Source: Candidatus Gastranaerophilales bacterium (GTDB lineage: Bacteria > Cyanobacteriota > Vampirovibrionia > Gastranaerophilales > Gastranaerophilaceae). From it: a stretch of DNA of 64,000 nucleotides. Shown one piece after another: positions 1-64,000 of this stretch. Positions within the stretch are counted from its first letter, which is position 1. Each line of letters begins with the position of its first letter. The translations under genes were made by a program, and so were the position numbers. The stretch covers positions 1-64,000 of the forward strand of contig CALUZA010000004.1 in assembly GCA_944325185.1 (NCBI GenBank), written 5' to 3'. The notes beneath the pieces are model-generated. The model was not told the origin of the DNA. It made no database searches and worked only from the letters and a program-made list of their open reading frames with translations.

Positions 1-90
1 TTATCTTTTGATAAGAATTTAATAACGGAAAATGAATTAGAGGAAATGAATGGTGCTTTTGCTGGGGCACATATTAAAGCGTGGAAATAA
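1..90 (+). CDS. 3' end of an unidentified protein (partial)
   Basis: An open frame enters from the left edge in phase 1 and ends at a TAA at 88-90. It gives 29 residues ending in GAHIKAWK. The following ACR3 gene starts 13 bases later, so the two are probably co-transcribed and this may be another member of an arsenic-resistance operon. I do not recognise the family from this tail, so no function is given. Confidence 0.45.
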
Positions 91-103
91 TAGTGAGGTT
101 TAT

Positions 104-1147
104 ATGAAAGAGTCTATTTCGCAGAAATTAAGCTTTTTAGACAGATATTTAACTCTGTGGATATTTGTTGCAATGTTTTTTGGTGTTGCAATGGGCTATT
201 TTATCCCTCAAACAAAAGATTTTATTAATCAATTTCAAGTTGGCGCAACAAATATTCCAATCGCAATCGGATTAATCTTGATGATGTATCCACCGTTAGC
301 TAGAGTTAAGTACGAAAAATTAAAAGAAGTTTTTGTTGATAAGAAGATTCTTTCATTATCATTATTGTTAAATTGGATAATTGGACCTGTTTTAATGTTT
401 GCACTTGCAGTAATATTTTTACACAGCTATCCGCAGTACATGATTGGTCTTATTATGATAGGACTTGCAAGATGTATTGCAATGGTTCTTGTCTGGAATA
501 AGCTGGCAGGTGGCAGCTCTGAATATGGTGCAGGACTTGTTGCATTTAACAGTATTTTTCAAGTACTATTCTTTGGTGCTTATGCGTGGTTATTTATAAC
601 TTTACTGCCTCCATTAATAGGATTAGAGGGTGCTGTTGTTGATGTATCAATGAAAACAATAGCTGAAAGTGTTTTCTTGTATTTAGGAATACCTTTTATT
701 GTAGGATTTGTTTCTCAGAAAGTATTAATTAAAACAAGGGGATACGATTGGTTTCATAACGTATTTATTCCTAAAATAAGTCCAATTACTTTAATTGCTT
801 TATTGTTTACAATTGTTGTTATGTTTAGCTTGAAGGGCAATTTGATTGTTCAAATTCCATTGGATGTAGTAAAAATAGCAATTCCACTTGGATTTTATTT
901 TGTTATTGTGTTTTTACTATCATTCTTTTTCTCTAAAAGAATTGGGGCGGATTATGAAAAATCAGCTACATTATCTTTTACGGCTGCAGGAAACAATTTT
1001 GAGTTGGCAATTGCTGTTGCGATAGCTGTATTTGGTATAAATTCTGGCGAAGCATTTGCTTGCGTAATAGGTCCTTTAATTGAAGTGCCTGTTTTGATTG
1101 TGTTAGTGAATCTTGCTTATTATTTTAAGAAGAATTTTTATAGCTGA
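104..1147 (+). CDS. acr3: ACR3-family arsenite efflux permease
   Basis: This is an inner-membrane carrier of 347 residues expected to export arsenite (and perhaps antimonite). About ten hydrophobic segments are visible. The family signature [12 protein letters not shown] lies at residues 121-132, and Cys124 matches the cysteine needed for arsenite transport in ACR3 proteins. A late [12 protein letters not shown] segment is also typical. I chose ATG 104 because GTGAGGT lies just upstream. An earlier in-frame ATG at 50 would add 18 residues that overlap the preceding gene and lack family character. The length fits the family norm of about 350. The gene upstream is truncated by the window edge, so whether an arsR repressor heads the operon cannot be seen. 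Confidence 0.92.
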
Positions 1148-1750
1148 GGTTGAAGATAATGTTTTTAAAATCTTCAGATTGGTTTATATGCATTCATTAT
1201 GTAGTGACTAATTTTGAAATTTCCCAAATGACATAACATTAATGAACTAAATAGTATGGATTTTAATGCATCAAAAATAAAAATTTTTAGTAAAAATCAA
1301 TATAAAGACTGTAAGAATAGCAATTTTACGATAATAAAGAATGTTTTATAATGTAAAAAAGTAAAATAGATAAAGAAATAATAAGTTTAAAATGGACGTT
1401 TAATTTTGCAAGATAAATGAAAAATTTGTGCAGGTTTATTATAAAAATTAATACATGTAAAAATAATTATAGTAGATTTAAAATTTAGACTAATTATATT
1501 TTTTCATACGATTTTAGTTTTAAGAGTGAAATAAATAGTAATATTGATAATGAAACTGAGTATAGAATAATTTTTGGATAATAATCGGATAATGATGGTC
1601 TGTAAAAGAACATTTAAAATAATTATTTTGAACACTAAAACTTAAACACAAGATTAATTTTGTTATGCGTTCAGATAAAACGTCTCGTTAAATTGCTCTT
1701 CTGTAAGAATCCCGACGGGGCTAATGCTAAAGCTTTATTTGAATAAAAAT
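1148..1750. other. gene-free AT-rich stretch
   Basis: About 600 bases with frequent stops in all frames and no recognisable protein. A weak inverted repeat (GAAGAT...ATCTTC, 1152-1175) lies just after the ACR3 stop but lacks a T-tract, so it is only a poor terminator candidate. I see nothing else that can be supported. Confidence 0.5.
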
Positions 1751-1822
1751 TGGGCCCGGAGGGATTCGAACCCACGACCAAAGGATTATGAGTCCTCTGC
1801 GCTACCGCTGCGCCACAGGCCC
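1751..1822 (-). tRNA. tRNA with CAT anticodon (elongator Met or Ile2)
   Basis: On the minus strand a 72-nt cloverleaf folds with acceptor GGGCCTG/CGGGCCC (one G-T pair), a GCGC D-stem, anticodon stem GAGGA/TCCTT around loop CTCATAA (anticodon CAT), T-arm GTGGG-TTCGAAT-CCCTC and discriminator A. CCA is not encoded. The arm around ACTCATAAT occurs both in elongator Met and in lysidine-modified Ile2 tRNAs. Sequence alone does not separate these, although the GGGCCTG acceptor leans towards Ile2. It is not an initiator tRNA, because position 1-72 is paired and the anticodon stem lacks three G-C pairs. Confidence 0.93.
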
Positions 1823-1847
1823 TTATTAATTTTTATTCAACTTTCAA
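1812..1847. repeat. 36-bp direct repeat, copy 1 (tRNA 5' end plus upstream flank)
   Basis: This segment covers the last 11 bases of the tRNA gene (its 5' end on the minus strand) and 25 bases of upstream flank. It recurs exactly at 1930-1965. Confidence 0.9.
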
Positions 1848-1858
1848 CAATATCAAGT

Positions 1859-1965
1859 ACCTTTGGCTTGCGGTAGCGGCGCTACCAACCTCTCCTCGAA
1901 AGATAATTAATCTTTCTCGTCGGCAGAGTGCCACAGGCCCTTATTAATTTTTATTCAACTTTCAA
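1859..1965. repeat. partial tRNA duplication with hairpin insert
   Basis: Positions 1930-1965 repeat exactly the 36 bases at 1812-1847, which are the tRNA 5' end and its flank. Where the rest of the tRNA should follow, there are two GC-richer hairpins instead. One is GGTAGC-GGC-GCTACC near 1873-1887. The other is GAAAGAT-AATTA-ATCTTTC near 1898-1916. The unit reads as a decayed or replaced tRNA copy and resembles the arrangement beside tRNA-Pro at 5573-5948. The remaining sequence from 1966 to 2195 is AT-rich and holds nothing else that I can identify. Confidence 0.75.
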
Positions 1966-2209
1966 ATATCTAAACGTTTGTTCTTTCAACCGTTTTTTAT
2001 GGAATATTCTTGCTTTTCCTTGGTTGACTTAAACAACAAATCTATTGTATCAATGAAATAAAATTTTTTCAAGTTTTTTGTTTTATAAATTTTTTAAATA
2101 TATTAAGAAATATTAAGAATTAAATTATTTTTAGGCAATTTAAACAACAGAATTTTTTTTATTATTATGTAGGTTAGTTTAAATGAAATTTATTTCGGAG
2201 GTTAGTTAA

Positions 2210-3019
2210 ATGGGTTTATTAAGTAGTGCAGATTATTCTATGAATGTGAATTTGGGTAGTGCATACGGGTATACTAATGGCAGCAGCGGCTCTGTTGGAA
2301 GCTATACCAAAGTCGCTTCAAGTATAAATACTAATAGAATTGTTCGAGATTTGACCGCTAATAGCTCAAGTTATGTTGATTATATTTTGGATTATCTTGA
2401 AGATGGTGATGTTGCTCGTGCTTATGAAAAATATAATGACTTTTTAGAGTGTGCTTCTGAATCTGCAGAACAGTATGGTTACACATTGAATGAAGCAAAT
2501 AAAAGGACGGTTGCTGATCAGGCTTTTAAAAATTTATCTGGTGGGATATCTGTTAGTGATGCTTTTTCTGATGCAGGTTCTGGAGCTTTTATGACAGGTT
2601 TAAAACAAGGCTTTAATCCATTCACTGACGATATATATACCAATAAAGAAATACAAGCTAAAATAAGAAGCGAATCTGTTCCTTTTGATGATGCTATTGC
2701 AGAAGCTGCCGGCACTGGTGTAGCGGGTGCTACAATAGGTGGATTACTTGGTGTTGGTGGTTGTGCGGTTGCTAAAGCTGCAGCAACTGCAGGCGCTTCT
2801 TCTCCAATAGGTTTACAAGCTGTTGCAGGAATTGGCACTTTGTTTAAAACGGTTGGTACAGGGTTAATGAGCTTATTTGTTAATACCGGTGCTGGAGTTG
2901 GAGCTACGGCTGCAGCAGGCGCTCTACCATTCATTCTTGGCGGTGCAGTTGTAGTAGGTGGTATTTTGGTAGCAAAAACAATTTATGAAAATTGCAAAAA
3001 TAGTAAAGAAAACAATTAG
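2210..3019 (+). CDS. hypothetical protein with C-terminal Gly/Ala membrane-zipper region
   Basis: 269 residues, family not recognised. A strong GGAGG stands 7 bases before the ATG. The N-terminal third is Ser/Gly/Asn/Tyr-rich without a signal peptide. Residues 45-150 look soluble and helical. From about 166 to 257 there are hydrophobic stretches dense in small residues (GATIGGLLGVGG, AGVGATAAAG, ILGGAVVVGGILVA) that resemble glycine-zipper membrane segments. The tail is Lys/Asn-rich. It stands alone between a tRNA region and a strong terminator, so neighbours give no clue. It could be a membrane-inserting toxin-like or surface protein, but that is speculation. Confidence 0.75.
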   Translation: MGLLSSADYSMNVNLGSAYGYTNGSSGSVGSYTKVASSINTNRIVRDLTANSSSYVDYILDYLEDGDVARAYEKYNDFLECASESAEQYGYTLNEANKRTVADQAFKNLSGGISVSDAFSDAGSGAFMTGLKQGFNPFTDDIYTNKEIQAKIRSESVPFDDAIAEAAGTGVAGATIGGLLGVGGCAVAKAAATAGASSPIGLQAVAGIGTLFKTVGTGLMSLFVNTGAGVGATAAAGALPFILGGAVVVGGILVAKTIYENCKNSKENN

Positions 3020-3039
3020 CCTAAATCAGTAAGATAAGA

Positions 3040-3076
3040 ATATCCCATCAGCTTTAACTGATGGGATATTTGATTT
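3040..3076. terminator. bidirectional intrinsic terminator
   Basis: A 12-bp perfect stem (ATATCCCATCAG at 3040-3051 with its complement at 3058-3069) and six-base loop CTTTAA are followed by TTGATTTTTTA. It separates the plus-strand orphan gene from the convergent SLH gene and could serve both. Confidence 0.88.
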
Positions 3077-3090
3077 TTTATAGAGCTTGT

Positions 3091-4383
3091 TTATATATTA
3101 TCTTTTTCAAGAACACTTTTTTTAGTTCTCAAATTCATATATTCTTCCGACTGTGGAATTACCATATCACCGGTGATTAATATATAAATGGTTTTATTGT
3201 CTTTAATATCGTAATCAATTAATGGTGCCATTTGGTGAGCACAAGCAATCATGTATTCTTTTTGAGATAATTTATAACTTGTTAAGTTTTTAACTTTTTT
3301 GGGATTTTTTACATCGTTTACATAAATTACTTTATCATTTTTTGTAAAGGGAACTGCTGCCATATCATAAGTTTCACCGTTTGGTAAAGAGTATTTATGG
3401 AAAATTACTCTTGAGCGTTCAGGTTTTGATCTCCAAGCGGAATAACCAAGCTTTTCAACTCTTGCATAAAATTCTGTTCCTTTTGGGTAAAGGAAGGTCC
3501 CTTGTTCCGTATAAACATCATTTGGAGCAGTAAATACATATTCATGGCCTACAAGATCTTTTCTTGCTTTGACAGGATTTAATGCTGTACCTATTAATAT
3601 ATTTCCTGCTTCTATAATTTTTTTGTTATCATATATTTGTACTTTGTTGTTTGTTGCAAAAGGTGCAATATTTAGAGTGTTTTCAGCAATAAATTCTGAT
3701 TTTTTAAAGCCGTTGTCATCGTATTCATCATCCGAAATTGTGTCATATAAGTCTTTATATTCTTCTTTAACCTTGTCTAAGTTTGCAGCTACTTTGTCAA
3801 AAAGCACTGCAGCTTCAGCTCTTGTTAGTTTATTTTTAGGTGTAAATTTTAGTTCATCAGGGTGGTTTACATATAGTCCATTTGCAACATTTTTGATATA
3901 AGGCCTCTTAGCCCAAAGTGGAATTTGGTTATAGTCTGTAAAGCCTGTAATATCTGTTGCATTATAATACCCGTTAGTAATATTTGCAATCATACTCATT
4001 GTTTCATTGTGATCGATTGCTTCTGTTGGCTTAAATGTTTTATCCGGATATCCAAATGCCATTCTGATTTGTTCTGATAAAACTACGCATTTTTTATTTG
4101 GTGTTAAGCTGTTAACATCTTTAAATGTTGTGTTTTTGGTTACAGCTTCATTTTGTCTTCGGATTACTTTTAATAATGAACATACAAATTCGCTTCTTGT
4201 CATTGTTCCTTCGGGATTAAATTTGTTGCCGTCAACAATCCCTATGTATCCGTTTTGTATGGCTCTAACAATCTCCTGACCTGCCCAGTAATCTTTTCTT
4301 ACGTCAATAATTTCCAATGCATTTGCTGCTGTTATTGAAATCAGGGCAATGGTAACGGCTAATAATTTGCAGAAATTTTTCAT
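3091..4383 (-). CDS. SLH-domain envelope protein
   Basis: 430 residues. A signal peptide (MKNFCKLLAVTIALISITAANA) is followed by three S-layer homology modules at roughly residues 24-80, 85-140 and 150-205. They show the usual GYI/GYPDKTFKP turns and the TRSE or TRAE motifs that anchor to cell-wall polymers. An acidic linker near 215-235 leads to a C-terminal domain that I cannot assign. The start was moved to ATG 4383, which has GAGGT 6 bases upstream; the longer frame begins with TTG and a non-signal sequence. SLH proteins fix outer membranes or surface layers to peptidoglycan in cyanobacteria and their relatives, so an envelope-tethering role is likely. The cargo function is unknown. Confidence 0.88.
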   Translation of the reverse strand: MKNFCKLLAVTIALISITAANALEIIDVRKDYWAGQEIVRAIQNGYIGIVDGNKFNPEGTMTRSEFVCSLLKVIRRQNEAVTKNTTFKDVNSLTPNKKCVVLSEQIRMAFGYPDKTFKPTEAIDHNETMSMIANITNGYYNATDITGFTDYNQIPLWAKRPYIKNVANGLYVNHPDELKFTPKNKLTRAEAAVLFDKVAANLDKVKEEYKDLYDTISDDEYDDNGFKKSEFIAENTLNIAPFATNNKVQIYDNKKIIEAGNILIGTALNPVKARKDLVGHEYVFTAPNDVYTEQGTFLYPKGTEFYARVEKLGYSAWRSKPERSRVIFHKYSLPNGETYDMAAVPFTKNDKVIYVNDVKNPKKVKNLTSYKLSQKEYMIACAHQMAPLIDYDIKDNKTIYILITGDMVIPQSEEYMNLRTKKSVLEKDNI

Positions 4384-4460
4384 TTGTACCTCTTTTTCAA
4401 ACAACTAATCAGTTTAATAGTATTTTACCTTAAATATTCTACAATAATGGCAACTTAAAA

Positions 4461-5471
4461 TCAATTAATTTTATCTAAAATTAAATTATAATCTATATTA
4501 AGGCAGTCTGATTTTTCGCAGTTTGTTTTTCTTTCATGCCACAAACAAGGTCTGCAATTTATGTTATTGTTCCTTATTATGGTTATATTCGAATCAAGTG
4601 GTGTTAATTTTAGTTCATTTGTTGGTCCAAAAATTGCAAATATTTTAGCTTTTACGCATACTGCTACATGTAGTGGGGCGCTATCAACACAAATTACCGA
4701 TTCGGCATTTTTCATAATTAATGCCATTTCCATGATGTTTTTGGTTTTATTGTAATAGTTAATAAAATCGGGATTTTCTCTTATTACACTGCTTTCAAGT
4801 ATTTTTTCTATTAGTTCTTGGTCATCTTTTGTTCCAAGTAATATGACTTTTTTGTTTTTTTCCAATAATCCTATTATGAGCCCTTTCCAGAAATTGGCCT
4901 TTGGGCATTTTTTAATGTTTTTTTCAATAGACATCTTGGATACTCCGGGGTGAATTGCTATGTATCCTGAGTCTGGTATATCGTGACTTAGTTTTATGTT
5001 TTCCGGTATTTCAATTGTTGGGTTTTCATATTTTGATTTTGTAATTGGTTTTACAAGATCATGGTACATTTTAGCAGCGTATTGATTTTCGTTTAGCGGA
5101 ACCTTTTTGGTCAGAAGAAAATCTGTTTTAGATTTGTACCCTACTCTTTCCTTTATGCCGGTTAGAAATAAAATAATTGCAACAAAAGGGCTTTTCCCAC
5201 TAGATATTACACAATCAAAATTTTGTAGCATTGCATACAAAATAAATTTCAGAATATTTATATATTTATGAATACCTTTGGCTTTAATGTCAACCGAAAT
5301 AGTTTTGTCTATCATTTTGGTAAGGCTTTTTATGCTTTTTGATCTATCTTCAAGCGCAAGCGTTATTTTTGCATTTGGATAATCTTTTTTTATTGACGTT
5401 ATGGTTGGAAGAAATAAAATCTCATCTCCAATTCCACCGTAATTTATAAATAATATATTCTTGTATTCCAT
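4461..5471 (-). CDS. glycosyltransferase family 9 (heptosyltransferase-like)
   Basis: 336 residues. The N-terminal INYGGIGDEILFLPTI and C-terminal VDSAPLHVAVCVKAKIFAIFGPTN segments are hallmark GT9 motifs, in which the D-S-x-x-x-H region binds the ADP-heptose. IAIHPGVS near the middle is the second Rossmann-like half. Such enzymes add heptose or related sugars to the LPS core on the cytoplasmic face. A late Cys cluster (CRPCLWH...CEKSDC) is common in this subfamily. The gene stands alone, convergent to nothing and 57 bases from the SLH gene start. The exact sugar cannot be told from sequence. Confidence 0.88.
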   Translation of the reverse strand: MEYKNILFINYGGIGDEILFLPTITSIKKDYPNAKITLALEDRSKSIKSLTKMIDKTISVDIKAKGIHKYINILKFILYAMLQNFDCVISSGKSPFVAIILFLTGIKERVGYKSKTDFLLTKKVPLNENQYAAKMYHDLVKPITKSKYENPTIEIPENIKLSHDIPDSGYIAIHPGVSKMSIEKNIKKCPKANFWKGLIIGLLEKNKKVILLGTKDDQELIEKILESSVIRENPDFINYYNKTKNIMEMALIMKNAESVICVDSAPLHVAVCVKAKIFAIFGPTNELKLTPLDSNITIIRNNNINCRPCLWHERKTNCEKSDCLNIDYNLILDKIN

Positions 5472-5572
5472 ATTTAAATTATCTATTTAATTTTTTTATT
5501 GTCAATCTATTGACTTTGAGTTATTTTGTTGCTAATGTAAGAAAGCTGGTTTTACATATAAAAAGTAAACAT

Positions 5573-5608
5573 GGGATGTAGCAGGGACCCCAGAGCGAAG
5601 CGGTGGGG
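5573..5608. repeat. 36-bp repeat of tRNA-Pro 5' end joined to GC-rich tail, copy 1
   Basis: It begins with GGGATGTAGC, which is the start of tRNA-Pro, and continues into ACCCC...GGGG hairpin-capable sequence with GAGCGAAGCGG in the loop. It is identical to 5667-5702. Confidence 0.88.
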
Positions 5609-5613
5609 GTGCG

Positions 5614-5676
5614 CAAATCCCGAGAGATAAAAAACAAAACCAAATTTGACAACTGAATATATTTTCGGGATGTAGC
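5614..5676. repeat. 63-bp direct repeat, copy 1 (tRNA-Pro flank)
   Basis: This matches 5823-5885 with only two substitutions. The unit consists of CAAATCCCGAG (resembling a tRNA-Pro 3' end), an AT-rich spacer, and CGGGATGTAGC (the tRNA-Pro 5' end). It therefore links the end of one degenerate unit with the start of the next. Confidence 0.9.
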
Positions 5677-5822
5677 AGGGACCCCAGAGCGAAGCGGTGG
5701 GGAACCCGAAACGAGTAAGTTATAGTTCGCAGGGCGAACTTAACGAACGAAGTTGAGGGCAGATGTGTGCGAAGGGCGTGACGATGAAGCGTTGAGCTTC
5801 AGCGAACAGCCCGTAGACCGTA
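5667..5822. repeat. second degenerate tRNA-Pro-like unit with GC-rich insert
   Basis: The first 36 bases repeat 5573-5608 exactly. They are followed by about 120 bases of GC-rich, hairpin-rich sequence (for example GAAGC-GTTGA-GCTTC near 5787) quite unlike the surrounding AT-rich DNA. Short reading frames on the minus strand here are by-products of the high GC and are not called as genes. Confidence 0.7.
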
Positions 5823-5885
5823 CAAATCCCGAGAGATAAAATACAAAACCAAATTTGACAATTGAATATATTTTCGGGATGTAGC
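5823..5885. repeat. 63-bp direct repeat, copy 2 (runs into tRNA-Pro)
   Basis: Second copy of the flank repeat, offset by 209 bases from the first. Its last 11 bases are the first 11 bases of the functional tRNA-Pro. Confidence 0.9.
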
Positions 5886-5948
5886 GCAGCTTGGTAGCGC
5901 ACCTCGCTTGGGACGAGGGGGTCGCAGGTTCAAATCCTGTCATCCCGA
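5875..5948 (+). tRNA. tRNA-Pro (TGG anticodon)
   Basis: A 74-nt cloverleaf with acceptor CGGGATG/CATCCCG, D-arm GCGC...GCGC, anticodon stem CCTCG/CGAGG around loop CTTGGGA (anticodon TGG), T-arm GCAGG-TTCAAAT-CCTGT and discriminator A. CGGGATGTAGCGCAGC is the usual tRNA-Pro beginning. CCA is not encoded. A T-run follows directly and may act as the transcription end. Confidence 0.96.
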
Positions 5949-6119
5949 TTTTTTGTTAAAAAATCAGGATTCCATGTTGAACCTACGGTTAGCTCGTCAA
6001 CAAATCGAATTGTTCGCTTTTTTCAAAAGCTCACAGTCGTTTTGTAAGACTCTGCATACTAATTTATAAAATTGCTAAAATAATTGAAAATACAACATTA
6101 TTTATGCAATAATCTTATA

Positions 6120-7481
6120 ATGATAATTTACTCTGATAAATATTTCAAAGAACCCAAAAAAGTAATTGTAGCATTTGACGACAAAGAATTTAAAAAGCAT
6201 TTTATGAAATAGAAAAACTGAAAAAGACAAGCTATTTAGTTGGATATATAAGATACGAAGCAAAAGATATTTTTCTTGGAGGCAAATTAAAATCAAAAAA
6301 GCCACTTTTATATTTTGAGGTGCATGATTCTTATGAAAAATTTGACGCTAATACAGAAAAACCACCAGTTTATTTGGAAGTTCATCCTCAAATAACATAC
6401 AAGGAATATAAGAATGCAATAAAAAAAATAAAAAAAGAAATTTCATTGGGTAATACTTATGAGGTTAATTACACATGTGGCTTTAATATCAATACAAGCT
6501 CTGCACCCGAAGAAATATTCTACAATTTAATACATTCTCAAAATACTCCATATTGCGCATTAATAAAAAATAAATACGAAGATATTGTTTCATTTTCTCC
6601 TGAATTATTTTTTAAGAAAAATGGAAACAATATACTCACTAAACCAATGAAAGGAACAATAAAAAGAGGTCTTGATGCAAAACAAGATAAAAAGCTAAAA
6701 CTTTTTTTACAAACAGATAAGAAGAACAGAGCAGAAAAAGTAATGATTGTAGATTTATTAAGAAATGATCTTGCCAAGATTGCCAAAGTTGGTTCAGTAG
6801 AGGCTACAAAACTTTTTGATATAGAAACCTATGAAACCCTACATCAAATGAGCTCTGAAATTGTTGCGCAGCTTCCCAAAAATATAAAATATTGGGATAT
6901 ATTTAATTCTTTATTTCCATGTGGTTCTATTACAGGTGCGCCCAAAATAAGCACTATGAAAATTATTGATAAATTAGAAAAAGGGAAAAGAGATGTTTAT
7001 TGCGGTGCAATTGGCTATATCTATAAAGATTTTTCTGAATTTTCGGTGCCAATTAGAATTATGCAAAAAAATCATTCAAAAAATGTATATAGATACAGAG
7101 CTGGCGGGGCAATAGTATGGGATTCTCGTTATGATGATGAATGGAGAGAAGTCATTTTGAAAACTTCATTTTTAACAAACAATAGAAAAAATTGGAAACT
7201 TTTTGAAACAATCTTGATTAAAAACTTAAAACCGAAATTTTGGAATGAACACATCTTTCGAATGAAAAACTCAGCAATTAATTTGGGATATTATAATAAA
7301 AAAGGAAAATAAATACTATACTCCGCATTTATCAAGCGGGCTTTTAAACGGAATTTTTAGACAACAATTTATCAAATCAATGGGTTGCATTGAAAAAATT
7401 CTATATCTTGAAGACTTAAAATCTGCCGATAAAATATATTGTGTTAATTCGGTACGCGGTATGAAAGAGGTTTTTTTATGA
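6120..7481 (+). pseudogene. pabB: decayed pabB-pabC fusion (aminodeoxychorismate synthase component I / lyase)
   Basis: In its intact form this would join chorismate amination (PabB) to aminodeoxychorismate lyase (PabC) for 4-aminobenzoate and folate. The N-terminus reads from ATG 6120 to a premature TAG at 6210-6212. Adding one T to the CATTTTATG run near 6203 would continue the protein as ...KHFYEIEKLKK into the next frame, which then stays open to 7312. That part keeps the chorismate-binding core, with KPMKGTIKRG, DLLRNDLAKI and GSITGAPK. It then enters the PabC start (FETILIKN...WNEHIFRMKNSA) and stops. The PabC end (TPHLSSGLLNGIFRQ to NSVRGMKEVFL) reappears in another frame up to TGA 7479-7481. 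The middle, roughly 120 residues by comparison with usual PabC length, is missing. Translation from ATG 6320 could still yield a shortened PabB core. Confidence 0.85.
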
Positions 7482-8044
7482 TTTTAATAGATAACTATGA
7501 TTCATTCACGTATAATATTGTCCAATATCTTAATAAGCTCGGTGTATTTCCTCGTGTAATTAAAAATGACGAAATGTCAGTTGCTAATCTTGAAAAATTT
7601 AATTTCAATTCAATAATAATATCGCCAGGGCCCGGAAATCCAAATAAAGCAGGAATTTGTATGAAGGTTATTGATAAATTTAAAATATCAAAAAAAATAT
7701 TAGGTGTTTGTTTAGGATTTCAATGTATATGTCAATACTATGGTGCAAAAATAATAAAAGATTCAGAACCAATGCATGGAAAAGTGTCTAAAATAAAACT
7801 TACAAATAAATCAATATTATTCAGAAATATCCCCAATAAATTTTATGCAACAAGATATCACTCGCTTATTGCCGACAATAATACCATAAAATCACCATTA
7901 AAGATAACTGCTCTCACTTGCGATAAAAATATTGTTATGGGTGTTGAACATAAAAATTTGCCTATATATGGTGTACAATTTCATCCAGAAGCCATTTTAA
8001 CAGAATACGGTATTGATATATTAATGAATTTTATTTCTGCTTAG
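7478..8044 (+). CDS. pabA: aminodeoxychorismate/anthranilate synthase glutamine amidotransferase
   Basis: 188 residues, the usual PabA/TrpG length. It hydrolyses glutamine and passes ammonia to PabB or TrpE. Visible class I GATase features are IDNYDSFTYN at 4-13, ISPGPGNP at 48-55, the nucleophile elbow GVCLGFQ with Cys78, RYHSL, and the His-x-Glu of FHPEAILTEYG near the end. Its ATG overlaps the TGA of the decayed pabBC gene (ATGA), a sign of old translational coupling. The reading frame is intact although its partner is broken. It may survive by serving another synthase (for example TrpE) elsewhere. Confidence 0.9.
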   Translation: MILIDNYDSFTYNIVQYLNKLGVFPRVIKNDEMSVANLEKFNFNSIIISPGPGNPNKAGICMKVIDKFKISKKILGVCLGFQCICQYYGAKIIKDSEPMHGKVSKIKLTNKSILFRNIPNKFYATRYHSLIADNNTIKSPLKITALTCDKNIVMGVEHKNLPIYGVQFHPEAILTEYGIDILMNFISA

Positions 8045-8111
8045 TTTTTCTATAATAAAAACAAGACTATAATCACTTGTTTTAACCATCTAACAATAAG
8101 CATATTTAATA

Positions 8112-9362
8112 TCAATAACAATATCCAAGTAATCTTCGTATTTCTTTTTCAGCTAATTTGTATGCATTTGGTTGAGAATAGTGTTTAGCTAAAATCTCTG
8201 CAAGTAATGAAATTGATAAGCCTTGTTCATTATCACCATATATATAATAGAGTTTTTCTAGATCAATTTTATAATATGAATTTCGAATCAAACTTTTTGG
8301 AGTGTTTCGTGTAAATTCAGAGGCTGCAACTGCAATTTCTCTTTTGGACATATTTTTTCTGGCAGCCATTCTGGTTATATCATTATAATAATCCAAATAT
8401 AAGAGTTTATAAACCGAACTCAACCCATCTGTTTCAAGTTTACAAATTTCAATAACTGCTTCAATATCAAATTTACCTTGAAATGCTTCAGTATTATAAT
8501 GCTCTTCCAGTATATTTAAAAATCTTTTTCTTAAATATTCAGGTTGTTTGAAAGAAAAATTTATAAAACGCATTAATTCATTTTCATCAAGTCTTTTAGA
8601 GTTAATTTTGTCAGTAAGAAGATTCATAATGATTTCAAATTTAGATTTATCGATTTTTTGAGGATTTTTTTCTGACATTGACATATTCGCAAGCAATAAA
8701 GCTGTTTTAGGACAAATTTTAGTTTTAGAGAAAAAGTAATATTCGCACAAAGCTTCCAGCTTTTCTATGTTAGTCCCATACGAAATACTGCCGTCACTTT
8801 CTTTTGTAGAATTCATTTTTTTTGCTATATAAATAGCGCTACCTTCATCAATTTTTCGATTAGGATGTTCATTTGCCCTAAAATTATTCAAAAAAGTTGC
8901 CACATTAATATCATCATCACTAACATCCCGATCTAAATGAGCTAAAGCAATCCTGGAAGCAAGATTAGCGCTAATCGACCCATTTGGAGTTATTTTACTA
9001 TACAATTTATTAGAATAATCTAAATATTGCTCAATATCTTTTGGTGCTACGATTTTTGAATCATACGCAGTTTGTAAAAATTCTAGTAAAGCTTGAAAGT
9101 CTGAATTTTTTGAATAAATAGAGCATAATGTCTTAGCAGTTTTTCCAGATATCGAGTTAATATCTAATTTATGAAATAATATTCGTAACTTAACGAGCTC
9201 TAAACCACTCAGGCCATATTTTTGAAGTTGTTGATATAACTGAGACGGTTTAATTTTTTTGTTTTCTTTTTTTTCAAAGGAATCTCTGCTGCAAAAATTA
9301 ATTTTAGCTAGCCTGGTATGATTTATCGGATAATTTTTTTGTAAAAAAGGAGTTATCTTCAT
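8112..9362 (-). CDS. hypothetical helical protein with MKI...INF N-terminal tag
   Basis: 416 residues, family not recognised. No signal peptide or membrane segment is visible once the start is set at ATG 9362. A longer frame adds a 20-residue hydrophobic stretch, but its start lies in AT-rich leader. The protein looks all-helical and charged throughout and could be a repeat solenoid. Its start (MKITPFLQKN...AKINFCSRDSF) resembles those of the hypothetical protein at 17859 and the CheR-like protein at 60612. The pseudopilin terminator lies upstream, so it is probably its own transcription unit. Confidence 0.7.
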   Translation of the reverse strand: MKITPFLQKNYPINHTRLAKINFCSRDSFEKKENKKIKPSQLYQQLQKYGLSGLELVKLRILFHKLDINSISGKTAKTLCSIYSKNSDFQALLEFLQTAYDSKIVAPKDIEQYLDYSNKLYSKITPNGSISANLASRIALAHLDRDVSDDDINVATFLNNFRANEHPNRKIDEGSAIYIAKKMNSTKESDGSISYGTNIEKLEALCEYYFFSKTKICPKTALLLANMSMSEKNPQKIDKSKFEIIMNLLTDKINSKRLDENELMRFINFSFKQPEYLRKRFLNILEEHYNTEAFQGKFDIEAVIEICKLETDGLSSVYKLLYLDYYNDITRMAARKNMSKREIAVAASEFTRNTPKSLIRNSYYKIDLEKLYYIYGDNEQGLSISLLAEILAKHYSQPNAYKLAEKEIRRLLGYCY

Positions 9363-9449
9363 AATATTAAAATAAAATACTAAACAATTTATATAAAACA
9401 AAACAATTGTCAAAATTGCCAATTGACAATATATTTATTTTGCATAAAA

Positions 9450-9475
9450 AATGCCCGTATCACGGGCATTTTTTA
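9450..9475 (-). terminator. intrinsic terminator after the pseudopilin gene
   Basis: A nine-base-pair stem (AATGCCCGT at 9450-9458 with ACGGGCATT at 9462-9470) has T-runs on both strands. It lies directly downstream of the minus-strand pseudopilin gene. Confidence 0.85.
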
Positions 9476-9493
9476 CATCTATTACTTATATAA

Positions 9494-10234
9494 TTACTTA
9501 ATATCAGCAGCTATACGACCTGTAACAGTAGTTTTCTTAGAACCTGCTGTAGCACCGTCCAAGCCAATATAAATATAATATCTATCACCAGTCAATGGAT
9601 CCATTGCCTTTGTTGCAGTTAATCCATCATCAGCAGTAATTTGTGGTTCAACTCTATTTGGTCCATTAGTTAAACCATTAACGTCTACCACTACAATTAC
9701 ACAAGATGCTGTTTCGGCATCCGCTTCTGTTGTTGCGGAATTAATATCTTGTTTTGTGCCACACGTAGCACCTTCTTTTCTTGTTACCAGATATGCAAGG
9801 TTGTCTTCGGTTATAACCCAAGGTGAAAAATCTTCAATAGCAGAGGCATCTAATACATCATCTCCGCCAGGATCAAGCAAATTGCCTGCAGCATCTGTAA
9901 ATTTTACAGCAGGGAAGAAGGAAGCTGTAGTTAAAGTTGTACCATCTTGCAAACCAGCTGCACCAGAAGCATAGTCTTTAATGGATAGGTTTGAATTTAA
10001 CGATTGAAACATTTTTATAATACCAACATTATCAGCTGTAGATGGTAATTGTCCCGATATTCTTTCCATTGCAGTTAAATTTACAACAGTATTATATGCT
10101 TTTTTATAAGCAGTTTTCCATTGAGATTCGGTAACACCTCTCATTAATGATGGTATAGTCATTGTTGCAATTGCACCGATTACCATTAAAACGATAAGAA
10201 TTTCGGCCAATGTAAACCCTTTTTTAACTCTCAT
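9494..10234 (-). CDS. type IV pilin-like / type II secretion pseudopilin
   Basis: 246 residues. The first six residues (MRVKKG) form the short basic leader, cut before Phe7 by prepilin peptidase. They are followed by FTLAEILIVLMVIGAIATMTIPSL, a typical class III N-methylated helix with Glu at mature position 5. The rest is a globular head ending in a Tyr-rich strand (DRYYIYIGLDG). It probably assembles into a pilus or secretion pseudopilus in the inner membrane. AAGGAAG precedes the ATG. No assembly genes are nearby, so it is likely a scattered minor pilin of a system encoded elsewhere. Confidence 0.9.
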   Translation of the reverse strand: MRVKKGFTLAEILIVLMVIGAIATMTIPSLMRGVTESQWKTAYKKAYNTVVNLTAMERISGQLPSTADNVGIIKMFQSLNSNLSIKDYASGAAGLQDGTTLTTASFFPAVKFTDAAGNLLDPGGDDVLDASAIEDFSPWVITEDNLAYLVTRKEGATCGTKQDINSATTEADAETASCVIVVVDVNGLTNGPNRVEPQITADDGLTATKAMDPLTGDRYYIYIGLDGATAGSKKTTVTGRIAADIK

Positions 10235-10339
10235 AGTATACTTCCTTTATAAATCTGTAATTAACACTTCTATCAATTTTATTATATGGTTTGCAATTAT
10301 GCTTGTCAATTAAATTTAATTGCTTTTAGTATTTTTGAT

Positions 10340-11110
10340 TTATTTTGTAACAATCTTTAATTTTTCATTGCTTGCGGGAGTCTTATTTTTATATATTTCA
10401 TAAATTCTGCCAACCAAAGATTTTGTGGTATCAGAATGTGGCTTATATGAAATATATTTTTTATAAAATCTAACTGCAATAGTGTATTTTTGCAGTCTAT
10501 CAAAACACAAACCTAGACCAAGATATGCTCTATAATATTCATCGTTAATCTTAAGAATCTTTTTAAACAAAACAATTGCTGACTTGTATTTTTCTTGTTC
10601 GATATATAAACCTGCTAAACTATAGAGCGCAGGAATATAATTCGGATATTTTTCAATTATGGTATTATATACTAAAATTGCCATCTCTTGCTCACCGGAA
10701 AGCTCATGTGTCAATGCAAGTTTTATTTGAGCATTTTTATTATCGGGCTCCAGTTTTATTGTTCTTATAAAATTTTTTTGCGCATTAATATTATCTGAAT
10801 TTAAAAGGTAGTTTAAACCTAGTTCATAATATATTTCGGAATCAAAACTATATACATTTCTTGCATTTTTTAAATGTTTAATCGCTTTATCGTACTCTTT
10901 TAAGTTCTTATAAGCTTTAGAAGCGCCTTTGTATGCTCTAATATTTGCTTTATCTATCATTAAAGAAACCAAATATTCTTTTACTGCTTTTCTATATTCG
11001 TTTTTAAGCATAAAAGAATCACCAAGTGAACAAAAAAAACTTTTGTCTTTCTTTAAGGGTTTAGTTATAAACCCATTATTTTGATTCTCGTTAGAATACC
11101 TGAAGCTCAA
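10340..11110 (-). CDS. TPR-repeat protein
   Basis: 256 residues with about six tetratricopeptide repeats from residue 28 to 235 (for example AYKGASKAYKNLKEYDKAIKH, YELGLNYLLN, YLGLGLCFDRLQKY). Such repeats form protein-binding superhelices. No signal peptide or membrane segment is seen. Translation starts at TTG 11110, supported by a perfect AGGAGG four bases upstream. The pilin gene lies downstream on the same strand about 105 bases away, but a functional link is only a guess. Confidence 0.88.
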   Translation of the reverse strand: MSFRYSNENQNNGFITKPLKKDKSFFCSLGDSFMLKNEYRKAVKEYLVSLMIDKANIRAYKGASKAYKNLKEYDKAIKHLKNARNVYSFDSEIYYELGLNYLLNSDNINAQKNFIRTIKLEPDNKNAQIKLALTHELSGEQEMAILVYNTIIEKYPNYIPALYSLAGLYIEQEKYKSAIVLFKKILKINDEYYRAYLGLGLCFDRLQKYTIAVRFYKKYISYKPHSDTTKSLVGRIYEIYKNKTPASNEKLKIVTK

Positions 11111-11235
11111 ATTACCTCCTAAACATATATTAGTTTAGCCAGAAATGAAAAAATAAAGATTAATCGAAAGGTGAATTTTAATTTTGACCTTTAGGTTTAT
11201 TTTTTTTATAATTAAAATTTAAAGAGGAGTTTGAA

Positions 11236-12093
11236 ATGGAAGAATTTCTTAATCTAGATTTTTTTACTTTGAAACCAGAATATATCAAAGTGATTGTATT
11301 TTTTTGGCAAATAATTAAGTGTACTGCCTTATTATTTATAAGTATCAAACTTATAAAGTGGATTTTAGACAAATTTTACTGCAAGTTTGCATGTAGAATT
11401 CAATCTCAAGAAAGAAAACAACAACTATTAACGCTTAAAACAATTATATGTCATGCAAGTGAATTTATAATTTTTGCAATTTATATTATGAGCATGTTGT
11501 TTTTATTTGGAATAGATGTAAGACCTATACTGGCTACTGCCGGAGTTTTAGGGGTTGCAATAGGTTTTGGTTCAAAAAGATTTGTTGAAGATATTATCTC
11601 GGGTTTCATTATTTTAATCGAAGGACAAGTAAGAGTTGGCGATTATGTTGAAGTACATGGAATGTCCGGTGTTGTTGAAAAAATTACTTTACCGCTTATA
11701 ACAGTCAGATCAGATAAAACCGGTGCAATTTGTTTTATAAGATGTGGGTATATAGATACAATAATAAATTACACAATGAATTATTCTTATACTTCTTTTG
11801 CATTCGATGTTGCATATAAAGAAGATGTGGAACATGTTATAGAAGTAATTAAAAAATGCTATGATAAATTAATCGAAAACCCTGAATACAAAAAATTAGT
11901 AAAAGAAGATATAGAAATATTCGGGCTTGATGAATTTAAAGAAAGTTCACTTTGTGTTAAATGCAGAATAAAAACTCAACCAAAAGGACAATGGATTATT
12001 AAGCGAGCATTTAATAAAATAATCAAGGAAGAATTTGAAAAAGAAAATATAGAAATTCCTTTCAATCAAATTGTTATTAACAATCCTAGTTAA
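11236..12093 (+). CDS. MscS-family mechanosensitive channel
   Basis: 285 residues. It has two or three N-terminal membrane helices, then the pore-lining region PILATAGVLGVAIGFGSKRFVEDIISGFIIL with the Gly/Ala pattern typical of TM3, then the beta domain VGDYVEVHGMSGVVEKITL and a mixed C-terminal domain. These channels release solutes on hypo-osmotic shock. GAGGAG lies 7 bases before the ATG. A small lipoprotein gene follows within 8 bases and is probably co-transcribed. Confidence 0.93.
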   Translation: MEEFLNLDFFTLKPEYIKVIVFFWQIIKCTALLFISIKLIKWILDKFYCKFACRIQSQERKQQLLTLKTIICHASEFIIFAIYIMSMLFLFGIDVRPILATAGVLGVAIGFGSKRFVEDIISGFIILIEGQVRVGDYVEVHGMSGVVEKITLPLITVRSDKTGAICFIRCGYIDTIINYTMNYSYTSFAFDVAYKEDVEHVIEVIKKCYDKLIENPEYKKLVKEDIEIFGLDEFKESSLCVKCRIKTQPKGQWIIKRAFNKIIKEEFEKENIEIPFNQIVINNPS

Positions 12094-12101
12094 AGGTGGA
12101 T

Positions 12102-12374
12102 ATGAAAAACAATATATTAAAATTTTCTTTTGTTATTTTTTGTGTTTTAATAAGTTGTGTGCTTTTTGGATGCAAAAACGATAAAATAAAATTTTACAGA
12201 GAAAGCAAGGTGCAGGAATTGATGCATGGTTTTCAGGATAACAATCCAAAAAAAGATTCAATTCAAAAATCATCAGGGATAATAATATACAGAGACAACT
12301 CAGCCAAAAATTCAACAAATCAAAGCATTAACTTTGGCCCAAAAGATTTAAATTTCGATTTAAAAATTAAGTAA
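12102..12374 (+). CDS. small predicted lipoprotein
   Basis: 90 residues. A signal sequence ends in the lipobox VLFGC, so Cys24 should be lipidated after cleavage. The mature part is polar, Asn/Lys-rich and probably unstructured, with no family that I recognise. ATG 12102 is preferred. A GTG six bases earlier lies inside the Shine-Dalgarno-like AAAGGTGG. The gene follows the MscS channel closely and precedes the BlaI-like regulator by 18 bases, so it may belong to either unit. Confidence 0.75.
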   Translation: MKNNILKFSFVIFCVLISCVLFGCKNDKIKFYRESKVQELMHGFQDNNPKKDSIQKSSGIIIYRDNSAKNSTNQSINFGPKDLNFDLKIK

Positions 12375-12392
12375 AAGAAAGGAATATACAGC

Positions 12393-12746
12393 ATGCTATC
12401 GAAGCACGGAACATTGGAAAGTGCGATTTTAAGTGTCCTCTGGAAATTGGAAAAGGAAGGATCTTTTACACATTCAGTAAAAGACGTATACGACACCATA
12501 AATGATTTATCTAATGACAAAAAAGCCTACACAACTATTAAAACAGTAATGGACAGGCTCTATGAAAAAAATATATTAATGAGAGTAAAACAAGGCAGAA
12601 AATTTTTCTATAGAACTTCTTTTTCAAATAGGGACGCAATAATTAATTCATTGAATGAAATTGCCGTAAGATATTGCGAAGGAGATATCAAAAAATTAGC
12701 TCAAATATTAAATTCAATAAATGAGCCTTGTTTAGTTGGTGTATAA
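12393..12746 (+). CDS. BlaI/MecI-type winged-helix repressor
   Basis: 117 residues, about the family length. The N-terminal segment LESAILSVLWKLEKEG and the AYTTIKTVMDRLYEKNILMRVKQGRKFFYR block are the helix-turn-helix and wing of penicillinase-repressor proteins, which dimerise through the C-terminus. Family members control beta-lactamase, PBP2a or copper genes and are often inactivated by proteolysis. Here the gene heads the rsmH-ftsL-ftsI-murE operon, so autoregulation of wall synthesis is a reasonable guess. No BlaR1/MecR1 sensor protease is present beside it. Confidence 0.85.
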   Translation: MLSKHGTLESAILSVLWKLEKEGSFTHSVKDVYDTINDLSNDKKAYTTIKTVMDRLYEKNILMRVKQGRKFFYRTSFSNRDAIINSLNEIAVRYCEGDIKKLAQILNSINEPCLVGV

Positions 12747-13126
12747 TGGAAAGCAAGGGTTTAAAAATATTTGAAAATAGAATTTTTGTTTCCAATCTAA
12801 TAAATGATGTTATTGTCGGAAGAAAAACTGTTCAAGAAGCATTATCCCTTTTTCCGCATGATAATAACGATATAAATATAAAGTGTGCTTTTGATGCTTT
12901 AATGCACAGAGAAGCTGACGAGGATTTGAGAGCAAAAATTCTTGATTACAAAGAAACCCAAGATGAATTTTTAATGGAAATTGCATCAATTTTAAAAGAA
13001 AATCAAAAACTTCCGAAAAATATAATTGAGCAGTATTTAAAATATCATAATGATAATTTAATAGCTGATAGCGGAAAAACCTTTAAGGATATATTAAAAC
13101 AAATAAAAAGAATGATTAATTTTTAA
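12746..13126 (+). CDS. hypothetical protein of the division operon
   Basis: 126 residues, family not recognised. The ATG overlaps the stop of the preceding repressor by one base (TAATG), and rsmH follows 2 bases after its stop, so it is translationally coupled on both sides. The protein is helical and acidic, with DEDLRAKILDYKETQDEFLMEIASIL in the middle, and lacks membrane segments. An alternative start 18 bases earlier would lie inside the upstream gene and is less likely. Position suggests a link to wall or division control, not shown by sequence. Confidence 0.8.
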   Translation: MESKGLKIFENRIFVSNLINDVIVGRKTVQEALSLFPHDNNDINIKCAFDALMHREADEDLRAKILDYKETQDEFLMEIASILKENQKLPKNIIEQYLKYHNDNLIADSGKTFKDILKQIKRMINF

Positions 13127-13127
13127 T

Positions 13128-14072
13128 ATGGAAAAGCAGAAAGAAAATATAAATACTGAATTTGTACACTACACAGTAATGAAAAATGAAGTTGTAGATT
13201 CTCTAAATTGTGAAAATTCGGATAAAATTTATGTTGATTGCACCCTTGGTGGTGGTGGGCATAGTGAAGAAATATTAAAAAGAATATCTCCAAATGGACG
13301 TTTAATTTCCTTTGATGTTGATGACGATGCTATAAATTTTGCTTCGAAAAGATTAGAGAAATACAAAAATATAACTATTATAAAAGGAAGTTATATCGAT
13401 ATAGACAAGCATTTACAAAATCTTGGTATAGAAAAAATTACAGGAGGAATAATTTTTGATTTAGGTGCATCTTATCATCAATTAACCAAAGCTCAAAGAG
13501 GTTTTAGCTTTTTAAAAGATGCCCCTTTGGATATGCGATTTAATCAGCAGCAAGAATTTAGTGCATGGGATGTTGTTAATAAATATTCTGAGCATGATTT
13601 AATTGATATTTTTTCAAAATATGGTGAAGAAAGATTTTCAAAAAGAATTGCTCGGGCAATAATCAATAATAGACCAATTAACACAACCAAAGAATTAAGC
13701 GATCTAATTTTAAATTCAACACCTAAAATAAAATCCAAAATACATCCTGCAACAAGAGTTTTTCAGGCTCTTAGAATAGAAGTAAATCAGGAATTGTTAA
13801 ATTTTGAAAATACATTATTAAAAGTTATAAATTTAGTTGATGTTGGTGCTATAATAAGTCTGTTATCTTTTCATTCACTTGAAGACAGGATAGCAAAGCA
13901 CTTTTTAAAAAAATATTCTAATTGCAGATGTGATAAATATCAACCGACATGTGCATGTGGCGGAAAATTATTGGAAATAGTCAATAAAAAACCAATAATT
14001 GCAAGCGAAGAAGAATTAAAAATCAACCCTCCTTCAAGGAGTGCAAAACTTAGGATAGCAAAAAGAGTCTAG
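13128..14072 (+). CDS. rsmH: 16S rRNA (cytosine-1402 N4)-methyltransferase
   Basis: 314 residues, the usual RsmH (MraW) length. It methylates C1402 of 16S rRNA using S-adenosylmethionine. The SAM-binding loop VDCTLGGGGHSEEIL lies near residues 31-45. Other signatures are GGIIFDLGASYHQL, RGFSFLKDAPLDMRF, HPATRVFQALRIEVNQEL, SLLSFHSLEDRIAKHF and the closing PSRSAKLRIAKRV. It lies at the head of the classical rsmH-ftsL-ftsI-murE block, which here lacks mraZ and starts instead with a BlaI-like repressor. Confidence 0.97.
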   Translation: MEKQKENINTEFVHYTVMKNEVVDSLNCENSDKIYVDCTLGGGGHSEEILKRISPNGRLISFDVDDDAINFASKRLEKYKNITIIKGSYIDIDKHLQNLGIEKITGGIIFDLGASYHQLTKAQRGFSFLKDAPLDMRFNQQQEFSAWDVVNKYSEHDLIDIFSKYGEERFSKRIARAIINNRPINTTKELSDLILNSTPKIKSKIHPATRVFQALRIEVNQELLNFENTLLKVINLVDVGAIISLLSFHSLEDRIAKHFLKKYSNCRCDKYQPTCACGGKLLEIVNKKPIIASEEELKINPPSRSAKLRIAKRV

Positions 14073-14082
14073 TGAGGCAAAA

Positions 14083-14568
14083 TTGAAACCTTCATTCAAT
14101 AAATATAAAGATAAGAAAAATTATAAAAACACAAATAGAAAAAACAATATAAACGATACAAATGTTTCTGATCCTATAAATGGAAATATGGAAAATAATC
14201 AGATAATAAGCGGTTATTTCTTAAATGAAAAACCTTATAAAGAGATGATTATTTCAAGAGTTAACAATTTTTTATACGGACTTTTAGGTTTTCTCGTATT
14301 GTTTTGTTTAGTTAGTTATTACTTTGTTTCTTGCAAAGAAGTGCAATTAAATCAAATTTCAAGAGCTACTTTAGAATTGAATTACGAAAATGAAGAATTG
14401 CAAAATAAGGTTGATTCGCTTCAATCATACTATAATATTGATAAAGCTGTTTCAAAAACAAATATTCTTGAACGCGCAAAACAAGTTGTTGAAGTAGATG
14501 CTGCTAGTTTACCAAATTTAAACTTAAATAAGAAAAATAAAAAACACGCACTCATTGTAAGCTATTAA
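14083..14568 (+). CDS. ftsL: FtsL-like division protein
   Basis: 161 residues. A polar, Asn/Lys-rich cytoplasmic N-terminus of about 60 residues is followed by one membrane helix (FLYGLLGFLVLFCLVSYYFV) and a periplasmic coiled coil with leucine-zipper spacing (LELNYENEELQNKVDSLQ). This is the layout of FtsL, which with FtsB and FtsQ activates the septal synthase. Sequence identity in this family is low, so the call rests on topology and position between rsmH and ftsI. The start is TTG 14083 with GTGAGG upstream. Confidence 0.85.
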   Translation: MKPSFNKYKDKKNYKNTNRKNNINDTNVSDPINGNMENNQIISGYFLNEKPYKEMIISRVNNFLYGLLGFLVLFCLVSYYFVSCKEVQLNQISRATLELNYENEELQNKVDSLQSYYNIDKAVSKTNILERAKQVVEVDAASLPNLNLNKKNKKHALIVSY

Positions 14569-14587
14569 TTTCATATCAGAGGGAAAG

Positions 14588-16294
14588 TTGAAAGAGAAAG
14601 TTAATAAAAATTTTGATAGACGCATCGGATGTTTGCAGTCTGTTTTTTATATAACCTGTTTTTTACTTGTGGTTTATTTATTTTTGCTACAAGTTTGCGA
14701 TATAAGGCATTGCAAAAATAAAGCAAAATCTCAAAGAACATCAAAAATGTATGTTTTAAGAGGCGAGATTGTAGATAGATACGGTTTTAAATTAGCAGCA
14801 GATAAAACGACTTTTATTTTATATGCTCATCCTGATTATTATGATCATACTCCTGCAGAACTTGCAGAAATACTTTCTCCTTACGTTAATATACCTGTAA
14901 AAGAGTTAACAAAGAAATTGGCACAAACTAATAAAAAAATTATAACCATTAAAAAAGATTTAGATAGAAAAACGGTTCGTGAGATAAAGAAAAAAGGATT
15001 AAGAGAATTATCATACGAAGTTAAAAATAAGCGTGTTTATCCTCAAGGTACTCTTGCTTCACATATTTTGGGCTTTTACAATCCAAATGCAGACACTGCA
15101 GGGGGTATAGAATATAAAGCAAAGGACTATCTTGAATATGTTGATAAAACTATCACTTATGAAAAATCGCCAAATGGGGATATTATATACAATATAAGTG
15201 TAAATCCAGCTGATGTTTCAGCTCCTGTTAAAGGTAAAACTTTAACGCTTACAATAGATAGCGCAGTGCAGCATGTTTGTGAAAAATATCTATTAAAAGC
15301 TATTCAAAAATTCCATGCTCCAAGAGCAGCTGCTATTGTTATGGATCCAAAAACAGGTGAAATTCTTGCATTAGCTGTAGCCCCTAATTATGATCCAAAT
15401 GAATTTGGTAAATACACAATGCAGGAAATGAAAAATTGGGCTATAACAGATGTTTATCCTCCGGGATCAACATTTAAAATTATAACTGTTGCTTGTGGTT
15501 TTATGAATAAAAAAATTAATAAACACACAAAAATAAATGACACAGGAAAAATAAAAATAGGCTGGTGGGATGTCGTAAACTATGACTATAAATCAAAAGG
15601 TGCCCCCGGACTTATAGATTTAGTATATTTATTTGAACATTCATCTAATATCGGTTCTATTAAAATTTCTCAAATGATGAGCGATAAAGAATTTTATGAT
15701 AGTTTAAAATTATTTAATTTTGGCGAAAAAACAGGAATTGATTTACCGGGTGAATCTGTTGGATTATTACCTCAACCTAAATTCTGGGATGTTGCAACAC
15801 ATGGCGCTATGGGATATGGTTATGGAGCTTCTGTTACAGCTATACAGATGATTTCTGCAGTTAGTGCAATTGCGAATAACGGTGTTTGGATAACTCCACA
15901 TGTTATCAAATATTCTCCCGAAGAAGAAGAAACAAAAATTGTAAAAAGAAGAATTTTAGAAGAACAAGATGCAAAAGATATAACTGAGCTACTTGTAAAA
16001 TCTGTTGAAAACGGAAGAAATCCGGCAAAAATGGATGATTTTTATATTGCTGCCAAAACAGGAACTTCAAGAAAACCAAATGCCAGCGGAACAGGTTATT
16101 CTAATAAACTATATACATCCATGATAGGTTATTTCCCTGCAACTGATCCAAAGGCAGTATTATATGTGGTTGTTGATTCTCCTTCAGGGGAAGGTATATG
16201 GGGTTCAACAATAGCTGCTCCAATTTTTAAGGAAATATCTACCGAACTCGTTAGAATTTTAAATCTGAACCCTGATAAAACTGTTAAAAAGTAG
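14588..16294 (+). CDS. ftsI: class B penicillin-binding protein (septal transpeptidase, FtsI)
   Basis: 568 residues. One N-terminal membrane anchor is followed by the dimerisation domain (RGEIVDRYGFKLAADKT) and a transpeptidase domain with the three active-site motifs: S294-T-F-K, S352-S-N and K490-T-G-T-S. It cross-links septal peptidoglycan in the periplasm. The start is TTG 14588, preceded by GAGGG. No PASTA domains are present. Position between ftsL and murE supports FtsI over the elongation PBP2. Confidence 0.95.
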   Translation: MKEKVNKNFDRRIGCLQSVFYITCFLLVVYLFLLQVCDIRHCKNKAKSQRTSKMYVLRGEIVDRYGFKLAADKTTFILYAHPDYYDHTPAELAEILSPYVNIPVKELTKKLAQTNKKIITIKKDLDRKTVREIKKKGLRELSYEVKNKRVYPQGTLASHILGFYNPNADTAGGIEYKAKDYLEYVDKTITYEKSPNGDIIYNISVNPADVSAPVKGKTLTLTIDSAVQHVCEKYLLKAIQKFHAPRAAAIVMDPKTGEILALAVAPNYDPNEFGKYTMQEMKNWAITDVYPPGSTFKIITVACGFMNKKINKHTKINDTGKIKIGWWDVVNYDYKSKGAPGLIDLVYLFEHSSNIGSIKISQMMSDKEFYDSLKLFNFGEKTGIDLPGESVGLLPQPKFWDVATHGAMGYGYGASVTAIQMISAVSAIANNGVWITPHVIKYSPEEEETKIVKRRILEEQDAKDITELLVKSVENGRNPAKMDDFYIAAKTGTSRKPNASGTGYSNKLYTSMIGYFPATDPKAVLYVVVDSPSGEGIWGSTIAAPIFKEISTELVRILNLNPDKTVKK

Positions 16295-16339
16295 AACTTT
16301 TTTGTTAAAATAAAATTAAAATTAGCTAAGGAAAATGTT

Positions 16340-17800
16340 ATGGATTTAAGTACAATTATTAAAAATATTGAAGTAAAAGAAGTTTTAAATTTTAAAGATA
16401 TAGATATTAAAGGGATTTCATACAATTCGAATACTATAAATTCCCATGAGATTTTTGTGTGTTTAAAAGGTGAACATGTAGACGGGCATGATTTTGCACA
16501 AAGTGCATTTGAAAAAGGTGCAATTGCTCTTATGTGTGAAAGACCTTTAAATATCGAAATTCCACAATTAATAGTAAAATCCACACAAGAAAGCATTGCA
16601 GATTTAGCTGCAGTTTTTTTTCATAATCCAAGCTTTGAATTAAATTTAATGGGAGTAACAGGTACAAACGGAAAAACAACTGTTTGTCATCTTGTTCAAA
16701 AAATATTCGAAGAAGCAAGGAAAAAATGTGCCTTAATAGGAACCTTGGGTTATAAACTATCATCTAAAGACGATTATCTTGAAGCCAAGCATACAACTCC
16801 CCAAGCTCCTCAAATGCAAGAAACATTGCAAAAGATTTTAAAATCGGATGTTTTAAATGTTATTACAGAAGTTTCAAGCCATGCACTTGAACAATTTAGA
16901 GTTAAAAATTGCAATTTTTCCGGTGCGATTTTTACAAACCTAACTCAAGACCATCTTGATTATCATATTACAATGGAAAATTATTTTAATGCAAAAGCAA
17001 AATTGTTTAAGGGCTTAAAAAAAGGTAATTTTGCAGTAATCAATAATGATGACAAGTATGCAAAAAGGTTAATAGAATTAATTGATAAAGATGTTATTGT
17101 TCTTACTTATGGTGTTAAAAATAAATCAGACTTAATGGCAAAAAATGTGGAATTTATGTCTGATGGCGTGGCATTTGATTGTGCTTATAAAGATGAAATT
17201 AAGCACTTCAAATTACATCTTAACGGCATGTTTAGCGTTTATAATTGTCTTGCAGCAATAGGGGCGGCACTTTTAAACGGCATTGATTTGGATACTATAA
17301 AAAATGCACTCGAAGATACAAGAAGTGTTGCAGGACGTTTTGAAATAGTTCAAACAAATCCTATGGTAATAGTTGATTACGCTCACACTCCGGATGGATT
17401 AGAAAATATACTAAGAGCAGCAAGAGAATTAACTCCCAAAAACGGTAATTTAATTTGTATGTTTGGATGTGGCGGAAACAGGGACTGCACAAAAAGACCA
17501 AAAATGGGCAAAATCGCACAACAATTATGTGATAAAATTGTTATTACATCCGATAATCCGAGACAAGAGGATCCTCAACAAATTATAACAGATATTTTAA
17601 GCGGACTTTCTTTAATTAATCCTAAAACTGTTTTTGTTGAATCAGACAGACATCTTGCAATTAAACTTTTAAAAGACATTTCAAGTGAAAACGATGTTTT
17701 GGTTTTAGCTGGCAAAGGGCACGAAAATTACCAAATCTTGGCAGATAAAACAATACATTTTGATGATAGAGAAGAAGTGTCAAAAGTTTTTGAACAGTAA
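16340..17800 (+). CDS. murE: UDP-MurNAc-tripeptide synthetase (meso-DAP adding)
   Basis: 486 residues. It adds the third stem amino acid to UDP-MurNAc-L-Ala-D-Glu in the cytoplasm. The ATP loop GTNGKTT begins at residue 108. NLTQDHLDYH and VDYAHTPDGL are further Mur-ligase motifs. The substrate-reading motif D405-N-P-R is the signature of enzymes that take meso-diaminopimelate and not lysine, which fits ddh and dapF elsewhere in the window. It ends the operon that starts with the BlaI-like repressor. Confidence 0.97.
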   Translation: MDLSTIIKNIEVKEVLNFKDIDIKGISYNSNTINSHEIFVCLKGEHVDGHDFAQSAFEKGAIALMCERPLNIEIPQLIVKSTQESIADLAAVFFHNPSFELNLMGVTGTNGKTTVCHLVQKIFEEARKKCALIGTLGYKLSSKDDYLEAKHTTPQAPQMQETLQKILKSDVLNVITEVSSHALEQFRVKNCNFSGAIFTNLTQDHLDYHITMENYFNAKAKLFKGLKKGNFAVINNDDKYAKRLIELIDKDVIVLTYGVKNKSDLMAKNVEFMSDGVAFDCAYKDEIKHFKLHLNGMFSVYNCLAAIGAALLNGIDLDTIKNALEDTRSVAGRFEIVQTNPMVIVDYAHTPDGLENILRAARELTPKNGNLICMFGCGGNRDCTKRPKMGKIAQQLCDKIVITSDNPRQEDPQQIITDILSGLSLINPKTVFVESDRHLAIKLLKDISSENDVLVLAGKGHENYQILADKTIHFDDREEVSKVFEQ

Positions 17801-17858
17801 GTGCAAATTTTTTAATTTTTTAGTTTTATAAATATATCCAAATTACAGGATATATTTT

Positions 17859-18590
17859 ATGAATATTTCAAAAATTACAAGTTGCTATAATATTTCTACT
17901 TCAAATAAAAATCAGATAACTTTCACATCTAAAGATTTTACCTATGGTGATGATTTACTAAATTCTATTATTGAAACTCTGGAATTAGCTTCAAAATCAA
18001 GAGAAAATGAACTTGGTGATTATCACAATATACCTGAGTTTTTTGATATTGATTTATCAAATGTTTTATCAGATTACGAAACTATTAAGGATTTATCAAC
18101 GGAATTTAAAAATAAATTAATAAGAAATGAAAGATTTAAAAGAGCTATAAGCATTATTAAAGCTGGAATAAATGGCGAATATTTAGATATTGCTTCCATA
18201 AATTACACATTAAATCCTGCTCAAATACCAAGAGCAATTAAGGATAATGTCTTGTATAATATGTTGTATTGCAGAACAGTTAAATCAAAAGATGAAACTT
18301 TACCCGAAATTAAAATATTCTCAAATAGGGAAGGTAGCAAAAAAGCCTACATTAAGTCACTGCCAAATGGTAGTATTTTTCAAATAATAACAAGCAAAGT
18401 AACAAGAAACGGTGAAGAAAAAGAATGCTTGTACGAATTTGACAAATCGGGTAAATTAAAATTATTTGAAGAAATTCAAGAGGATTCTTCAATACGAAGA
18501 ATTGAATTTAGCGGAAATTTAGTTGTTGCTGTTGAAAAAGACGCAAACAATAAAACAAAAACAATAAGAAGATTTTATTGGAATAAATAA
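17859..18590 (+). CDS. hypothetical protein with MNI...ITF N-terminal tag
   Basis: 243 residues, family not recognised. No signal peptide or membrane helix is seen. The first 30 residues (MNISKITSCYN...NQITFTSKDF) follow the same pattern as the proteins at 9362 and 60612. Beyond that there is a helical middle and, from about 165, alternating beta-like stretches (KAYIKSLPNGSIFQIITSK, ECLYEFDKSGKLKLFEEI) resembling repeated hairpins. An AGGAT precedes the ATG. It lies after murE, possibly in the same transcript. Confidence 0.7.
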   Translation: MNISKITSCYNISTSNKNQITFTSKDFTYGDDLLNSIIETLELASKSRENELGDYHNIPEFFDIDLSNVLSDYETIKDLSTEFKNKLIRNERFKRAISIIKAGINGEYLDIASINYTLNPAQIPRAIKDNVLYNMLYCRTVKSKDETLPEIKIFSNREGSKKAYIKSLPNGSIFQIITSKVTRNGEEKECLYEFDKSGKLKLFEEIQEDSSIRRIEFSGNLVVAVEKDANNKTKTIRRFYWNK

Positions 18591-18715
18591 TCGTATTAAA
18601 AAAGACAATAATCATATTTGTATAGAAATACAAAAGATAAAGTAAAAGCAATAATTATATCGGTACTTAAAAAATATAGATTATTTGACGGTAGAGATTT
18701 TATTGAAATTATAGA

Positions 18716-19666
18716 TTAAAACATACCTTTTCTTGCAAAGAATATTGCTGCCATTATTGCTGCAATTAAAGATATAACACTTACAATTAAAAATCCAAAG
18801 TGATTATTTGCAAAAGGCACTGCAACATTCATTCCCCAGAAACTGGAAAACATGGTTGGAATAGCAAATATAATTGCGATTGAAGTTAAAAATTTCATAA
18901 CAATGTTTAAATTGTTTGATATAATTGAAGCGAATGCATCCATCATGTTTTCTAAAATGTTTCTGTGCATTTCAACCATTTCAAGAGCCTGTTTGTTTTC
19001 AATTATAACGTCTTCCAAAAGGTCTATGTCATCTTCTGTAAATTTAAGCAGAGAATTTTGTTTTCCTGTTTGAGTAAGGCGCATTATTTTCTGAAGCACC
19101 ATATAATTATCTCTCAGGGCCGTAGTAAAATATACAAGCGATTTTTGAACTTCAAAAAGTTGAAAAAGCGCTTTATTTTTCATTGTTTTTCTTAATTCTT
19201 CTTCAATTTCTTCAGATTGTTTATAAATATAATTTAAGTATCTTAAATAATATTTTGTTGAACGGAAAAGTATATCCAATAAAAACTTCGTTTTATTTCT
19301 AGTGTCAAAAGAATGTGCAGTATCTTTATTAAAAGAACTTATGACATTATTTTTCTTGGAAGAAACTGTTATAAAACCACGCTCCGTAAATATGATACCC
19401 AAGGGCAAAGTATCATAAGCGCCTTCATCTTCCATTAAGGGTATATTTGTAATTATAAGCAAACAATCATCTTCAATTTCTATACGAGAACGTTCGTCAA
19501 CGTCCAATGAATTTCTTAAAAAGCTTTCATCTAAATTTAATATGAGTGAAACTTTCTGAATTTCATCATAAGTAGGATCGATAAGGTTAAACCAAGACCC
19601 ACTTTGAGCTTCGTTAATTCCTAATTCAATCAGTTTATTATCAGTGGTTTTTAATATTTCTATCAT
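18716..19666 (-). CDS. CorA-family divalent metal ion transporter
   Basis: 316 residues. A soluble N-terminal domain of about 240 residues and a long stalk helix lead to two C-terminal membrane helices. The loop between them carries the family signature GMN (FWGMNVAVPF), which forms the pore mouth selective for hydrated Mg2+ or Co2+. Pentamers sit in the inner membrane. ATG 19666 with GTGGTG upstream is preferred over a GTG four codons earlier. Sequence does not separate Mg uptake from Zn export. Confidence 0.92.
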   Translation of the reverse strand: MIEILKTTDNKLIELGINEAQSGSWFNLIDPTYDEIQKVSLILNLDESFLRNSLDVDERSRIEIEDDCLLIITNIPLMEDEGAYDTLPLGIIFTERGFITVSSKKNNVISSFNKDTAHSFDTRNKTKFLLDILFRSTKYYLRYLNYIYKQSEEIEEELRKTMKNKALFQLFEVQKSLVYFTTALRDNYMVLQKIMRLTQTGKQNSLLKFTEDDIDLLEDVIIENKQALEMVEMHRNILENMMDAFASIISNNLNIVMKFLTSIAIIFAIPTMFSSFWGMNVAVPFANNHFGFLIVSVISLIAAIMAAIFFARKGMF

Positions 19667-19740
19667 AAATTTCACCACATAAATCGGGGTAACAATTATA
19701 TTAAACTACACATTTATTAATAAGTAAATACCAAACATAA

Positions 19741-19766
19741 AAAGAAACCTCTTTATTTCAAGAGGC
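19741..19766 (-). terminator. intrinsic terminator
   Basis: On the minus strand CCTCTT-GAAATA-AAGAGG is followed by TTTCTTTTT. It lies just downstream of the small hypothetical gene at 19798-20148 and upstream of corA. Confidence 0.7.
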
Positions 19767-19797
19767 TATAACACACACAAAACCTATTCATTCTCCT

Positions 19798-20148
19798 TTA
19801 AGCCGTAGTTGGTCTCGGATCTTTTGCAAGTTTTCTTGCAAGCTCATTTTTCTTTGCCATTTGAGCTGCGACCACTTTTTTGGCTGCTTCCGCTATTCTT
19901 TCTTTCTTGGATTTAACCGATTTCATTTTTGTATAGTGAATATTCATTGAAATCGCTTTTGTACAAATATCTCTTAAGGCTTGATGAATTCTATATGCTT
20001 CCATGTGAGCATTTGCATAATCATTCATTGTTTCAAGCATTTTATTTGGGTCAATCATTGATGATTGGACTATTGCGTTATCAACTTTTAAACTTTGATA
20101 TTTTTTAACTAATGCTTTGTCTAATTTATCTTGAGCACCGATTGCCAT
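19798..20148 (-). CDS. small basic hypothetical protein
   Basis: 116 residues, family not recognised. It is helical, soluble and strongly basic towards the C-terminus (KMKSVKSKKERIAEAAKKVV, KLAKDPRPTTA). TTAGGAG sits well before the ATG and a terminator follows the stop, so it appears to be a single-gene unit. Basic helical proteins of this size can be nucleic-acid binding, but nothing in the sequence proves it. Confidence 0.75.
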   Translation of the reverse strand: MAIGAQDKLDKALVKKYQSLKVDNAIVQSSMIDPNKMLETMNDYANAHMEAYRIHQALRDICTKAISMNIHYTKMKSVKSKKERIAEAAKKVVAAQMAKKNELARKLAKDPRPTTA

Positions 20149-20324
20149 ATAGTAAGCTCCTAAAATAATATCACTCGTATATTAATAAAGTATTTTTTCT
20201 AATAAAAATTGATATTTTGATAAAATATTTGTTTACAAAAATTAACAATTAAACAAAAATATGTATTGTACTATGGGGCAAATTATTTTAAAATATAACT
20301 AATTAAAGAAGTTAAGGAGTTATT

Positions 20325-20576
20325 TTGAAAGAGAAAAAAGTGGTTTCTTTTGAAAAGAAACATTCAAAAACCAATGAAAAACAACAAGAAATCGAATATT
20401 GCAGTTTTTGTAAGCGTCCTAACACTCAAGTACCTAAAATGGTAAAAGGTCCGGGCGTGAATATATGTTCGGAATGTACATTAATTGCTGTTCAATATTT
20501 AATTTTACAAGACGGTTTAATGAGTTCTGAAGCTCAAAAAATTCTTGATTTATTATGGGGTGCACCGAAGAAATAA
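20325..20576 (+). CDS. stand-alone ClpX-type zinc-finger protein
   Basis: 83 residues. After a charged leader comes a C4 zinc-binding domain, C-S-F-C (residues 26-29) and C-S-E-C (residues 47-50), with the pattern GPGVNICSECTLIAVQYL seen at the N-terminus of ClpX. The AAA+ ATPase part is absent. In ClpX this domain dimerises and binds substrates and adaptors, so the protein might modulate Clp proteolysis or bind a partner in its own operon. TTG 20325 with AAGGAG upstream is the start. The next gene overlaps the stop by one base. Confidence 0.85.
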   Translation: MKEKKVVSFEKKHSKTNEKQQEIEYCSFCKRPNTQVPKMVKGPGVNICSECTLIAVQYLILQDGLMSSEAQKILDLLWGAPKK

Positions 20577-22186
20577 TGTCAAATACGTCTGATAAAATGC
20601 AAAACAGGGCATTAATAATGTCTGTTTTAAATAAATATTCCATTAATCCAGATTCACCTGACACAAAGATAAATTCTGATATAGAACAATTAAAATCTAT
20701 TTCAGATAAGGATTTAGTTGCAAAAGTTTTATTAAAAGAAATTAAAGATAGCAAAACAAATTATGCAAATATTTGCGCAATTTTTATTACGGAATTGTTG
20801 GATGGTGATGTATTAGAAAAACATGCAATAGAGTTTTTAAAAAACAAAGAAATATCAGATGATAAAAAATTCTTTATAATATCTCTATTAAAGCAAAAGG
20901 GAATAGACTTTGATTATGATAAATTAAATCGCTATGTTAAACATCCGGAAAAGCTTGCACAAGAAGGGGTTGAAAACTTTTTAAAAGATGCGCTATATAA
21001 TCCTGAGGTGCAAATTGATTTGTTGGATTTTTATCAAAATATTCCAAAGGATGAAAAACTTTCGCTTTTAAATAATTTAGTATGCGAATTTGAAGGAGAT
21101 AATCTCGCAAATGCTTTTTCTTTAATTTCGCATTTAGATATAGAACCTGACGAACTTGAAATTGTTCTTTCCTCGTTAATAAATTCTAAATCGCCGCTTG
21201 CAAAAGAAGGTTTAGAATATATCCTTTTAAACAAAAATATTGATATAAAAAATAGAGAATTAGCGGAAAAATCATTAAAAGAGTTAAATTTTAAATATTT
21301 GTCTTACAGAAATAAGTTAATAATAGAAAATTCAAAGATTTACAAATTTTACATAAGTTTTGTAGATGGTAATTCTAATTTTTCTTTGGCTTTTTCGAGA
21401 ATAAACAATTCAGAAGAAATTGATTGTTCTTTTGTAACTATAAATCTTTTAGAAGGCGTAATTGCCTGTATGGGTTTTGGAGCATTAAAAAAGGATAATT
21501 TTAACTCAATTATAAAAAGGCTTTTTGCTGATTCTATTCCGGTTGAAATCAACCCTATTGCACTTAAAAGCATACTTTCATACTATTATGAGAAAAATTT
21601 AAAAAATAATACTGTAGTCCCTTATGAATTTATAGTATGGAAAAATCTTTTAAATGATGTTGAAAAGATTAACTATGATGTTTCAGAATTTATTAATTCG
21701 AAGCTTGAAACAATTAACTTAAACCAAGCTAAGGTGAAAAAGTTTGCTATGGCGAAAATTCTTGAAAATTGGTTTTATGTAAAAAACCAAAATGATTATA
21801 TTGATAAATTAATCAATATAATCGAAAAAGAACACATAACTTCTCAAGAGAAAATTGATAGCGAAATTTCAAATTTGGTTGACAAATGCTTTTTGGAGGA
21901 TAAGAAATTCTTACTAGAATTGCAAAGCAGGCTTCTAATACAAGCTTATGTTGCTAAGCTTGCAGGACTAAAAATTACTTCTGCTGCTTCTTATAGTTTG
22001 TGTTTTAAAAATCCTTACTTAAAGCTTCTGATTACTTCTTTTGTTGAAAAAAGTTTGTATTACTACTTTAAACAAAATCTATACAAAAAAAACAATTCAA
22101 ACATATTTCAACATAACGAAAAAACTAATTTTACTTTTGATGAACTAAGGGCATTAATGTCTAATATAGAGGAAAAATGGAAATAA
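20576..22186 (+). CDS. large helical hypothetical protein
   Basis: 536 residues, family not recognised. The content is almost wholly helical, with degenerate 30-40-residue periodicity (for example LVAKVLLKEIKDSK, FFIISLLKQKGI, LLNNLVCEFEGD) that suggests HEAT-like repeats. No membrane segment or signal peptide. ATG 20576 overlaps the zinc-finger gene stop (TAATG), and the end overlaps ruvX by 10 bases, so all three are translationally coupled. A scaffold or adaptor role with the zinc-finger protein is possible but unproven. Confidence 0.8.
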   Translation: MSNTSDKMQNRALIMSVLNKYSINPDSPDTKINSDIEQLKSISDKDLVAKVLLKEIKDSKTNYANICAIFITELLDGDVLEKHAIEFLKNKEISDDKKFFIISLLKQKGIDFDYDKLNRYVKHPEKLAQEGVENFLKDALYNPEVQIDLLDFYQNIPKDEKLSLLNNLVCEFEGDNLANAFSLISHLDIEPDELEIVLSSLINSKSPLAKEGLEYILLNKNIDIKNRELAEKSLKELNFKYLSYRNKLIIENSKIYKFYISFVDGNSNFSLAFSRINNSEEIDCSFVTINLLEGVIACMGFGALKKDNFNSIIKRLFADSIPVEINPIALKSILSYYYEKNLKNNTVVPYEFIVWKNLLNDVEKINYDVSEFINSKLETINLNQAKVKKFAMAKILENWFYVKNQNDYIDKLINIIEKEHITSQEKIDSEISNLVDKCFLEDKKFLLELQSRLLIQAYVAKLAGLKITSAASYSLCFKNPYLKLLITSFVEKSLYYYFKQNLYKKNNSNIFQHNEKTNFTFDELRALMSNIEEKWK

Positions 22187-22593
22187 AAAAAAGAATTGTT
22201 GCTCTTGACATAGGAACCAAAAGAATAGGTGTTGCTGTTTCTGACGGGCTTTTTTTAGGTGCAGTTCCTCTTAAAGTAATACAAAGAAATAATGATAAAA
22301 AAGCAATACTTGAAATTAAATCCATTTTAGATGAATACAAGACGGATGTTATTTTAATAGGTGTGCCTTATAATATGGATGGCTCTTTAGGATTTCAAGC
22401 TAAAAATTGCTTAGATTTTATTAAACCACTTGAAAGCGCATGTACAATTTTAAAACAAGATGAAAGGCTTTCTTCTGAAAAAGCAGAGAGCATTTTGCGC
22501 CAAAAAGGTAAAAAATACACAAAAAATAAAGGTATGGTAGATGTTGCCGCAGCCTGTGTGATATTGCAGGAATATTTAGATAATAACAGATAA
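22177..22593 (+). CDS. ruvX: YqgF/RuvX family RNase H-fold nuclease
   Basis: 138 residues, the usual length. ALDIGTKRIGVAVSD at the start carries the first catalytic Asp of the RNase H fold; LIGVPYNMDGS, DERLSSEKAE and VDVAAACVILQEYL supply the other conserved positions. Family members act on pre-16S rRNA 5' ends and have been described as putative Holliday junction resolvases. Coupled downstream to a DUF1292 gene, a common pairing (yrrK-yrzB in Bacillus). Confidence 0.94.
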   Translation: MEIKKRIVALDIGTKRIGVAVSDGLFLGAVPLKVIQRNNDKKAILEIKSILDEYKTDVILIGVPYNMDGSLGFQAKNCLDFIKPLESACTILKQDERLSSEKAESILRQKGKKYTKNKGMVDVAAACVILQEYLDNNR

Positions 22594-22605
22594 AAAGGAG
22601 AAAAT

Positions 22606-22896
22606 ATGCAAGAAGAAATAAACTCTCAAATCATCAAAACTATTGGTGAACATGGTGAAGAAATTTATATGAAATTACAAGAAGTTGTTAATGTGGGCGG
22701 AAAAGACTATGCACTTTTATCCGTCGTAGAAGATGATACACTGCCAACATCGGATAACGACGAAGATGAGTTGATTATTATGAAAATGAATAAAACGGAA
22801 GACGAATGCACTTTTGAAGTAATTGAAGATGATGACGAATTTAATTTTGTTGCGCAAGCCATAACGGATAGCGATGATCTTGAGGAAGAAGACTAA
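22606..22896 (+). CDS. DUF1292 family acidic protein (YrzB-like)
   Basis: 96 residues, highly acidic, with EVVNVGGKDYALLSVVEDD and ECTFEVIEDDDEFNFVAQAI typical of DUF1292. No function is established for the family. It follows ruvX by 12 bases with AAGGAG before the ATG and ends at a strong terminator. Confidence 0.85.
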   Translation: MQEEINSQIIKTIGEHGEEIYMKLQEVVNVGGKDYALLSVVEDDTLPTSDNDEDELIIMKMNKTEDECTFEVIEDDDEFNFVAQAITDSDDLEEED

Positions 22897-22919
22897 AAAA
22901 GCCCTTTAAAGGGCTTTTT
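22896..22919. terminator. bidirectional intrinsic terminator
   Basis: A perfect palindrome GCCCTTTAAAGGGC flanked by A5 and T5 lies between the convergent DUF1292 and DUF2229 genes. It overlaps the stop of the latter. Confidence 0.88.
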
Positions 22920-23949
22920 AAACATTTAAAGCTTGAAAATTTTCTCTCATTTTCATTTCTCTTGCGCGCTTACTTCTTGACAACATATCACAAAAAGCTT
23001 CTATTCTTGTTATAAAACCGGCTTCTCCGGTATGTTCATCAATTGTTAAATTTAAAAGAGGCTTTGAATAGCTCTTTGCTTTTCTTTTAATATCTTCAAG
23101 CATTAAACTATCGGGTCCGCAACCAAAAGCAGTTATCGTAATTATGCCGTCAATTTTTTTGTCAGTAAAATAGTGTCCTGCGCATCCTGTCATTTCATAT
23201 TGGTTTGCCCAATACAAAGAACTATGTAATAAATTCATACCGCCTTTAAGTTGTTCAACTGTTAATTGGTATGCATTATATACTTGCACATCCATGTTTT
23301 CAAGTTTTTTAAATATATCCATGCACACTCTTTTGTCATAGATATTGTATCCATGTCCAATAAGCGCAACACTAATCGGTTTTGGAGTTTTTTTAGGAGG
23401 AATAATTACTTTTCCCTCTTTTGCGTTTTTAAGCGCTTCATCAAAATCAAGCCCATTTTGAACCATAACATTAAAGTTGTTTTGCACGACAAAACCTGCT
23501 CTTTGAGCTTTTTTAATAAGAATTAAATCTTTTATATCAAATTGATTAGCAATTTCAACTAAAAAATCAATTAAATTATTATTTTTTTCTGATTTATCTA
23601 AAGTTGCTTCTATTATATTAAACTCACCCTTAACCACGTTTCTTATTAAATCAGGCAAACCTCTTATTTTTGAACAATTATAAACTTTTGGTGCAATAGA
23701 TTGAATTGAGGGTACAAAAATATTTTTTACTCCCTTTTCTATTAAATTTATAACATGTCCCACATATACTTTAATTGGCAAACACGTTTCCGTTACAACC
23801 AAAGAAGCCCCGTCAGACACTGTTTTTTTGGTTGTCGGGTTTGATAGAACTATATCAAAACCTAAATAATTAAAAAAACCAAACCAAAAAGGAAAATAAT
23901 TGTAATATGACATTGCACGAGGAATTCCGATGATTTTTTCTTTTTTCAT
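22918..23949 (-). CDS. DUF2229 / CoA-dehydratase-activase-associated protein
   Basis: 343 residues. IGIPRAMSYYNYFPFWFGFF at the start, VVTETCLPIKVYVGH near 55 and ITAFGCGPDSLMLEDI near 270 are the conserved parts of DUF2229. This domain usually occurs within or beside activators of 2-hydroxyacyl-CoA dehydratases and may bind an iron-sulfur centre through its cysteines. No activase ATPase domain or dehydratase subunit is next to it here. It therefore looks like the stand-alone form found in many anaerobes. Its substrate is unknown. Confidence 0.82.
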   Translation of the reverse strand: MKKEKIIGIPRAMSYYNYFPFWFGFFNYLGFDIVLSNPTTKKTVSDGASLVVTETCLPIKVYVGHVINLIEKGVKNIFVPSIQSIAPKVYNCSKIRGLPDLIRNVVKGEFNIIEATLDKSEKNNNLIDFLVEIANQFDIKDLILIKKAQRAGFVVQNNFNVMVQNGLDFDEALKNAKEGKVIIPPKKTPKPISVALIGHGYNIYDKRVCMDIFKKLENMDVQVYNAYQLTVEQLKGGMNLLHSSLYWANQYEMTGCAGHYFTDKKIDGIITITAFGCGPDSLMLEDIKRKAKSYSKPLLNLTIDEHTGEAGFITRIEAFCDMLSRSKRAREMKMRENFQALNV

Positions 23950-24111
23950 ATAAAACCTTACTAAATCTTAATATTACCACCATGATACATCAAAAAAGAT
24001 TGAATTTATAAGAATTTAATTTTATAATTAAATTTTTGTTACTTTTTTACTTAAAATTTAACAATATTTTTAACAACAATGTTTTAAAATATTATAGGGA
24101 TAAAAAACAGC

Positions 24112-27003
24112 ATGTCTTACCAATATATAAATCCAATATACACAAAAAGAGGCAATATACAATATACACAACAAATGCCGAATACACTTGCACAAAGTCA
24201 ATACAACTATGTGCAAAATCCTTATACGGTAAGTTTTTATAATCAAGCTGTTGTTTATCCTTTTAATCCTTTATATATGCCCAATGTAGATAAAAGCTAT
24301 TGTTTATTGGGGCAATTTAATTCTCCATCAGGAGATACGGTTAATTTATTTCAACTTTCTAATGGCCAAAAAGTTGCAATTATGCCAACAAAAGATAAAG
24401 CCACTATTGTTAAAACTTTTTTAGATGGCGGTTCAATGAATGAAGATGATGAATTACGCGGAATCAGTCATTGCATTGAACATTGTCTTTTTAAAGGATC
24501 GTCTAAATTAAAAGACGGTGATGTTTTTAAGCGTACGAGCTTAATGGGTGCAAGTACAAACGCATCAACCGATTATGCACAAACAGATTATTATATAACT
24601 GCACCCTATATGAGTAAACAAAATCTTTCAAAAACTATTGAAATACAAGGGGATATGGTTTCAAACCCAACTTTTGAAGCTGGTGCGCTTGAGTCTGAAA
24701 AAGGTCCTATTTGTTCTGAGATTTCCATGATTAATGATGACCCGATAACTGTTGCATTTGATAGGGTTATTAGAAATCTGTTCCAAATAAAATCTGACTC
24801 ACATAATCTTGTAGCAGGTTCAATTGACACAGTATCAGCTTTAACAAAAAATAATCTTGTAAATCACCATTCAACATATTATACTCCCGATAATTTATAC
24901 ACGGTTGTTATGGGGGATGTTGACGTTAACGAAACAATTGATTTAATTTCTAAGAATTTTACAATTCCTCAAAAATCATTAAATGCACCTCAACAAAAGA
25001 AAGAAATATTAACTCCAATAACAAAAAGCATAAGAGAAGATATTAGAACACCAAAGACAAATTATACAACAGTTATGATGGGGTTTGCCGGTCCAAAACC
25101 TCAAGATAGCAAAGATTTCATAATAGCTTCAATGCTTGATTATTATTTATCCGATTGTTCAACTTCGCATTTAAAAAACGAATTAGAAGATATTAGTGCT
25201 GATTTTTCATCTGACATGCAAAAAGTCGGACTAAATAAAAATGATCCGTATGCGCTCGTATGTGCTATAGGAGTTAATGCAGGCGACGAACAAAAAGGAA
25301 TAGATATATTCTTTGATGCGATACAAAAATTACAATCTCAATTATTGAGCGACGATGATATGACTGCTATTAAAAATCATATGTATAAGTCAACAGAATT
25401 AGCATCATGCAGTAGCGAAAATTTATGTAATCTTTTGGGAAGCTGTCTATTGAATGGTTCATTGGAGCTTTTTTCAAATTATAGAGAAATAATAAATAGC
25501 ATAACCAAAGAAGATATAATGAATTTTGCAAGAAAATATTATAATCTTAATAAAGTTTCAATGGTAGTTATACATCCAAATAGCGTCTCTAAAGATGAAA
25601 TTGAAAAAAGTTACCAAAAATCAAAATATTCAATTAGCGCTCAAAATAAAAGTAAAATAAATAATCAAATAAGTTTTGGTAATAAACTTAAAATTTCAAC
25701 CGATGGAGTAGAAGAATATATATTACCGAACAATACACATATCGTACTTAATGATACAAATTCAAATCTATGCGCTTTTAGCTGGAGTGTAAATACTCCG
25801 CCGATTAAACCAAAAAACCCCAATATTCCTGCTGTTTTAAGATATATGTTCCAAAAAGGAACAGATTACAGAAACCAAAGCAACCTCGAAAGGTTTAAGG
25901 AATTAAACGGAATTTCTGCAGATGTAGTCGTAAACGGTAAAAGAATATTAATTAGTGCTGACTGTATGCCGGAAAATGCGGATAAAACTCTTTCTTTAAT
26001 GTCTGAATTAATGTTTCATCCAACTTTGACTCAAAACGATTTTGAAAAAGCAAAAAAATATGTGAAAGATTCTTTGATTTCATCTCAAAAAGATGCTGAG
26101 TCTAATTTATTGGATAAAATTTTCCCCGGTCACTTCCCGACAAAAGCGCAAAAATTAAAAACTATAGACAGTTTGCAACTGGATGATGTTAAAGAATTTT
26201 ATCGAGAAGTACTGGCAAGTGCTTCATCGAATTTCGTTGCAACTGCTCCTTTTAGCAAAAATATTGATTTGAAAACTCTTATTGTGCAAAGTCAAAGTGC
26301 TAATCAATTAAAATTTAAATCTTCCACCCCTAAATTAACACCGATTTTTACTCCAAATCCTCAGACTAATGTAGTTTATGATGTGGATGTATTAAATCAG
26401 GCTCAAATATATAAATCATACAATTTCCCATTGTCCGGAAATATTGACGACGAAGTAAAGTTTGAAATGGTAAACACTATTTTAGGCGGAAGTCCAAATT
26501 CAAGACTGTTTTCCGATTTAAGAGAAAAACAAAATCTTGCTTATAGCGTTTTTTCATCAATACAATCATTTGAAAATACAGGCGTATTAACTCTTGGCAT
26601 ACAAACTACAACCGATCATAAGGATCAAGGTGTGCAAAGCTACGATAATGTTAAAAAATCGCTGGAAGGTTTTGAAAAACATACTAAATTATTATGCAAT
26701 GAACTTGTAAGCGATGATGAATTGGAAGCTGCAAAAATGAAATTAAAACAAAATGTTATAGCAAGAACCCAAAATCCCTTATATGAAAACGATATGCTTG
26801 CAATAAATGTTGAAGAACCATATGGAATAAGAAGAATTGACAAATATATTGAAGCTATTGATAATGTTACAAAAGAAGATATTCAGGAAGCTGCAAGATT
26901 TATTTTCTCTTATAATCCGACTATTTCTATTCTTGCAAGCGAAGATACAATAAATTCGCAAATGAATTACTTAAAAACATTAGGAAAAGTTCAAGCTGCA
27001 TAA
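24112..27003 (+). CDS. M16 family zinc metalloprotease
   Basis: 963 residues with two M16 halves. The first carries the inverted zinc motif H120-C-I-E-H124 in a GISHCIEHCLFKG context with the downstream glutamate region SEKGPICSEISM. The second (from about 520) lacks the motif, as in pitrilysin and processing proteases, where it only shapes the clamp. GGSPNSRLFSDLREKQNLAYSV matches the conserved R/Y region of the family. A Gln/Tyr/Asn-rich N-terminus of about 55 residues has no signal peptide, so a cytoplasmic peptide-degrading role is likeliest. A possible AGGGA site lies 14 bases before the ATG. Confidence 0.93.
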   Translation: MSYQYINPIYTKRGNIQYTQQMPNTLAQSQYNYVQNPYTVSFYNQAVVYPFNPLYMPNVDKSYCLLGQFNSPSGDTVNLFQLSNGQKVAIMPTKDKATIVKTFLDGGSMNEDDELRGISHCIEHCLFKGSSKLKDGDVFKRTSLMGASTNASTDYAQTDYYITAPYMSKQNLSKTIEIQGDMVSNPTFEAGALESEKGPICSEISMINDDPITVAFDRVIRNLFQIKSDSHNLVAGSIDTVSALTKNNLVNHHSTYYTPDNLYTVVMGDVDVNETIDLISKNFTIPQKSLNAPQQKKEILTPITKSIREDIRTPKTNYTTVMMGFAGPKPQDSKDFIIASMLDYYLSDCSTSHLKNELEDISADFSSDMQKVGLNKNDPYALVCAIGVNAGDEQKGIDIFFDAIQKLQSQLLSDDDMTAIKNHMYKSTELASCSSENLCNLLGSCLLNGSLELFSNYREIINSITKEDIMNFARKYYNLNKVSMVVIHPNSVSKDEIEKSYQKSKYSISAQNKSKINNQISFGNKLKISTDGVEEYILPNNTHIVLNDTNSNLCAFSWSVNTPPIKPKNPNIPAVLRYMFQKGTDYRNQSNLERFKELNGISADVVVNGKRILISADCMPENADKTLSLMSELMFHPTLTQNDFEKAKKYVKDSLISSQKDAESNLLDKIFPGHFPTKAQKLKTIDSLQLDDVKEFYREVLASASSNFVATAPFSKNIDLKTLIVQSQSANQLKFKSSTPKLTPIFTPNPQTNVVYDVDVLNQAQIYKSYNFPLSGNIDDEVKFEMVNTILGGSPNSRLFSDLREKQNLAYSVFSSIQSFENTGVLTLGIQTTTDHKDQGVQSYDNVKKSLEGFEKHTKLLCNELVSDDELEAAKMKLKQNVIARTQNPLYENDMLAINVEEPYGIRRIDKYIEAIDNVTKEDIQEAARFIFSYNPTISILASEDTINSQMNYLKTLGKVQAA

Positions 27004-27075
27004 TGCATAAAATTTACAAAGATGCATTAAATATAAAAATTTAATATAATAATCTTATTTTAAAAGAGGGTTTTT

Positions 27076-27921
27076 GTGTATAAACAAAAAAAGGTTGTTT
27101 TAACAGGTGCTAGCGGTTTAATTGGCAGGGAAATCATTTTACCTCTTATTGAATGTGGGTATGATGTCATAATTTTAAATCGTAATAACTGTGATTTATT
27201 CAATGAAAATTCTATTAAAAATTTTTTTAATTTTCATAAACCGCAATACCTTATAAATTTCGCTTGGAATACTAAAGATGGATATCTTGATTCGGAATTA
27301 AATTTGAAATACGCACAAGCGGGCATTCACCTATTAAAATATTTTGGTGAATTTGGCGGAAAACGAGCTATATACGCCGGTACTTGTTTTGAATATAAAT
27401 TTAAAAATGAACCTTTGCTTGAAAGTGATGAAATAAATCCAATATCATTATATGCAAGGGCTAAAGTTAAATTAATGGAAAAAGGATTTGAAATAGCTAA
27501 AAATTATGGCATAGAATTTGGTTGGGGAAGGATTTTTTATGCTTTTGGTAAAAACGAGCACAAAAATCGTTTTACATCAAATTTAATTTACAGTTTAAAA
27601 AATAATTTGTATTTTGAAATAAGAAACTCTGGTTTAATTAGAGATTATATTTATTCAAAAGATATTGCACTTGCTTTTCTTGCTTTTTTGAACAGCAATG
27701 AGGTTGGTATAGTAAATATTTCCCAAGGAAATGGGGCAAGTATCAAAGACTTTTGTATTGAATTTGCAAAAAAATTAAATAAAGAAAAGTATTTAATTTT
27801 TAAAAATGAAGAAATAAAAGTTGCTCCAATAATAGTTGGGAATAATACAAAGTTAAAAAAAATAATAGGATTTACGCCTAAATATGATATTAAAAGTGCA
27901 GCTTCAGAGATTTTATATTAA
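27076..27921 (+). CDS. NAD(P)-dependent sugar epimerase/reductase
   Basis: 281 residues of the extended short-chain dehydrogenase family. The nucleotide loop VVLTGASGLIGREI is at the start, and the catalytic Tyr-x-x-x-Lys lies in SLYARAKVKL. RDYIYSKDIALAFL fits NDP-sugar epimerases and CDP-dideoxyhexose or dTDP-rhamnose reductases. GTG 27076 with AGAGGG upstream is the start. The LdpA-like gene follows after 21 bases, so the two are probably one transcript. The exact sugar cannot be told. Confidence 0.87.
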   Translation: MYKQKKVVLTGASGLIGREIILPLIECGYDVIILNRNNCDLFNENSIKNFFNFHKPQYLINFAWNTKDGYLDSELNLKYAQAGIHLLKYFGEFGGKRAIYAGTCFEYKFKNEPLLESDEINPISLYARAKVKLMEKGFEIAKNYGIEFGWGRIFYAFGKNEHKNRFTSNLIYSLKNNLYFEIRNSGLIRDYIYSKDIALAFLAFLNSNEVGIVNISQGNGASIKDFCIEFAKKLNKEKYLIFKNEEIKVAPIIVGNNTKLKKIIGFTPKYDIKSAASEILY

Positions 27922-27942
27922 AATTATTATAATGGTGGTTTT

Positions 27943-28905
27943 ATGACAGAAAATAAGTTAAAAAAATATATAAAAAATAAAAATAGCTTTAAATTAATTC
28001 TTGGTGCTAACAACGAGAATTATGAAACGATAACCAAATATATTGCGCTCTACAGCCTTGCAGGGTGTAAATTTTTTGATATTAACGCAAGCAAAGAAGC
28101 GCTTTTTGCTGCAAAAAAAGGGTTAGAATATTCAAAAAAAGAAGATTGCTTTATCTGTATTAGCGTAGGAGGAAATAACGATCCTCATTTTAAAAAATGC
28201 AAAATAAATGAAGATAATTGCAAAAGTTGCAAGAAATGCATTTGTGAATGCCCTCAAGATGCAATAAGTTTAGATTGCAATAAAGTGATTATTAATGAAA
28301 AAAAATGTATAGGATGTTTAAAGTGCTTAAATATTTGCAAATATAATGCAATTCAAACTTATCAAAAGAAAGTTGAATTTGAAAATATAATATCAGAGTT
28401 AAAACATGAGTGCGATTGTATAGAATTTCACATAGTTTCTGATGATATTGACGATATTGACAAAAAATGGGATTATTTATGTCAAAATTTTGATGGAATT
28501 TTAAGTATTTGCACAAATAGAGATGTTTTTACAAATAAAAGTCTTGTATTACAAATTAAAAAAATGATTTCAAAAAATCCTGATAAAACAATAATTCAAG
28601 CTGATGGCGCCCCAATGTCAGGCGGAAAGGATGATTTCAATACAACCTTACAGGCTATAGCTACTGCAGATATACTTTTAAAAGCAGAAATTGATGTTCC
28701 TATAATCGTATCAGGTGGCACAAATACAAAAACCAATGAGCTTGCAGAATTATGCAAAGTAAATATAGATGGTATTGCAGTTGGCAGTTTTGCAAGAAAA
28801 ATAGTTAAAGAATATGTTATGCGTGATGATTTTTTGGAAAATAAAGAAATTTTCAATACTGCATTAAAAATTGCAGAAAATTTTATTCAAAAACTTTGCA
28901 AGTAA
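27943..28905 (+). CDS. LdpA-family iron-sulfur protein (paralog 1)
   Basis: 320 residues. FKLILGANNENYETITKYIALYSLAGCKFFDI at the start, the two ferredoxin-like clusters (Cys93-96-99-103 and Cys122-125-128-132) and the C-terminal IIQADGAPMSGGKDDFNTT and VSGGTNTKTNELAELC segments match LdpA of cyanobacteria, recognised from memory of that family. LdpA is a redox-active protein that tunes the Kai clock to light. No clock or photosynthesis gene is seen here, so the role must differ. A close relative lies at 41238-42206 in the polysaccharide operon. This copy follows a sugar epimerase. Confidence 0.88.
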   Translation: MTENKLKKYIKNKNSFKLILGANNENYETITKYIALYSLAGCKFFDINASKEALFAAKKGLEYSKKEDCFICISVGGNNDPHFKKCKINEDNCKSCKKCICECPQDAISLDCNKVIINEKKCIGCLKCLNICKYNAIQTYQKKVEFENIISELKHECDCIEFHIVSDDIDDIDKKWDYLCQNFDGILSICTNRDVFTNKSLVLQIKKMISKNPDKTIIQADGAPMSGGKDDFNTTLQAIATADILLKAEIDVPIIVSGGTNTKTNELAELCKVNIDGIAVGSFARKIVKEYVMRDDFLENKEIFNTALKIAENFIQKLCK

Positions 28906-28931
28906 ATTTTGAAATTTTAAAAAATTAATTT

Positions 28932-29591
28932 CTAATCTTTATTTAAATCAATATCTAACAACACGACGGTTGTGGATTTTATTAAATCAACCGCCCATTT
29001 AACAATAATTATACCGCCTAAAATTCCAATAATCGGATCCAATAATACCCATCCGAAAAATTTTGCAAATAAAAGTGCAAAAAATGCACATATAGAAGTT
29101 AATAAGTCTGCAAGAATATGTAAATATGCCGATTTAAAGTTATTATCTGTTTTTTTGTGTTCGTGCGGATGATTGTGCATGTGATTATGAAAATGATCAA
29201 AATCCATAATTATAATGCTTATTAAATTTATTATTAATCCTATTACAACAACAATCATAGCTTGAGTGAAACTAATTTTTAACGGGTGTATCAACCTTTC
29301 AAAGGATTCATATATAACCATAATTCCGCTTATTCCAAGAAAAAGAGAGCTTGTGTACCCTGCAAGGTCTTTTATTTTATCGGTTCCATTTGAAAATTTT
29401 GCAGAATTAAAATATTTTTGACAAAAATAATATGCAATATACGTTAAGCCAAGTGCAAAAGCGTGAGTTCCCATATGAAAGCCATCAGCTAAAAGCGCCA
29501 TTGAATTTGTAATAAAACCAAAAGAAATTTCTGCAATCATTGTAAGAATTGTTAATATTATTACAAATAGTATTTTATTTTTAGCTTCCAT
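28932..29591 (-). CDS. short cation diffusion facilitator (CDF) metal exporter
   Basis: 219 residues with five or six membrane helices. Metal-site residues are visible in helix 2 (LADGFHMGTHAFAL) and helix 5 (HILADLLTS). A His-rich loop (HFHNHMHNHPHEHKK) lies between helices 4 and 5. It resembles DmeF-type Co/Ni or Zn exporters. The cytoplasmic C-terminal domain of about 80 residues found in most members is absent. ATG 29591 is preferred, with GGAG eight bases upstream; a TTG two codons earlier is too close to it. Confidence 0.9.
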   Translation of the reverse strand: MEAKNKILFVIILTILTMIAEISFGFITNSMALLADGFHMGTHAFALGLTYIAYYFCQKYFNSAKFSNGTDKIKDLAGYTSSLFLGISGIMVIYESFERLIHPLKISFTQAMIVVVIGLIINLISIIIMDFDHFHNHMHNHPHEHKKTDNNFKSAYLHILADLLTSICAFFALLFAKFFGWVLLDPIIGILGGIIIVKWAVDLIKSTTVVLLDIDLNKD

Positions 29592-29709
29592 ATCCAAAAC
29601 TCCAACATTTTACAAGATGATTATATCACTGCAAACCGTAAATTTCAAATCCTGCTTTGCAAGAATATAAAAAATATGCTAATATTTAACAAAAAAAGGA
29701 GCTGATAGC

Positions 29710-30687
29710 ATGACAAAAATTGGTATTTTAGGTTATGGGAACTTAGGAAAAGGTGTAGAAAAAGCTATTTTAAAAAATAGCGATATGGAGCTTGTTGCGA
29801 TTTTTACTCGCAGAAATCCAAACTCTATTACTCCTGCAACAAAAAATGTAAATGTTGTTTCTACAAATGACATTGAAAATTACAAAGATAAAATTGATGT
29901 ATTAATTATATGTGGAGGCAGTGCAACAGATTTACCAATACAAACCCCAAAATATGTTGAAATGTTCAACGTAATCGATAGCTTTGACACTCATGCAAAA
30001 ATTCCGGAGCATTTTGAAAATGTTGACTGTGCTGCAAAAAAATCAGGAAAAATAGGAATTATTTCAGTTGGTTGGGACCCAGGACTTTTCTCTTTGAACA
30101 GATTGTATGCAAATGCAATTTTACCTGACGGCATGGACTACACATTCTGGGGAAAAGGCGTTAGCCAAGGTCATAGCGATGCAATAAGAAGAATTAAAGG
30201 GGTGAAAGACGCTAAACAATATACAATTCCTGTTGATGAGGCGCTAAAAGCAGTCCGAGAAGGTAAAAATCCTGTTCTATCAACAAGACAAAAACACACG
30301 AGAGAATGTTTTGTTGTAGTTGAAGAAGGTGCCAATAAAGAACAAATTGAACATGAAATCAAAACTATGCCAAATTATTTTGCAGATTATGATACAACGG
30401 TTCATTTTATCACACAGGAAGAACTTGAAAAAAATCATTCAAAAATACCTCATGGCGGCTTTGTTTTAAGAAGCGGTAAAACAAGCGAAGAAAATTCGCA
30501 CATTATCGAATATTCTCTAAAATTGGATTCTAATCCCGAATTTACTTCAAGCGTGCTTGTTGCATACGCAAGAGCGGCTCATAAATTAAATATGGAAGGC
30601 GTTTCAGGTTGCAAAACAGTATTTGATATTGCGCCTAAATATTTAATTGCAAAAACTGACGAAGAAATCAGAAAAACTATGTTATAA
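29710..30687 (+). CDS. ddh: meso-diaminopimelate dehydrogenase
   Basis: 325 residues, the usual length. It reductively aminates tetrahydrodipicolinate directly to meso-DAP with NADPH and ammonia, bypassing the acylated routes. Signatures are GILGYGNLGKGVEKAI for the cofactor, then ICGGSATDLPIQTPKY, ISVGWDPGLFSLNRLYANAI, GVSQGHSDAIRRI and the closing DIAPKYLIAKT. AAAGGAG precedes the ATG and a terminator follows. dapA and dapF are also in this window, so both a direct and an epimerase-dependent route may exist. Confidence 0.96.
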   Translation: MTKIGILGYGNLGKGVEKAILKNSDMELVAIFTRRNPNSITPATKNVNVVSTNDIENYKDKIDVLIICGGSATDLPIQTPKYVEMFNVIDSFDTHAKIPEHFENVDCAAKKSGKIGIISVGWDPGLFSLNRLYANAILPDGMDYTFWGKGVSQGHSDAIRRIKGVKDAKQYTIPVDEALKAVREGKNPVLSTRQKHTRECFVVVEEGANKEQIEHEIKTMPNYFADYDTTVHFITQEELEKNHSKIPHGGFVLRSGKTSEENSHIIEYSLKLDSNPEFTSSVLVAYARAAHKLNMEGVSGCKTVFDIAPKYLIAKTDEEIRKTML

Positions 30688-30691
30688 AGAT

Positions 30692-30713
30692 AAGCCCCCA
30701 AGCAAGGGGGCTT
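30692..30713. terminator. bidirectional intrinsic terminator
   Basis: AAGCCCCC and GGGGGCTT pair around loop AAGCAA, five bases after the ddh stop and just before the stop of the convergent GDSL gene. Confidence 0.85.
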
Positions 30714-30717
30714 TAAT

Positions 30718-31332
30718 TTATATCCAATTTTCAAGCTTTTCTTTGACCTTTAAAAATATTTTTTTATGGTTTTCTAAATCAAAGTGCAGGCCATCAATTT
30801 TCGATGTTGTTGCAAAACTATTCAAATCAATAAAATCGCAATTATTTTCTTTGGATATTTTATTATATATTTTTGAAATTTGCTTAGATTTTTTAATTGA
30901 CTCATTATCAAATAGTTCTGCAAAATTGCTTTGTAATATATTATCAGTGATTTGAACGGGGGACAAAATCAATATTTTTATATCAGGAGAAATATTTTTT
31001 GATATTTCTATAAGTTTAATCATTCCGTATTCAAGCTTACTTGAATTAAAATCGTATATTTTTTGAGTATCATTTATTCCGATTAAAAATATAATTCCAA
31101 AAAAACTTTCATCTAAATATTTAGGTAAAATTTCAATACCGCTTAAATTTTTGCCAAGGCAATTTTTAAAAATTGTTCTATTGTTACAGCCTTGCTCAAC
31201 TATTTCAATTTCATTTTTAAAATATTCTTTTAATAACCCGCTCCATCGAATATTTTCTGAATATCTCCCGTAATTTAAGGGATTGAAACCATAAACATTG
31301 CTATCTCCAAAACATAAGATTTTTTTATTCAT
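30718..31332 (-). CDS. GDSL/SGNH-family hydrolase
   Basis: 204 residues. LCFGDSNVYGFNP (block I nucleophile Ser), IFLIGINDTQ (block III) and DGLHFDLENHKKIF (block V Asp-x-x-His) form the SGNH catalytic set. Members cleave ester bonds in lipids or sugar acetyl groups. No signal peptide is present, so it is probably cytoplasmic. Its ATG overlaps the stop of the preceding SprA-like gene by one base. Substrate unknown. Confidence 0.9.
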   Translation of the reverse strand: MNKKILCFGDSNVYGFNPLNYGRYSENIRWSGLLKEYFKNEIEIVEQGCNNRTIFKNCLGKNLSGIEILPKYLDESFFGIIFLIGINDTQKIYDFNSSKLEYGMIKLIEISKNISPDIKILILSPVQITDNILQSNFAELFDNESIKKSKQISKIYNKISKENNCDFIDLNSFATTSKIDGLHFDLENHKKIFLKVKEKLENWI

Positions 31333-31688
31333 TATGCCATATAGTCCAATTTATTTAATCTTTGCTTTTTTGCTTCAAGCAAAATTTTTCGTGCTTCAGA
31401 AGCAACTTTCAAATCCTGAGAGGAAGGATCGGAAGGTGCTAGAGCCGATTTTATGACTTTTTTAGCATCATTTATAGCTTTATTAGGGTTGTTTGGATCA
31501 AGGGACGGCATTTTGATATTAACATGTCCACCAATTGGAAATCCGTCTGAATCTCTTTCAATAACTATTGGGCCGGCAAGAGAGCCTGCAGCGGCTTTAT
31601 GAGCTTCTTCATGTCTTCTTATTTTATCTTCTTGCTTTTTAAACAAGTTTCTTTTCAAATTTAAGCCAACATCCAAATTACCTAACAT
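31332..31688 (-). CDS. SprA-related mini-metalloprotease-like protein
   Basis: 118 residues. RRHEEAHKAAAG contains an H-E-x-x-H zinc motif. The following pattern (GPIVIERDSDGFPIGGHVNI, NPNKAINDAKKVIKSALAPSDPSSQDLKVA) matches the SprA-related family known from larger bacterial proteins, in which the motif is followed by VGGEV and PSPQD blocks. This is a compact stand-alone version. No signal peptide is visible. A peptidase role is suggested by the motif but not known. It is translationally coupled to the GDSL gene. Confidence 0.8.
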   Translation of the reverse strand: MLGNLDVGLNLKRNLFKKQEDKIRRHEEAHKAAAGSLAGPIVIERDSDGFPIGGHVNIKMPSLDPNNPNKAINDAKKVIKSALAPSDPSSQDLKVASEARKILLEAKKQRLNKLDYMA

Positions 31689-31799
31689 AACTTTTCTCCA
31701 ATAGCACTATTATTATAGCATTTTTCTTACTTTTTTTCAATTTGGGATTATATACTTTTATCCAATATATTAAATTTACTTTTTAAATACTATTAATTT

Positions 31800-32630
31800 A
31801 TGAAAAAAATTATCTTATTTTTTATTACTATTTTGTTTTTTATTATCGCATATTTTATTTATCAAGAATTTGCCTGTATGCATTTAACTGCTAAATTCAA
31901 AGAGCTAAGGCCACTTCATGGTCGAATTCCCATATACTATAAAGGAATTGTTATAGGTAAAACAATGGGGATTAAACATAGTTTTGACGGTGAGCATACA
32001 TTAATTAAATTATTATTATACCCAAATAAATTATTGTTACCTGAAAATACAGTTGTATATTTAAAAAAAGAAAAAAGGGATAATAAAGAACAAGATTTTT
32101 TAGAATTTATTTATCCAAAAAACCCATCTAATATTATGATTTCTAATTATTCTGTTTTGAATGGTTATGTTTCAAGTGATATGGACATGTTTTTATCCAA
32201 TCAAAACCCTGAAAGCCTTGAAGCATTTAAGAAAAATCTCATTAAGACCACGGAAAACCTAGCAAATGCAACAGAAAGTCTTGCTGAATTGCTAGATAAT
32301 CTTAATTCAACATTAAACTCGAGTAAAGAAAATATTATCAATACGACTCAAAATATTGAAAATATGACTGGAAAATTTGATAATTCCATTAATCAGAATA
32401 AGCTAAATGAAACAATTTCAAATATTGAAACTACGACAGAAAGTATTAACAATATTCTGGATGATACAAGTAATTCCGTTATGCCTACAATCAACGCTAC
32501 AACAGAAAATGTTAACAATATAACAGAAAATATCAACGCTATAACATGTGGAGTTAGAAAAACTTTGAGAAAAAAATGTGGTATGCTTCGATTAATATTT
32601 GGGCAAGTTATAGACGAATGTAATAAATAA
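31800..32630 (+). CDS. MCE/MlaD-like membrane-anchored protein
   Basis: 276 residues. One N-terminal membrane helix (MKKIILFFITILFFIIAYFI) is followed by an MCE-like beta domain at about 30-125 (LHGRIPIYYKGIVIGKTMGI). A long helical tail holds Asn/Thr-rich heptads (TENLANATESLAELLDNLN, NIETTTESINNILDD) that probably form a coiled-coil tube. MlaD proteins carry lipids between inner and outer membranes. The usual MlaE permease and MlaF ATPase are not beside it. The match rests on the overall layout and is not certain. Confidence 0.65.
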   Translation: MKKIILFFITILFFIIAYFIYQEFACMHLTAKFKELRPLHGRIPIYYKGIVIGKTMGIKHSFDGEHTLIKLLLYPNKLLLPENTVVYLKKEKRDNKEQDFLEFIYPKNPSNIMISNYSVLNGYVSSDMDMFLSNQNPESLEAFKKNLIKTTENLANATESLAELLDNLNSTLNSSKENIINTTQNIENMTGKFDNSINQNKLNETISNIETTTESINNILDDTSNSVMPTINATTENVNNITENINAITCGVRKTLRKKCGMLRLIFGQVIDECNK

Positions 32631-32637
32631 ATTAAGC

Positions 32638-33039
32638 TCATTTAATAAAAACTGTACGCTTCATCAAAAAATATGATATCATTGCATTTGGTAATAAAAC
32701 AATAGCATAATTTACATACATATTCGTTAAATTTAATAAAACAAACATCTTTAATTCTAATATTGTTATAAGATACATCAAAGTATATATACTAACAAAG
32801 CGTAATAGTAATCGATTATTGCCGTTTTTAAAAACTATAACCCCCGTTGTTTTAAAATTAAATAAAACACCAATAATTGTTGCTAAAAGCGTAGATAAAG
32901 TATAATGAAAATTAAGGAAATTAAATAATGCAAACACACTATAACCAAATATTGTGTTAAGAGCGCCTACAAAAAGAAATTTTGTGAAACGCCAGCTTAT
33001 ATTATATTTTTCTATTAATAACTTGAAATGCTTAATCAA
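32638..33039 (-). CDS. GtrA-like flippase protein
   Basis: 133 residues with four membrane helices. RFTKFLFVGALNTIFGYSVFALF and the later LLRFVSIYTLMYLITILELKMFVL match GtrA, which is thought to flip undecaprenyl-linked glucose or related sugars. The start is uncertain. TTG 33039 overlaps the stop of the preceding GtrB-like gene and follows GAGAG. A TTG at 33060 would add seven residues. It ends the long polysaccharide operon. Confidence 0.85.
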   Translation of the reverse strand: MIKHFKLLIEKYNISWRFTKFLFVGALNTIFGYSVFALFNFLNFHYTLSTLLATIIGVLFNFKTTGVIVFKNGNNRLLLRFVSIYTLMYLITILELKMFVLLNLTNMYVNYAIVLLPNAMISYFLMKRTVFIK

Positions 33040-33973
33040 AATTAATTCTCTCTTTTTCAACTACTAGAGGTTTTTTATCTACTCTTGTATATATTGCACC
33101 AATATATTCGCCTACAATTCCCAATACAAATAATTGAAAAGAAGCAAAAGCAAACATCCCAATAATTAGTGGTGCAATACCTACATCAAAAGATGACCAA
33201 AAAACTAACTTATATATCAAATAAAATATTGCAACAAAAACACTAATTGCAGACAAAATAAAACCAATGAACGTTGCAAATCTTAAAGGCATTTTTGAAT
33301 GTTTTACAATACCTAACATTGCCATGTCATATAAAGTATAGAAATTATTTTTAGTTATACCTCTTTTTCTCGTCGGTTGCGTAAATCTTACTATTGCTTT
33401 TTCAAAACCGACTTCGCTTATTAATCCCCTGAAATATGGATAGGGATCATCAATTGCTCTAAAAACATCAATAACCTGTTTATCATAAAGGCCAAATCCC
33501 GTAAATTGCTTAATTTGTTCGGTATTATCATCGACAATATTTCGTAATAATCCATAAAATAATTTTCTTATTGTGTACATAAGTTTGGACTCTTCTGAAA
33601 CATTTTTTTGTCCAAGAACAATTTTAAAGCCATTTTCCCATTTTGAAATAAATTCCGGAAGAAGTTCAGGAGGGTCTTGTAAATCAGAAACCATAAAAAT
33701 AACTGCATCACCAAATGCATTTAAAATAGCATGGTGAGGTGAACGAATATGTCCAAAATTTCTTGAATTTACAATAATCTTTACTTTTTTATCGCACTTC
33801 GCCAATTCTTTCAATATTTTTACAGTGTTGTCAGTAGAACAGTTATCAATATATATTAATTCCCATTCGTATTTATTTTTGTATTTCTGCATTTGCTCAG
33901 AAATTCTTTCATATAACAATCTGACATTATCTTCTTCGTTATAACAACCCGTAACTATGCTAATTTTTTTCAT
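33032..33973 (-). CDS. GtrB-type family 2 glycosyltransferase
   Basis: 313 residues. A GT2 domain (SIVTGCYNEEDNVRLLYERI, DNCSTDNT, DLQDPPELLPEFISKW) of about 230 residues is followed by two membrane helices, as in GtrB or DPM1-type enzymes that load a sugar from its nucleotide onto undecaprenyl phosphate. Its ATG overlaps the stop of the preceding epimerase (TAATG), and it overlaps the GtrA gene. Together the pair implies a lipid-linked sugar donor that is flipped and used outside the membrane. Confidence 0.92.
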   Translation of the reverse strand: MKKISIVTGCYNEEDNVRLLYERISEQMQKYKNKYEWELIYIDNCSTDNTVKILKELAKCDKKVKIIVNSRNFGHIRSPHHAILNAFGDAVIFMVSDLQDPPELLPEFISKWENGFKIVLGQKNVSEESKLMYTIRKLFYGLLRNIVDDNTEQIKQFTGFGLYDKQVIDVFRAIDDPYPYFRGLISEVGFEKAIVRFTQPTRKRGITKNNFYTLYDMAMLGIVKHSKMPLRFATFIGFILSAISVFVAIFYLIYKLVFWSSFDVGIAPLIIGMFAFASFQLFVLGIVGEYIGAIYTRVDKKPLVVEKERINFD

Positions 33974-34818
33974 TATTTACATTCCTTTTTAATTTGATTA
34001 TACAATTCTTTTAAACCAATTTCGTAATCAGTAAATTTTATATTCGGAATTTCTTCTTTTAATAATTCATTAGAACCTGTATATTCGTTATTTAAAATAG
34101 GGTTCAATATTTCAATTTCAGAATTAAAACCACCTATTTTATTAACAATTTTTGATATTTCATACAATGATATACTTTTAGTTGGCGTGACATTTAAAAT
34201 TTTATTTTTCGGTATGTTTTCTATAAAAAATTGTATTATGTTACACAAATCCTGAATATATAGGTAATCAAAAACAACATTTTGATTTATAGAGATTTTT
34301 TGCTTATTTAAATTTTGCCTAATTGCATATGTTGGAAATCTTGTTTCTTTTTCATATTTTCCATAACATCCAAAAATATTTAAACATACTACATCGCTTC
34401 TTTTTTGAACAATTTTTGAAATTTCATATTTTGACTTTCCATATAAATCTTTAGGTATGAATTTTCCAATCTCTGCTTCTTTAACTTTGCATAATGGTCT
34501 GTCTTTTGAATACATAGCACCGGAACCAAAAAGAATAACCCTTGTATCACTTTTTTTGAAATTCAAAATATTGTTTACCATAGAAATATTGTCAATTTCA
34601 GTTGAATCAATATCTTTTAAGTTTCTATACCCTCCCTTTGAAGAACAATGAATTATAAAATCTATTGAATTAGCTTTAAAATAATCTTCTACAGCATCCT
34701 TGTTACATAAATCTAATTCAAAACTTCTTGGAGTTAAAAGATTATATTTTATACTTAAAAATTCTTTTAAATTTTTACCAACAAACCCGCCAGAGCCTGT
34801 TATCAATATTGTTTTCAT
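33973..34818 (-). CDS. NAD-dependent epimerase/dehydratase (nucleotide-sugar reductase-like)
   Basis: 281 residues. ILITGSGGFVGKNLKEFL binds the cofactor, and the Tyr-x-x-x-Lys of KDLYGKSKYEISK is catalytic. FDYLYIQDLCNIIQFF is the typical late segment. In a CDP-dideoxyhexose operon this is the place where the final C4 reductase (as in abequose, paratose or yersiniose synthesis) would act on the 4-keto sugar. That assignment is inferred from context. Its ATG overlaps the stop of the membrane transferase (ATGA). Confidence 0.87.
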   Translation of the reverse strand: MKTILITGSGGFVGKNLKEFLSIKYNLLTPRSFELDLCNKDAVEDYFKANSIDFIIHCSSKGGYRNLKDIDSTEIDNISMVNNILNFKKSDTRVILFGSGAMYSKDRPLCKVKEAEIGKFIPKDLYGKSKYEISKIVQKRSDVVCLNIFGCYGKYEKETRFPTYAIRQNLNKQKISINQNVVFDYLYIQDLCNIIQFFIENIPKNKILNVTPTKSISLYEISKIVNKIGGFNSEIEILNPILNNEYTGSNELLKEEIPNIKFTDYEIGLKELYNQIKKECK

Positions 34819-36926
34819 TTTTTCTCCCTCAAATATATATCTTTACGAATAAGTACTTTTAATTCATATCCATTTTCTATAATAAAACGCGAGTTCAAAT
34901 CGTTTAATTTGTTTTTAAATTGCTTAGATAGTTTCTTTTGTTTTTTTCTAGCTTCAATAAAATTTTGCCACTTATCGATATCTTCAATTTTTTGATAATC
35001 GTAATTTTTTAGAATTTTTGCATAATACTCATTATATGTATCCATTTTTATAAAATCATTTTTTAATAAATCGTTGCTTCTATAGTATTGCTTGTAATTA
35101 TAAGTTTTTACAACTTTGTAAAAATTTTTCTTGATATAATTCTTGATTTTTATGTCTATTTTTCTTTGCGAATTATCATTTTTTCCACTTCTAAATAAAA
35201 TTTCATGAAATACAATTGAACCATCTGGATATTGAAAGTAAATAATTGCAGGAGGCAATTGCGATAATATATCGACATTAAATTTTTCATATATATCGCT
35301 TGCACAACTTTCGGAACAAACATCCCAATATAAACTGTAGTGATCATTGTAAAAAGGTTTTCTATCGAGCAAGCGATAAAATAATTGATTATTGATAAAG
35401 GCAAATATTCTATCTTCTTTAGAAAGGTATTTATTTAAAGTATCATAAATATCTTCATACATAGTTACTTCATTTTTTGATAACTTCATTCCTTTTAAAA
35501 AATTTAATTTAGATATTTTTCTTTCAGTGGTAATATTAAGTCCTTGCCAACCATGAAAAATTACAGGACAAGAAATTTTTGAAAACAATGAAAGTCCCAA
35601 AAAAATAAACGTAATAAATAAAACCACTAAATTTACAAATTGAGAATATTTAAATTTATAATTTAACAATGTAGCAACACAAAGACCTAACATATAATAT
35701 GTTACATAAGGCTCAGCATTTGATAATGTTGCTGCAAAAGCACTAGCAAAGAATATTCCAAACAAAATTAATTTTTTTGCCGATAATAGGTCATCTTTCT
35801 TTATTAATGCGGTTACATAGTAAAAAATTGATATAAACAATACAATAAACTCACAAATGCAGCATATTTGATTTGTTATATGATATACATTTTTTACTAT
35901 TCCTGAAAGCATATAAATTTTAGAGAAATTTAAAATTGAAACATAAGATAAAATTATTGCAATTAAAAAAATAAATATCAACACTAAATTGCTAGGTAAA
36001 AACCTGTTTTTAGTTTTGTTGTTTCCAGGAATAAACTCGCAAATATCGTACTTTTTTATAATGTATATAAAAAAGGCAACAATACTAAAGGTTAATAATG
36101 GCCATAAATAATCATATCTAGCTACAATATTTAGCGGAACTCGAAATATATCTCCCAAGGAGCCTTTTGCCGAAGCTGCAGCAAACACATTATTTATATA
36201 TTCTACAGGGGTAACAGCTGATATGGGTAAAAATATAATATATGTTGTAAATATTGATGTTAAAATATATACAAGTACTAATTTGAAAAAATCTTTTATT
36301 GATATTTTTTTATATAAAATGGATGTTAAAATTACTAAGGACGCAAAAGGAACTATGACACCATGAGTTTGTTTAGTAAAAAATAGAATCGTACAAAAAA
36401 CTGAAATTAGAGTTACATATTTATATTTAATTTTACCTTTATATATATATTCCGCAAAACTAAGTATAAAATTAATTAAAATAACAACAATTAATGTAAC
36501 AAATTCATTATAAGAAAAAGTGCAATTATCAAAAACATGTGTAATCATTGTTGCTAATGCAACTACTGTTGACAAAAAACTTATTTTTACATTATAAAAT
36601 CTTGTAAATGTATGATAAATGGAAGCCAATAAAATTGTTTTACAAGCCATTGAAGCAACATGTGATACAATAACATAATCACCAAATATTTTTTGAAGCA
36701 CTGTCCAAACATATAAAAATATTGGTGGCATTAGAAAGTGAAAATCTTTATAAGGAAGTCTTCCGTTTAAAATATCATTTGCATATAAATTATACCAACC
36801 GTCATAATTTACAATTGATTTATTGAAAAAAAACAGCATTGTAATTATAGATATAGTAATTATACCTATTAAGCCATATATATACTCTCTATTTTTTAGC
36901 GTATTTATCTTAATTTTATTAAACAC
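34815..36926 (-). CDS. GT39-like polytopic membrane glycosyltransferase
   Basis: 703 residues. About eleven membrane helices occupy the first 450 residues, then a soluble C-terminal part ends in Lys-rich sequence. An early acidic stretch in the first periplasmic loop (VNYDGWYNLYANDILNGRLPY) with Asp fits the catalytic loop of lipid-sugar-dependent GT-C enzymes (PMT/ArnT/GtrC type). The start GTG 36926 is set by AAGGAG seven bases upstream and overlaps the TPP-enzyme stop by 8 bases. With GtrA and GtrB it may form a Gtr-like module that decorates a surface polysaccharide. Confidence 0.75.
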   Translation of the reverse strand: MFNKIKINTLKNREYIYGLIGIITISIITMLFFFNKSIVNYDGWYNLYANDILNGRLPYKDFHFLMPPIFLYVWTVLQKIFGDYVIVSHVASMACKTILLASIYHTFTRFYNVKISFLSTVVALATMITHVFDNCTFSYNEFVTLIVVILINFILSFAEYIYKGKIKYKYVTLISVFCTILFFTKQTHGVIVPFASLVILTSILYKKISIKDFFKLVLVYILTSIFTTYIIFLPISAVTPVEYINNVFAAASAKGSLGDIFRVPLNIVARYDYLWPLLTFSIVAFFIYIIKKYDICEFIPGNNKTKNRFLPSNLVLIFIFLIAIILSYVSILNFSKIYMLSGIVKNVYHITNQICCICEFIVLFISIFYYVTALIKKDDLLSAKKLILFGIFFASAFAATLSNAEPYVTYYMLGLCVATLLNYKFKYSQFVNLVVLFITFIFLGLSLFSKISCPVIFHGWQGLNITTERKISKLNFLKGMKLSKNEVTMYEDIYDTLNKYLSKEDRIFAFINNQLFYRLLDRKPFYNDHYSLYWDVCSESCASDIYEKFNVDILSQLPPAIIYFQYPDGSIVFHEILFRSGKNDNSQRKIDIKIKNYIKKNFYKVVKTYNYKQYYRSNDLLKNDFIKMDTYNEYYAKILKNYDYQKIEDIDKWQNFIEARKKQKKLSKQFKNKLNDLNSRFIIENGYELKVLIRKDIYLREKK

Positions 36927-38688
36927 ACTTGTTCTCCTTAATTTCTTCTTCACTTAAAAATGGCCACATATTGTCTAATGGCTGTGATTGAAAACTACCA
37001 TCAGACAATCTTTTAGAGGAAACTTTAGGGTAATATGGTTGCATTGGATCGATTAAGACCTCGACTAAGACCGGCCCTTTTGTGTCCAATGCTTTTTTTA
37101 TAACTTTGTCTGTTTCTTTATGATTTTTAATTTTAAATGTTTTAAAACCGTAAGCTTTTCCTAATTTTATGCTGTCAGGACAAGATATTCCGCTTTTAGG
37201 ATCAGAACCTACAAGATGACCGTTGAAAAAGTTTGTTTGTGTATGTTTTATACTCAAGTAGCCGTCATTATTAAAGACAAATACTTTCATATTTAAATTA
37301 TGATGAATTATTGTTTGCAGTTCCTGTAGATTCATCTGTAAACCGCCATCACCATTAACAGAAACAACTCTATTCACATTTTTTGCAAAAGCACAACCAA
37401 TAGAAGCAGCCAATCCATAGCCCATTGGACAAAAGCCACCATTGGTAAAAGCATGTTGATTTTCTTTTACTTTAAATGCGGTTGTTAATGAATAAAAAGT
37501 TGCGCCTTGGTCTGTCACCAAAACATCATCGGGATTCATGTAATGAGATAGTCTTTCAAAGAAATAGTAAGAATCTACGTATTTCTTTTGTTTTGCAACT
37601 TCATCTGTAATAATTGGATACTTTTTTCTGTAGTATTTGACTTTTTCTACCCAAAAATTAAAATCATAATTGTAGTTTTCTTTCTCAAGCTTTTCTTTAA
37701 ATTTGGGCATAAATACTCTTAGATCTGATTTAATCAATAAATCATTTTTTATGTGCGAATGTTTTAATTGCGCCTCGTCTACATCGATTAAAATCTTTTT
37801 GGCATTTGGTGCAAATAATTCAGTATTATATCCCACGCTCGTAAGTGCAAGCCTAGACCCAAGAGTAATTACCAAGTCTGCATTTTGTATTGTTAAATTA
37901 CCACTACGTTGCCCATTAATCCCAATGCTTCCACCAAAAAGTTCAAAGCAATTTGGAATGTTGTCATAACCATTTTTCGTTGTGACAACTGGAATTTTAA
38001 ATTTACTACATAGCTCCAAAAGAATTTTTTCTGTATTAGAAAGCTTTATACCTTGACCTTGAAGTATAACTGGCCTTTTGGCATATTTTAACATTTCATA
38101 TACTTCATTAATTTTGTTATCATACTCAGTAATTTCTGGAGGAATGAAGATCTTTTGATTTTTTTCAATATATTCAGCATTTTGAATATCTTGCGGAATA
38201 TCCAATAAAACAGGTCCTGGTCTACCATTTTTAGCAAGATAGATGGCTTTTTCAAGATGATACTTAATTTCATTTTTATCGAGTACAGTAACTGAATATT
38301 TAGTTACTGACTTTACAATAGATACAATATCAGCTTCTTGAGTTCCATTTTGTCTCAAGCCAGTATTTGCAATTAAGTCCTTGGTTTTTACTTGTCCGCA
38401 AATTGTTAAAGTTGGAATAGAATCATGCCAACTACAACAGATGCCAGTTAAGGCGTTCGTACCTGCTCCACCTGTTGTTAATACACAAACACCAATTTTC
38501 CTTGTTACTCTTTGATATCCCTCTGCCGCAAGTGCACAAGCTTGTTCATGATGATTACAAACATATTTTAACCTTTTATTATTTCCTAATGCTTCATCCA
38601 AAAACATAGCGCCACCGCCCGACACCATAAAAACCGTATCCACTCCTTCATCTGCTATTCTCTCCATTATATATTCCGAGACATTCAT
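36919..38688 (-). CDS. thiamine-diphosphate enzyme of the acetolactate-synthase type (YerE-like candidate)
   Basis: 589 residues with the three-domain layout of ThDP decarboxylases and synthases. The N-terminal Glu (NHHEQACALAAEGY) activates the cofactor. The GDG...NDGY motif (VNGDGGLQMNLQELQTII, FVFNNDGYLSI) binds ThDP and metal. True acetolactate synthase would sit in an ilv operon, but this gene lies in an rfbFGH-type cluster. YerE of Yersinia, a related enzyme, transfers a two-carbon acyl unit from pyruvate onto CDP-4-keto-3,6-dideoxyglucose. The same role is inferred here but not proven. AAGGAAGGA lies before the ATG. Confidence 0.85.
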   Translation of the reverse strand: MNVSEYIMERIADEGVDTVFMVSGGGAMFLDEALGNNKRLKYVCNHHEQACALAAEGYQRVTRKIGVCVLTTGGAGTNALTGICCSWHDSIPTLTICGQVKTKDLIANTGLRQNGTQEADIVSIVKSVTKYSVTVLDKNEIKYHLEKAIYLAKNGRPGPVLLDIPQDIQNAEYIEKNQKIFIPPEITEYDNKINEVYEMLKYAKRPVILQGQGIKLSNTEKILLELCSKFKIPVVTTKNGYDNIPNCFELFGGSIGINGQRSGNLTIQNADLVITLGSRLALTSVGYNTELFAPNAKKILIDVDEAQLKHSHIKNDLLIKSDLRVFMPKFKEKLEKENYNYDFNFWVEKVKYYRKKYPIITDEVAKQKKYVDSYYFFERLSHYMNPDDVLVTDQGATFYSLTTAFKVKENQHAFTNGGFCPMGYGLAASIGCAFAKNVNRVVSVNGDGGLQMNLQELQTIIHHNLNMKVFVFNNDGYLSIKHTQTNFFNGHLVGSDPKSGISCPDSIKLGKAYGFKTFKIKNHKETDKVIKKALDTKGPVLVEVLIDPMQPYYPKVSSKRLSDGSFQSQPLDNMWPFLSEEEIKENKCV

Positions 38689-38773
38689 TTATATCATCCT
38701 TCCTTTTTGGTAAAATTTACATTGCAAAAATATTTATTTATTTTTATTAAGTTTCAAGTATATCGAATTTAAG

Positions 38774-40486
38774 TTAATTGACATAAATCTTTTCCTCTAA
38801 TATATCACTATAGTATTTATCATGGGATGTTTTTGTAATAATTGAGAAAGGTATAGAATTATTTTCAAGAAATTCATTAACCAATGATAAATTGATTGAA
38901 AATTCTTCGTATGCTTTCATAAGTTCATTTTTGTTTTGGTATACGTCATCTTCCTTGTAAAAATAATTCAATTTATCAGCATTTGCGCCAAAACCATCCA
39001 AACCTGCTGCATATATTTCTTTTGCACCCATTTGATATGCGCAATAAATAGCCGAAATTGCAACATTTAAGTATTTATATATATGTTGTTTGTCATCAAT
39101 AAAGATTTTGCTTATTTTTTCGTTTAAAATTGCATCAAAATACATAACTTCATTTGTTGTATTTTCTTCAATTAATTTTTTTCCAAAATAACTTGGAATT
39201 AAGAGTTTAGAAGTTTTATCAACCGAATCTATATATTTTAAAAATCTTTTTCTGTTTATAAAACAATGATAATCAGGTACGTACAAATGATTTAAGAAAT
39301 TTGTGCCTATTACAATACAATTTTTATCTTTTATGAATTTCTCTATTTTTTCTTTTTCTTCAAGAATAGAGGAACCGTTAGCAAGAATTAATATATTTCG
39401 ATTTTGATGAATATTTTTAAATTCTACTTCTCCTTGAGTAAATGCATCATCCTCAGGTAAAATTTGCAATTTATCTTTAATTTGTATATCGTCATAATTT
39501 ACAAACTTATCCGATAAAACATTATTCATACTCTCTATATCAAAAGAAATAGGAGCATTTTTTTTCAACAATCCTGCAGCTGTCCAAATTTCATTTATGG
39601 TAAAGGATTTTTTATCATATAAACCATTTACATAATAAGGATGTATATTTTTTAGACCGCCTATTAAAGATTGTATTCTATATCCCCAAGGGGTTTTTTG
39701 GTTCAACTCAAGATAAAATCTTTCAATAACGTCAATGTATGCAACAGGGTTATATTCTTTATATCCGATTTTACTTAAATATCCTGTAATTATTTCAGCA
39801 GGAAGATTACCGGAACCCCTTCCCATGCCATATATCGAAGCATCAACACAATAAAAACCGTTTTCAATTGCTTTTATTGAGTTTGCAAATGCCAATTGTA
39901 AATTATTATGGGAGTGAAAACAAATATTTTTAAATCCTAATCCTTTTAAAATATTTTGAAATTTTATAATATCATCAGGAACAAAAGAACCAAAACTATC
40001 AGCAAAACAGATTGCATCTATTTTTTCTTTATTTTTCCAATTCTTAATTTTGTTAAAATCATCATCTGTATATTCGGATATTGCCATTAAATTTAAAAAG
40101 ACATCATATCCTTTTTGCTTTAAGCCTTCGCATAATTCAAATGCTATATCAAGTTTTTGAGGATATGTTGCAACCCTAACAAGGCTTATTGGAGTCAAAT
40201 TTTCTCTGCAATCTTTAAAATCATTTAAAGTTGACTTGCCTGCATCAATCATTACAGAAATTTTGCATTTTTTATTCGGTTTAAATAATGAGAAAATATA
40301 ATCATCATCGCATTTTGCAAATTTACCCCATTCAGGCTTAGGATTTTCAAATCTATATCCAATCTCAAAATAATCTGCCCCTGCCTTGATTGCCGCAAAA
40401 TATGACGCTCTTACGCATGCATCCGTAAAATTCCAGCCATTTAAATGACCGCCATCTCTTATGGTGCAATCCAAAATTTTTGTCAT
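38774..40486 (-). CDS. HMGL-like aldolase fused to a possible MptE-like domain
   Basis: 570 residues. The first 300 form a DRE-TIM metallolyase (ILDCTIRDGGHLNGW at the start, ICFHSHNNLQLAFA with the metal-binding His pair, GMGRGSGNLPAEI), close to 4-hydroxy-2-oxovalerate aldolase types. Residues about 370-560 form a second domain (ILILANGSSILEEKEKIEKF, VPDYHCFINRKRFLKYI, AKEIYAAGLDGFG) resembling the 6-hydroxymethylpterin pyrophosphokinase MptE-like or sialyltransferase-like domains seen in surface-glycan loci. A possible role is making or joining a branched oxo-acid side chain. The second domain call is tentative. Its ATG overlaps the HAD gene stop. Confidence 0.82.
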   Translation of the reverse strand: MTKILDCTIRDGGHLNGWNFTDACVRASYFAAIKAGADYFEIGYRFENPKPEWGKFAKCDDDYIFSLFKPNKKCKISVMIDAGKSTLNDFKDCRENLTPISLVRVATYPQKLDIAFELCEGLKQKGYDVFLNLMAISEYTDDDFNKIKNWKNKEKIDAICFADSFGSFVPDDIIKFQNILKGLGFKNICFHSHNNLQLAFANSIKAIENGFYCVDASIYGMGRGSGNLPAEIITGYLSKIGYKEYNPVAYIDVIERFYLELNQKTPWGYRIQSLIGGLKNIHPYYVNGLYDKKSFTINEIWTAAGLLKKNAPISFDIESMNNVLSDKFVNYDDIQIKDKLQILPEDDAFTQGEVEFKNIHQNRNILILANGSSILEEKEKIEKFIKDKNCIVIGTNFLNHLYVPDYHCFINRKRFLKYIDSVDKTSKLLIPSYFGKKLIEENTTNEVMYFDAILNEKISKIFIDDKQHIYKYLNVAISAIYCAYQMGAKEIYAAGLDGFGANADKLNYFYKEDDVYQNKNELMKAYEEFSINLSLVNEFLENNSIPFSIITKTSHDKYYSDILEEKIYVN

Positions 40487-41238
40487 TTTATAAACACCTC
40501 ATCTAATGATTTTACAACTGTATTTGTATATTTTTTAAGTTCGTTTTCTGTAATTTGTCCTGTTGCAACAAGTATTGAACCGGCTAAATGAGCATTTTTT
40601 GCCATTTCAAAATCCATTGGAGCATCTCCAACTGATATTGTATTAGAAGCATTTTCTTTAAGTTCACTGAGTGCGACCAAAGCAGGTTCACCTGTCTTTT
40701 TAGGCTGTTTGCAGCTATCTTTTCCTATTACTAAATCAAAATATTTTGAAAAATTCAATTGCTCAAGTATCACCTCGGTATTTGCTTTCATATCCGACGT
40801 AACAACAGCAAGTTTTACACCTTTTTCTTTTAGTCTTTTAAATAAAACTTCTGCTTCTTTAATAGGCTTGATATAATCATATATCTCTTTTAAAAATTCT
40901 AAATGAACTTTTTCAAAAAGCATTTTAATATCATCTTCTTTTGAGTTAACTCCAATAGAATTCAATTTTTCCATTAAAGAATTAATTACAGCCTCTCTTG
41001 CTAAAAGAGCTATAGGACCTTTTTCTATAAGTTTTTTTGTTTTAGTGTCATATCCTAATGAAAGACATAATTCATCAAAATGTTTACTATCAATTTTATA
41101 AAATTTCAAAACTTCATTAATTCTAAGAGAAATTATTCTACCCCAATATACATGAGAATCTATAAACGTACCATCTTTATCAAATAATACGGTATCAATA
41201 TTCTTTATTTCCCAATTATCAGTATATAAATCTACCAT
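40483..41238 (-). CDS. HAD-superfamily phosphatase
   Basis: 251 residues. Motif I VLFDKDGTFIDSH with the nucleophile Asp, motif II VTSDMK, Lys of motif III near KQPKKTGEP, and motif IV SVGDAPMDFEMA are all present with a helical cap. It resembles phosphoglycolate-phosphatase-type enzymes. Its substrate is probably a phosphorylated intermediate of the neighbouring sugar or aldolase pathway, judging only by coupling (its ATG overlaps the LdpA-like gene stop by one base). Confidence 0.9.
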   Translation of the reverse strand: MVDLYTDNWEIKNIDTVLFDKDGTFIDSHVYWGRIISLRINEVLKFYKIDSKHFDELCLSLGYDTKTKKLIEKGPIALLAREAVINSLMEKLNSIGVNSKEDDIKMLFEKVHLEFLKEIYDYIKPIKEAEVLFKRLKEKGVKLAVVTSDMKANTEVILEQLNFSKYFDLVIGKDSCKQPKKTGEPALVALSELKENASNTISVGDAPMDFEMAKNAHLAGSILVATGQITENELKKYTNTVVKSLDEVFIK

Positions 41239-42206
41239 TAGTTCATATGCTCCAATGAAATATCTACCAAATTTTTAGCTATAGCCAGCGCTTTATTGAA
41301 AACTTCTTCATTTTCAAGGAAATCGTCTCTATCAATATATTCCCTTACGATTTTTCTTGCATAAGAGCCTATTGCAACACCACCGGCATTTATATCACAT
41401 AGTTTTGCAAGTTCTGTTGATTTCGAATTTGTGCCTCCTGACAACAAAAGAAATACCGGCAATTTTGCATTTTGGAATATTTCCGCCATTGCAACAGTTT
41501 GAAGCGTTGTTTTAAAATCGTCTTTTCCGCCCGACATTGGTGCGCCATCTGCTTGAATTATAGTTGTATATGGTTTTCTTCTTTCAAGCATTCTGTTTAT
41601 TCTTGCCAATACTTTTTCGTTACCAAGTTTTGAGCGGTCAATACAAATGCTTAGTGGCCCGTCATATAAATTATTGATGTCATTCCATTTTTCATCAACT
41701 TCGTTTTCATCTTCTCCTAATGCATGAAATTCTATACAATCAATAGATTTTGAAATAATCGGAGGCAAGACTTCTTTTAAATTCTTAAATTCGCTCGTCA
41801 TTTCTATGCATTGTTTTGGACATTCTTTTGCGCATCTTCCGCAACCAATACATCTTTGAGTATTAATTTTATATGAATTTTCTTCTTTTAGAACTGCTTT
41901 TTGTAAACAATTTTTATCGCATTTTCCACAATTTATGCAATTATCTTTATTGATTTTTGCCTTGCTTACGTGTGGATCGCCTTTTATTCCAACACTTACA
42001 CAAAGGTATCTATCCTCTTTTATTCCGGCATTTTCAAGTCCGCGCTTAGCAGCATCAACAATTTCCGGTTTTGCGCACAAATCAAAAAAATTACAGCCAG
42101 CTTTTGAATATAATGTAACTAATTTTTCAACTTCTTTAGCATCTTCGTTTCCAGCACCACATACCAACTTAAAACATTTTTTGTTTTTAAATAAATCTAA
42201 CAGCAT
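41238..42206 (-). CDS. LdpA-family iron-sulfur protein (paralog 2, in the polysaccharide operon)
   Basis: 322 residues, closely related in layout to the protein at 27943-28905. Two ferredoxin-type 4Fe-4S motifs are complete: Cys90-93-96-100 and Cys119-122-125-129. FKLVCGAGNEDAKEVEKLV at the start, and IIQADGAPMSGGKDDFKTT with LLSGGTNSKSTELAKLC near the end, match the LdpA family. It overlaps the end of rfbH by 10 bases and the HAD gene by one, so it is embedded in a tight operon. RfbH needs an external electron donor, normally RfbI, which is missing from the operon. This protein is the obvious candidate donor or redox sensor; that is inference. Confidence 0.88.
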   Translation of the reverse strand: MLLDLFKNKKCFKLVCGAGNEDAKEVEKLVTLYSKAGCNFFDLCAKPEIVDAAKRGLENAGIKEDRYLCVSVGIKGDPHVSKAKINKDNCINCGKCDKNCLQKAVLKEENSYKINTQRCIGCGRCAKECPKQCIEMTSEFKNLKEVLPPIISKSIDCIEFHALGEDENEVDEKWNDINNLYDGPLSICIDRSKLGNEKVLARINRMLERRKPYTTIIQADGAPMSGGKDDFKTTLQTVAMAEIFQNAKLPVFLLLSGGTNSKSTELAKLCDINAGGVAIGSYARKIVREYIDRDDFLENEEVFNKALAIAKNLVDISLEHMN

Positions 42207-43564
42207 ATTTTAACCTCGTTTTTTATAAATTCATGTATTGTTTTACTTATTTTCTTTATTTCTTCTTCGCCCAACGCAGGGAATGTTCCAACCCAAAAAG
42301 TATTATTCATAATAAATTCTGTATTAGGCAGCAATTTATATATATCTTCATTTAAATCACTTGAATTTAAAATTTTTCTATTACTTCCTATTCTGAAATT
42401 TACATCATTATCAACTATCATAGGTTGTCTTAAAATATTACCCGCAAAAAGCTGCCTTGTTCCAACTCCATTTTTTTCCAAGTATTCAACAAGTTTTTGT
42501 TTTGTAAAGGAAGCACCTTCTTTTACAGATATTAAATAACCAAACCAAGAAGGTTTAATCCCATCTTTAACTACAGGCAATATTAACTCATCTTTTAAGT
42601 CGGATAATAATTCCGTAAGCAAATTCGCATTACTTCTTCTTTTTTCTAAAAATGAATCTAATTTTTCAATTTGTGAACATCCAAGAGCTGCTTGCCAATC
42701 AGTTATTTTTAAATTATATCCGATGTGAGAATATGTGTATTTATGATCATATCCGTATGGCAAGTTGCCTAATTGTTGAGTAAATCTTTTTCCGCATACT
42801 CCATCTTTTCCAGGTGGACAACAGCAATCCCTGCCCCAATCTCTATAAGACATAATTATTTTATATAATTGAGGATCGTTTGTAATAACAGCACCGCCTT
42901 CGCCCATGGTTAAGTGATGAGCAGGGTAAAAGCTAAATGTACCAATATGTCCAATTGTACCAATCTTTTTGCCTTTATATTCTCCACCTAATGCGTCGCA
43001 GCTATCCTCAATAACCCATAAGTTATATTTTTCAGCTAACGACATAATTTTGTCTAAATCATAGCTATTACCTAAAGTATGAGCTAAAAATATAGCTTTT
43101 GTTTTATCGGATATTGCTTCTTCAATCTTATCTGCATCTATATTATATGTGCCTATTTCACAATCCACAAAAACAGGTACAAGCCCATTTTGAATTACAG
43201 GATTAATGGTTGTAGGAAATCCGGCAGCAACAGAAATTACTTCATCGCCCTTTTTTAATCTTCTTTCTTTTAATTTATGAGATGTCAAGCTTGAAAGCGC
43301 CAGAAGGTTTGCACTTGAACCTGAATTGGTTGAAAGCGCATATTTAACTCCAAGATACTTTGCGAATTTTGTTTCAAATTCTTTATTGAATCTACCCGCC
43401 GTAAGCCACATATCAAGCGATGCATCTATCATATTCAAAAGTTCTTCTTCTCCAAGAAGCTTTCCGCTTGGAGGAATGTAGTCAAACTTTCTCTTTTCGC
43501 CAAAAACTTTTTGATAATATTCCTTTGCTGCATTTTTTACTTTGTTGCGTAGTTCTTGTTCCAC
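42197..43564 (-). CDS. rfbH: CDP-4-keto-6-deoxy-D-glucose 3-dehydrase (E1)
   Basis: 455 residues. A PLP/pyridoxamine-fold enzyme that removes the C3 hydroxyl of CDP-4-keto-6-deoxyglucose with electrons from a reductase. His216 in FYPAHHLTMGEGG replaces the PLP-binding Lys of related aminotransferases. Cys189, 247, 249 and 257 fit the E1 [2Fe-2S] pattern CX57CX1CX7C exactly, so this is a true dehydrase and not an aminotransferase. GTG 43564 with GGAG upstream is the start, overlapping rfbG by 28 bases. The reductase RfbI is not found in this operon. Confidence 0.94.
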   Translation of the reverse strand: MEQELRNKVKNAAKEYYQKVFGEKRKFDYIPPSGKLLGEEELLNMIDASLDMWLTAGRFNKEFETKFAKYLGVKYALSTNSGSSANLLALSSLTSHKLKERRLKKGDEVISVAAGFPTTINPVIQNGLVPVFVDCEIGTYNIDADKIEEAISDKTKAIFLAHTLGNSYDLDKIMSLAEKYNLWVIEDSCDALGGEYKGKKIGTIGHIGTFSFYPAHHLTMGEGGAVITNDPQLYKIIMSYRDWGRDCCCPPGKDGVCGKRFTQQLGNLPYGYDHKYTYSHIGYNLKITDWQAALGCSQIEKLDSFLEKRRSNANLLTELLSDLKDELILPVVKDGIKPSWFGYLISVKEGASFTKQKLVEYLEKNGVGTRQLFAGNILRQPMIVDNDVNFRIGSNRKILNSSDLNEDIYKLLPNTEFIMNNTFWVGTFPALGEEEIKKISKTIHEFIKNEVKICC

Positions 43565-44625
43565 TTTATATTCTCCTCGTATTTTTCAATTTGTTTCATA
43601 GTAAAATCATACATTTCAACTTCTTTATTATAAAAAAGCTTGTACCATTCTACAGTTTCTTTTATGGCTTCGTTAGCACTATATGTTGGCACCCAATTTA
43701 AAACGTTTTTAGCCTTTTCAATATTTAACATTAAAAGATTTGCTTCATGTAAATTGTCTTTTTTATGTACAATTATTTCACCTTTTTCATAATATTTACA
43801 TACTAATTTGGCAACATCGGCAACTTTTAAAACACTATCTTCATTTGGTCCAAAATTAAATCCTTCGGCAAATTTTTTCCCTTCTTCGCATAATTTTTGA
43901 CCCAATAATAGATAACCGGATAAAGGCTCAAGAACGTGCTGCCAAGGACGAACGGCGATTGGATTTCTGATTTCTATTTTAATTCCCTCGTTAATTGCAC
44001 GAACACAATCAGGAATCAATCTGTCTTGCGCCCAATCTCCCCCGCCAATAACATTTCCTGCCCTTGCTGTTGCTAATAGCATGCTGTTTTCATCTTGCAA
44101 AAAAGAACGTCTGAAAGACGAAGACATGATTTCAACACATCCTTTTGACGAAGAATACATATCATATCCGCCCATTGGATCATCTTCCTTGTATCCGTAT
44201 TCTACTTCTTTATTTTCATAACATTTATCTGTTGTAATATTTACAAAAGCTTTAACCATGCCGGCTTGTCTGCATGCTTCTAAAACATTCAAAGAACCAA
44301 TTACGTTAGTCATATATGTATTTAAAGGTTCTGTATACGATAATCTGACAAGAGGCTGTGCAGCAAGATGAAATACGATATCAGGTTGAAATTCTTTAAC
44401 AACACTATAAAGATTATTATAATCCAATATATCGCCATATATTGATTTTGAAATTCTTTTTTCGATTTTTAGTTCATCAAACATTGATGGATTAGTGTTT
44501 GGTTTCAACGAATAACCGCAAACTTTAGCACCAAGCTTTTTGAGCCATAACGCAAGCCAGCTGCCCTTAAAACCAGTGTGTCCGGTTATGAAAACTTTTT
44601 TATCTTTGTAAAATTCATTTAACAT
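43537..44625 (-). CDS. rfbG: CDP-glucose 4,6-dehydratase
   Basis: 362 residues. Converts CDP-glucose to CDP-4-keto-6-deoxyglucose with bound NAD. VFITGHTGFKGSWLALWLKKLGAKV is the typical RfbG start. YSSSKGCVEIM carries the catalytic Tyr/Lys, and RPWQHVLEPLSGYLLL is specific to this branch of the SDR family. ATG 44625 is used because it overlaps the rfbF stop and aligns with the family. A longer frame overlapping rfbF by about 100 bases is not needed. Confidence 0.95.
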   Translation of the reverse strand: MLNEFYKDKKVFITGHTGFKGSWLALWLKKLGAKVCGYSLKPNTNPSMFDELKIEKRISKSIYGDILDYNNLYSVVKEFQPDIVFHLAAQPLVRLSYTEPLNTYMTNVIGSLNVLEACRQAGMVKAFVNITTDKCYENKEVEYGYKEDDPMGGYDMYSSSKGCVEIMSSSFRRSFLQDENSMLLATARAGNVIGGGDWAQDRLIPDCVRAINEGIKIEIRNPIAVRPWQHVLEPLSGYLLLGQKLCEEGKKFAEGFNFGPNEDSVLKVADVAKLVCKYYEKGEIIVHKKDNLHEANLLMLNIEKAKNVLNWVPTYSANEAIKETVEWYKLFYNKEVEMYDFTMKQIEKYEENIKWNKNYATK

Positions 44626-45413
44626 AATATCTCTTTTTTGCTCCAAATTGCCCATGGTGCATTTTCGCTTTCCCACATTTTTGTAAGCTCGTTTTTGTCG
44701 TTTAAAGTATCCATTGGTTTCCAATAGCCATAATGCTTATACGCATTTAATTGATTTGCCTTAGCAAGATTTTCAAGCGGAGCTCTTTCAAAAATTACAT
44801 CATCCCCATCCGGAATAAAACTGAAAACCTCAGGTTCACATACCATAAAGCCGCCATTAATCCAATTTCCGTCCCCTTGTGGTTTTTCTTGAAAATTTCT
44901 TACTAGACCGTTTGAATCAATATCAAGTGCTCCAAACTTACCTGTCGGTTTAACCGAGGTTAAAGTTAAATATTTACCGCTTTTTTTATGACATTCTATA
45001 AGCGCATTAATATCTATATCTGATACTCCATCGCCGTATGTAAGCAAGAACGGTTGATTGCCTACGTAATCTTGAACCTTTTTAATTCTGCCTCCGGTCA
45101 TTGTATTTTGACCGGTATATAGCATAGTAACTCTCCAAGGCTCAGTTTTAATCTTGTGTATTTCAACAGAATTATTCATTAAATCAACTGTAACATCGGA
45201 ATATTGCTGATAATAGTGTATGAAATAATCTTTTATTATATGAGATTTATATCCTGTAAGAATAATAAAATCATTAAAGCCATAATAAGAATATATCTTC
45301 ATTATGTGCCACAAAATAGGTTTACCCCCAATTTCAACCATTGGTTTTGGTATAAGCCTTGTTTCTTCAGACAATCGAGTTCCAAGCCCTCCTGCCAGTA
45401 TAATTACTTTCAT
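44619..45413 (-). CDS. rfbF: glucose-1-phosphate cytidylyltransferase
   Basis: 264 residues. Makes CDP-glucose from CTP and glucose 1-phosphate, the entry step to CDP-dideoxyhexoses. VIILAGGLGTRLSEETRLIPKPMVEIGGKPILWHIMKIY is the nucleotidyltransferase signature at the N-terminus, and the remainder matches the RfbF type (for example GDGVSDIDINALIECHK, GGFMVCEPEVF). ATG 45413 overlaps the stop of the preceding glycosyltransferase; GGAG lies upstream. Confidence 0.96.
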   Translation of the reverse strand: MKVIILAGGLGTRLSEETRLIPKPMVEIGGKPILWHIMKIYSYYGFNDFIILTGYKSHIIKDYFIHYYQQYSDVTVDLMNNSVEIHKIKTEPWRVTMLYTGQNTMTGGRIKKVQDYVGNQPFLLTYGDGVSDIDINALIECHKKSGKYLTLTSVKPTGKFGALDIDSNGLVRNFQEKPQGDGNWINGGFMVCEPEVFSFIPDGDDVIFERAPLENLAKANQLNAYKHYGYWKPMDTLNDKNELTKMWESENAPWAIWSKKEILC

Positions 45414-46447
45414 CACTCAGCTCCTTTTATTTTTTTGGATATTTTAAATAATTTTGCTTTTATAAAATAGAATAATCGTATTGAATACTGTTTTATTAAA
45501 ATTCCTTCCTTCAAATTAAAATATTCTTCCTTGTATAAAAAAATTATTCTATATAAAGTAAAATAAAAAATCGTATTAATTAAAAATTTGATTTTATCAG
45601 TCAAAGACAAAATCGCAAACACACACAGTAAATCATATAAATTATTTCCTGCTTCTTTGTGTTTTGCAAAAAATATTTTTGCAGAATTTAGCTCAGAACA
45701 AGATTTGTTATTTCTTATAATATAATTTCTGATTTTTTTATCTTTAATCATATGCAAAGAATTTGCATAGCCTGCTAACCAGTTCATATTTTTTTGTAAA
45801 GGATGTACAGAGCCATTATAGCCTCTTGTATAAACATAGCTGCCGTTTTCATCTTTGTTATTTCCGGATGTAACAATTGGCTTGCTTAAAATATGCAATT
45901 TCTTTTTTTCGTTTATCAGCTTTGTTGACAACGCTAAATGTGGGAATAGGTTTGAAATATTAAATTCCATATTGCCCATAACTGTGTCATCAATGTTTGA
46001 GGTTTTATATATAACACCGGATACAAATGTAGTTTGTATAAGGAGCTGAGCTATATCATACTTCGGATTTTCATACGTAGAGACAATAATAGCATCTGTT
46101 TCTTTTTTAATTTCTTCTTCAACTTCCTTCCAATTGTCCCAGCAATAATAATCGTTATCACATAGTATCCAAACATATTTTTTACTTGCTTTATAAAAAG
46201 CTTTTACTATATTTGCATTACCGCCAATATTGTATTTATTTTTGCTATAAACTAAATTTGGATGATTTGATTGATATTTTTGCACTATTTCTTTGGTATT
46301 ATCATCTGAATTATTGTCAAAAATATGAATTAAATTATCTTTAATTGGTGATGCATCATCTAATATTTGACTTAAAGTATTATTTAATTTATTTGCTCGA
46401 TTATATGTAATTATAAATATATCAAGCTCATCAAGAGAATTGGGCAT
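45413..46447 (-). CDS. family 2 glycosyltransferase
   Basis: 344 residues. IFIITYNRANKLNNTLSQIL, HIFDNNSDDNTKEIV and WILCDNDYY are GT2 (GT-A fold) motifs, with the D-x-D-like CDND metal site. The C-terminal part is basic, with one possible membrane-associated helix (KIKFLINTIFYFTLYRIIFLY). It probably adds a sugar to a lipid-linked glycan. It is the first gene of the minus-strand polysaccharide operon, with a strong AAAGGGGG upstream of the ATG. Confidence 0.88.
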   Translation of the reverse strand: MPNSLDELDIFIITYNRANKLNNTLSQILDDASPIKDNLIHIFDNNSDDNTKEIVQKYQSNHPNLVYSKNKYNIGGNANIVKAFYKASKKYVWILCDNDYYCWDNWKEVEEEIKKETDAIIVSTYENPKYDIAQLLIQTTFVSGVIYKTSNIDDTVMGNMEFNISNLFPHLALSTKLINEKKKLHILSKPIVTSGNNKDENGSYVYTRGYNGSVHPLQKNMNWLAGYANSLHMIKDKKIRNYIIRNNKSCSELNSAKIFFAKHKEAGNNLYDLLCVFAILSLTDKIKFLINTIFYFTLYRIIFLYKEEYFNLKEGILIKQYSIRLFYFIKAKLFKISKKIKGAE

Positions 46448-46960
46448 TATTTAAACCCCCTTTCTTGATTTTATATTTAACAAATTTTGCAAACGCATAA
46501 ATTTGGAATAATTAAAACAACATGCAGTCACAGTTTTATATATTATAAATTTTTTATTTTTGATATTCTGCATATATCTTTTTATACTCCCCATGGCTAA
46601 TTTTGAAATGCAAAATTATTTCAAAATTGATATAAGCTTATTTTATCACAAACAAATAAATATCTTGCTTTTTTTTCATAAGTTTATTTATTTGTTTACA
46701 TAAAATTATTTATAAAATTTATTTTATCATAAAAAAATAAATTTTATTTTATTTTTTATGCACGTTGTATTTAAAATATAGCTTATATTATTACTGTTTT
46801 GACGTAATATGTATATAAATATAATTTACACTTTTATTATAAATGTTTAATATAATAAAAATATAAATATATGTAAATAATATTTGTATAATATATTTTA
46901 ATTTTTCAATTTTTACATGCTTGTTTTAAAAACTAATTAATATTACTTTAATTTTAAAAA
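46448..46960. promoter_or_regulatory. AT-rich leader region of the polysaccharide operon with inverted repeats
   Basis: About 510 gene-free bases, extremely AT-rich. Two inverted repeats stand out. One is AATTTTGAAAT/ATTTCAAAATT (46599-46609 with 46618-46628). The other has 13-base arms at 46650-46662 and 46685-46697 separated by 22 bases. The operon promoter is presumably here, since the next gene upstream is a tRNA on the same strand with its own terminator. I see no JUMPstart or ops element. No specific promoter is called. Confidence 0.4.
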
Positions 46961-46987
46961 TAAAAAAACCTTCAAAAGAAGGCTTTT
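46961..46987 (-). terminator. terminator after tRNA-Gln
   Basis: On the minus strand GCCTTC-TTTT-GAAGGT (one mismatch) lies in A/T-extended stem context followed by T7. It is directly downstream of the tRNA. Confidence 0.75.
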
Positions 46988-46992
46988 AAAAT

Positions 46993-47065
46993 CTGGGGCG
47001 GAAGGATTCGAACCTCCGAAATGCCTGGACCAAAACCAGGTGCCTTACCACTTGGCGACGCCCCA
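46993..47065 (-). tRNA. tRNA-Gln (TTG anticodon)
   Basis: A 73-nt cloverleaf on the minus strand: acceptor TGGGGCG/CGCCCCA with the U1-A72 pair typical of tRNA-Gln, D-arm GCC...GGC, anticodon stem CCTGG/CCAGG with loop TTTTGGT (anticodon TTG), T-arm GGAGG-TTCGAAT-CCTTC and discriminator G. CCA is not encoded. Confidence 0.96.
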
Positions 47066-47109
47066 TCAGGCAATTACTATAATATTATATAAATAAAATT
47101 TGTCAAGAA

Positions 47110-47961
47110 TTATAATCCAAAACGATGATTTTTGGTGACATCAACAATTGCATTAATTAACTCTTGTATAAAATCTTCAATATATTCCTGGGTTGTCATT
47201 CCATTGATAACAACATCAGCTATATCCATTGTAGGTCTAATGTGTCTAAATGCTGTTTGATTTACATCATGAAATTGCATTTGAGCTGCAAGACCGGTTT
47301 TTCCTCTGCTTGTTGCCCTTGCAAACCATCTGTCTTTTATAACTTCAAAAGGAGTATAGACGTAAATTTTAACATCAATTATATCCCTCAAACTTTCATG
47401 AAGAACGTATAATCCTTCATTTAAAATTAACTTAGCAGGAGTTTTTAAAACAGTATCTTTTTTGCTTTCACAAGTAACAAAATTGTACAACGGAGAGTGT
47501 ATTTCTTCACCATTTTTCAATTTGATAAGATGTTCTTTCATAAGTGCTAAATCAATAGCATCTGGCGTATCAAAGCTAAATCCTGTTTCAAAAAGCTTCT
47601 CGTAACTTCCCGCATTTTTTAGCTCTTGAGATGCATCTTTATAATAGTCATCACAACAAATTACGGTATATACACTATTTGTATCAGATTTAACACATGC
47701 CTTTGCAGCATTTTTTACAAGTGTTGTTTTTCCTGAAGCACTTTCTCCTGCTATTGCCATGAGAAAAGTCGAATCTTTTTCAATTATTGCTTTTCTTGCA
47801 ATATTAAATATAAAACCTTCATTAATTCTTAATATTAAAGGCTGTTTTTGCTTTCTGTCATGCGCTATAACGCTTCTGATATTTTCTAAAATTTGCGAAA
47901 CCATTTGCATTGATGCCAATTTTTTGGCTTGTTCTATTTCGCTTTTACTAAGTTGACTCAT
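47110..47961 (-). CDS. uridine-kinase-like P-loop kinase
   Basis: 283 residues. The Walker A loop is in MAIAGESASGKTTLVKNA near residues 69-85. CCDDYYKDA and SFDTPDAIDLALMKEHL with LYNFVTCESKK follow the order seen in uridine kinase and phosphoribulokinase families, which phosphorylate nucleosides or sugar phosphates. An N-terminal helical extension of about 65 residues is unusual. Uridine kinase is the best family guess but the substrate is not certain. Confidence 0.8.
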   Translation of the reverse strand: MSQLSKSEIEQAKKLASMQMVSQILENIRSVIAHDRKQKQPLILRINEGFIFNIARKAIIEKDSTFLMAIAGESASGKTTLVKNAAKACVKSDTNSVYTVICCDDYYKDASQELKNAGSYEKLFETGFSFDTPDAIDLALMKEHLIKLKNGEEIHSPLYNFVTCESKKDTVLKTPAKLILNEGLYVLHESLRDIIDVKIYVYTPFEVIKDRWFARATSRGKTGLAAQMQFHDVNQTAFRHIRPTMDIADVVINGMTTQEYIEDFIQELINAIVDVTKNHRFGL

Positions 47962-47993
47962 GATATAATTTTAACCTGTTTATTATAGTTTTT

Positions 47994-48248
47994 TTATAAA
48001 TCTTCCCCTAAATCGAAATCATTTTCATTTTGATTTTCAATTTCAAGGAGTTTATAAGCTACGTAAGCACCTGTTGCTAATGCTTTTGGATCAAGATTTG
48101 TTTTTTGTGATAATTCGATAATAGCAGTATTTAACTCAGGATTTTCATCTTTGATATAATGAATCATCTCCTTGCGCCAAGCAGAAATATCCACAAGAAC
48201 TTCATCAATTACTTTTTCAACATTTTCAACAGAAATAAGTGGTTGCAT
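47994..48248 (-). CDS. small acidic hypothetical protein
   Basis: 84 residues, not recognised. Acidic and helical (ENVEKVIDEVLVDISAWRKEM), with no signal peptide or membrane segment. It lies between thiC and the kinase gene on the same strand, 32 bases before the latter, and is probably expressed with it. Confidence 0.65.
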   Translation of the reverse strand: MQPLISVENVEKVIDEVLVDISAWRKEMIHYIKDENPELNTAIIELSQKTNLDPKALATGAYVAYKLLEIENQNENDFDLGEDL

Positions 48249-48304
48249 AAAGTCATTATATTGTAACTTTTAAACCACGTCAATTTTATTTTTATTTTTT
48301 ATTA

Positions 48305-49582
48305 TTATTCACCAAAATGTTTTCTAAAAAGCTTCATTGAACAATATGAACCACACATTGTACATGGCTTGCCTTCTTTTGCAAGATTTACACCATCAAA
48401 AGCAGTTTTATCCAACGAATTTTCAATTTGTTTTTTCCAATCCAGTTCAACTCTAGCTTTAGACATTTCATAGTTCTTTTTAATTGCGTCTTGATTTCCT
48501 CTTGCTAAATCAGCACAATGGGCTGCAATTTTTGCAGTCACTATACCTTCTTTAACTTGCGCAGAGTTTGGAAGCCCTATATGCTCTGCCGGAGTTACAT
48601 AACACAAAAAGTCTGCACCATGATATGCCGCAAGAGCGCCACCGATTGCAGAGGTAATATGATCATAACCCGGAGCACAATCGCAAGCTAATGGTCCAAG
48701 CACATACAATGGCGCATAATCAGTCAGTTCTTTAATAGTTTGTATCATTGAAGGAATTTTATTTAAAGCCACATGTCCTGGACCTTCTACCATTGCTTGC
48801 ACTCCGGCATTTCTTGCTCTCTTTACAAGTTCGCCTAATACAATTGTTTCAGCTACTTGAGCTCTATCACCTGCATCTGCCGTACACCCTGGTCTAAGTC
48901 CATCACCAAGGGACAATGTAACATCGTATGGTTTTACTAAATCTAATAATTCATCATAATATTCATATAAAGGATTTTCATATCCTGTAGCTTTTATCCA
49001 ACAAGCCAACATTGCTCCGCCACGAGATACAATCCCCGTTAAGCGTTTTTGTTTTTCAAGCTGATCTATAACAAACTTTGTTACTCCGCAATGAACAGTT
49101 ATAAAATCAACTCCATCCGAACATTGTTTTTCTATATCGGAAAATAATTTATCTTTGCTTAATTTTGATATACTTTTAAACTCATCCAGTGCTTCTTTTC
49201 CTGCTTGATACATAGGAACAGTTCCAACAGGTAATTTTGTTGAACTTAAAATTGCTTGGCGTGTTTCATCAACATAATTTCCCGTAGATAAATCCATTAG
49301 AACATCTGCACCTGCTTGTTCAATAACTCTAACCTTATCTAATTCCTGATCTATAGTTGATTTTTCATTTGAAGTACCAATGTTGGCATTAATTTTAACC
49401 TTTAAACCTTCACCAACTGCAACAGGCATTGAATCAGTTCTTTTGTTATTTTTTAAAATTACAACTCTGCCTTCAGCAACCTTTTGACGAATATATTCAA
49501 CATCAACATTTTCCATTCTTGCAACTTGATACATTTCATCAGTTACTGCACCTTGTTTTGCTTCGATTATTTGAGTAGTCAT
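48305..49582 (-). CDS. thiC: phosphomethylpyrimidine synthase (HMP-P synthase)
   Basis: 425 residues, the shorter form without the N-terminal extension. A radical-SAM enzyme that rearranges aminoimidazole ribotide to HMP phosphate, the pyrimidine of thiamine, forming 5'-deoxyadenosine as by-product. NANIGTSNEKSTIDQEL, VPMYQAGKEAL and VEGPGHVALNKIPSMI are diagnostic. The C-terminal cluster motif is CTMCGSYC (CX2CX3C). ATG 49582 with GGAG is preferred to a longer frame that overlaps the upstream gene. No TPP riboswitch was seen before this gene or the aldolase. ThDP would be used by the YerE-like enzyme in this same window. Confidence 0.96.
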   Translation of the reverse strand: MTTQIIEAKQGAVTDEMYQVARMENVDVEYIRQKVAEGRVVILKNNKRTDSMPVAVGEGLKVKINANIGTSNEKSTIDQELDKVRVIEQAGADVLMDLSTGNYVDETRQAILSSTKLPVGTVPMYQAGKEALDEFKSISKLSKDKLFSDIEKQCSDGVDFITVHCGVTKFVIDQLEKQKRLTGIVSRGGAMLACWIKATGYENPLYEYYDELLDLVKPYDVTLSLGDGLRPGCTADAGDRAQVAETIVLGELVKRARNAGVQAMVEGPGHVALNKIPSMIQTIKELTDYAPLYVLGPLACDCAPGYDHITSAIGGALAAYHGADFLCYVTPAEHIGLPNSAQVKEGIVTAKIAAHCADLARGNQDAIKKNYEMSKARVELDWKKQIENSLDKTAFDGVNLAKEGKPCTMCGSYCSMKLFRKHFGE

Positions 49583-49595
49583 ATTTTCTCCTATT

Positions 49596-50228
49596 TTATT
49601 TTTTATAAAGTTTATTAATTTCAAGTATATCTTTTTTAGATAAATATTTTGCTCCGCCTAATACTTCGGCGCCAAAAATTATTTCAACATGGCTTTTTAT
49701 GAGCTCAAGTTGATAAAAAGCATTTTGTAAGCTATCTGCCCCAAGAACTATTCCATGGTTTTTTAATAAAACTGCCGAATACTTATCAAAGTACTCACCA
49801 ACTTTTGTCGCAAGTTCTATACTTGAAGGACAGTAATATGGGATTATGGGAATCTCTCCAAATACAAGTGCAAAATCAGGTAGAACGCTTCTGTCCATAG
49901 ATTTACCAGCAGCAGCAAAAGCTGTTATAATTGGACAATGACAATGTATTACCGCATTAATATCATCTCTTTTTGTATAAATTTCCGAGTGCATGATTTT
50001 TTCGCTTGAAGGCTTTTTATTTCCATTTATTAGGTTTCCATTATAATCGATCAAAACTATATCATTTTCGTCCATATCATTAAGACATACCCCACTTGCA
50101 GAAATTAATATACCTTCATTTGTTTTTATTGATATATTTCCGCTTGTAGAGGGCGACATTCCTTTCTGATACAGCCTTTTAGACCAATATAGAATTTCTT
50201 CTTTTGTGCCTTTTTGCAAAAAATCCAT
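49596..50228 (-). CDS. class II aldolase (fuculose-phosphate aldolase type)
   Basis: 210 residues. The zinc-binding HCHCP (near 97-101) and the later SHVEIIF pattern, with STSGNISIKTNEGILISASG near the start, place it with L-fuculose-1-phosphate, L-ribulose-5-phosphate and 5-deoxyribulose-1-phosphate aldolases. It ends 13 bases before thiC and is probably co-transcribed. ThiC releases 5'-deoxyadenosine; an aldolase of this family (DrdA) is known to act in salvage of that compound. The link here is inferred. Confidence 0.88.
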   Translation of the reverse strand: MDFLQKGTKEEILYWSKRLYQKGMSPSTSGNISIKTNEGILISASGVCLNDMDENDIVLIDYNGNLINGNKKPSSEKIMHSEIYTKRDDINAVIHCHCPIITAFAAAGKSMDRSVLPDFALVFGEIPIIPYYCPSSIELATKVGEYFDKYSAVLLKNHGIVLGADSLQNAFYQLELIKSHVEIIFGAEVLGGAKYLSKKDILEINKLYKK

Positions 50229-50278
50229 AAACTCTCCATAAAATTTTATATTTTTATTGTACTAAAAAAATATTTATG

Positions 50279-50307
50279 TTTAAATAATTTTAGCAATATT
50301 TTATAAT
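50279..50307 (+). promoter_or_regulatory. sigma-70-type promoter of ispH-rpsA
   Basis: A perfect TATAAT (50302-50307) lies 17 bases after TTTAAA (50279-50284). Transcription would start near 50314, leaving a short leader before the ispH reading frame. Confidence 0.6.
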
Positions 50308-50339
50308 ATTGACTTTATTGAAAAGGTTGGTTAAATACC

Positions 50340-51215
50340 ATAAAAAGAAATATCAAATTAGCCAAAAATGCCGGTTTCTGTTACGGCGTAAAAAGGGCGG
50401 TAGATACTACAAAAAAAATAAAATTTGAAAATCCTGATAAGCTCATTTCCGTTTTAGGAGAATTGATTCATAATTCTCATGTGATTTCCGAGCTTAATGA
50501 TTTAGGAATAAAGACAATATATTCGCTACCAGACAAAGGCGAAGGTATATGCATCATAAGAAGTCATGGCGAAAGCATTGATGTTTTTGAGCAAGTTCAG
50601 AAATGCGGTTTTGAGCTTGTTGATTTAACTTGTTTTGATGTTAAAAAAGTTCAAAACAAGGCAATGGAGCTTGCAAAATCTGATTATTTCGTTATAATTC
50701 TTGGCGGAAAAGAACACCCTGAAGTAAAAGCAATTTGTGCCAATGCTCAAATGTGCGCAAAAAACAAAGAAAATGTTTATGTTGCCGAAAACCTAGACGC
50801 ATTAAGAAAAATTGAAGAAATAATAAAAGGTGCAGCAAAAGTCGGCGTTGTCTTACAAACCACTCAGACAAGAGAATATCTTTTTGAAGTTGTAGATTAT
50901 TTGTCCAAGATTTGCAAGGTTTTAAAAGTTGAAAATACGATTTGTCCTTCTACGTCTTTAAGGCAAAGTGAGGCTAAAAAACTTGCAAAAGAATCTGATT
51001 TAATGGTTGTTGTGGGTTCTAAAAAAAGCGCAAATACAACTCATTTGGCTCAAATATTAAGCGAAATTACAAAAACTATTCACATAGAACATCAAGATGA
51101 GCTAGATGAATATAAAAATATTATACAAGATTCCGAAAATATTGGAGTTACCGCAGGAGCAAGCACTCCTGACAGCATAATAAATAAAGTATTAGATAAA
51201 TTAAAAATAATATAG
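50340..51215 (+). CDS. ispH: 4-hydroxy-3-methylbut-2-enyl diphosphate reductase, apparent ATA start
   Basis: 291 residues if read from ATA 50340. This last MEP-pathway enzyme makes IPP and DMAPP using a 4Fe-4S cluster. The required N-terminal motif NAGFCYGVKRAV with the first cluster Cys lies upstream of the first in-frame ATG (50463), so that ATG cannot be the true start. The frame is closed by a TGA at about 50318-50320, and the codons between are AAA GGT TGG TTA AAT ACC ATA. None is ATG, GTG or TTG. The other two cluster cysteines are in DLTCFDVKKVQ and NTICPSTSLRQ. rpsA follows after 12 bases. Confidence 0.9.
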   Translation: MKRNIKLAKNAGFCYGVKRAVDTTKKIKFENPDKLISVLGELIHNSHVISELNDLGIKTIYSLPDKGEGICIIRSHGESIDVFEQVQKCGFELVDLTCFDVKKVQNKAMELAKSDYFVIILGGKEHPEVKAICANAQMCAKNKENVYVAENLDALRKIEEIIKGAAKVGVVLQTTQTREYLFEVVDYLSKICKVLKVENTICPSTSLRQSEAKKLAKESDLMVVVGSKKSANTTHLAQILSEITKTIHIEHQDELDEYKNIIQDSENIGVTAGASTPDSIINKVLDKLKII

Positions 51216-51227
51216 AAAGGATAAAAA

Positions 51228-52295
51228 ATGACAAACGAAACTATGTCAAATCAAGAATTTGAGCAATTACTTTTAAATTCTTACACTTACAAAATCAATG
51301 TAGCGGACGTTGTTAAAGGCGTCGTTGTAAAAAAAGAAAAAGACGGTTTTTTAGTTGATATTGGCGCTAAAACAGAAGCTTTTCTTCCAAACCGTGAAAT
51401 TTCAAATTTTGCAGACAAAAATGTTGATGATATTGTAAAACTTTGGGATGAAAAAGAATTCTACATTATTAAAGATGAAGAAGACGATGAAGTTGCAGTA
51501 TTATCATTGAAAAAAGTTTCTTGTGCACAAGCTTGGCAAAAACTTGCAGAACTTAAAGCTGCTAATGAAAACGTTATGGCAAAAGTTCTATCTTCTGTTA
51601 AAGGCGGTTTAATTGCAGAAATTGAAGGTCTAAGAGGCTTTATTCCATCTAGCCAATTAAGAACTGGTGCGCCTTCCGAAATGCAAGTAGGACAAGAAAT
51701 TGAAGTTAAAATTTTAGAAGCTGATCCTAAGAAAAATAAACTTATCTTATCTCAAAGACAAGTTTATACTCAACAAAGAGAAATGGTTGCTGATGAAATA
51801 ATTTCTCGTCTTGCTGTTGATCAAGTTGTTGAGGGCGAAGTGGTAAGAATAGCTGATTTTGGCGCATTTGTTGATATTGAAGGCATTGACGGTTTATTAC
51901 CAATTTCAGAAATTTCTTGGGAAAGAATCAAACATCCAAGCGACGTTATTCAACTTGGACAAAAAATTGAAGTTAAGATAATTAAAATTGATGAAGATTT
52001 AAAACGTATTTCTTTATCTTTAAAAAGAATGGGTGCAAACCCTTGGGAAGAAATTGTTGATAAATTCAAAGAAGGTGACGTAATTAAAGGTACTATTAAT
52101 AAAATCACTTCTTTTGGTGCTTTTATCAATATTTACCCAGGTGTTGAAGCTCTTTTACCTTCATCTGAAATTGCTGATGGTCAAGTAAATATTAATTCTA
52201 TGTTTAATTTAGGTGATGAAATTGAAGTATTAATTAAAAAATTCACTCCTCAAGAACATAGAATTGGTTTATCAATGAAAGATATTCAAAAATAA
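51228..52295 (+). CDS. rpsA: ribosomal protein S1 homologue
   Basis: 355 residues with four S1 RNA-binding domains (about 18-85, 103-168, 185-258, 272-340), each with the G-x-V-x-x-F/I-x-x-F-G-A-F/L pattern (for example VVEGEVVRIADFGAFVDIEG, VIKGTINKITSFGAFINIYP). It assists translation initiation or binds mRNA. AGAAAGGAT precedes the ATG. The ispH-rpsA order is common in several phyla, some of which fuse the two. Confidence 0.95.
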   Translation: MTNETMSNQEFEQLLLNSYTYKINVADVVKGVVVKKEKDGFLVDIGAKTEAFLPNREISNFADKNVDDIVKLWDEKEFYIIKDEEDDEVAVLSLKKVSCAQAWQKLAELKAANENVMAKVLSSVKGGLIAEIEGLRGFIPSSQLRTGAPSEMQVGQEIEVKILEADPKKNKLILSQRQVYTQQREMVADEIISRLAVDQVVEGEVVRIADFGAFVDIEGIDGLLPISEISWERIKHPSDVIQLGQKIEVKIIKIDEDLKRISLSLKRMGANPWEEIVDKFKEGDVIKGTINKITSFGAFINIYPGVEALLPSSEIADGQVNINSMFNLGDEIEVLIKKFTPQEHRIGLSMKDIQK

Positions 52296-52310
52296 TAAAA
52301 TATTTTTTAA

Positions 52311-52338
52311 AAAAGCTCCCTTTTTAGGGAGCTTTTTT
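52311..52338. terminator. intrinsic terminator after rpsA
   Basis: An 11-bp stem (AAAAGCTCCCT at 52311-52321, complement at 52326-52336) with loop TTTT and a T-run. It serves the ispH-rpsA operon and possibly the convergent small gene. Confidence 0.9.
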
Positions 52339-52344
52339 AGTTTT

Positions 52345-52542
52345 TTAACCTCTTTTAACCACATTTGTCAAAGGTTCACCGTAGCTATCAAAGTGACCCG
52401 TTGTTTCTTCAATAGTATAGCTGATTGTAGCATCTTTTTCCTTTAAATCGTTAGCAAATTTAACAGCGTCATTTATATTTGAATATTCACCCATTAAATC
52501 TGCGTTATAAGAACCTTGTCTTTTAACATAAACATTGTACAT
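52345..52542 (-). CDS. small hypothetical protein
   Basis: 65 residues, family not recognised. YNVYVKRQGSYNADLMGEYS reads like a strand-turn-strand start, followed by one helix (INDAVKFANDLKEK) and a beta strand (TISYTIEE). A good AGGAG precedes the ATG and it lies 23 bases after acpS, so it is probably co-transcribed. Confidence 0.75.
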   Translation of the reverse strand: MYNVYVKRQGSYNADLMGEYSNINDAVKFANDLKEKDATISYTIEETTGHFDSYGEPLTNVVKRG

Positions 52543-52565
52543 ATTTTATTTCTCCTTACTTTTTA

Positions 52566-52907
52566 TCATTTTACAACAACAAAAGCTATTGCTTTATCTT
52601 TTTCATGCGAAATAGACAACAAATAGTCATATTTTTTAAATTCATCAGATAACATATTTATATATGGAACCCCATTTGGTTTTTTTAAAATTTCAATATC
52701 TAATAAAGCAGGCTTTTTATTTGCTATTGAAGATAAAGCCTTAATAACCGCTTCCTTAGCACAGAATCTTGCGCATAAATTTTCTTCGCTTTTTTTATTT
52801 GATAAACAATATTCAAGTTCATTAATTGTAAAAATTCTTTTTAGAAATTTAGAATTTTTATTTTTAAATCTTGATATATCTTCAATATCTACACCAATAG
52901 AAAGCAT
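52566..52907 (-). CDS. acpS: holo-[acyl-carrier-protein] synthase
   Basis: 113 residues. Transfers 4'-phosphopantetheine from CoA to acyl carrier protein. GVDIEDISRFKNK with the catalytic Asp and FCAKEAVIKAL with the metal-binding Glu are the two family motifs, and LLSISHEKDKAIAFVVV closes the domain. The length is normal. Confidence 0.95.
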   Translation of the reverse strand: MLSIGVDIEDISRFKNKNSKFLKRIFTINELEYCLSNKKSEENLCARFCAKEAVIKALSSIANKKPALLDIEILKKPNGVPYINMLSDEFKKYDYLLSISHEKDKAIAFVVVK

Positions 52908-52930
52908 ACAAGTATATTATCATAAAGTTA

Positions 52931-52960
52931 AAAAAAAGCCCTCTTAATTTAGAGGGCTTT
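52931..52960 (-). terminator. orphan intrinsic terminator upstream of acpS
   Basis: A 10-bp stem (AAAGCCCTCT at 52935-52944, complement 52951-52960) has its U-tract on the minus strand. No minus-strand gene ends here, since acpS starts at 52907 and the next gene upstream is plus-strand. It may end a small RNA. Confidence 0.7.
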
Positions 52961-53130
52961 GAAAATCTTTTTGCTTGATTCTCGTGTAGAAAAGGTTAGT
53001 GTGTCAGTTAGTGTGTTTTGTGTGTTAAAGCTTTTATGCTTGTTAGGGGGAGGTATTTATGTCTTACATATATATAAAGTATATATAAGAATAAAAATTG
53101 CTTATTTAATTTATTTGTTTACAAAACTTA
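52961..53130 (-). ncRNA. candidate small RNA with C-rich segment
   Basis: The minus strand from about 53130 to the terminator at 52931 has no convincing protein. It contains a CCUCCCCC tract, the complement of 53046-53053 (GGGGGAGG), and repeated ACACACUAAC units in likely unpaired sequence before the terminator. No clear promoter is seen. On the plus strand the same tract gives a strong Shine-Dalgarno in front of a 9-codon frame (53059-53088), which is an alternative reading as a leader peptide. Confidence 0.3.
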
Positions 53131-53210
53131 ATATAACTATTTTTTTTCTAAAGTTTCAATACAAATTGTCGAATAAAAAGAAGTGTGTATTTTACAGAAA
53201 GGATGATTCC

Positions 53211-53816
53211 ATGTCAGAAATTAATGAAGTTAGAAATTTACCAATTCCCGAAATTAAAATGCCGCCTAAAAACGAATCGGCACCATGTGGAGAAGCTCCT
53301 GAAGTCAATATATTTGATGGTAACGGAAATGGTATTAATATTAACCCTCCCTCATGTATGGATACAGAATCTCAAGCTCTGCTTGAAGGTTTTTATGATG
53401 CTATTGAGGAATATTATGATGAGCCTGAACCTACAATGTGTCCACCAATGTCATCTGTTGCACCTAAATCTGAACCTATAGCATCATCTGCGCCCGATGC
53501 AGCTCCACAACCGTCTGCACCTTCAGCTCCACAACCAGCTGCACCTGAGGAATGTCCGCCAATGTCAGATATTGCATCTGCACCTGATGTAGCTCCACAA
53601 CCAGCTGCACCTTCTCAACCATCTGCACCTTCAGCTCCGCAACCATCTGCGCCTGAGGAATGTCCGTCAGCTCCATCTGTAAATCATTCAGATGCAGAAG
53701 TACAAAATTCTCCTTCTGATATTTCAGATGAGTTAAGTTCTATCCAAAAAGATTTTTTAGATTTACATGAACAAATCCAAAACGATATTGAAGACGGTGA
53801 AATTAGTTTTTCATAA
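53211..53816 (+). CDS. Pro/Ala/Ser-rich low-complexity protein
   Basis: 201 residues. After an N-terminal segment rich in Pro and Asn (IPEIKMPPKNES) come repeats built of SAPQP, AAPEECPPMSD and PSAPSAPQPSAPEECP. The tail is acidic (DLHEQIQNDIEDGEISFS). No signal peptide or membrane helix. ATG 53211 with AAAGGATG upstream is the start; a frame from TTG 52959 includes an implausible AT-rich leader. It may be an unstructured linker or scaffold protein. Function unknown. Confidence 0.75.
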   Translation: MSEINEVRNLPIPEIKMPPKNESAPCGEAPEVNIFDGNGNGININPPSCMDTESQALLEGFYDAIEEYYDEPEPTMCPPMSSVAPKSEPIASSAPDAAPQPSAPSAPQPAAPEECPPMSDIASAPDVAPQPAAPSQPSAPSAPQPSAPEECPSAPSVNHSDAEVQNSPSDISDELSSIQKDFLDLHEQIQNDIEDGEISFS

Positions 53817-53835
53817 TTTCAAAATAACAAAAATA

Positions 53836-53867
53836 AAAAAGAAACAGGCAATTGCCTGTTTCTTTTT
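53836..53867. terminator. bidirectional intrinsic terminator
   Basis: A perfect 16-bp inverted repeat, AAAAAGAAACAGGCAA and its complement, lies between the Pro/Ala/Ser-rich gene and convergent rpsR. T-runs are on both strands. Confidence 0.9.
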
Positions 53868-53882
53868 TTAAATTTAAACTAT

Positions 53883-54116
53883 TTAGTTTTCAAAAACATA
53901 GCCCATTAAAGAAGCTTCTCTTGCCTTTTTAACAGCATTTGATAACATTCTTTGATGTTTTGCGCATGTTCCGGTAATTCTTCTTGGAAGAATTTTGCCG
54001 GATTCTGATAAAAATCTTTTTAATTTAGAAACATCTTTGTAATCTAAACAATCAATTTTATCATTACAAAAAGCGCAATTTTTCTTCTTTTTTACGTCTT
54101 TTAAATCTTTAGCCAT
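53883..54116 (-). CDS. rpsR: 30S ribosomal protein S18
   Basis: 77 residues. [19 protein letters not shown], with a CxxC-like start, and [29 protein letters not shown] match the bacterial S18 family. It completes the rpsF-ssb-rpsR operon, the common arrangement in bacteria. Confidence 0.96.
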
Positions 54117-54162
54117 TTTATACTATTTTCCTTTTCTAGTTTATCGACCACAAAATTGCGTT

Positions 54163-54567
54163 TTAAAACGGAATTTCGTCTTCATCAATTAAATCTTGTG
54201 CTATTTCGTCCTGATTAAAAGAAACAAGGCTGTCTTCACTTGGATTAGAAACAACTGCCTGACTATTTTGACCCGCAGTCATTTTTTCTACAAAATTAGC
54301 ACTTATTTCATAAACTTTCTTATCTTTGCCATCAGGCATTTTATATGTATTCACTTGTAATTTACCTTCAACTGCAACATCATCGCCAACATTAATTGTA
54401 GATGCAACAGTATCAGCCAATTGACCAAAAGCAATTATTCTAAGCAGAGTTTCGTTTGTTTTATCGATATTTACAGTAAAACCTGCAATTGCCATGTCAT
54501 TTTGTGTGAATCTTTTTTCGGGAGCCTTAACAACTGTCCCTGTTACAAATGCTTTAGCAAGAGTCAT
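54163..54567 (-). CDS. ssb: single-stranded DNA-binding protein
   Basis: 134 residues. An OB-fold domain (MTLAKAFVTGTVVKAPEKRF, LRIIAFGQLADTV, DDVAVEGKLQVNTY) is followed by a flexible acidic tail ending DEDEIPF, the peptide through which SSB binds partner proteins. It starts one base after the rpsF stop. Confidence 0.94.
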   Translation of the reverse strand: MTLAKAFVTGTVVKAPEKRFTQNDMAIAGFTVNIDKTNETLLRIIAFGQLADTVASTINVGDDVAVEGKLQVNTYKMPDGKDKKVYEISANFVEKMTAGQNSQAVVSNPSEDSLVSFNQDEIAQDLIDEDEIPF

Positions 54568-54858
54568 TTATGCACATTCCTTTGTTGTAAACATAACACG
54601 AATGATAGAATCATTTATTTTTAATTGTCTTTTTAATTCATCAATTTTATCAGCAGGAACTGTCACAACTTGATTTACCATAAAACCATCTGCAAAACCT
54701 GCAACTTCATAAGCAAGTTTTTTTCTTCCCATTTTATCAACTTCTTCAACGTTTCCGCCTAAATTCTTAACAATTTCTTCTACACGAGCAACAACTTTAT
54801 CAGCATCGTCATTGTCTAAATTAGGTTTGATTATTGTGAATAAATCGTATTTTTTCAT
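54568..54858 (-). CDS. rpsF: 30S ribosomal protein S6
   Basis: 96 residues. MKKYDLFTIIKPNL and GRKKLAYEVAGFADGFMVNQV are typical of S6. ATG 54858 with AAAGGAG is used; a longer frame adds 16 residues from the leader. First gene of the rpsF-ssb-rpsR operon. Confidence 0.96.
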   Translation of the reverse strand: MKKYDLFTIIKPNLDNDDADKVVARVEEIVKNLGGNVEEVDKMGRKKLAYEVAGFADGFMVNQVVTVPADKIDELKRQLKINDSIIRVMFTTKECA

Positions 54859-54941
54859 TCTTTCTCCTTTGGTGATTGTATTATATGTGGATGTTATCAT
54901 AAACATATTTTACAGACAAGAGAAATATTTTATTAAAATAT

Positions 54942-55736
54942 TTATGCTTGAAATTCTCCAAAAAATACTTTTTTCGCAGGTCCGGACATAAATACGTGGT
55001 TTGAGTCTGTATATTCTATATTTAATACGCCACCAGGTAAAACAACATCACAGACATTATTTATTAATCCTTTTTTAACTCCCGCAACAACGCTTGCGCA
55101 GGCTCCTGTTCCACAGGCTAAAGTTATTCCGCAACCACGTTCCCAAACGTTCATTTTTATTCTATTTTGCGAAATAACATTTACAAATTCCACATTAGTT
55201 TTTTGAGGGAAAATCGCATCTTTTTCAATATCTGCACCTTTAGTTCTGGCTAACATTTCACTATCTTCATCAGTATAAATTACACAGTGAGGATTCCCCA
55301 TTGAAATAGCAGTTGCCCTAAAACCTTGAACTTCAAAATTCAAAGGATTATCTGTGCAAACAGGAATTTTTGCAGAATCAAAAATAGCTTCCCCCATATC
55401 AACAAGAACATTTCCATTTTCAAGAATTTTTGGCGTAATTATTCCTGCCAAAGTTTCAACAGTAAATTTATCAGAATTTACAAAATTATTTTCTCTTGCA
55501 AATTTTGCAAAACATCTTATTCCATTACCGCACATTTGAGCAATAGTTCCATCAGAATTAAAAAATTTCCACCCTATATCTGCAACTTTTGATTCGGTAG
55601 GGCAAAATAGTCCGTCTGCCCCTACTCCAAAATTTCTATCGCACATTTTTATTGCCAAATCAGAGGTCGCAATATCATCTTTTAATATTACAAAGTCGTT
55701 TCCTAAACCTTGCCATTTTTCAAATTTAATTCCCAT
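54942..55736 (-). CDS. dapF: diaminopimelate epimerase
   Basis: 264 residues. Interconverts LL- and meso-DAP with two catalytic cysteines, visible in MCGNGIRCFAKF and LACGTGACASVV. KWQGLGNDFVIL is the characteristic start. It sits directly after an M20 peptidase gene. Its presence together with ddh suggests that two routes to meso-DAP coexist. Confidence 0.96.
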   Translation of the reverse strand: MGIKFEKWQGLGNDFVILKDDIATSDLAIKMCDRNFGVGADGLFCPTESKVADIGWKFFNSDGTIAQMCGNGIRCFAKFARENNFVNSDKFTVETLAGIITPKILENGNVLVDMGEAIFDSAKIPVCTDNPLNFEVQGFRATAISMGNPHCVIYTDEDSEMLARTKGADIEKDAIFPQKTNVEFVNVISQNRIKMNVWERGCGITLACGTGACASVVAGVKKGLINNVCDVVLPGGVLNIEYTDSNHVFMSGPAKKVFFGEFQA

Positions 55737-55744
55737 AATTATCC

Positions 55745-56965
55745 TTATTTGTTATATTCTATAAAAATTTCTTTAATAAATTCAAAACCCTTTTTAATGC
55801 TTTCTATTTCAACTTTTTCATTTGGAGAATGCATTGAATATATGTTTGCAACTCCAACTAGAACAGGTTTAAATTTGAGATTGTTTTTGTTTGTTTTATT
55901 AGCGTAGATATGAGTTTCTGCTCCTGCATGAAAAGGTTGAACTTTTACATCTATTCCTATTTTTTTACCTGCCTTTTTGGCAATTTCTGACATTTTTTGA
56001 TTTGGAGATTTTTCAAAAGGCAACATGTGAATTTTTACACTAAGTTCTGCTTTTGCATATTCTCCGTATTTTTTATTAAATTTATCGATTTTCTTTTGAA
56101 ATTTTTTAATGAGTTCATCTTCATATTTTTTATCCGAACTTCTTAAAGAATAATGTGCATAGGCTTTTGTATTTATAACGTTATCAGCACAAAGAGAAAT
56201 TAATGTCTTTGAATACGGGGGGTTGATATTTTCTTTTTCCAAAATTCTTTCTATACCGATATCTGTAGCACCTGCAACTATTGAACCTAAATTACAAGAA
56301 GTAATGGTAAATCCGTTTTCTTTTTTATAAACTCCGTTTGGAAGCTTTGAAACCAAATCCGCAATTAATTTTGCAGCATTGTATCTTTTTTTATCCTGAA
56401 TATCATTTCCGCTGTGTCCACCCAGTTTTGTGGTTACCTCTATATCAAGCTTTGTGTAACCTGCTCCAGCTATTTCAAAATTTCCAAGTGCATCAGAATC
56501 CAAAACTAAAACATTTTCACTTTCGAGCTCATTAAATTTAACATGATTAATTCCTGTCATATTTGTTTCTTCATCACGAGTTAAAACTATTTCAAGTCCA
56601 CCATGTTTAATTTCAGGATTCTTTGCAAGGTATATTGCTAAACTTAATGCAACTGCAACTCCGGTTTTATCGTCTGCGCCAAGGGTTCTTGAACCGTCTG
56701 TCATGTAAAATTTTTTATCTTCCGAAGTTAAAACTTTGACTTCAGAACTATTGCCTACAACATCCATATGACTTGATAAAGCAAGAGATTCTTTTCCTTC
56801 GCTATTTGCCGGAACTCGAATAATTAAATTTTGATATTCATCGTAGTAGGCATTAATACCATTTGTATAAGTAATTTCTAATATTTTGTTTGAAACATTA
56901 ATTTCTCCCAAGCTTGGAGAAGGAATTTTCGCCAATTCAACAAATAATTCCGTAACATCCATCAT
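55745..56965 (-). CDS. M20-family peptidase (PepT-like)
   Basis: 406 residues. Zinc-site motifs are LALSSHMDVVG with His, TLGADDKTGVAVAL with the bridging Asp, RDEETNMTG with the catalytic Glu pair, and late AGAETHIYANK. This fits peptidase T and related aminopeptidases that cut di- or tripeptides in the cytoplasm. It ends 8 bases before dapF and begins 9 bases after trpS, so all three may share a transcript. Confidence 0.88.
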   Translation of the reverse strand: MMDVTELFVELAKIPSPSLGEINVSNKILEITYTNGINAYYDEYQNLIIRVPANSEGKESLALSSHMDVVGNSSEVKVLTSEDKKFYMTDGSRTLGADDKTGVAVALSLAIYLAKNPEIKHGGLEIVLTRDEETNMTGINHVKFNELESENVLVLDSDALGNFEIAGAGYTKLDIEVTTKLGGHSGNDIQDKKRYNAAKLIADLVSKLPNGVYKKENGFTITSCNLGSIVAGATDIGIERILEKENINPPYSKTLISLCADNVINTKAYAHYSLRSSDKKYEDELIKKFQKKIDKFNKKYGEYAKAELSVKIHMLPFEKSPNQKMSEIAKKAGKKIGIDVKVQPFHAGAETHIYANKTNKNNLKFKPVLVGVANIYSMHSPNEKVEIESIKKGFEFIKEIFIEYNK

Positions 56966-56974
56966 AACACACTC

Positions 56975-57994
56975 CTATTTATACATTTTAACAGCTTTTT
57001 CAACCTCTGAAAGGGTTTTTTGAGCTTCAATTCGAGCCTTTTTTGAACCTTCATATATAATATCTTTCAATAAAGATGGTTGTTTTTGCAGTTCATTTCT
57101 TTTTTCTCTTATCGGAGCCATATATTCGTTCATTTTTGCAATAAGTCTTTTTTTACAATCAGCACAACCAATTGATGCTGACTTGCAACCTTTGCAAATT
57201 TCATTTATTTCATCATCTGTTCCAAATATTTTCCAATAATCAAACACAACTTCACAATTATCAGGGTTACCCTTGTCATCCCTTCTCATTCTGTTTCTAT
57301 CTGTTATTGCGGTTTTAAATTTCTTTTCCGTAATTTCTGCTGTATCTGATATTTTAATATCATTATTAAATGACTTACCCATTTTATTCCCGTCTAATCC
57401 CTTCAGGAGAGGAATTTGGGTTAATTTAGGTTGAGATTCATTAAACAACTCAACATTATATATATTATTAAATCTTCTTGCTATATCTCTTGTCAATTCT
57501 ACATGTGCAACTTGATCTATTCCAACAGGTACATAATTCGAATTAAAAAGCATAATATCCGCTGACATTAATACAGGATATCCAAACAATCCATACGAAA
57601 GATTTGAGATGTTTTCTTGTTTATCTTTCATAATTTTCGCTAAATCCTTTAAAGTAGGATCACGCTCGACCCAATTCTGAGGAGTAATCATAGAAAGATA
57701 AATGTGAAGTTGAGCAGTTTCCGGAACAAGTGATTGCAAATAAATCGTTGATTTATTCGGATCAATGCCTGAAGCCAACCAATCTAAAAGAACATCTTCT
57801 ACGTTTTGTTTCATATCTTCTGTTTGATTATATTTTGTTGTTAACGCATGCCAGTCCGCTATAAAAAAGAAGCTTTCAAATTCATTTTGCAAATTTACCC
57901 AATTTTTTAAAACTCCAAAATAGTGTCCCAAGTGAAGTTTTCCGGTTGGACGCATACCTGATACTATTCTTTTTTTATTTATTTCATTGGTCAT
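56975..57994 (-). CDS. trpS: tryptophanyl-tRNA synthetase
   Basis: 339 residues, the normal length. The class I signatures are present: LHLGHYFG (HIGH type) in SGMRPTGKLHLGHYFGVL and GNKMGKSFNN (KMSKS type). LMSADIMLFNSNYVPVGIDQVAHVEL is typical of the active site. A CKGCKSASIGCADCKK cysteine group is seen in some family members. Overlaps the TPR gene stop by 11 bases. Confidence 0.96.
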   Translation of the reverse strand: MTNEINKKRIVSGMRPTGKLHLGHYFGVLKNWVNLQNEFESFFFIADWHALTTKYNQTEDMKQNVEDVLLDWLASGIDPNKSTIYLQSLVPETAQLHIYLSMITPQNWVERDPTLKDLAKIMKDKQENISNLSYGLFGYPVLMSADIMLFNSNYVPVGIDQVAHVELTRDIARRFNNIYNVELFNESQPKLTQIPLLKGLDGNKMGKSFNNDIKISDTAEITEKKFKTAITDRNRMRRDDKGNPDNCEVVFDYWKIFGTDDEINEICKGCKSASIGCADCKKRLIAKMNEYMAPIREKRNELQKQPSLLKDIIYEGSKKARIEAQKTLSEVEKAVKMYK

Positions 57995-59768
57995 TATTTA
58001 ACTCCTCAAGTAAATTTAGAGCATCTTCAAAATCATCAAAAATCATTAAAGCTTGCCTTAAATGCTCTTTAGCTTCCTGTTTTTTATTGCATTTTATTTC
58101 ACATTTTGCCAAATTTGTTAATAAAATATGGTTTTTAGGATATTTAATTGCAAGCTTGCTAAAAAGCCCCATTGCATTCTCATATTCATTTGTTTCCATA
58201 TAACAAATCGCAAGCATATTTAACGTTTCGTCATCTTTAATAATATTTATTGCATCAAGAAGAAATTGCTTTGCAATTTCAAATTTTTTATCTGTAAAAT
58301 AATATTTTGCCATAAAAGTTTTTGCTAAAAAATTATCCGGAGAAATATTTATTGCTTTTTCCAACAATTTAAAAGCTTCATCTCTTTTATTTTCAAGTAA
58401 ATAAACATATCCTAAATATGCATTTACATCTCCATCATCCGGTTCAAGTTCTAACGCTTTATTAAATGCCACCTTTGCTTCATCAATTCTTGATAACATC
58501 ATATATGAAACACCCAATGAATAATAAAACTCAGCAACATCATCCTCGAGTTTTATTGCTTCTTGCATTTCATCAACTGCCCAATCGTAACAGTTCATCT
58601 TTAAATATAAAACACCTAAATCTTTGTGTGCATAAGGGTTATTTGGCTCAAGCGTAATACACTTTTTAAACATTTCTGCCGCTTTATCAAATTCGCCTAA
58701 CTCTACATAGTTAAATGCAAGATTATAATAAACCTCTACATCAATTTTTCCACGATTTAAAAGTGTTTCAAATGTTGCAACAGATTCATCATATAAACGC
58801 AACTTTCTTAACAGTGCGCCTTTTCTTTTAATAAGTGAAATATTTTTTTCGTCAACTGCCAAAAGTTGATTAACATTATTCAATGCTTCCTTGTAATTTT
58901 CTATATTTTGCAGAGCTTCAATGTATGCTAATCTATATGATGAATTATTTGGATACGCCATAACAAGATTTTGATACAATGTTGCACTAAGATTGTATTC
59001 ACCTGCCGCAGAAGCACACGAGGCTAGGCTTGCAAGCATAGTAATTGATGGTTCATTTTGATAAGATATTTGAAAATATTTAAGCGCATTTTTATAATCA
59101 TTCATAGATTGATAACAAATACCTAAATTATAAGCTGTCAAAGAATTTTCTTTATCTTTTTCGAATATTTCCAATAAAAGTTTTATTGCTTTCTCATTTT
59201 CCCCGACATTCATATAAGCAACAGCTAAACTGTTTGCCATTGCTATATGTTCTGGATTTAATTCCAAAGCTTTTTCAAGGTATGTTATCGAATTTTTGTA
59301 ATCTTTTTTTAACATGTATGATGTTGACAAAATATAATAAATAGAATAATCAGGCTCGATCTCCGAATTATTTAGTGCTTTTGATATTACTTGAATTGCA
59401 TTATCTACCTGACTAAATTCTACATATATCATAGCAAGACTTTTATATGCTTCAATGTAGCTTGGACGAAGTTCTAATACTTTTTGAAAATATTTAATAG
59501 CTTCCTCTTTTTCGCCTACTTTTGCCTTGCAACTAGCAAGATAAAAAAGACTTAAAGCATCGTCATTATCCTCATCAACTGCTTTTTTAAAGGCATCTAT
59601 TGCGGCAATCGGATTATCCAGATTAACTTCGCAAAGTCCAAGATTTTTGAGTGACTCAATGTCATTTGGATAATTTTTTAAAATATCCTCAAGTAGCGCT
59701 TTTGCAGCTGTAAAATCTTCAGAATTTATTAGTTCAAGCGCTTTATTTAATTGAATTTCTTTTCCCAT
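57984..59768 (-). CDS. large TPR-repeat protein
   Basis: 594 residues made almost entirely of about 16 tetratricopeptide repeats (for example YIEAYKSLAMIYVEFSQVDNAI, YAHKDLGVLYLKMNCYDWAV). No signal peptide or membrane helix. Such arrays bind partner proteins and assist complex assembly. The gene overlaps trpS by 11 bases. No specific role can be given. Confidence 0.9.
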   Translation of the reverse strand: MGKEIQLNKALELINSEDFTAAKALLEDILKNYPNDIESLKNLGLCEVNLDNPIAAIDAFKKAVDEDNDDALSLFYLASCKAKVGEKEEAIKYFQKVLELRPSYIEAYKSLAMIYVEFSQVDNAIQVISKALNNSEIEPDYSIYYILSTSYMLKKDYKNSITYLEKALELNPEHIAMANSLAVAYMNVGENEKAIKLLLEIFEKDKENSLTAYNLGICYQSMNDYKNALKYFQISYQNEPSITMLASLASCASAAGEYNLSATLYQNLVMAYPNNSSYRLAYIEALQNIENYKEALNNVNQLLAVDEKNISLIKRKGALLRKLRLYDESVATFETLLNRGKIDVEVYYNLAFNYVELGEFDKAAEMFKKCITLEPNNPYAHKDLGVLYLKMNCYDWAVDEMQEAIKLEDDVAEFYYSLGVSYMMLSRIDEAKVAFNKALELEPDDGDVNAYLGYVYLLENKRDEAFKLLEKAINISPDNFLAKTFMAKYYFTDKKFEIAKQFLLDAINIIKDDETLNMLAICYMETNEYENAMGLFSKLAIKYPKNHILLTNLAKCEIKCNKKQEAKEHLRQALMIFDDFEDALNLLEELNNDQ

Positions 59769-59829
59769 AAATAAAATTATAAGCTAAAATTAATCTTTTG
59801 TGCAAATTTTATTAATTTATTATGGAGTT

Positions 59830-60612
59830 TTATTTTTTTTGATATGTACATTTATAAATCTTTTCAAAACCATATTGCTCAAGTATTTCAGATATTACAT
59901 TACATCCACAAATATCAAGTTCACCCAAAACAATTACAGATCCGGTATCAAGCCTTGCGCATAATCTTTCAAATATATTTTTTACATCTTTTTCGTTCAA
60001 ATTAAACCAGAAATTTCTGCACAAAACTAAACTATTAGACGGATTAATTTCATCAATTTTATCTGCAATGTTTGCTTCCTCAAATTGAGCACAATCTTTT
60101 ATGGCACTTTTGAGCCTCAATCGGCAGCTTCCTCTTTCTTTTCTATCTATATTGTTAATATCAAAATATCTGTCTATACGTCCATCGGTATTTTTTAAAA
60201 TTTTTTCATAATCATCTTTTAAGCACTGTATTTTATCGCTTTTTGCTTGTTTGATTATCTCTGAATCTATATCATAAGCCTTTATTGGAAAGAATTTTTT
60301 CGCACCTTCTTCTCCAAGTTCTTCAATTAAACTTATAATTAAAGAATATGTTTCTGAACCATCAGAAGAAGCAAAATTATACACATTAACTTTTGGCGAA
60401 TCTTGAAATGCCCTTGATATTGCTTTTCTAAAAGATTTCCATCCCAAGCATACATCTTGCAAATCGAGTCTAAAAAAATTTGTATAATTTGAATATAAAA
60501 ATCTTTCGTTTCGAGAACCACTTTTTCTTCTTTTAAATAAAGGGTTATCTCCATATACTTTTCGTTCGGTGGACTTAAAATTTATTACGTAATTAATATG
60601 TGAAATTTTCAT
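59830..60612 (-). CDS. CheR-like SAM-dependent methyltransferase with MKI N-terminal tag
   Basis: 260 residues. NVYNFASSDGSETYSLIISL near 85-105 resembles the SAM-binding CSTGEEPYSLA of CheR. AYDIDSEIIKQAK supplies the acidic residue after the second strand, and SLVLCRNFWFNL corresponds to the NxxxY region. It may methylate a protein or small molecule; no chemotaxis genes lie nearby. ATG 60612 is preferred because the ppdK terminator lies inside the longer frame. The N-terminus (MKISHINYVINFKSTERK) matches the tag of the proteins at 9362 and 17859. Confidence 0.82.
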   Translation of the reverse strand: MKISHINYVINFKSTERKVYGDNPLFKRRKSGSRNERFLYSNYTNFFRLDLQDVCLGWKSFRKAISRAFQDSPKVNVYNFASSDGSETYSLIISLIEELGEEGAKKFFPIKAYDIDSEIIKQAKSDKIQCLKDDYEKILKNTDGRIDRYFDINNIDRKERGSCRLRLKSAIKDCAQFEEANIADKIDEINPSNSLVLCRNFWFNLNEKDVKNIFERLCARLDTGSVIVLGELDICGCNVISEILEQYGFEKIYKCTYQKK

Positions 60613-60638
60613 AATTATACAAAACTCAATAAAATAAA

Positions 60639-60666
60639 AAATTGCCCCTTTTGTAAAGGGGCAATT
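60639..60666 (-). terminator. intrinsic terminator after ppdK
   Basis: AAATTGCCCCTT and its complement pair around TTGT at 60639-60666, with a T-run on the minus strand. Directly downstream of ppdK. Confidence 0.9.
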
Positions 60667-60682
60667 TAAAAATAAGAAAATT

Positions 60683-63328
60683 TTATTTTTTTGCTTCAAT
60701 TACTGCTTGCGCAGCAGCAAGAGCGGCCTGAGGTATTCTGAAAGGTGAGCAGGAAACGTAATTTAAGCCAATTTTATAAGCAAACTTAACGCTGTCCGGG
60801 TCTCCGCCGTGTTCACCGCATATACCGCCAATTAAAGCCGGATTAATCGATTTACCTTTTTCCATAGCCATTTTAATTAATTCTCCTACACCTTTGAAAT
60901 CAAGGGTATCAAATGGGTTATATGGAAGGATTTTTTGTTCTACGTAACGTTTCAAGAATTTACCTTCGGCGTCATCTCTTGAATATCCGAATGTCATTTG
61001 TGTTAAGTCATTTGTACCAAATGAGAAAAATTCGGCATAAGGAGCAATTTCATCTGCGGTTAATGCAGCACGAGGAATTTCAATCATTGTTCCAAATTTA
61101 TATTCAAGTTCTACGCCTTTTTCTTTCATAACGTCTTTTGCAACTTTTACAAGAATTTCTTTTGCTGTTTTTAATTCGTTTACATGTCCGATTAAAGGAA
61201 TCATAACATACGGCATAACGTTAATACCTTCTTTTTTAACGTCACATGCGGCTTCAAAAATAGCTCTTACTTGCATTTCGTTGATTTCAGGATATGTTAA
61301 ACCCAAACGGCAGCCACGAAGTCCCATCATAGGATTTGATTCAGATAAGCCTTCTACGATTGTCAACAAAGCTTGTTCTTCAGTATAATCCTGTTTTAAA
61401 ACTTTTTTAGCTGCAACTTGCGCAATAAGTTCTTCTTTGGAAGGTAAAAATTCGTGTAATGGAGGATCTAATAATCTTATTGTTAAAGGTCTTTCTCCAA
61501 GTGCTTTGAACATTCCATAAAAATCTTTATATTGCATTGGTAATAACTGCGCTAATGCTTCTGCGCGCGCTTCTTTTGTACCTGCAATAATCATTTTTTG
61601 AACCCAAGGAAGTCTATCAGGATCCATAAACATGTGTTCAGTTCTGCATAATCCAACACCTTCTGCATGGAACATTAAAGCATTTTCCACGTCCTTAACT
61701 GTGTCTGCATTAGCTTCAATAGTCATTGTCTTTATTTCATTTACCCAAGAGAAGAATGTTTTAAAGTTGTCGTCAATTTTGGCGTCTGCTAATTTAACAG
61801 CTCCATCCATTACCAAACCTTTTCCGCCATCAAGCGAAATTATGTCGTCTTTATGGTAAACTGTTCCATCTGCTCCAATGAGGGTTTCTTTTTCAAGATC
61901 AATTTTCATATCTTCACAACCTGCAACGCAAGGTTTACCCATACCCTTTGCAACAACCGCAGCATGAGAAGTTGCACCACCTCTAAGAGTTAAAACACCT
62001 TGTGCAACTGCCATACCATGTATATCATCAGGACATGTTTCAATTCTTACTAAGATAACTTTTTCGCCTTTTTCTCCACGTTCGGCAGCTTCATCGGTAT
62101 TAAATACAATTTTACCAACAGCAGCACCCGGAGAAGCATTAACACCGTGTGCAACTACATGTGCTTGTTTCATTGCAGCATCATCGAAGCAAGGTAATAA
62201 TATTTGATTAACTGCGTATGGATCTACAAGTTGAATTGCACGTTCTTTTGTAATTATACCTTCTTTTTCCATTTCAACAGCAATTCTAACTGCCGCTGTT
62301 GCAGTTCTTTTACCGCTTCTTGTTTGAAGAATATATAATTTACCTTTTTCAATTGTAAATTCCATATCTTGGACATCTTTATATCCGTTTTCAAGTTTTT
62401 TTGCGATATCTACATATTGTTTATATAAATCAGGCATTTCAACTTCAAGTTCGCAAATTGGTTTTGGTGTTCTAATACCTGCAACAACATCTTCACCTTG
62501 TGCATTTGTTAAATATTCGCCATAGAATTTATTTTCACCGGTAGCGGGGTTTCTTGTAAACGAAACACCTGTAGCACAGTCATCGCCCATATTACCAAAT
62601 ACCATTGTTTGAACGTTAACTGCAGTTCCAAAATTGTGGTCAATTTTATTCATGGTTCTATAAGCAACGGCACGTGGAATATTCCAAGAACGAAATACTG
62701 CTTCAATTGCTTCTTGAAGCTGCACGAAAGGATCTTGTGGAAATTCTCTTCCAACAACTTCTTTAATTACATTTTTATAAACCGGAATTAAAGATTTCCA
62801 ACCTTCTGCAGAAACTTGTGTATCTTCTTTTACGCCTTCACGTTCTTTAACTTTTTCAACTTCGGATTCAAAATATTTTTGTCTATCCATATCCCAAGCA
62901 ACAGAACCGAACATTGTCAAAAATCTTCTGTAGCTGTCATAGCAAAATCTGGGATTGTTTGTTAATTTAACCATTGCTTCGACGGTTTCATCATTTAAGC
63001 CTAAATTTAATATAGTTTCCATCATACCGGGCATTGAATCTCTTGCACCTGAACGAACAGAAACTAAAAGTGGATTTTGCGTATCACCAAATTTTTTACC
63101 TGTTTGTTTTTCAACATCAGCTAAAGCAGCTTTAACTTCATCCATTAAGCCCTCAGGCATTTTGTTTCCGTTGTTTATATAATCCATACAAACTTCAGTT
63201 GTAATAGTTAGCCCCGGAGGAACAGGCAGACCCAAATTGGTCATTTCAGCAAGATTTGCACCCTTACCGCCAAGGAGGTTTCTCATATCCGCATTGCCTT
63301 CTCTAAAAAGCCATACACGTTTTTGCAT
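60683..63328 (-). CDS. ppdK: pyruvate, phosphate dikinase
   Basis: 881 residues, the full family length. Interconverts pyruvate, ATP and phosphate with PEP, AMP and diphosphate, important in anaerobes using PPi-linked glycolysis. The ATP-grasp N-domain (LLGGKGANLAEMTNLGLPVPPG), the swivelling His domain (RGGATSHAAVVAKGMGKPCV) and the C-terminal PEP domain (LRGCRLGLTYPEI, SFGTNDLTQMTFGYSRDDAEGKF, GICGEHGG) are complete. Confidence 0.98.
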   Translation of the reverse strand: MQKRVWLFREGNADMRNLLGGKGANLAEMTNLGLPVPPGLTITTEVCMDYINNGNKMPEGLMDEVKAALADVEKQTGKKFGDTQNPLLVSVRSGARDSMPGMMETILNLGLNDETVEAMVKLTNNPRFCYDSYRRFLTMFGSVAWDMDRQKYFESEVEKVKEREGVKEDTQVSAEGWKSLIPVYKNVIKEVVGREFPQDPFVQLQEAIEAVFRSWNIPRAVAYRTMNKIDHNFGTAVNVQTMVFGNMGDDCATGVSFTRNPATGENKFYGEYLTNAQGEDVVAGIRTPKPICELEVEMPDLYKQYVDIAKKLENGYKDVQDMEFTIEKGKLYILQTRSGKRTATAAVRIAVEMEKEGIITKERAIQLVDPYAVNQILLPCFDDAAMKQAHVVAHGVNASPGAAVGKIVFNTDEAAERGEKGEKVILVRIETCPDDIHGMAVAQGVLTLRGGATSHAAVVAKGMGKPCVAGCEDMKIDLEKETLIGADGTVYHKDDIISLDGGKGLVMDGAVKLADAKIDDNFKTFFSWVNEIKTMTIEANADTVKDVENALMFHAEGVGLCRTEHMFMDPDRLPWVQKMIIAGTKEARAEALAQLLPMQYKDFYGMFKALGERPLTIRLLDPPLHEFLPSKEELIAQVAAKKVLKQDYTEEQALLTIVEGLSESNPMMGLRGCRLGLTYPEINEMQVRAIFEAACDVKKEGINVMPYVMIPLIGHVNELKTAKEILVKVAKDVMKEKGVELEYKFGTMIEIPRAALTADEIAPYAEFFSFGTNDLTQMTFGYSRDDAEGKFLKRYVEQKILPYNPFDTLDFKGVGELIKMAMEKGKSINPALIGGICGEHGGDPDSVKFAYKIGLNYVSCSPFRIPQAALAAAQAVIEAKK

Positions 63329-63451
63329 TAATTTCCTCCAATTTTTCTAATATTTCTAATAACACAATTTAAAATGATGTTATCAAAAACATGCTTTAAT
63401 GACAATTATAATTTGAATTTAAAAGAAAAATTTATGTAAATTTTTGTTAAA

Positions 63452-63477
63452 TTAAAAAAGCCCGTTATGGGCTTTTT
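63452..63477 (-). terminator. intrinsic terminator after dapA
   Basis: AAAAAAGCCC-GTTAT-GGGCTTTTTT just after the dapA stop, T-run on the minus strand. Confidence 0.88.
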
Positions 63478-63479
63478 TA

Positions 63480-64000
63480 CTATATATTTTCTGTCTTGGA
63501 TAAGACTTTATTTAAACAATCAGCTAACTCCAATCTTGCTTGTTCATCTAATTCCACAAGCGGTCTTCTAACAACATTTTCCAAAATTCCTAATTTTGAT
63601 AAAAGCGCTTTAACTGGAGTTGGATTAGGAGCCATAAATATTTTTTTAAACAATGGGAATAAAATTTTATGCATATTTTGAGAAGCAAGCACTTGCCCTG
63701 ATTTAAAATTATGAATCATTGATTTTATTTCATTGCCTACAACGTGTGATGCAACCGATACAACACCGTGCGCACCAAGAGATAACATTGGTAATGTTAA
63801 ACTATCATCTCCCGAATATATAACAAAATCATCCGGAGCAAGCATTTTTATTTCGGAAATTAGATCCAAATTAGAATTAGATTGTTTAACTGCAACAATA
63901 TTTGAATATTCTTTTGCAAGAAAAGCTATTGTTTCAGGTGCCATATCGACCCCTGTTCTCCCCGGAATATTATATAAAATAATCGGTAAATCAACACTCT
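63480..64000 (-). CDS. dapA: 4-hydroxy-tetrahydrodipicolinate synthase (partial, N-terminus beyond window)
   Basis: About 173 residues of the C-terminal part are in the window. The frame is open to the right edge, so the ATG at 63944 is internal. ILYNIPGRTGVDM carries the catalytic Tyr, and the Schiff-base Lys follows in NIVAVKQSN. FVIYSGDDSLTLPMLSLGAHGVVSVASHV is the typical C-terminal region. The enzyme joins pyruvate with aspartate semialdehyde, the first committed step to DAP and lysine. Confidence 0.94.
   Translation of the reverse strand, partial: SVDLPIILYNIPGRTGVDMAPETIAFLAKEYSNIVAVKQSNSNLDLISEIKMLAPDDFVIYSGDDSLTLPMLSLGAHGVVSVASHVVGNEIKSMIHNFKSGQVLASQNMHKILFPLFKKIFMAPNPTPVKALLSKLGILENVVRRPLVELDEQARLELADCLNKVLSKTENI

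What the first reader, a model, noticed from the sequence alone, without database searches (positions are those of the whole stretch)
6120..7481. pABA synthesis gene pabB-pabC in decay while pabA stays intact
One missing T near 6203 breaks the N-terminus; restoring it joins the two frames into good PabB sequence. A second lesion removes the middle of the PabC domain and shifts frame. The PabC end still overlaps the pabA start by ATGA. The strain may depend on external pABA or folate, or use pabA with another synthase.
Basis: seen in the sequence. Interest (0 to 1): 0.7.

Follow-up and report, generated by a model that had tools for sequence, protein, structure and literature searches.

The report
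Decaying pABA synthesis gene, folate pathway retained
This gut bacterium carries a broken copy of the only gene that could make the folate building block pABA, yet keeps the enzymes that use pABA; most of its relatives have lost the same gene, so they probably take pABA from their neighbours or the diet.

Summary
Window 6120-7478 holds a PabB-PabC fusion gene broken twice: a frame change near 6200, and a deletion at about 7290 that removes about 97 codons of the PabC domain, including its PLP lysine. pabA (7478-8044) is intact. The genome (1.74 Mb draft in 63 contigs, 94% complete) has no second chorismate-binding enzyme and no second class IV aminotransferase, but keeps dihydropteroate synthase (folP), folK and chorismate synthase. 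Intact 525-630-residue orthologs exist elsewhere in the same family (Gastranaerophilales, by one named relative). Of 288 family genomes only 71 have a PabB-PabC gene, while 274 have folP. In the genus, 3 of 28 have one and all three are broken, in different places. Across the family I found eight broken copies with different lesions. So pABA synthesis is being lost repeatedly while folate assembly is kept. The known alternative enzyme (CADD family) was not found in the genus. The most likely consequence is dependence on external pABA. This is a known metabolic variant ('pABA source?' genomes), here caught mid-decay in a lineage reported to have a complete folate pathway. Read-level confirmation, growth tests, and an unknown pABA route remain open.

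The parts
6120..6202 (+). N-terminal 27 codons of PabB, in a frame different from the rest; frame change within about 6195-6205
6203..7291 (+). PabB core (chorismate-binding domain, lysine of KPMKGT kept) and the first part of the PabC domain, one open frame that runs on to the stop at 7310-7312
7286..7312 (+). Deletion junction in PabC: about 97 codons missing relative to intact relatives, PLP lysine included, with frame switch
7290..7481 (+). Remnant C-terminus of PabC (63 residues, Aminotran_4 positions 155-220), overlapping the pabA start
7478..8044 (+). pabA, glutamine amidotransferase subunit, intact 188 aa (GVCLG cysteine and FHPE histidine/glutamate present)

Best explanation
A pabB-pabC/pabA operon that is intact in many members of the family has become a pseudogene in this strain. 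The genome keeps chorismate synthase, HPPK (folK) and DHPS (folP), so the cell most likely builds folate by joining its own pterin to pABA taken from outside (other gut bacteria or diet). With pABA available, selection to keep pabB-pabC is relaxed. The gene decays by small frame changes, nonsense changes and internal deletions, independently in several relatives, and pabA persists for a while as an orphan. Shown: the lesions, no second copy in the draft genome, retained folP, folK and aroC, and different lesions in relatives. Inferred: the uptake of pABA, and that loss of function is complete.
For: Only one Chorismate_bind and one Aminotran_4 match in the whole draft genome, both this locus. 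folP in 27 of 28 genus genomes and 274 of 288 family genomes; folK and aroC in 26 of 28; the window strain has all three. PabB-PabC in 3 of 28 genus genomes and 71 of 288 family genomes (my count after removing 20 TrpE-type hits, of which four were checked by their trpE-trpG neighbours and one by HMM). Eight broken copies with distinct lesions: window; G015 (N-terminal frame change and broken pabA); G007 (in-frame TAA; copy on a 3.8-kb contig); G258, G220, G233, G237; G123. Window PabB differs at 11 of 143 positions near-invariant in intact relatives, against a typical 0-4 of about 155. The deleted part contains the lysine conserved in all 30 relatives. No CADD-family pABA synthase in any of 28.
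Against: Draft genome, 94% complete: a second pabB or pabC could lie in the missing 6%. Reads were not seen. One intact-frame relative (L112) also departs at 11 of 156 conserved positions, so the relaxed-constraint signal alone is not decisive. folE, folB, folC, DHFR and folate or pABA transporters were not searched. The PabB core could still be made from an internal start.
Confidence: 0.85

Rival explanations
1. The strain makes pABA by an unknown or non-homologous route, so the loss of pabB-pabC costs nothing and no outside pABA is needed.
For: folP is kept almost universally while PabB-PabC is absent in about three quarters of family genomes. A large survey of gut genomes raises unknown pABA routes as one explanation for such genomes (PMC6593275).
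Against: The one known alternative family, CADD, is absent from the genus. The recurrent and ongoing decay is equally explained by uptake, and Lactobacillus strains of this type make folate only when given pABA (PMC6593275).
Confidence: 0.08
2. The frame change and deletion are assembly errors and the gene is intact in the organism.
For: Metagenome-type draft in 63 contigs; no reads available; the first lesion lies in a short A/T-rich run.
Against: A clean deletion of about 97 codons inside a 74-kb contig is not a typical error. Broken copies with other lesions recur in relatives. The window PabB carries extra changes at conserved positions.
Confidence: 0.05
3. Partial function is kept: the PabB core (restart at an internal start such as GTG 6320) still makes aminodeoxychorismate with PabA, and an unrelated enzyme supplies the lyase step.
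For: The chorismate-binding domain is complete, its active-site lysine motif KPMKGT is kept, and PabA is intact.
Against: The start-proximal ~67 residues would be lost; no other class IV aminotransferase in the genome; changes at 11 of 143 conserved positions.
Confidence: 0.05

Closest known systems
PabB-PabC fusion aminodeoxychorismate synthase/lyase (TIGR00553 pabB, NF005698 PRK07508, with Aminotran_4 PF01063)
   Same: Domain order PabB-PabC followed by overlapping pabA; best NCBIfam matches are PabB models; intact relatives of 525-630 aa. PabB-PabC (PabAa-PabAc) fusion is a common arrangement (PMC1971073).
   Different: Broken here by a frame change and by a PabC deletion that removes the PLP lysine; scores just under the TIGR00553 cut-off (325 against 328.4).
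Folate pathway variant lacking only pABA synthesis ('P, pABA source?' in PMC6593275; 49 Firmicutes missing only the PABA branch in PMC4403557)
   Same: folP and folK kept, pABA branch lost.
   Different: Different lineage (Gastranaerophilales), and the decaying gene is still visible; the rest of the folate pathway was not checked here.
CADD self-sacrificing pABA synthase (TIGR04305)
   Same: Would explain folate synthesis without pabABC.
   Different: Not found in any of 28 genus genomes.

Membership tests
Functional PabB-PabC bifunctional enzyme | Uninterrupted reading frame over both domains | tested here: not met
   Frame change near 6200 and frame switch at about 7290
Functional PabB-PabC bifunctional enzyme | Complete chorismate-binding domain with active-site lysine motif | tested here: met
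   PF00425 3-257 of 257; KPMKGT lysine kept
Functional PabB-PabC bifunctional enzyme | PabC domain with PLP lysine | tested here: not met
   Deleted with about 97 codons; lysine in all 30 relatives. That this lysine binds PLP is my knowledge of class IV aminotransferases.
pABA-dependent folate synthesis variant | No pabB or pabC elsewhere in genome | tested here: met
   (draft genome, 94% complete)
pABA-dependent folate synthesis variant | DHPS (folP) and HPPK (folK) present and uninterrupted | tested here: met
   G000:C27
pABA-dependent folate synthesis variant | folE, folB, folC, DHFR present | not tested
pABA-dependent folate synthesis variant | Growth requires external pABA | not testable with these tools
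   Needs culture
CADD-type pABA synthesis | CADD-family protein in genome | tested here: not met
   0 of 28 genomes

The most novel reading that the evidence does not exclude
Gastranaerophilales genomes that keep folP but lack pabB-pabC make pABA by an enzyme that is neither PabABC nor CADD, and the window strain is one that switched to it recently.
Probability: 0.07. Interest if true: 0.7.

Novelty: new member of a known kind. Interest (0 to 1): 0.33.

Why it matters
An early genome paper on these gut bacteria (Di Rienzi et al. 2013, PMC3787301) reported complete folate pathways in Melainabacteria and proposed them as a vitamin source for the host. The survey here suggests that most genomes of this family lack the pABA branch and would depend on others for it, and the half-decayed genes show that the loss happened more than once and is recent in some lineages. 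That makes pABA exchange in the gut, and what keeps or drops the branch, directly testable in this family.

Tried and rejected
PabA serving a TrpE: no TrpE in the genome; one genus member (G021) has a separate trpEG fusion. A conserved programmed frameshift at the N-terminus: rejected, since intact relatives have one frame and the broken copies are broken at different places. Shared ancestral lesion in the genus: rejected, the three lesions differ. Searching public genome contigs with the window protein gave no relative; with the alignment it gave a named record matching G015 (Candidatus Gastranaerophilales isolate, L065) and distant phyla. Synteny by the downstream gene (8112-9422) failed: that gene has only one relative in the genus. 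Rfam found only the tRNA upstream.

Full report
Observation. The window lies in contig C4 of a 1.74-Mb draft genome (63 contigs, 93.9% complete, 0.2% contamination). A PabB start is open from 6120 to the stop at 6210. Good PabB sequence continues in another frame from about 6203 to 7312. The last 63 residues of PabC lie in a third segment up to the pabA start at 7478. Pfam and NCBIfam place the pieces as the complete chorismate-binding domain (PF00425, 3-257 of 257, E 1.5e-81), the last third of an aminotransferase class IV domain (PF01063, 155-220 of 223) and a complete glutamine amidotransferase. An intact relative's protein hits the window in three pieces that are collinear at 53-60% identity: residues 3-32, 28-398 and 490-551 of 554.

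The lesions. The first is a change of frame in the stretch 6195-6205. The second, at about 7290, removes 87-104 codons (median 97) relative to 30 related genes, and also shifts the frame. The missing part contains a lysine present in all 30 relatives; from knowledge of class IV aminotransferases this is the PLP lysine, so the lyase domain cannot work. The PabB active-site lysine motif KPMKGT is kept. At positions near-invariant in intact relatives the window PabB differs at 11 of 143, G015 at 14 of 147, G007 at 4 of 109, while intact relatives mostly differ at 0-4 of about 155, with one at 11. PabA differs at 2 of 59, as in intact relatives. So pabB-pabC looks released from constraint, and pabA not yet measurably so.

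No second copy. Over the whole draft genome there is one match to PF00425 and one to PF01063, both this locus. So no TrpE, no isochorismate synthase, no second PabB and no second PabC were found. The pathway around it is kept: DHPS with an uninterrupted 388-residue gene, HPPK and chorismate synthase.

Relatives. In the genus (28 genomes), a PabB-PabC gene is found in three: the window, G015 and G007. G015 has an N-terminal frame change and a broken pabA. G007 has an in-frame TAA, on a 3.8-kb contig that ends inside the gene, so this one is weaker evidence. The fourth genus hit, G021, is a TrpE-TrpG fusion followed by trpD. One named public record equals G015: a Candidatus Gastranaerophilales MAG (L065).

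In the family (288 genomes sampled), 94 have a match. From the listed scores and frame lengths I count 71 of PabB-PabC type, 20 of TrpE type only and 3 very short. Four of the TrpE type were read and are followed by trpG, and one was confirmed by HMM. DHPS is found in 274 of the same 288. Most PabB-PabC genes have long open frames, so the intact form is ancestral or at least common in the family. Further broken copies: G258 (frame change near residue 204, pabA intact), G220 (frame change near residue 90, pabA intact), G233 (residues 55-516 deleted, pabA intact), G237 (PabB residue 336 joined to PabA residue 51), and G123 (frame change in PabC beside the lysine, pabA intact). With the window, G015 and G007 this makes eight broken copies, all broken differently. 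All are draft genomes.

Mechanism. The best explanation is recurrent loss of the pABA branch with the DHPS step kept: the cell takes pABA from its surroundings and makes folate from it. The known alternative pABA enzyme, CADD (TIGR04305), is absent from the genus. Uptake is inferred and not shown.

What is known. PabB-PabC fusions are common (PMC1971073). Gut genomes with all folate enzymes except pABA synthesis are well documented, with pABA salvage or unknown routes as the two proposed explanations (PMC6593275; PMC4403557). For these bacteria the early genome paper reported complete folate pathways (PMC3787301). The finding is therefore a new member of a known kind. Its added value is the snapshot of ongoing, repeated decay in a lineage described as folate-producing.

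Noticed in passing
window 5573-5885 (repeat query 5573-5830), upstream of tRNA-Pro(TGG) 5874-5949: A dispersed repeat with about 25 matches in the own genome and matches in 23 of 28 genus genomes, often near contig ends. Two copies here carry what look like the first ~10 bases of the tRNA-Pro gene beside them, and three of the six copies read have a tRNA-Pro(TGG) next to them. Not in Rfam.
   Followed up: partly
L103-L111 (G277, G235, G099, G121, G051, G202, G117, G284, G158): Nine draft genomes assigned to five genera share a pabBC-pabA region that is 86-99.9% identical in patches, mostly on short contigs: recent transfer or recombination of a working pab region, or misbinned contigs.
   Followed up: partly
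L118 3618-4957 (G237): Deletion that joins the middle of pabB to the middle of pabA.
   Followed up: partly
L025 1117-2283 (own genome C27) and family-wide: DHPS has an N-terminal extension of about 128 residues before the DHPS domain; open frames of about 380-430 residues throughout the family.
   Followed up: no
L006 (G021): One genus member has a TrpE-TrpG fusion followed by trpD, while the window genome has no anthranilate synthase and is probably a tryptophan auxotroph.
   Followed up: no
window 8112-9422: A 436-aa gene next to pabA with only one relative in the genus (G008, 31% identity), function unknown.
   Followed up: no
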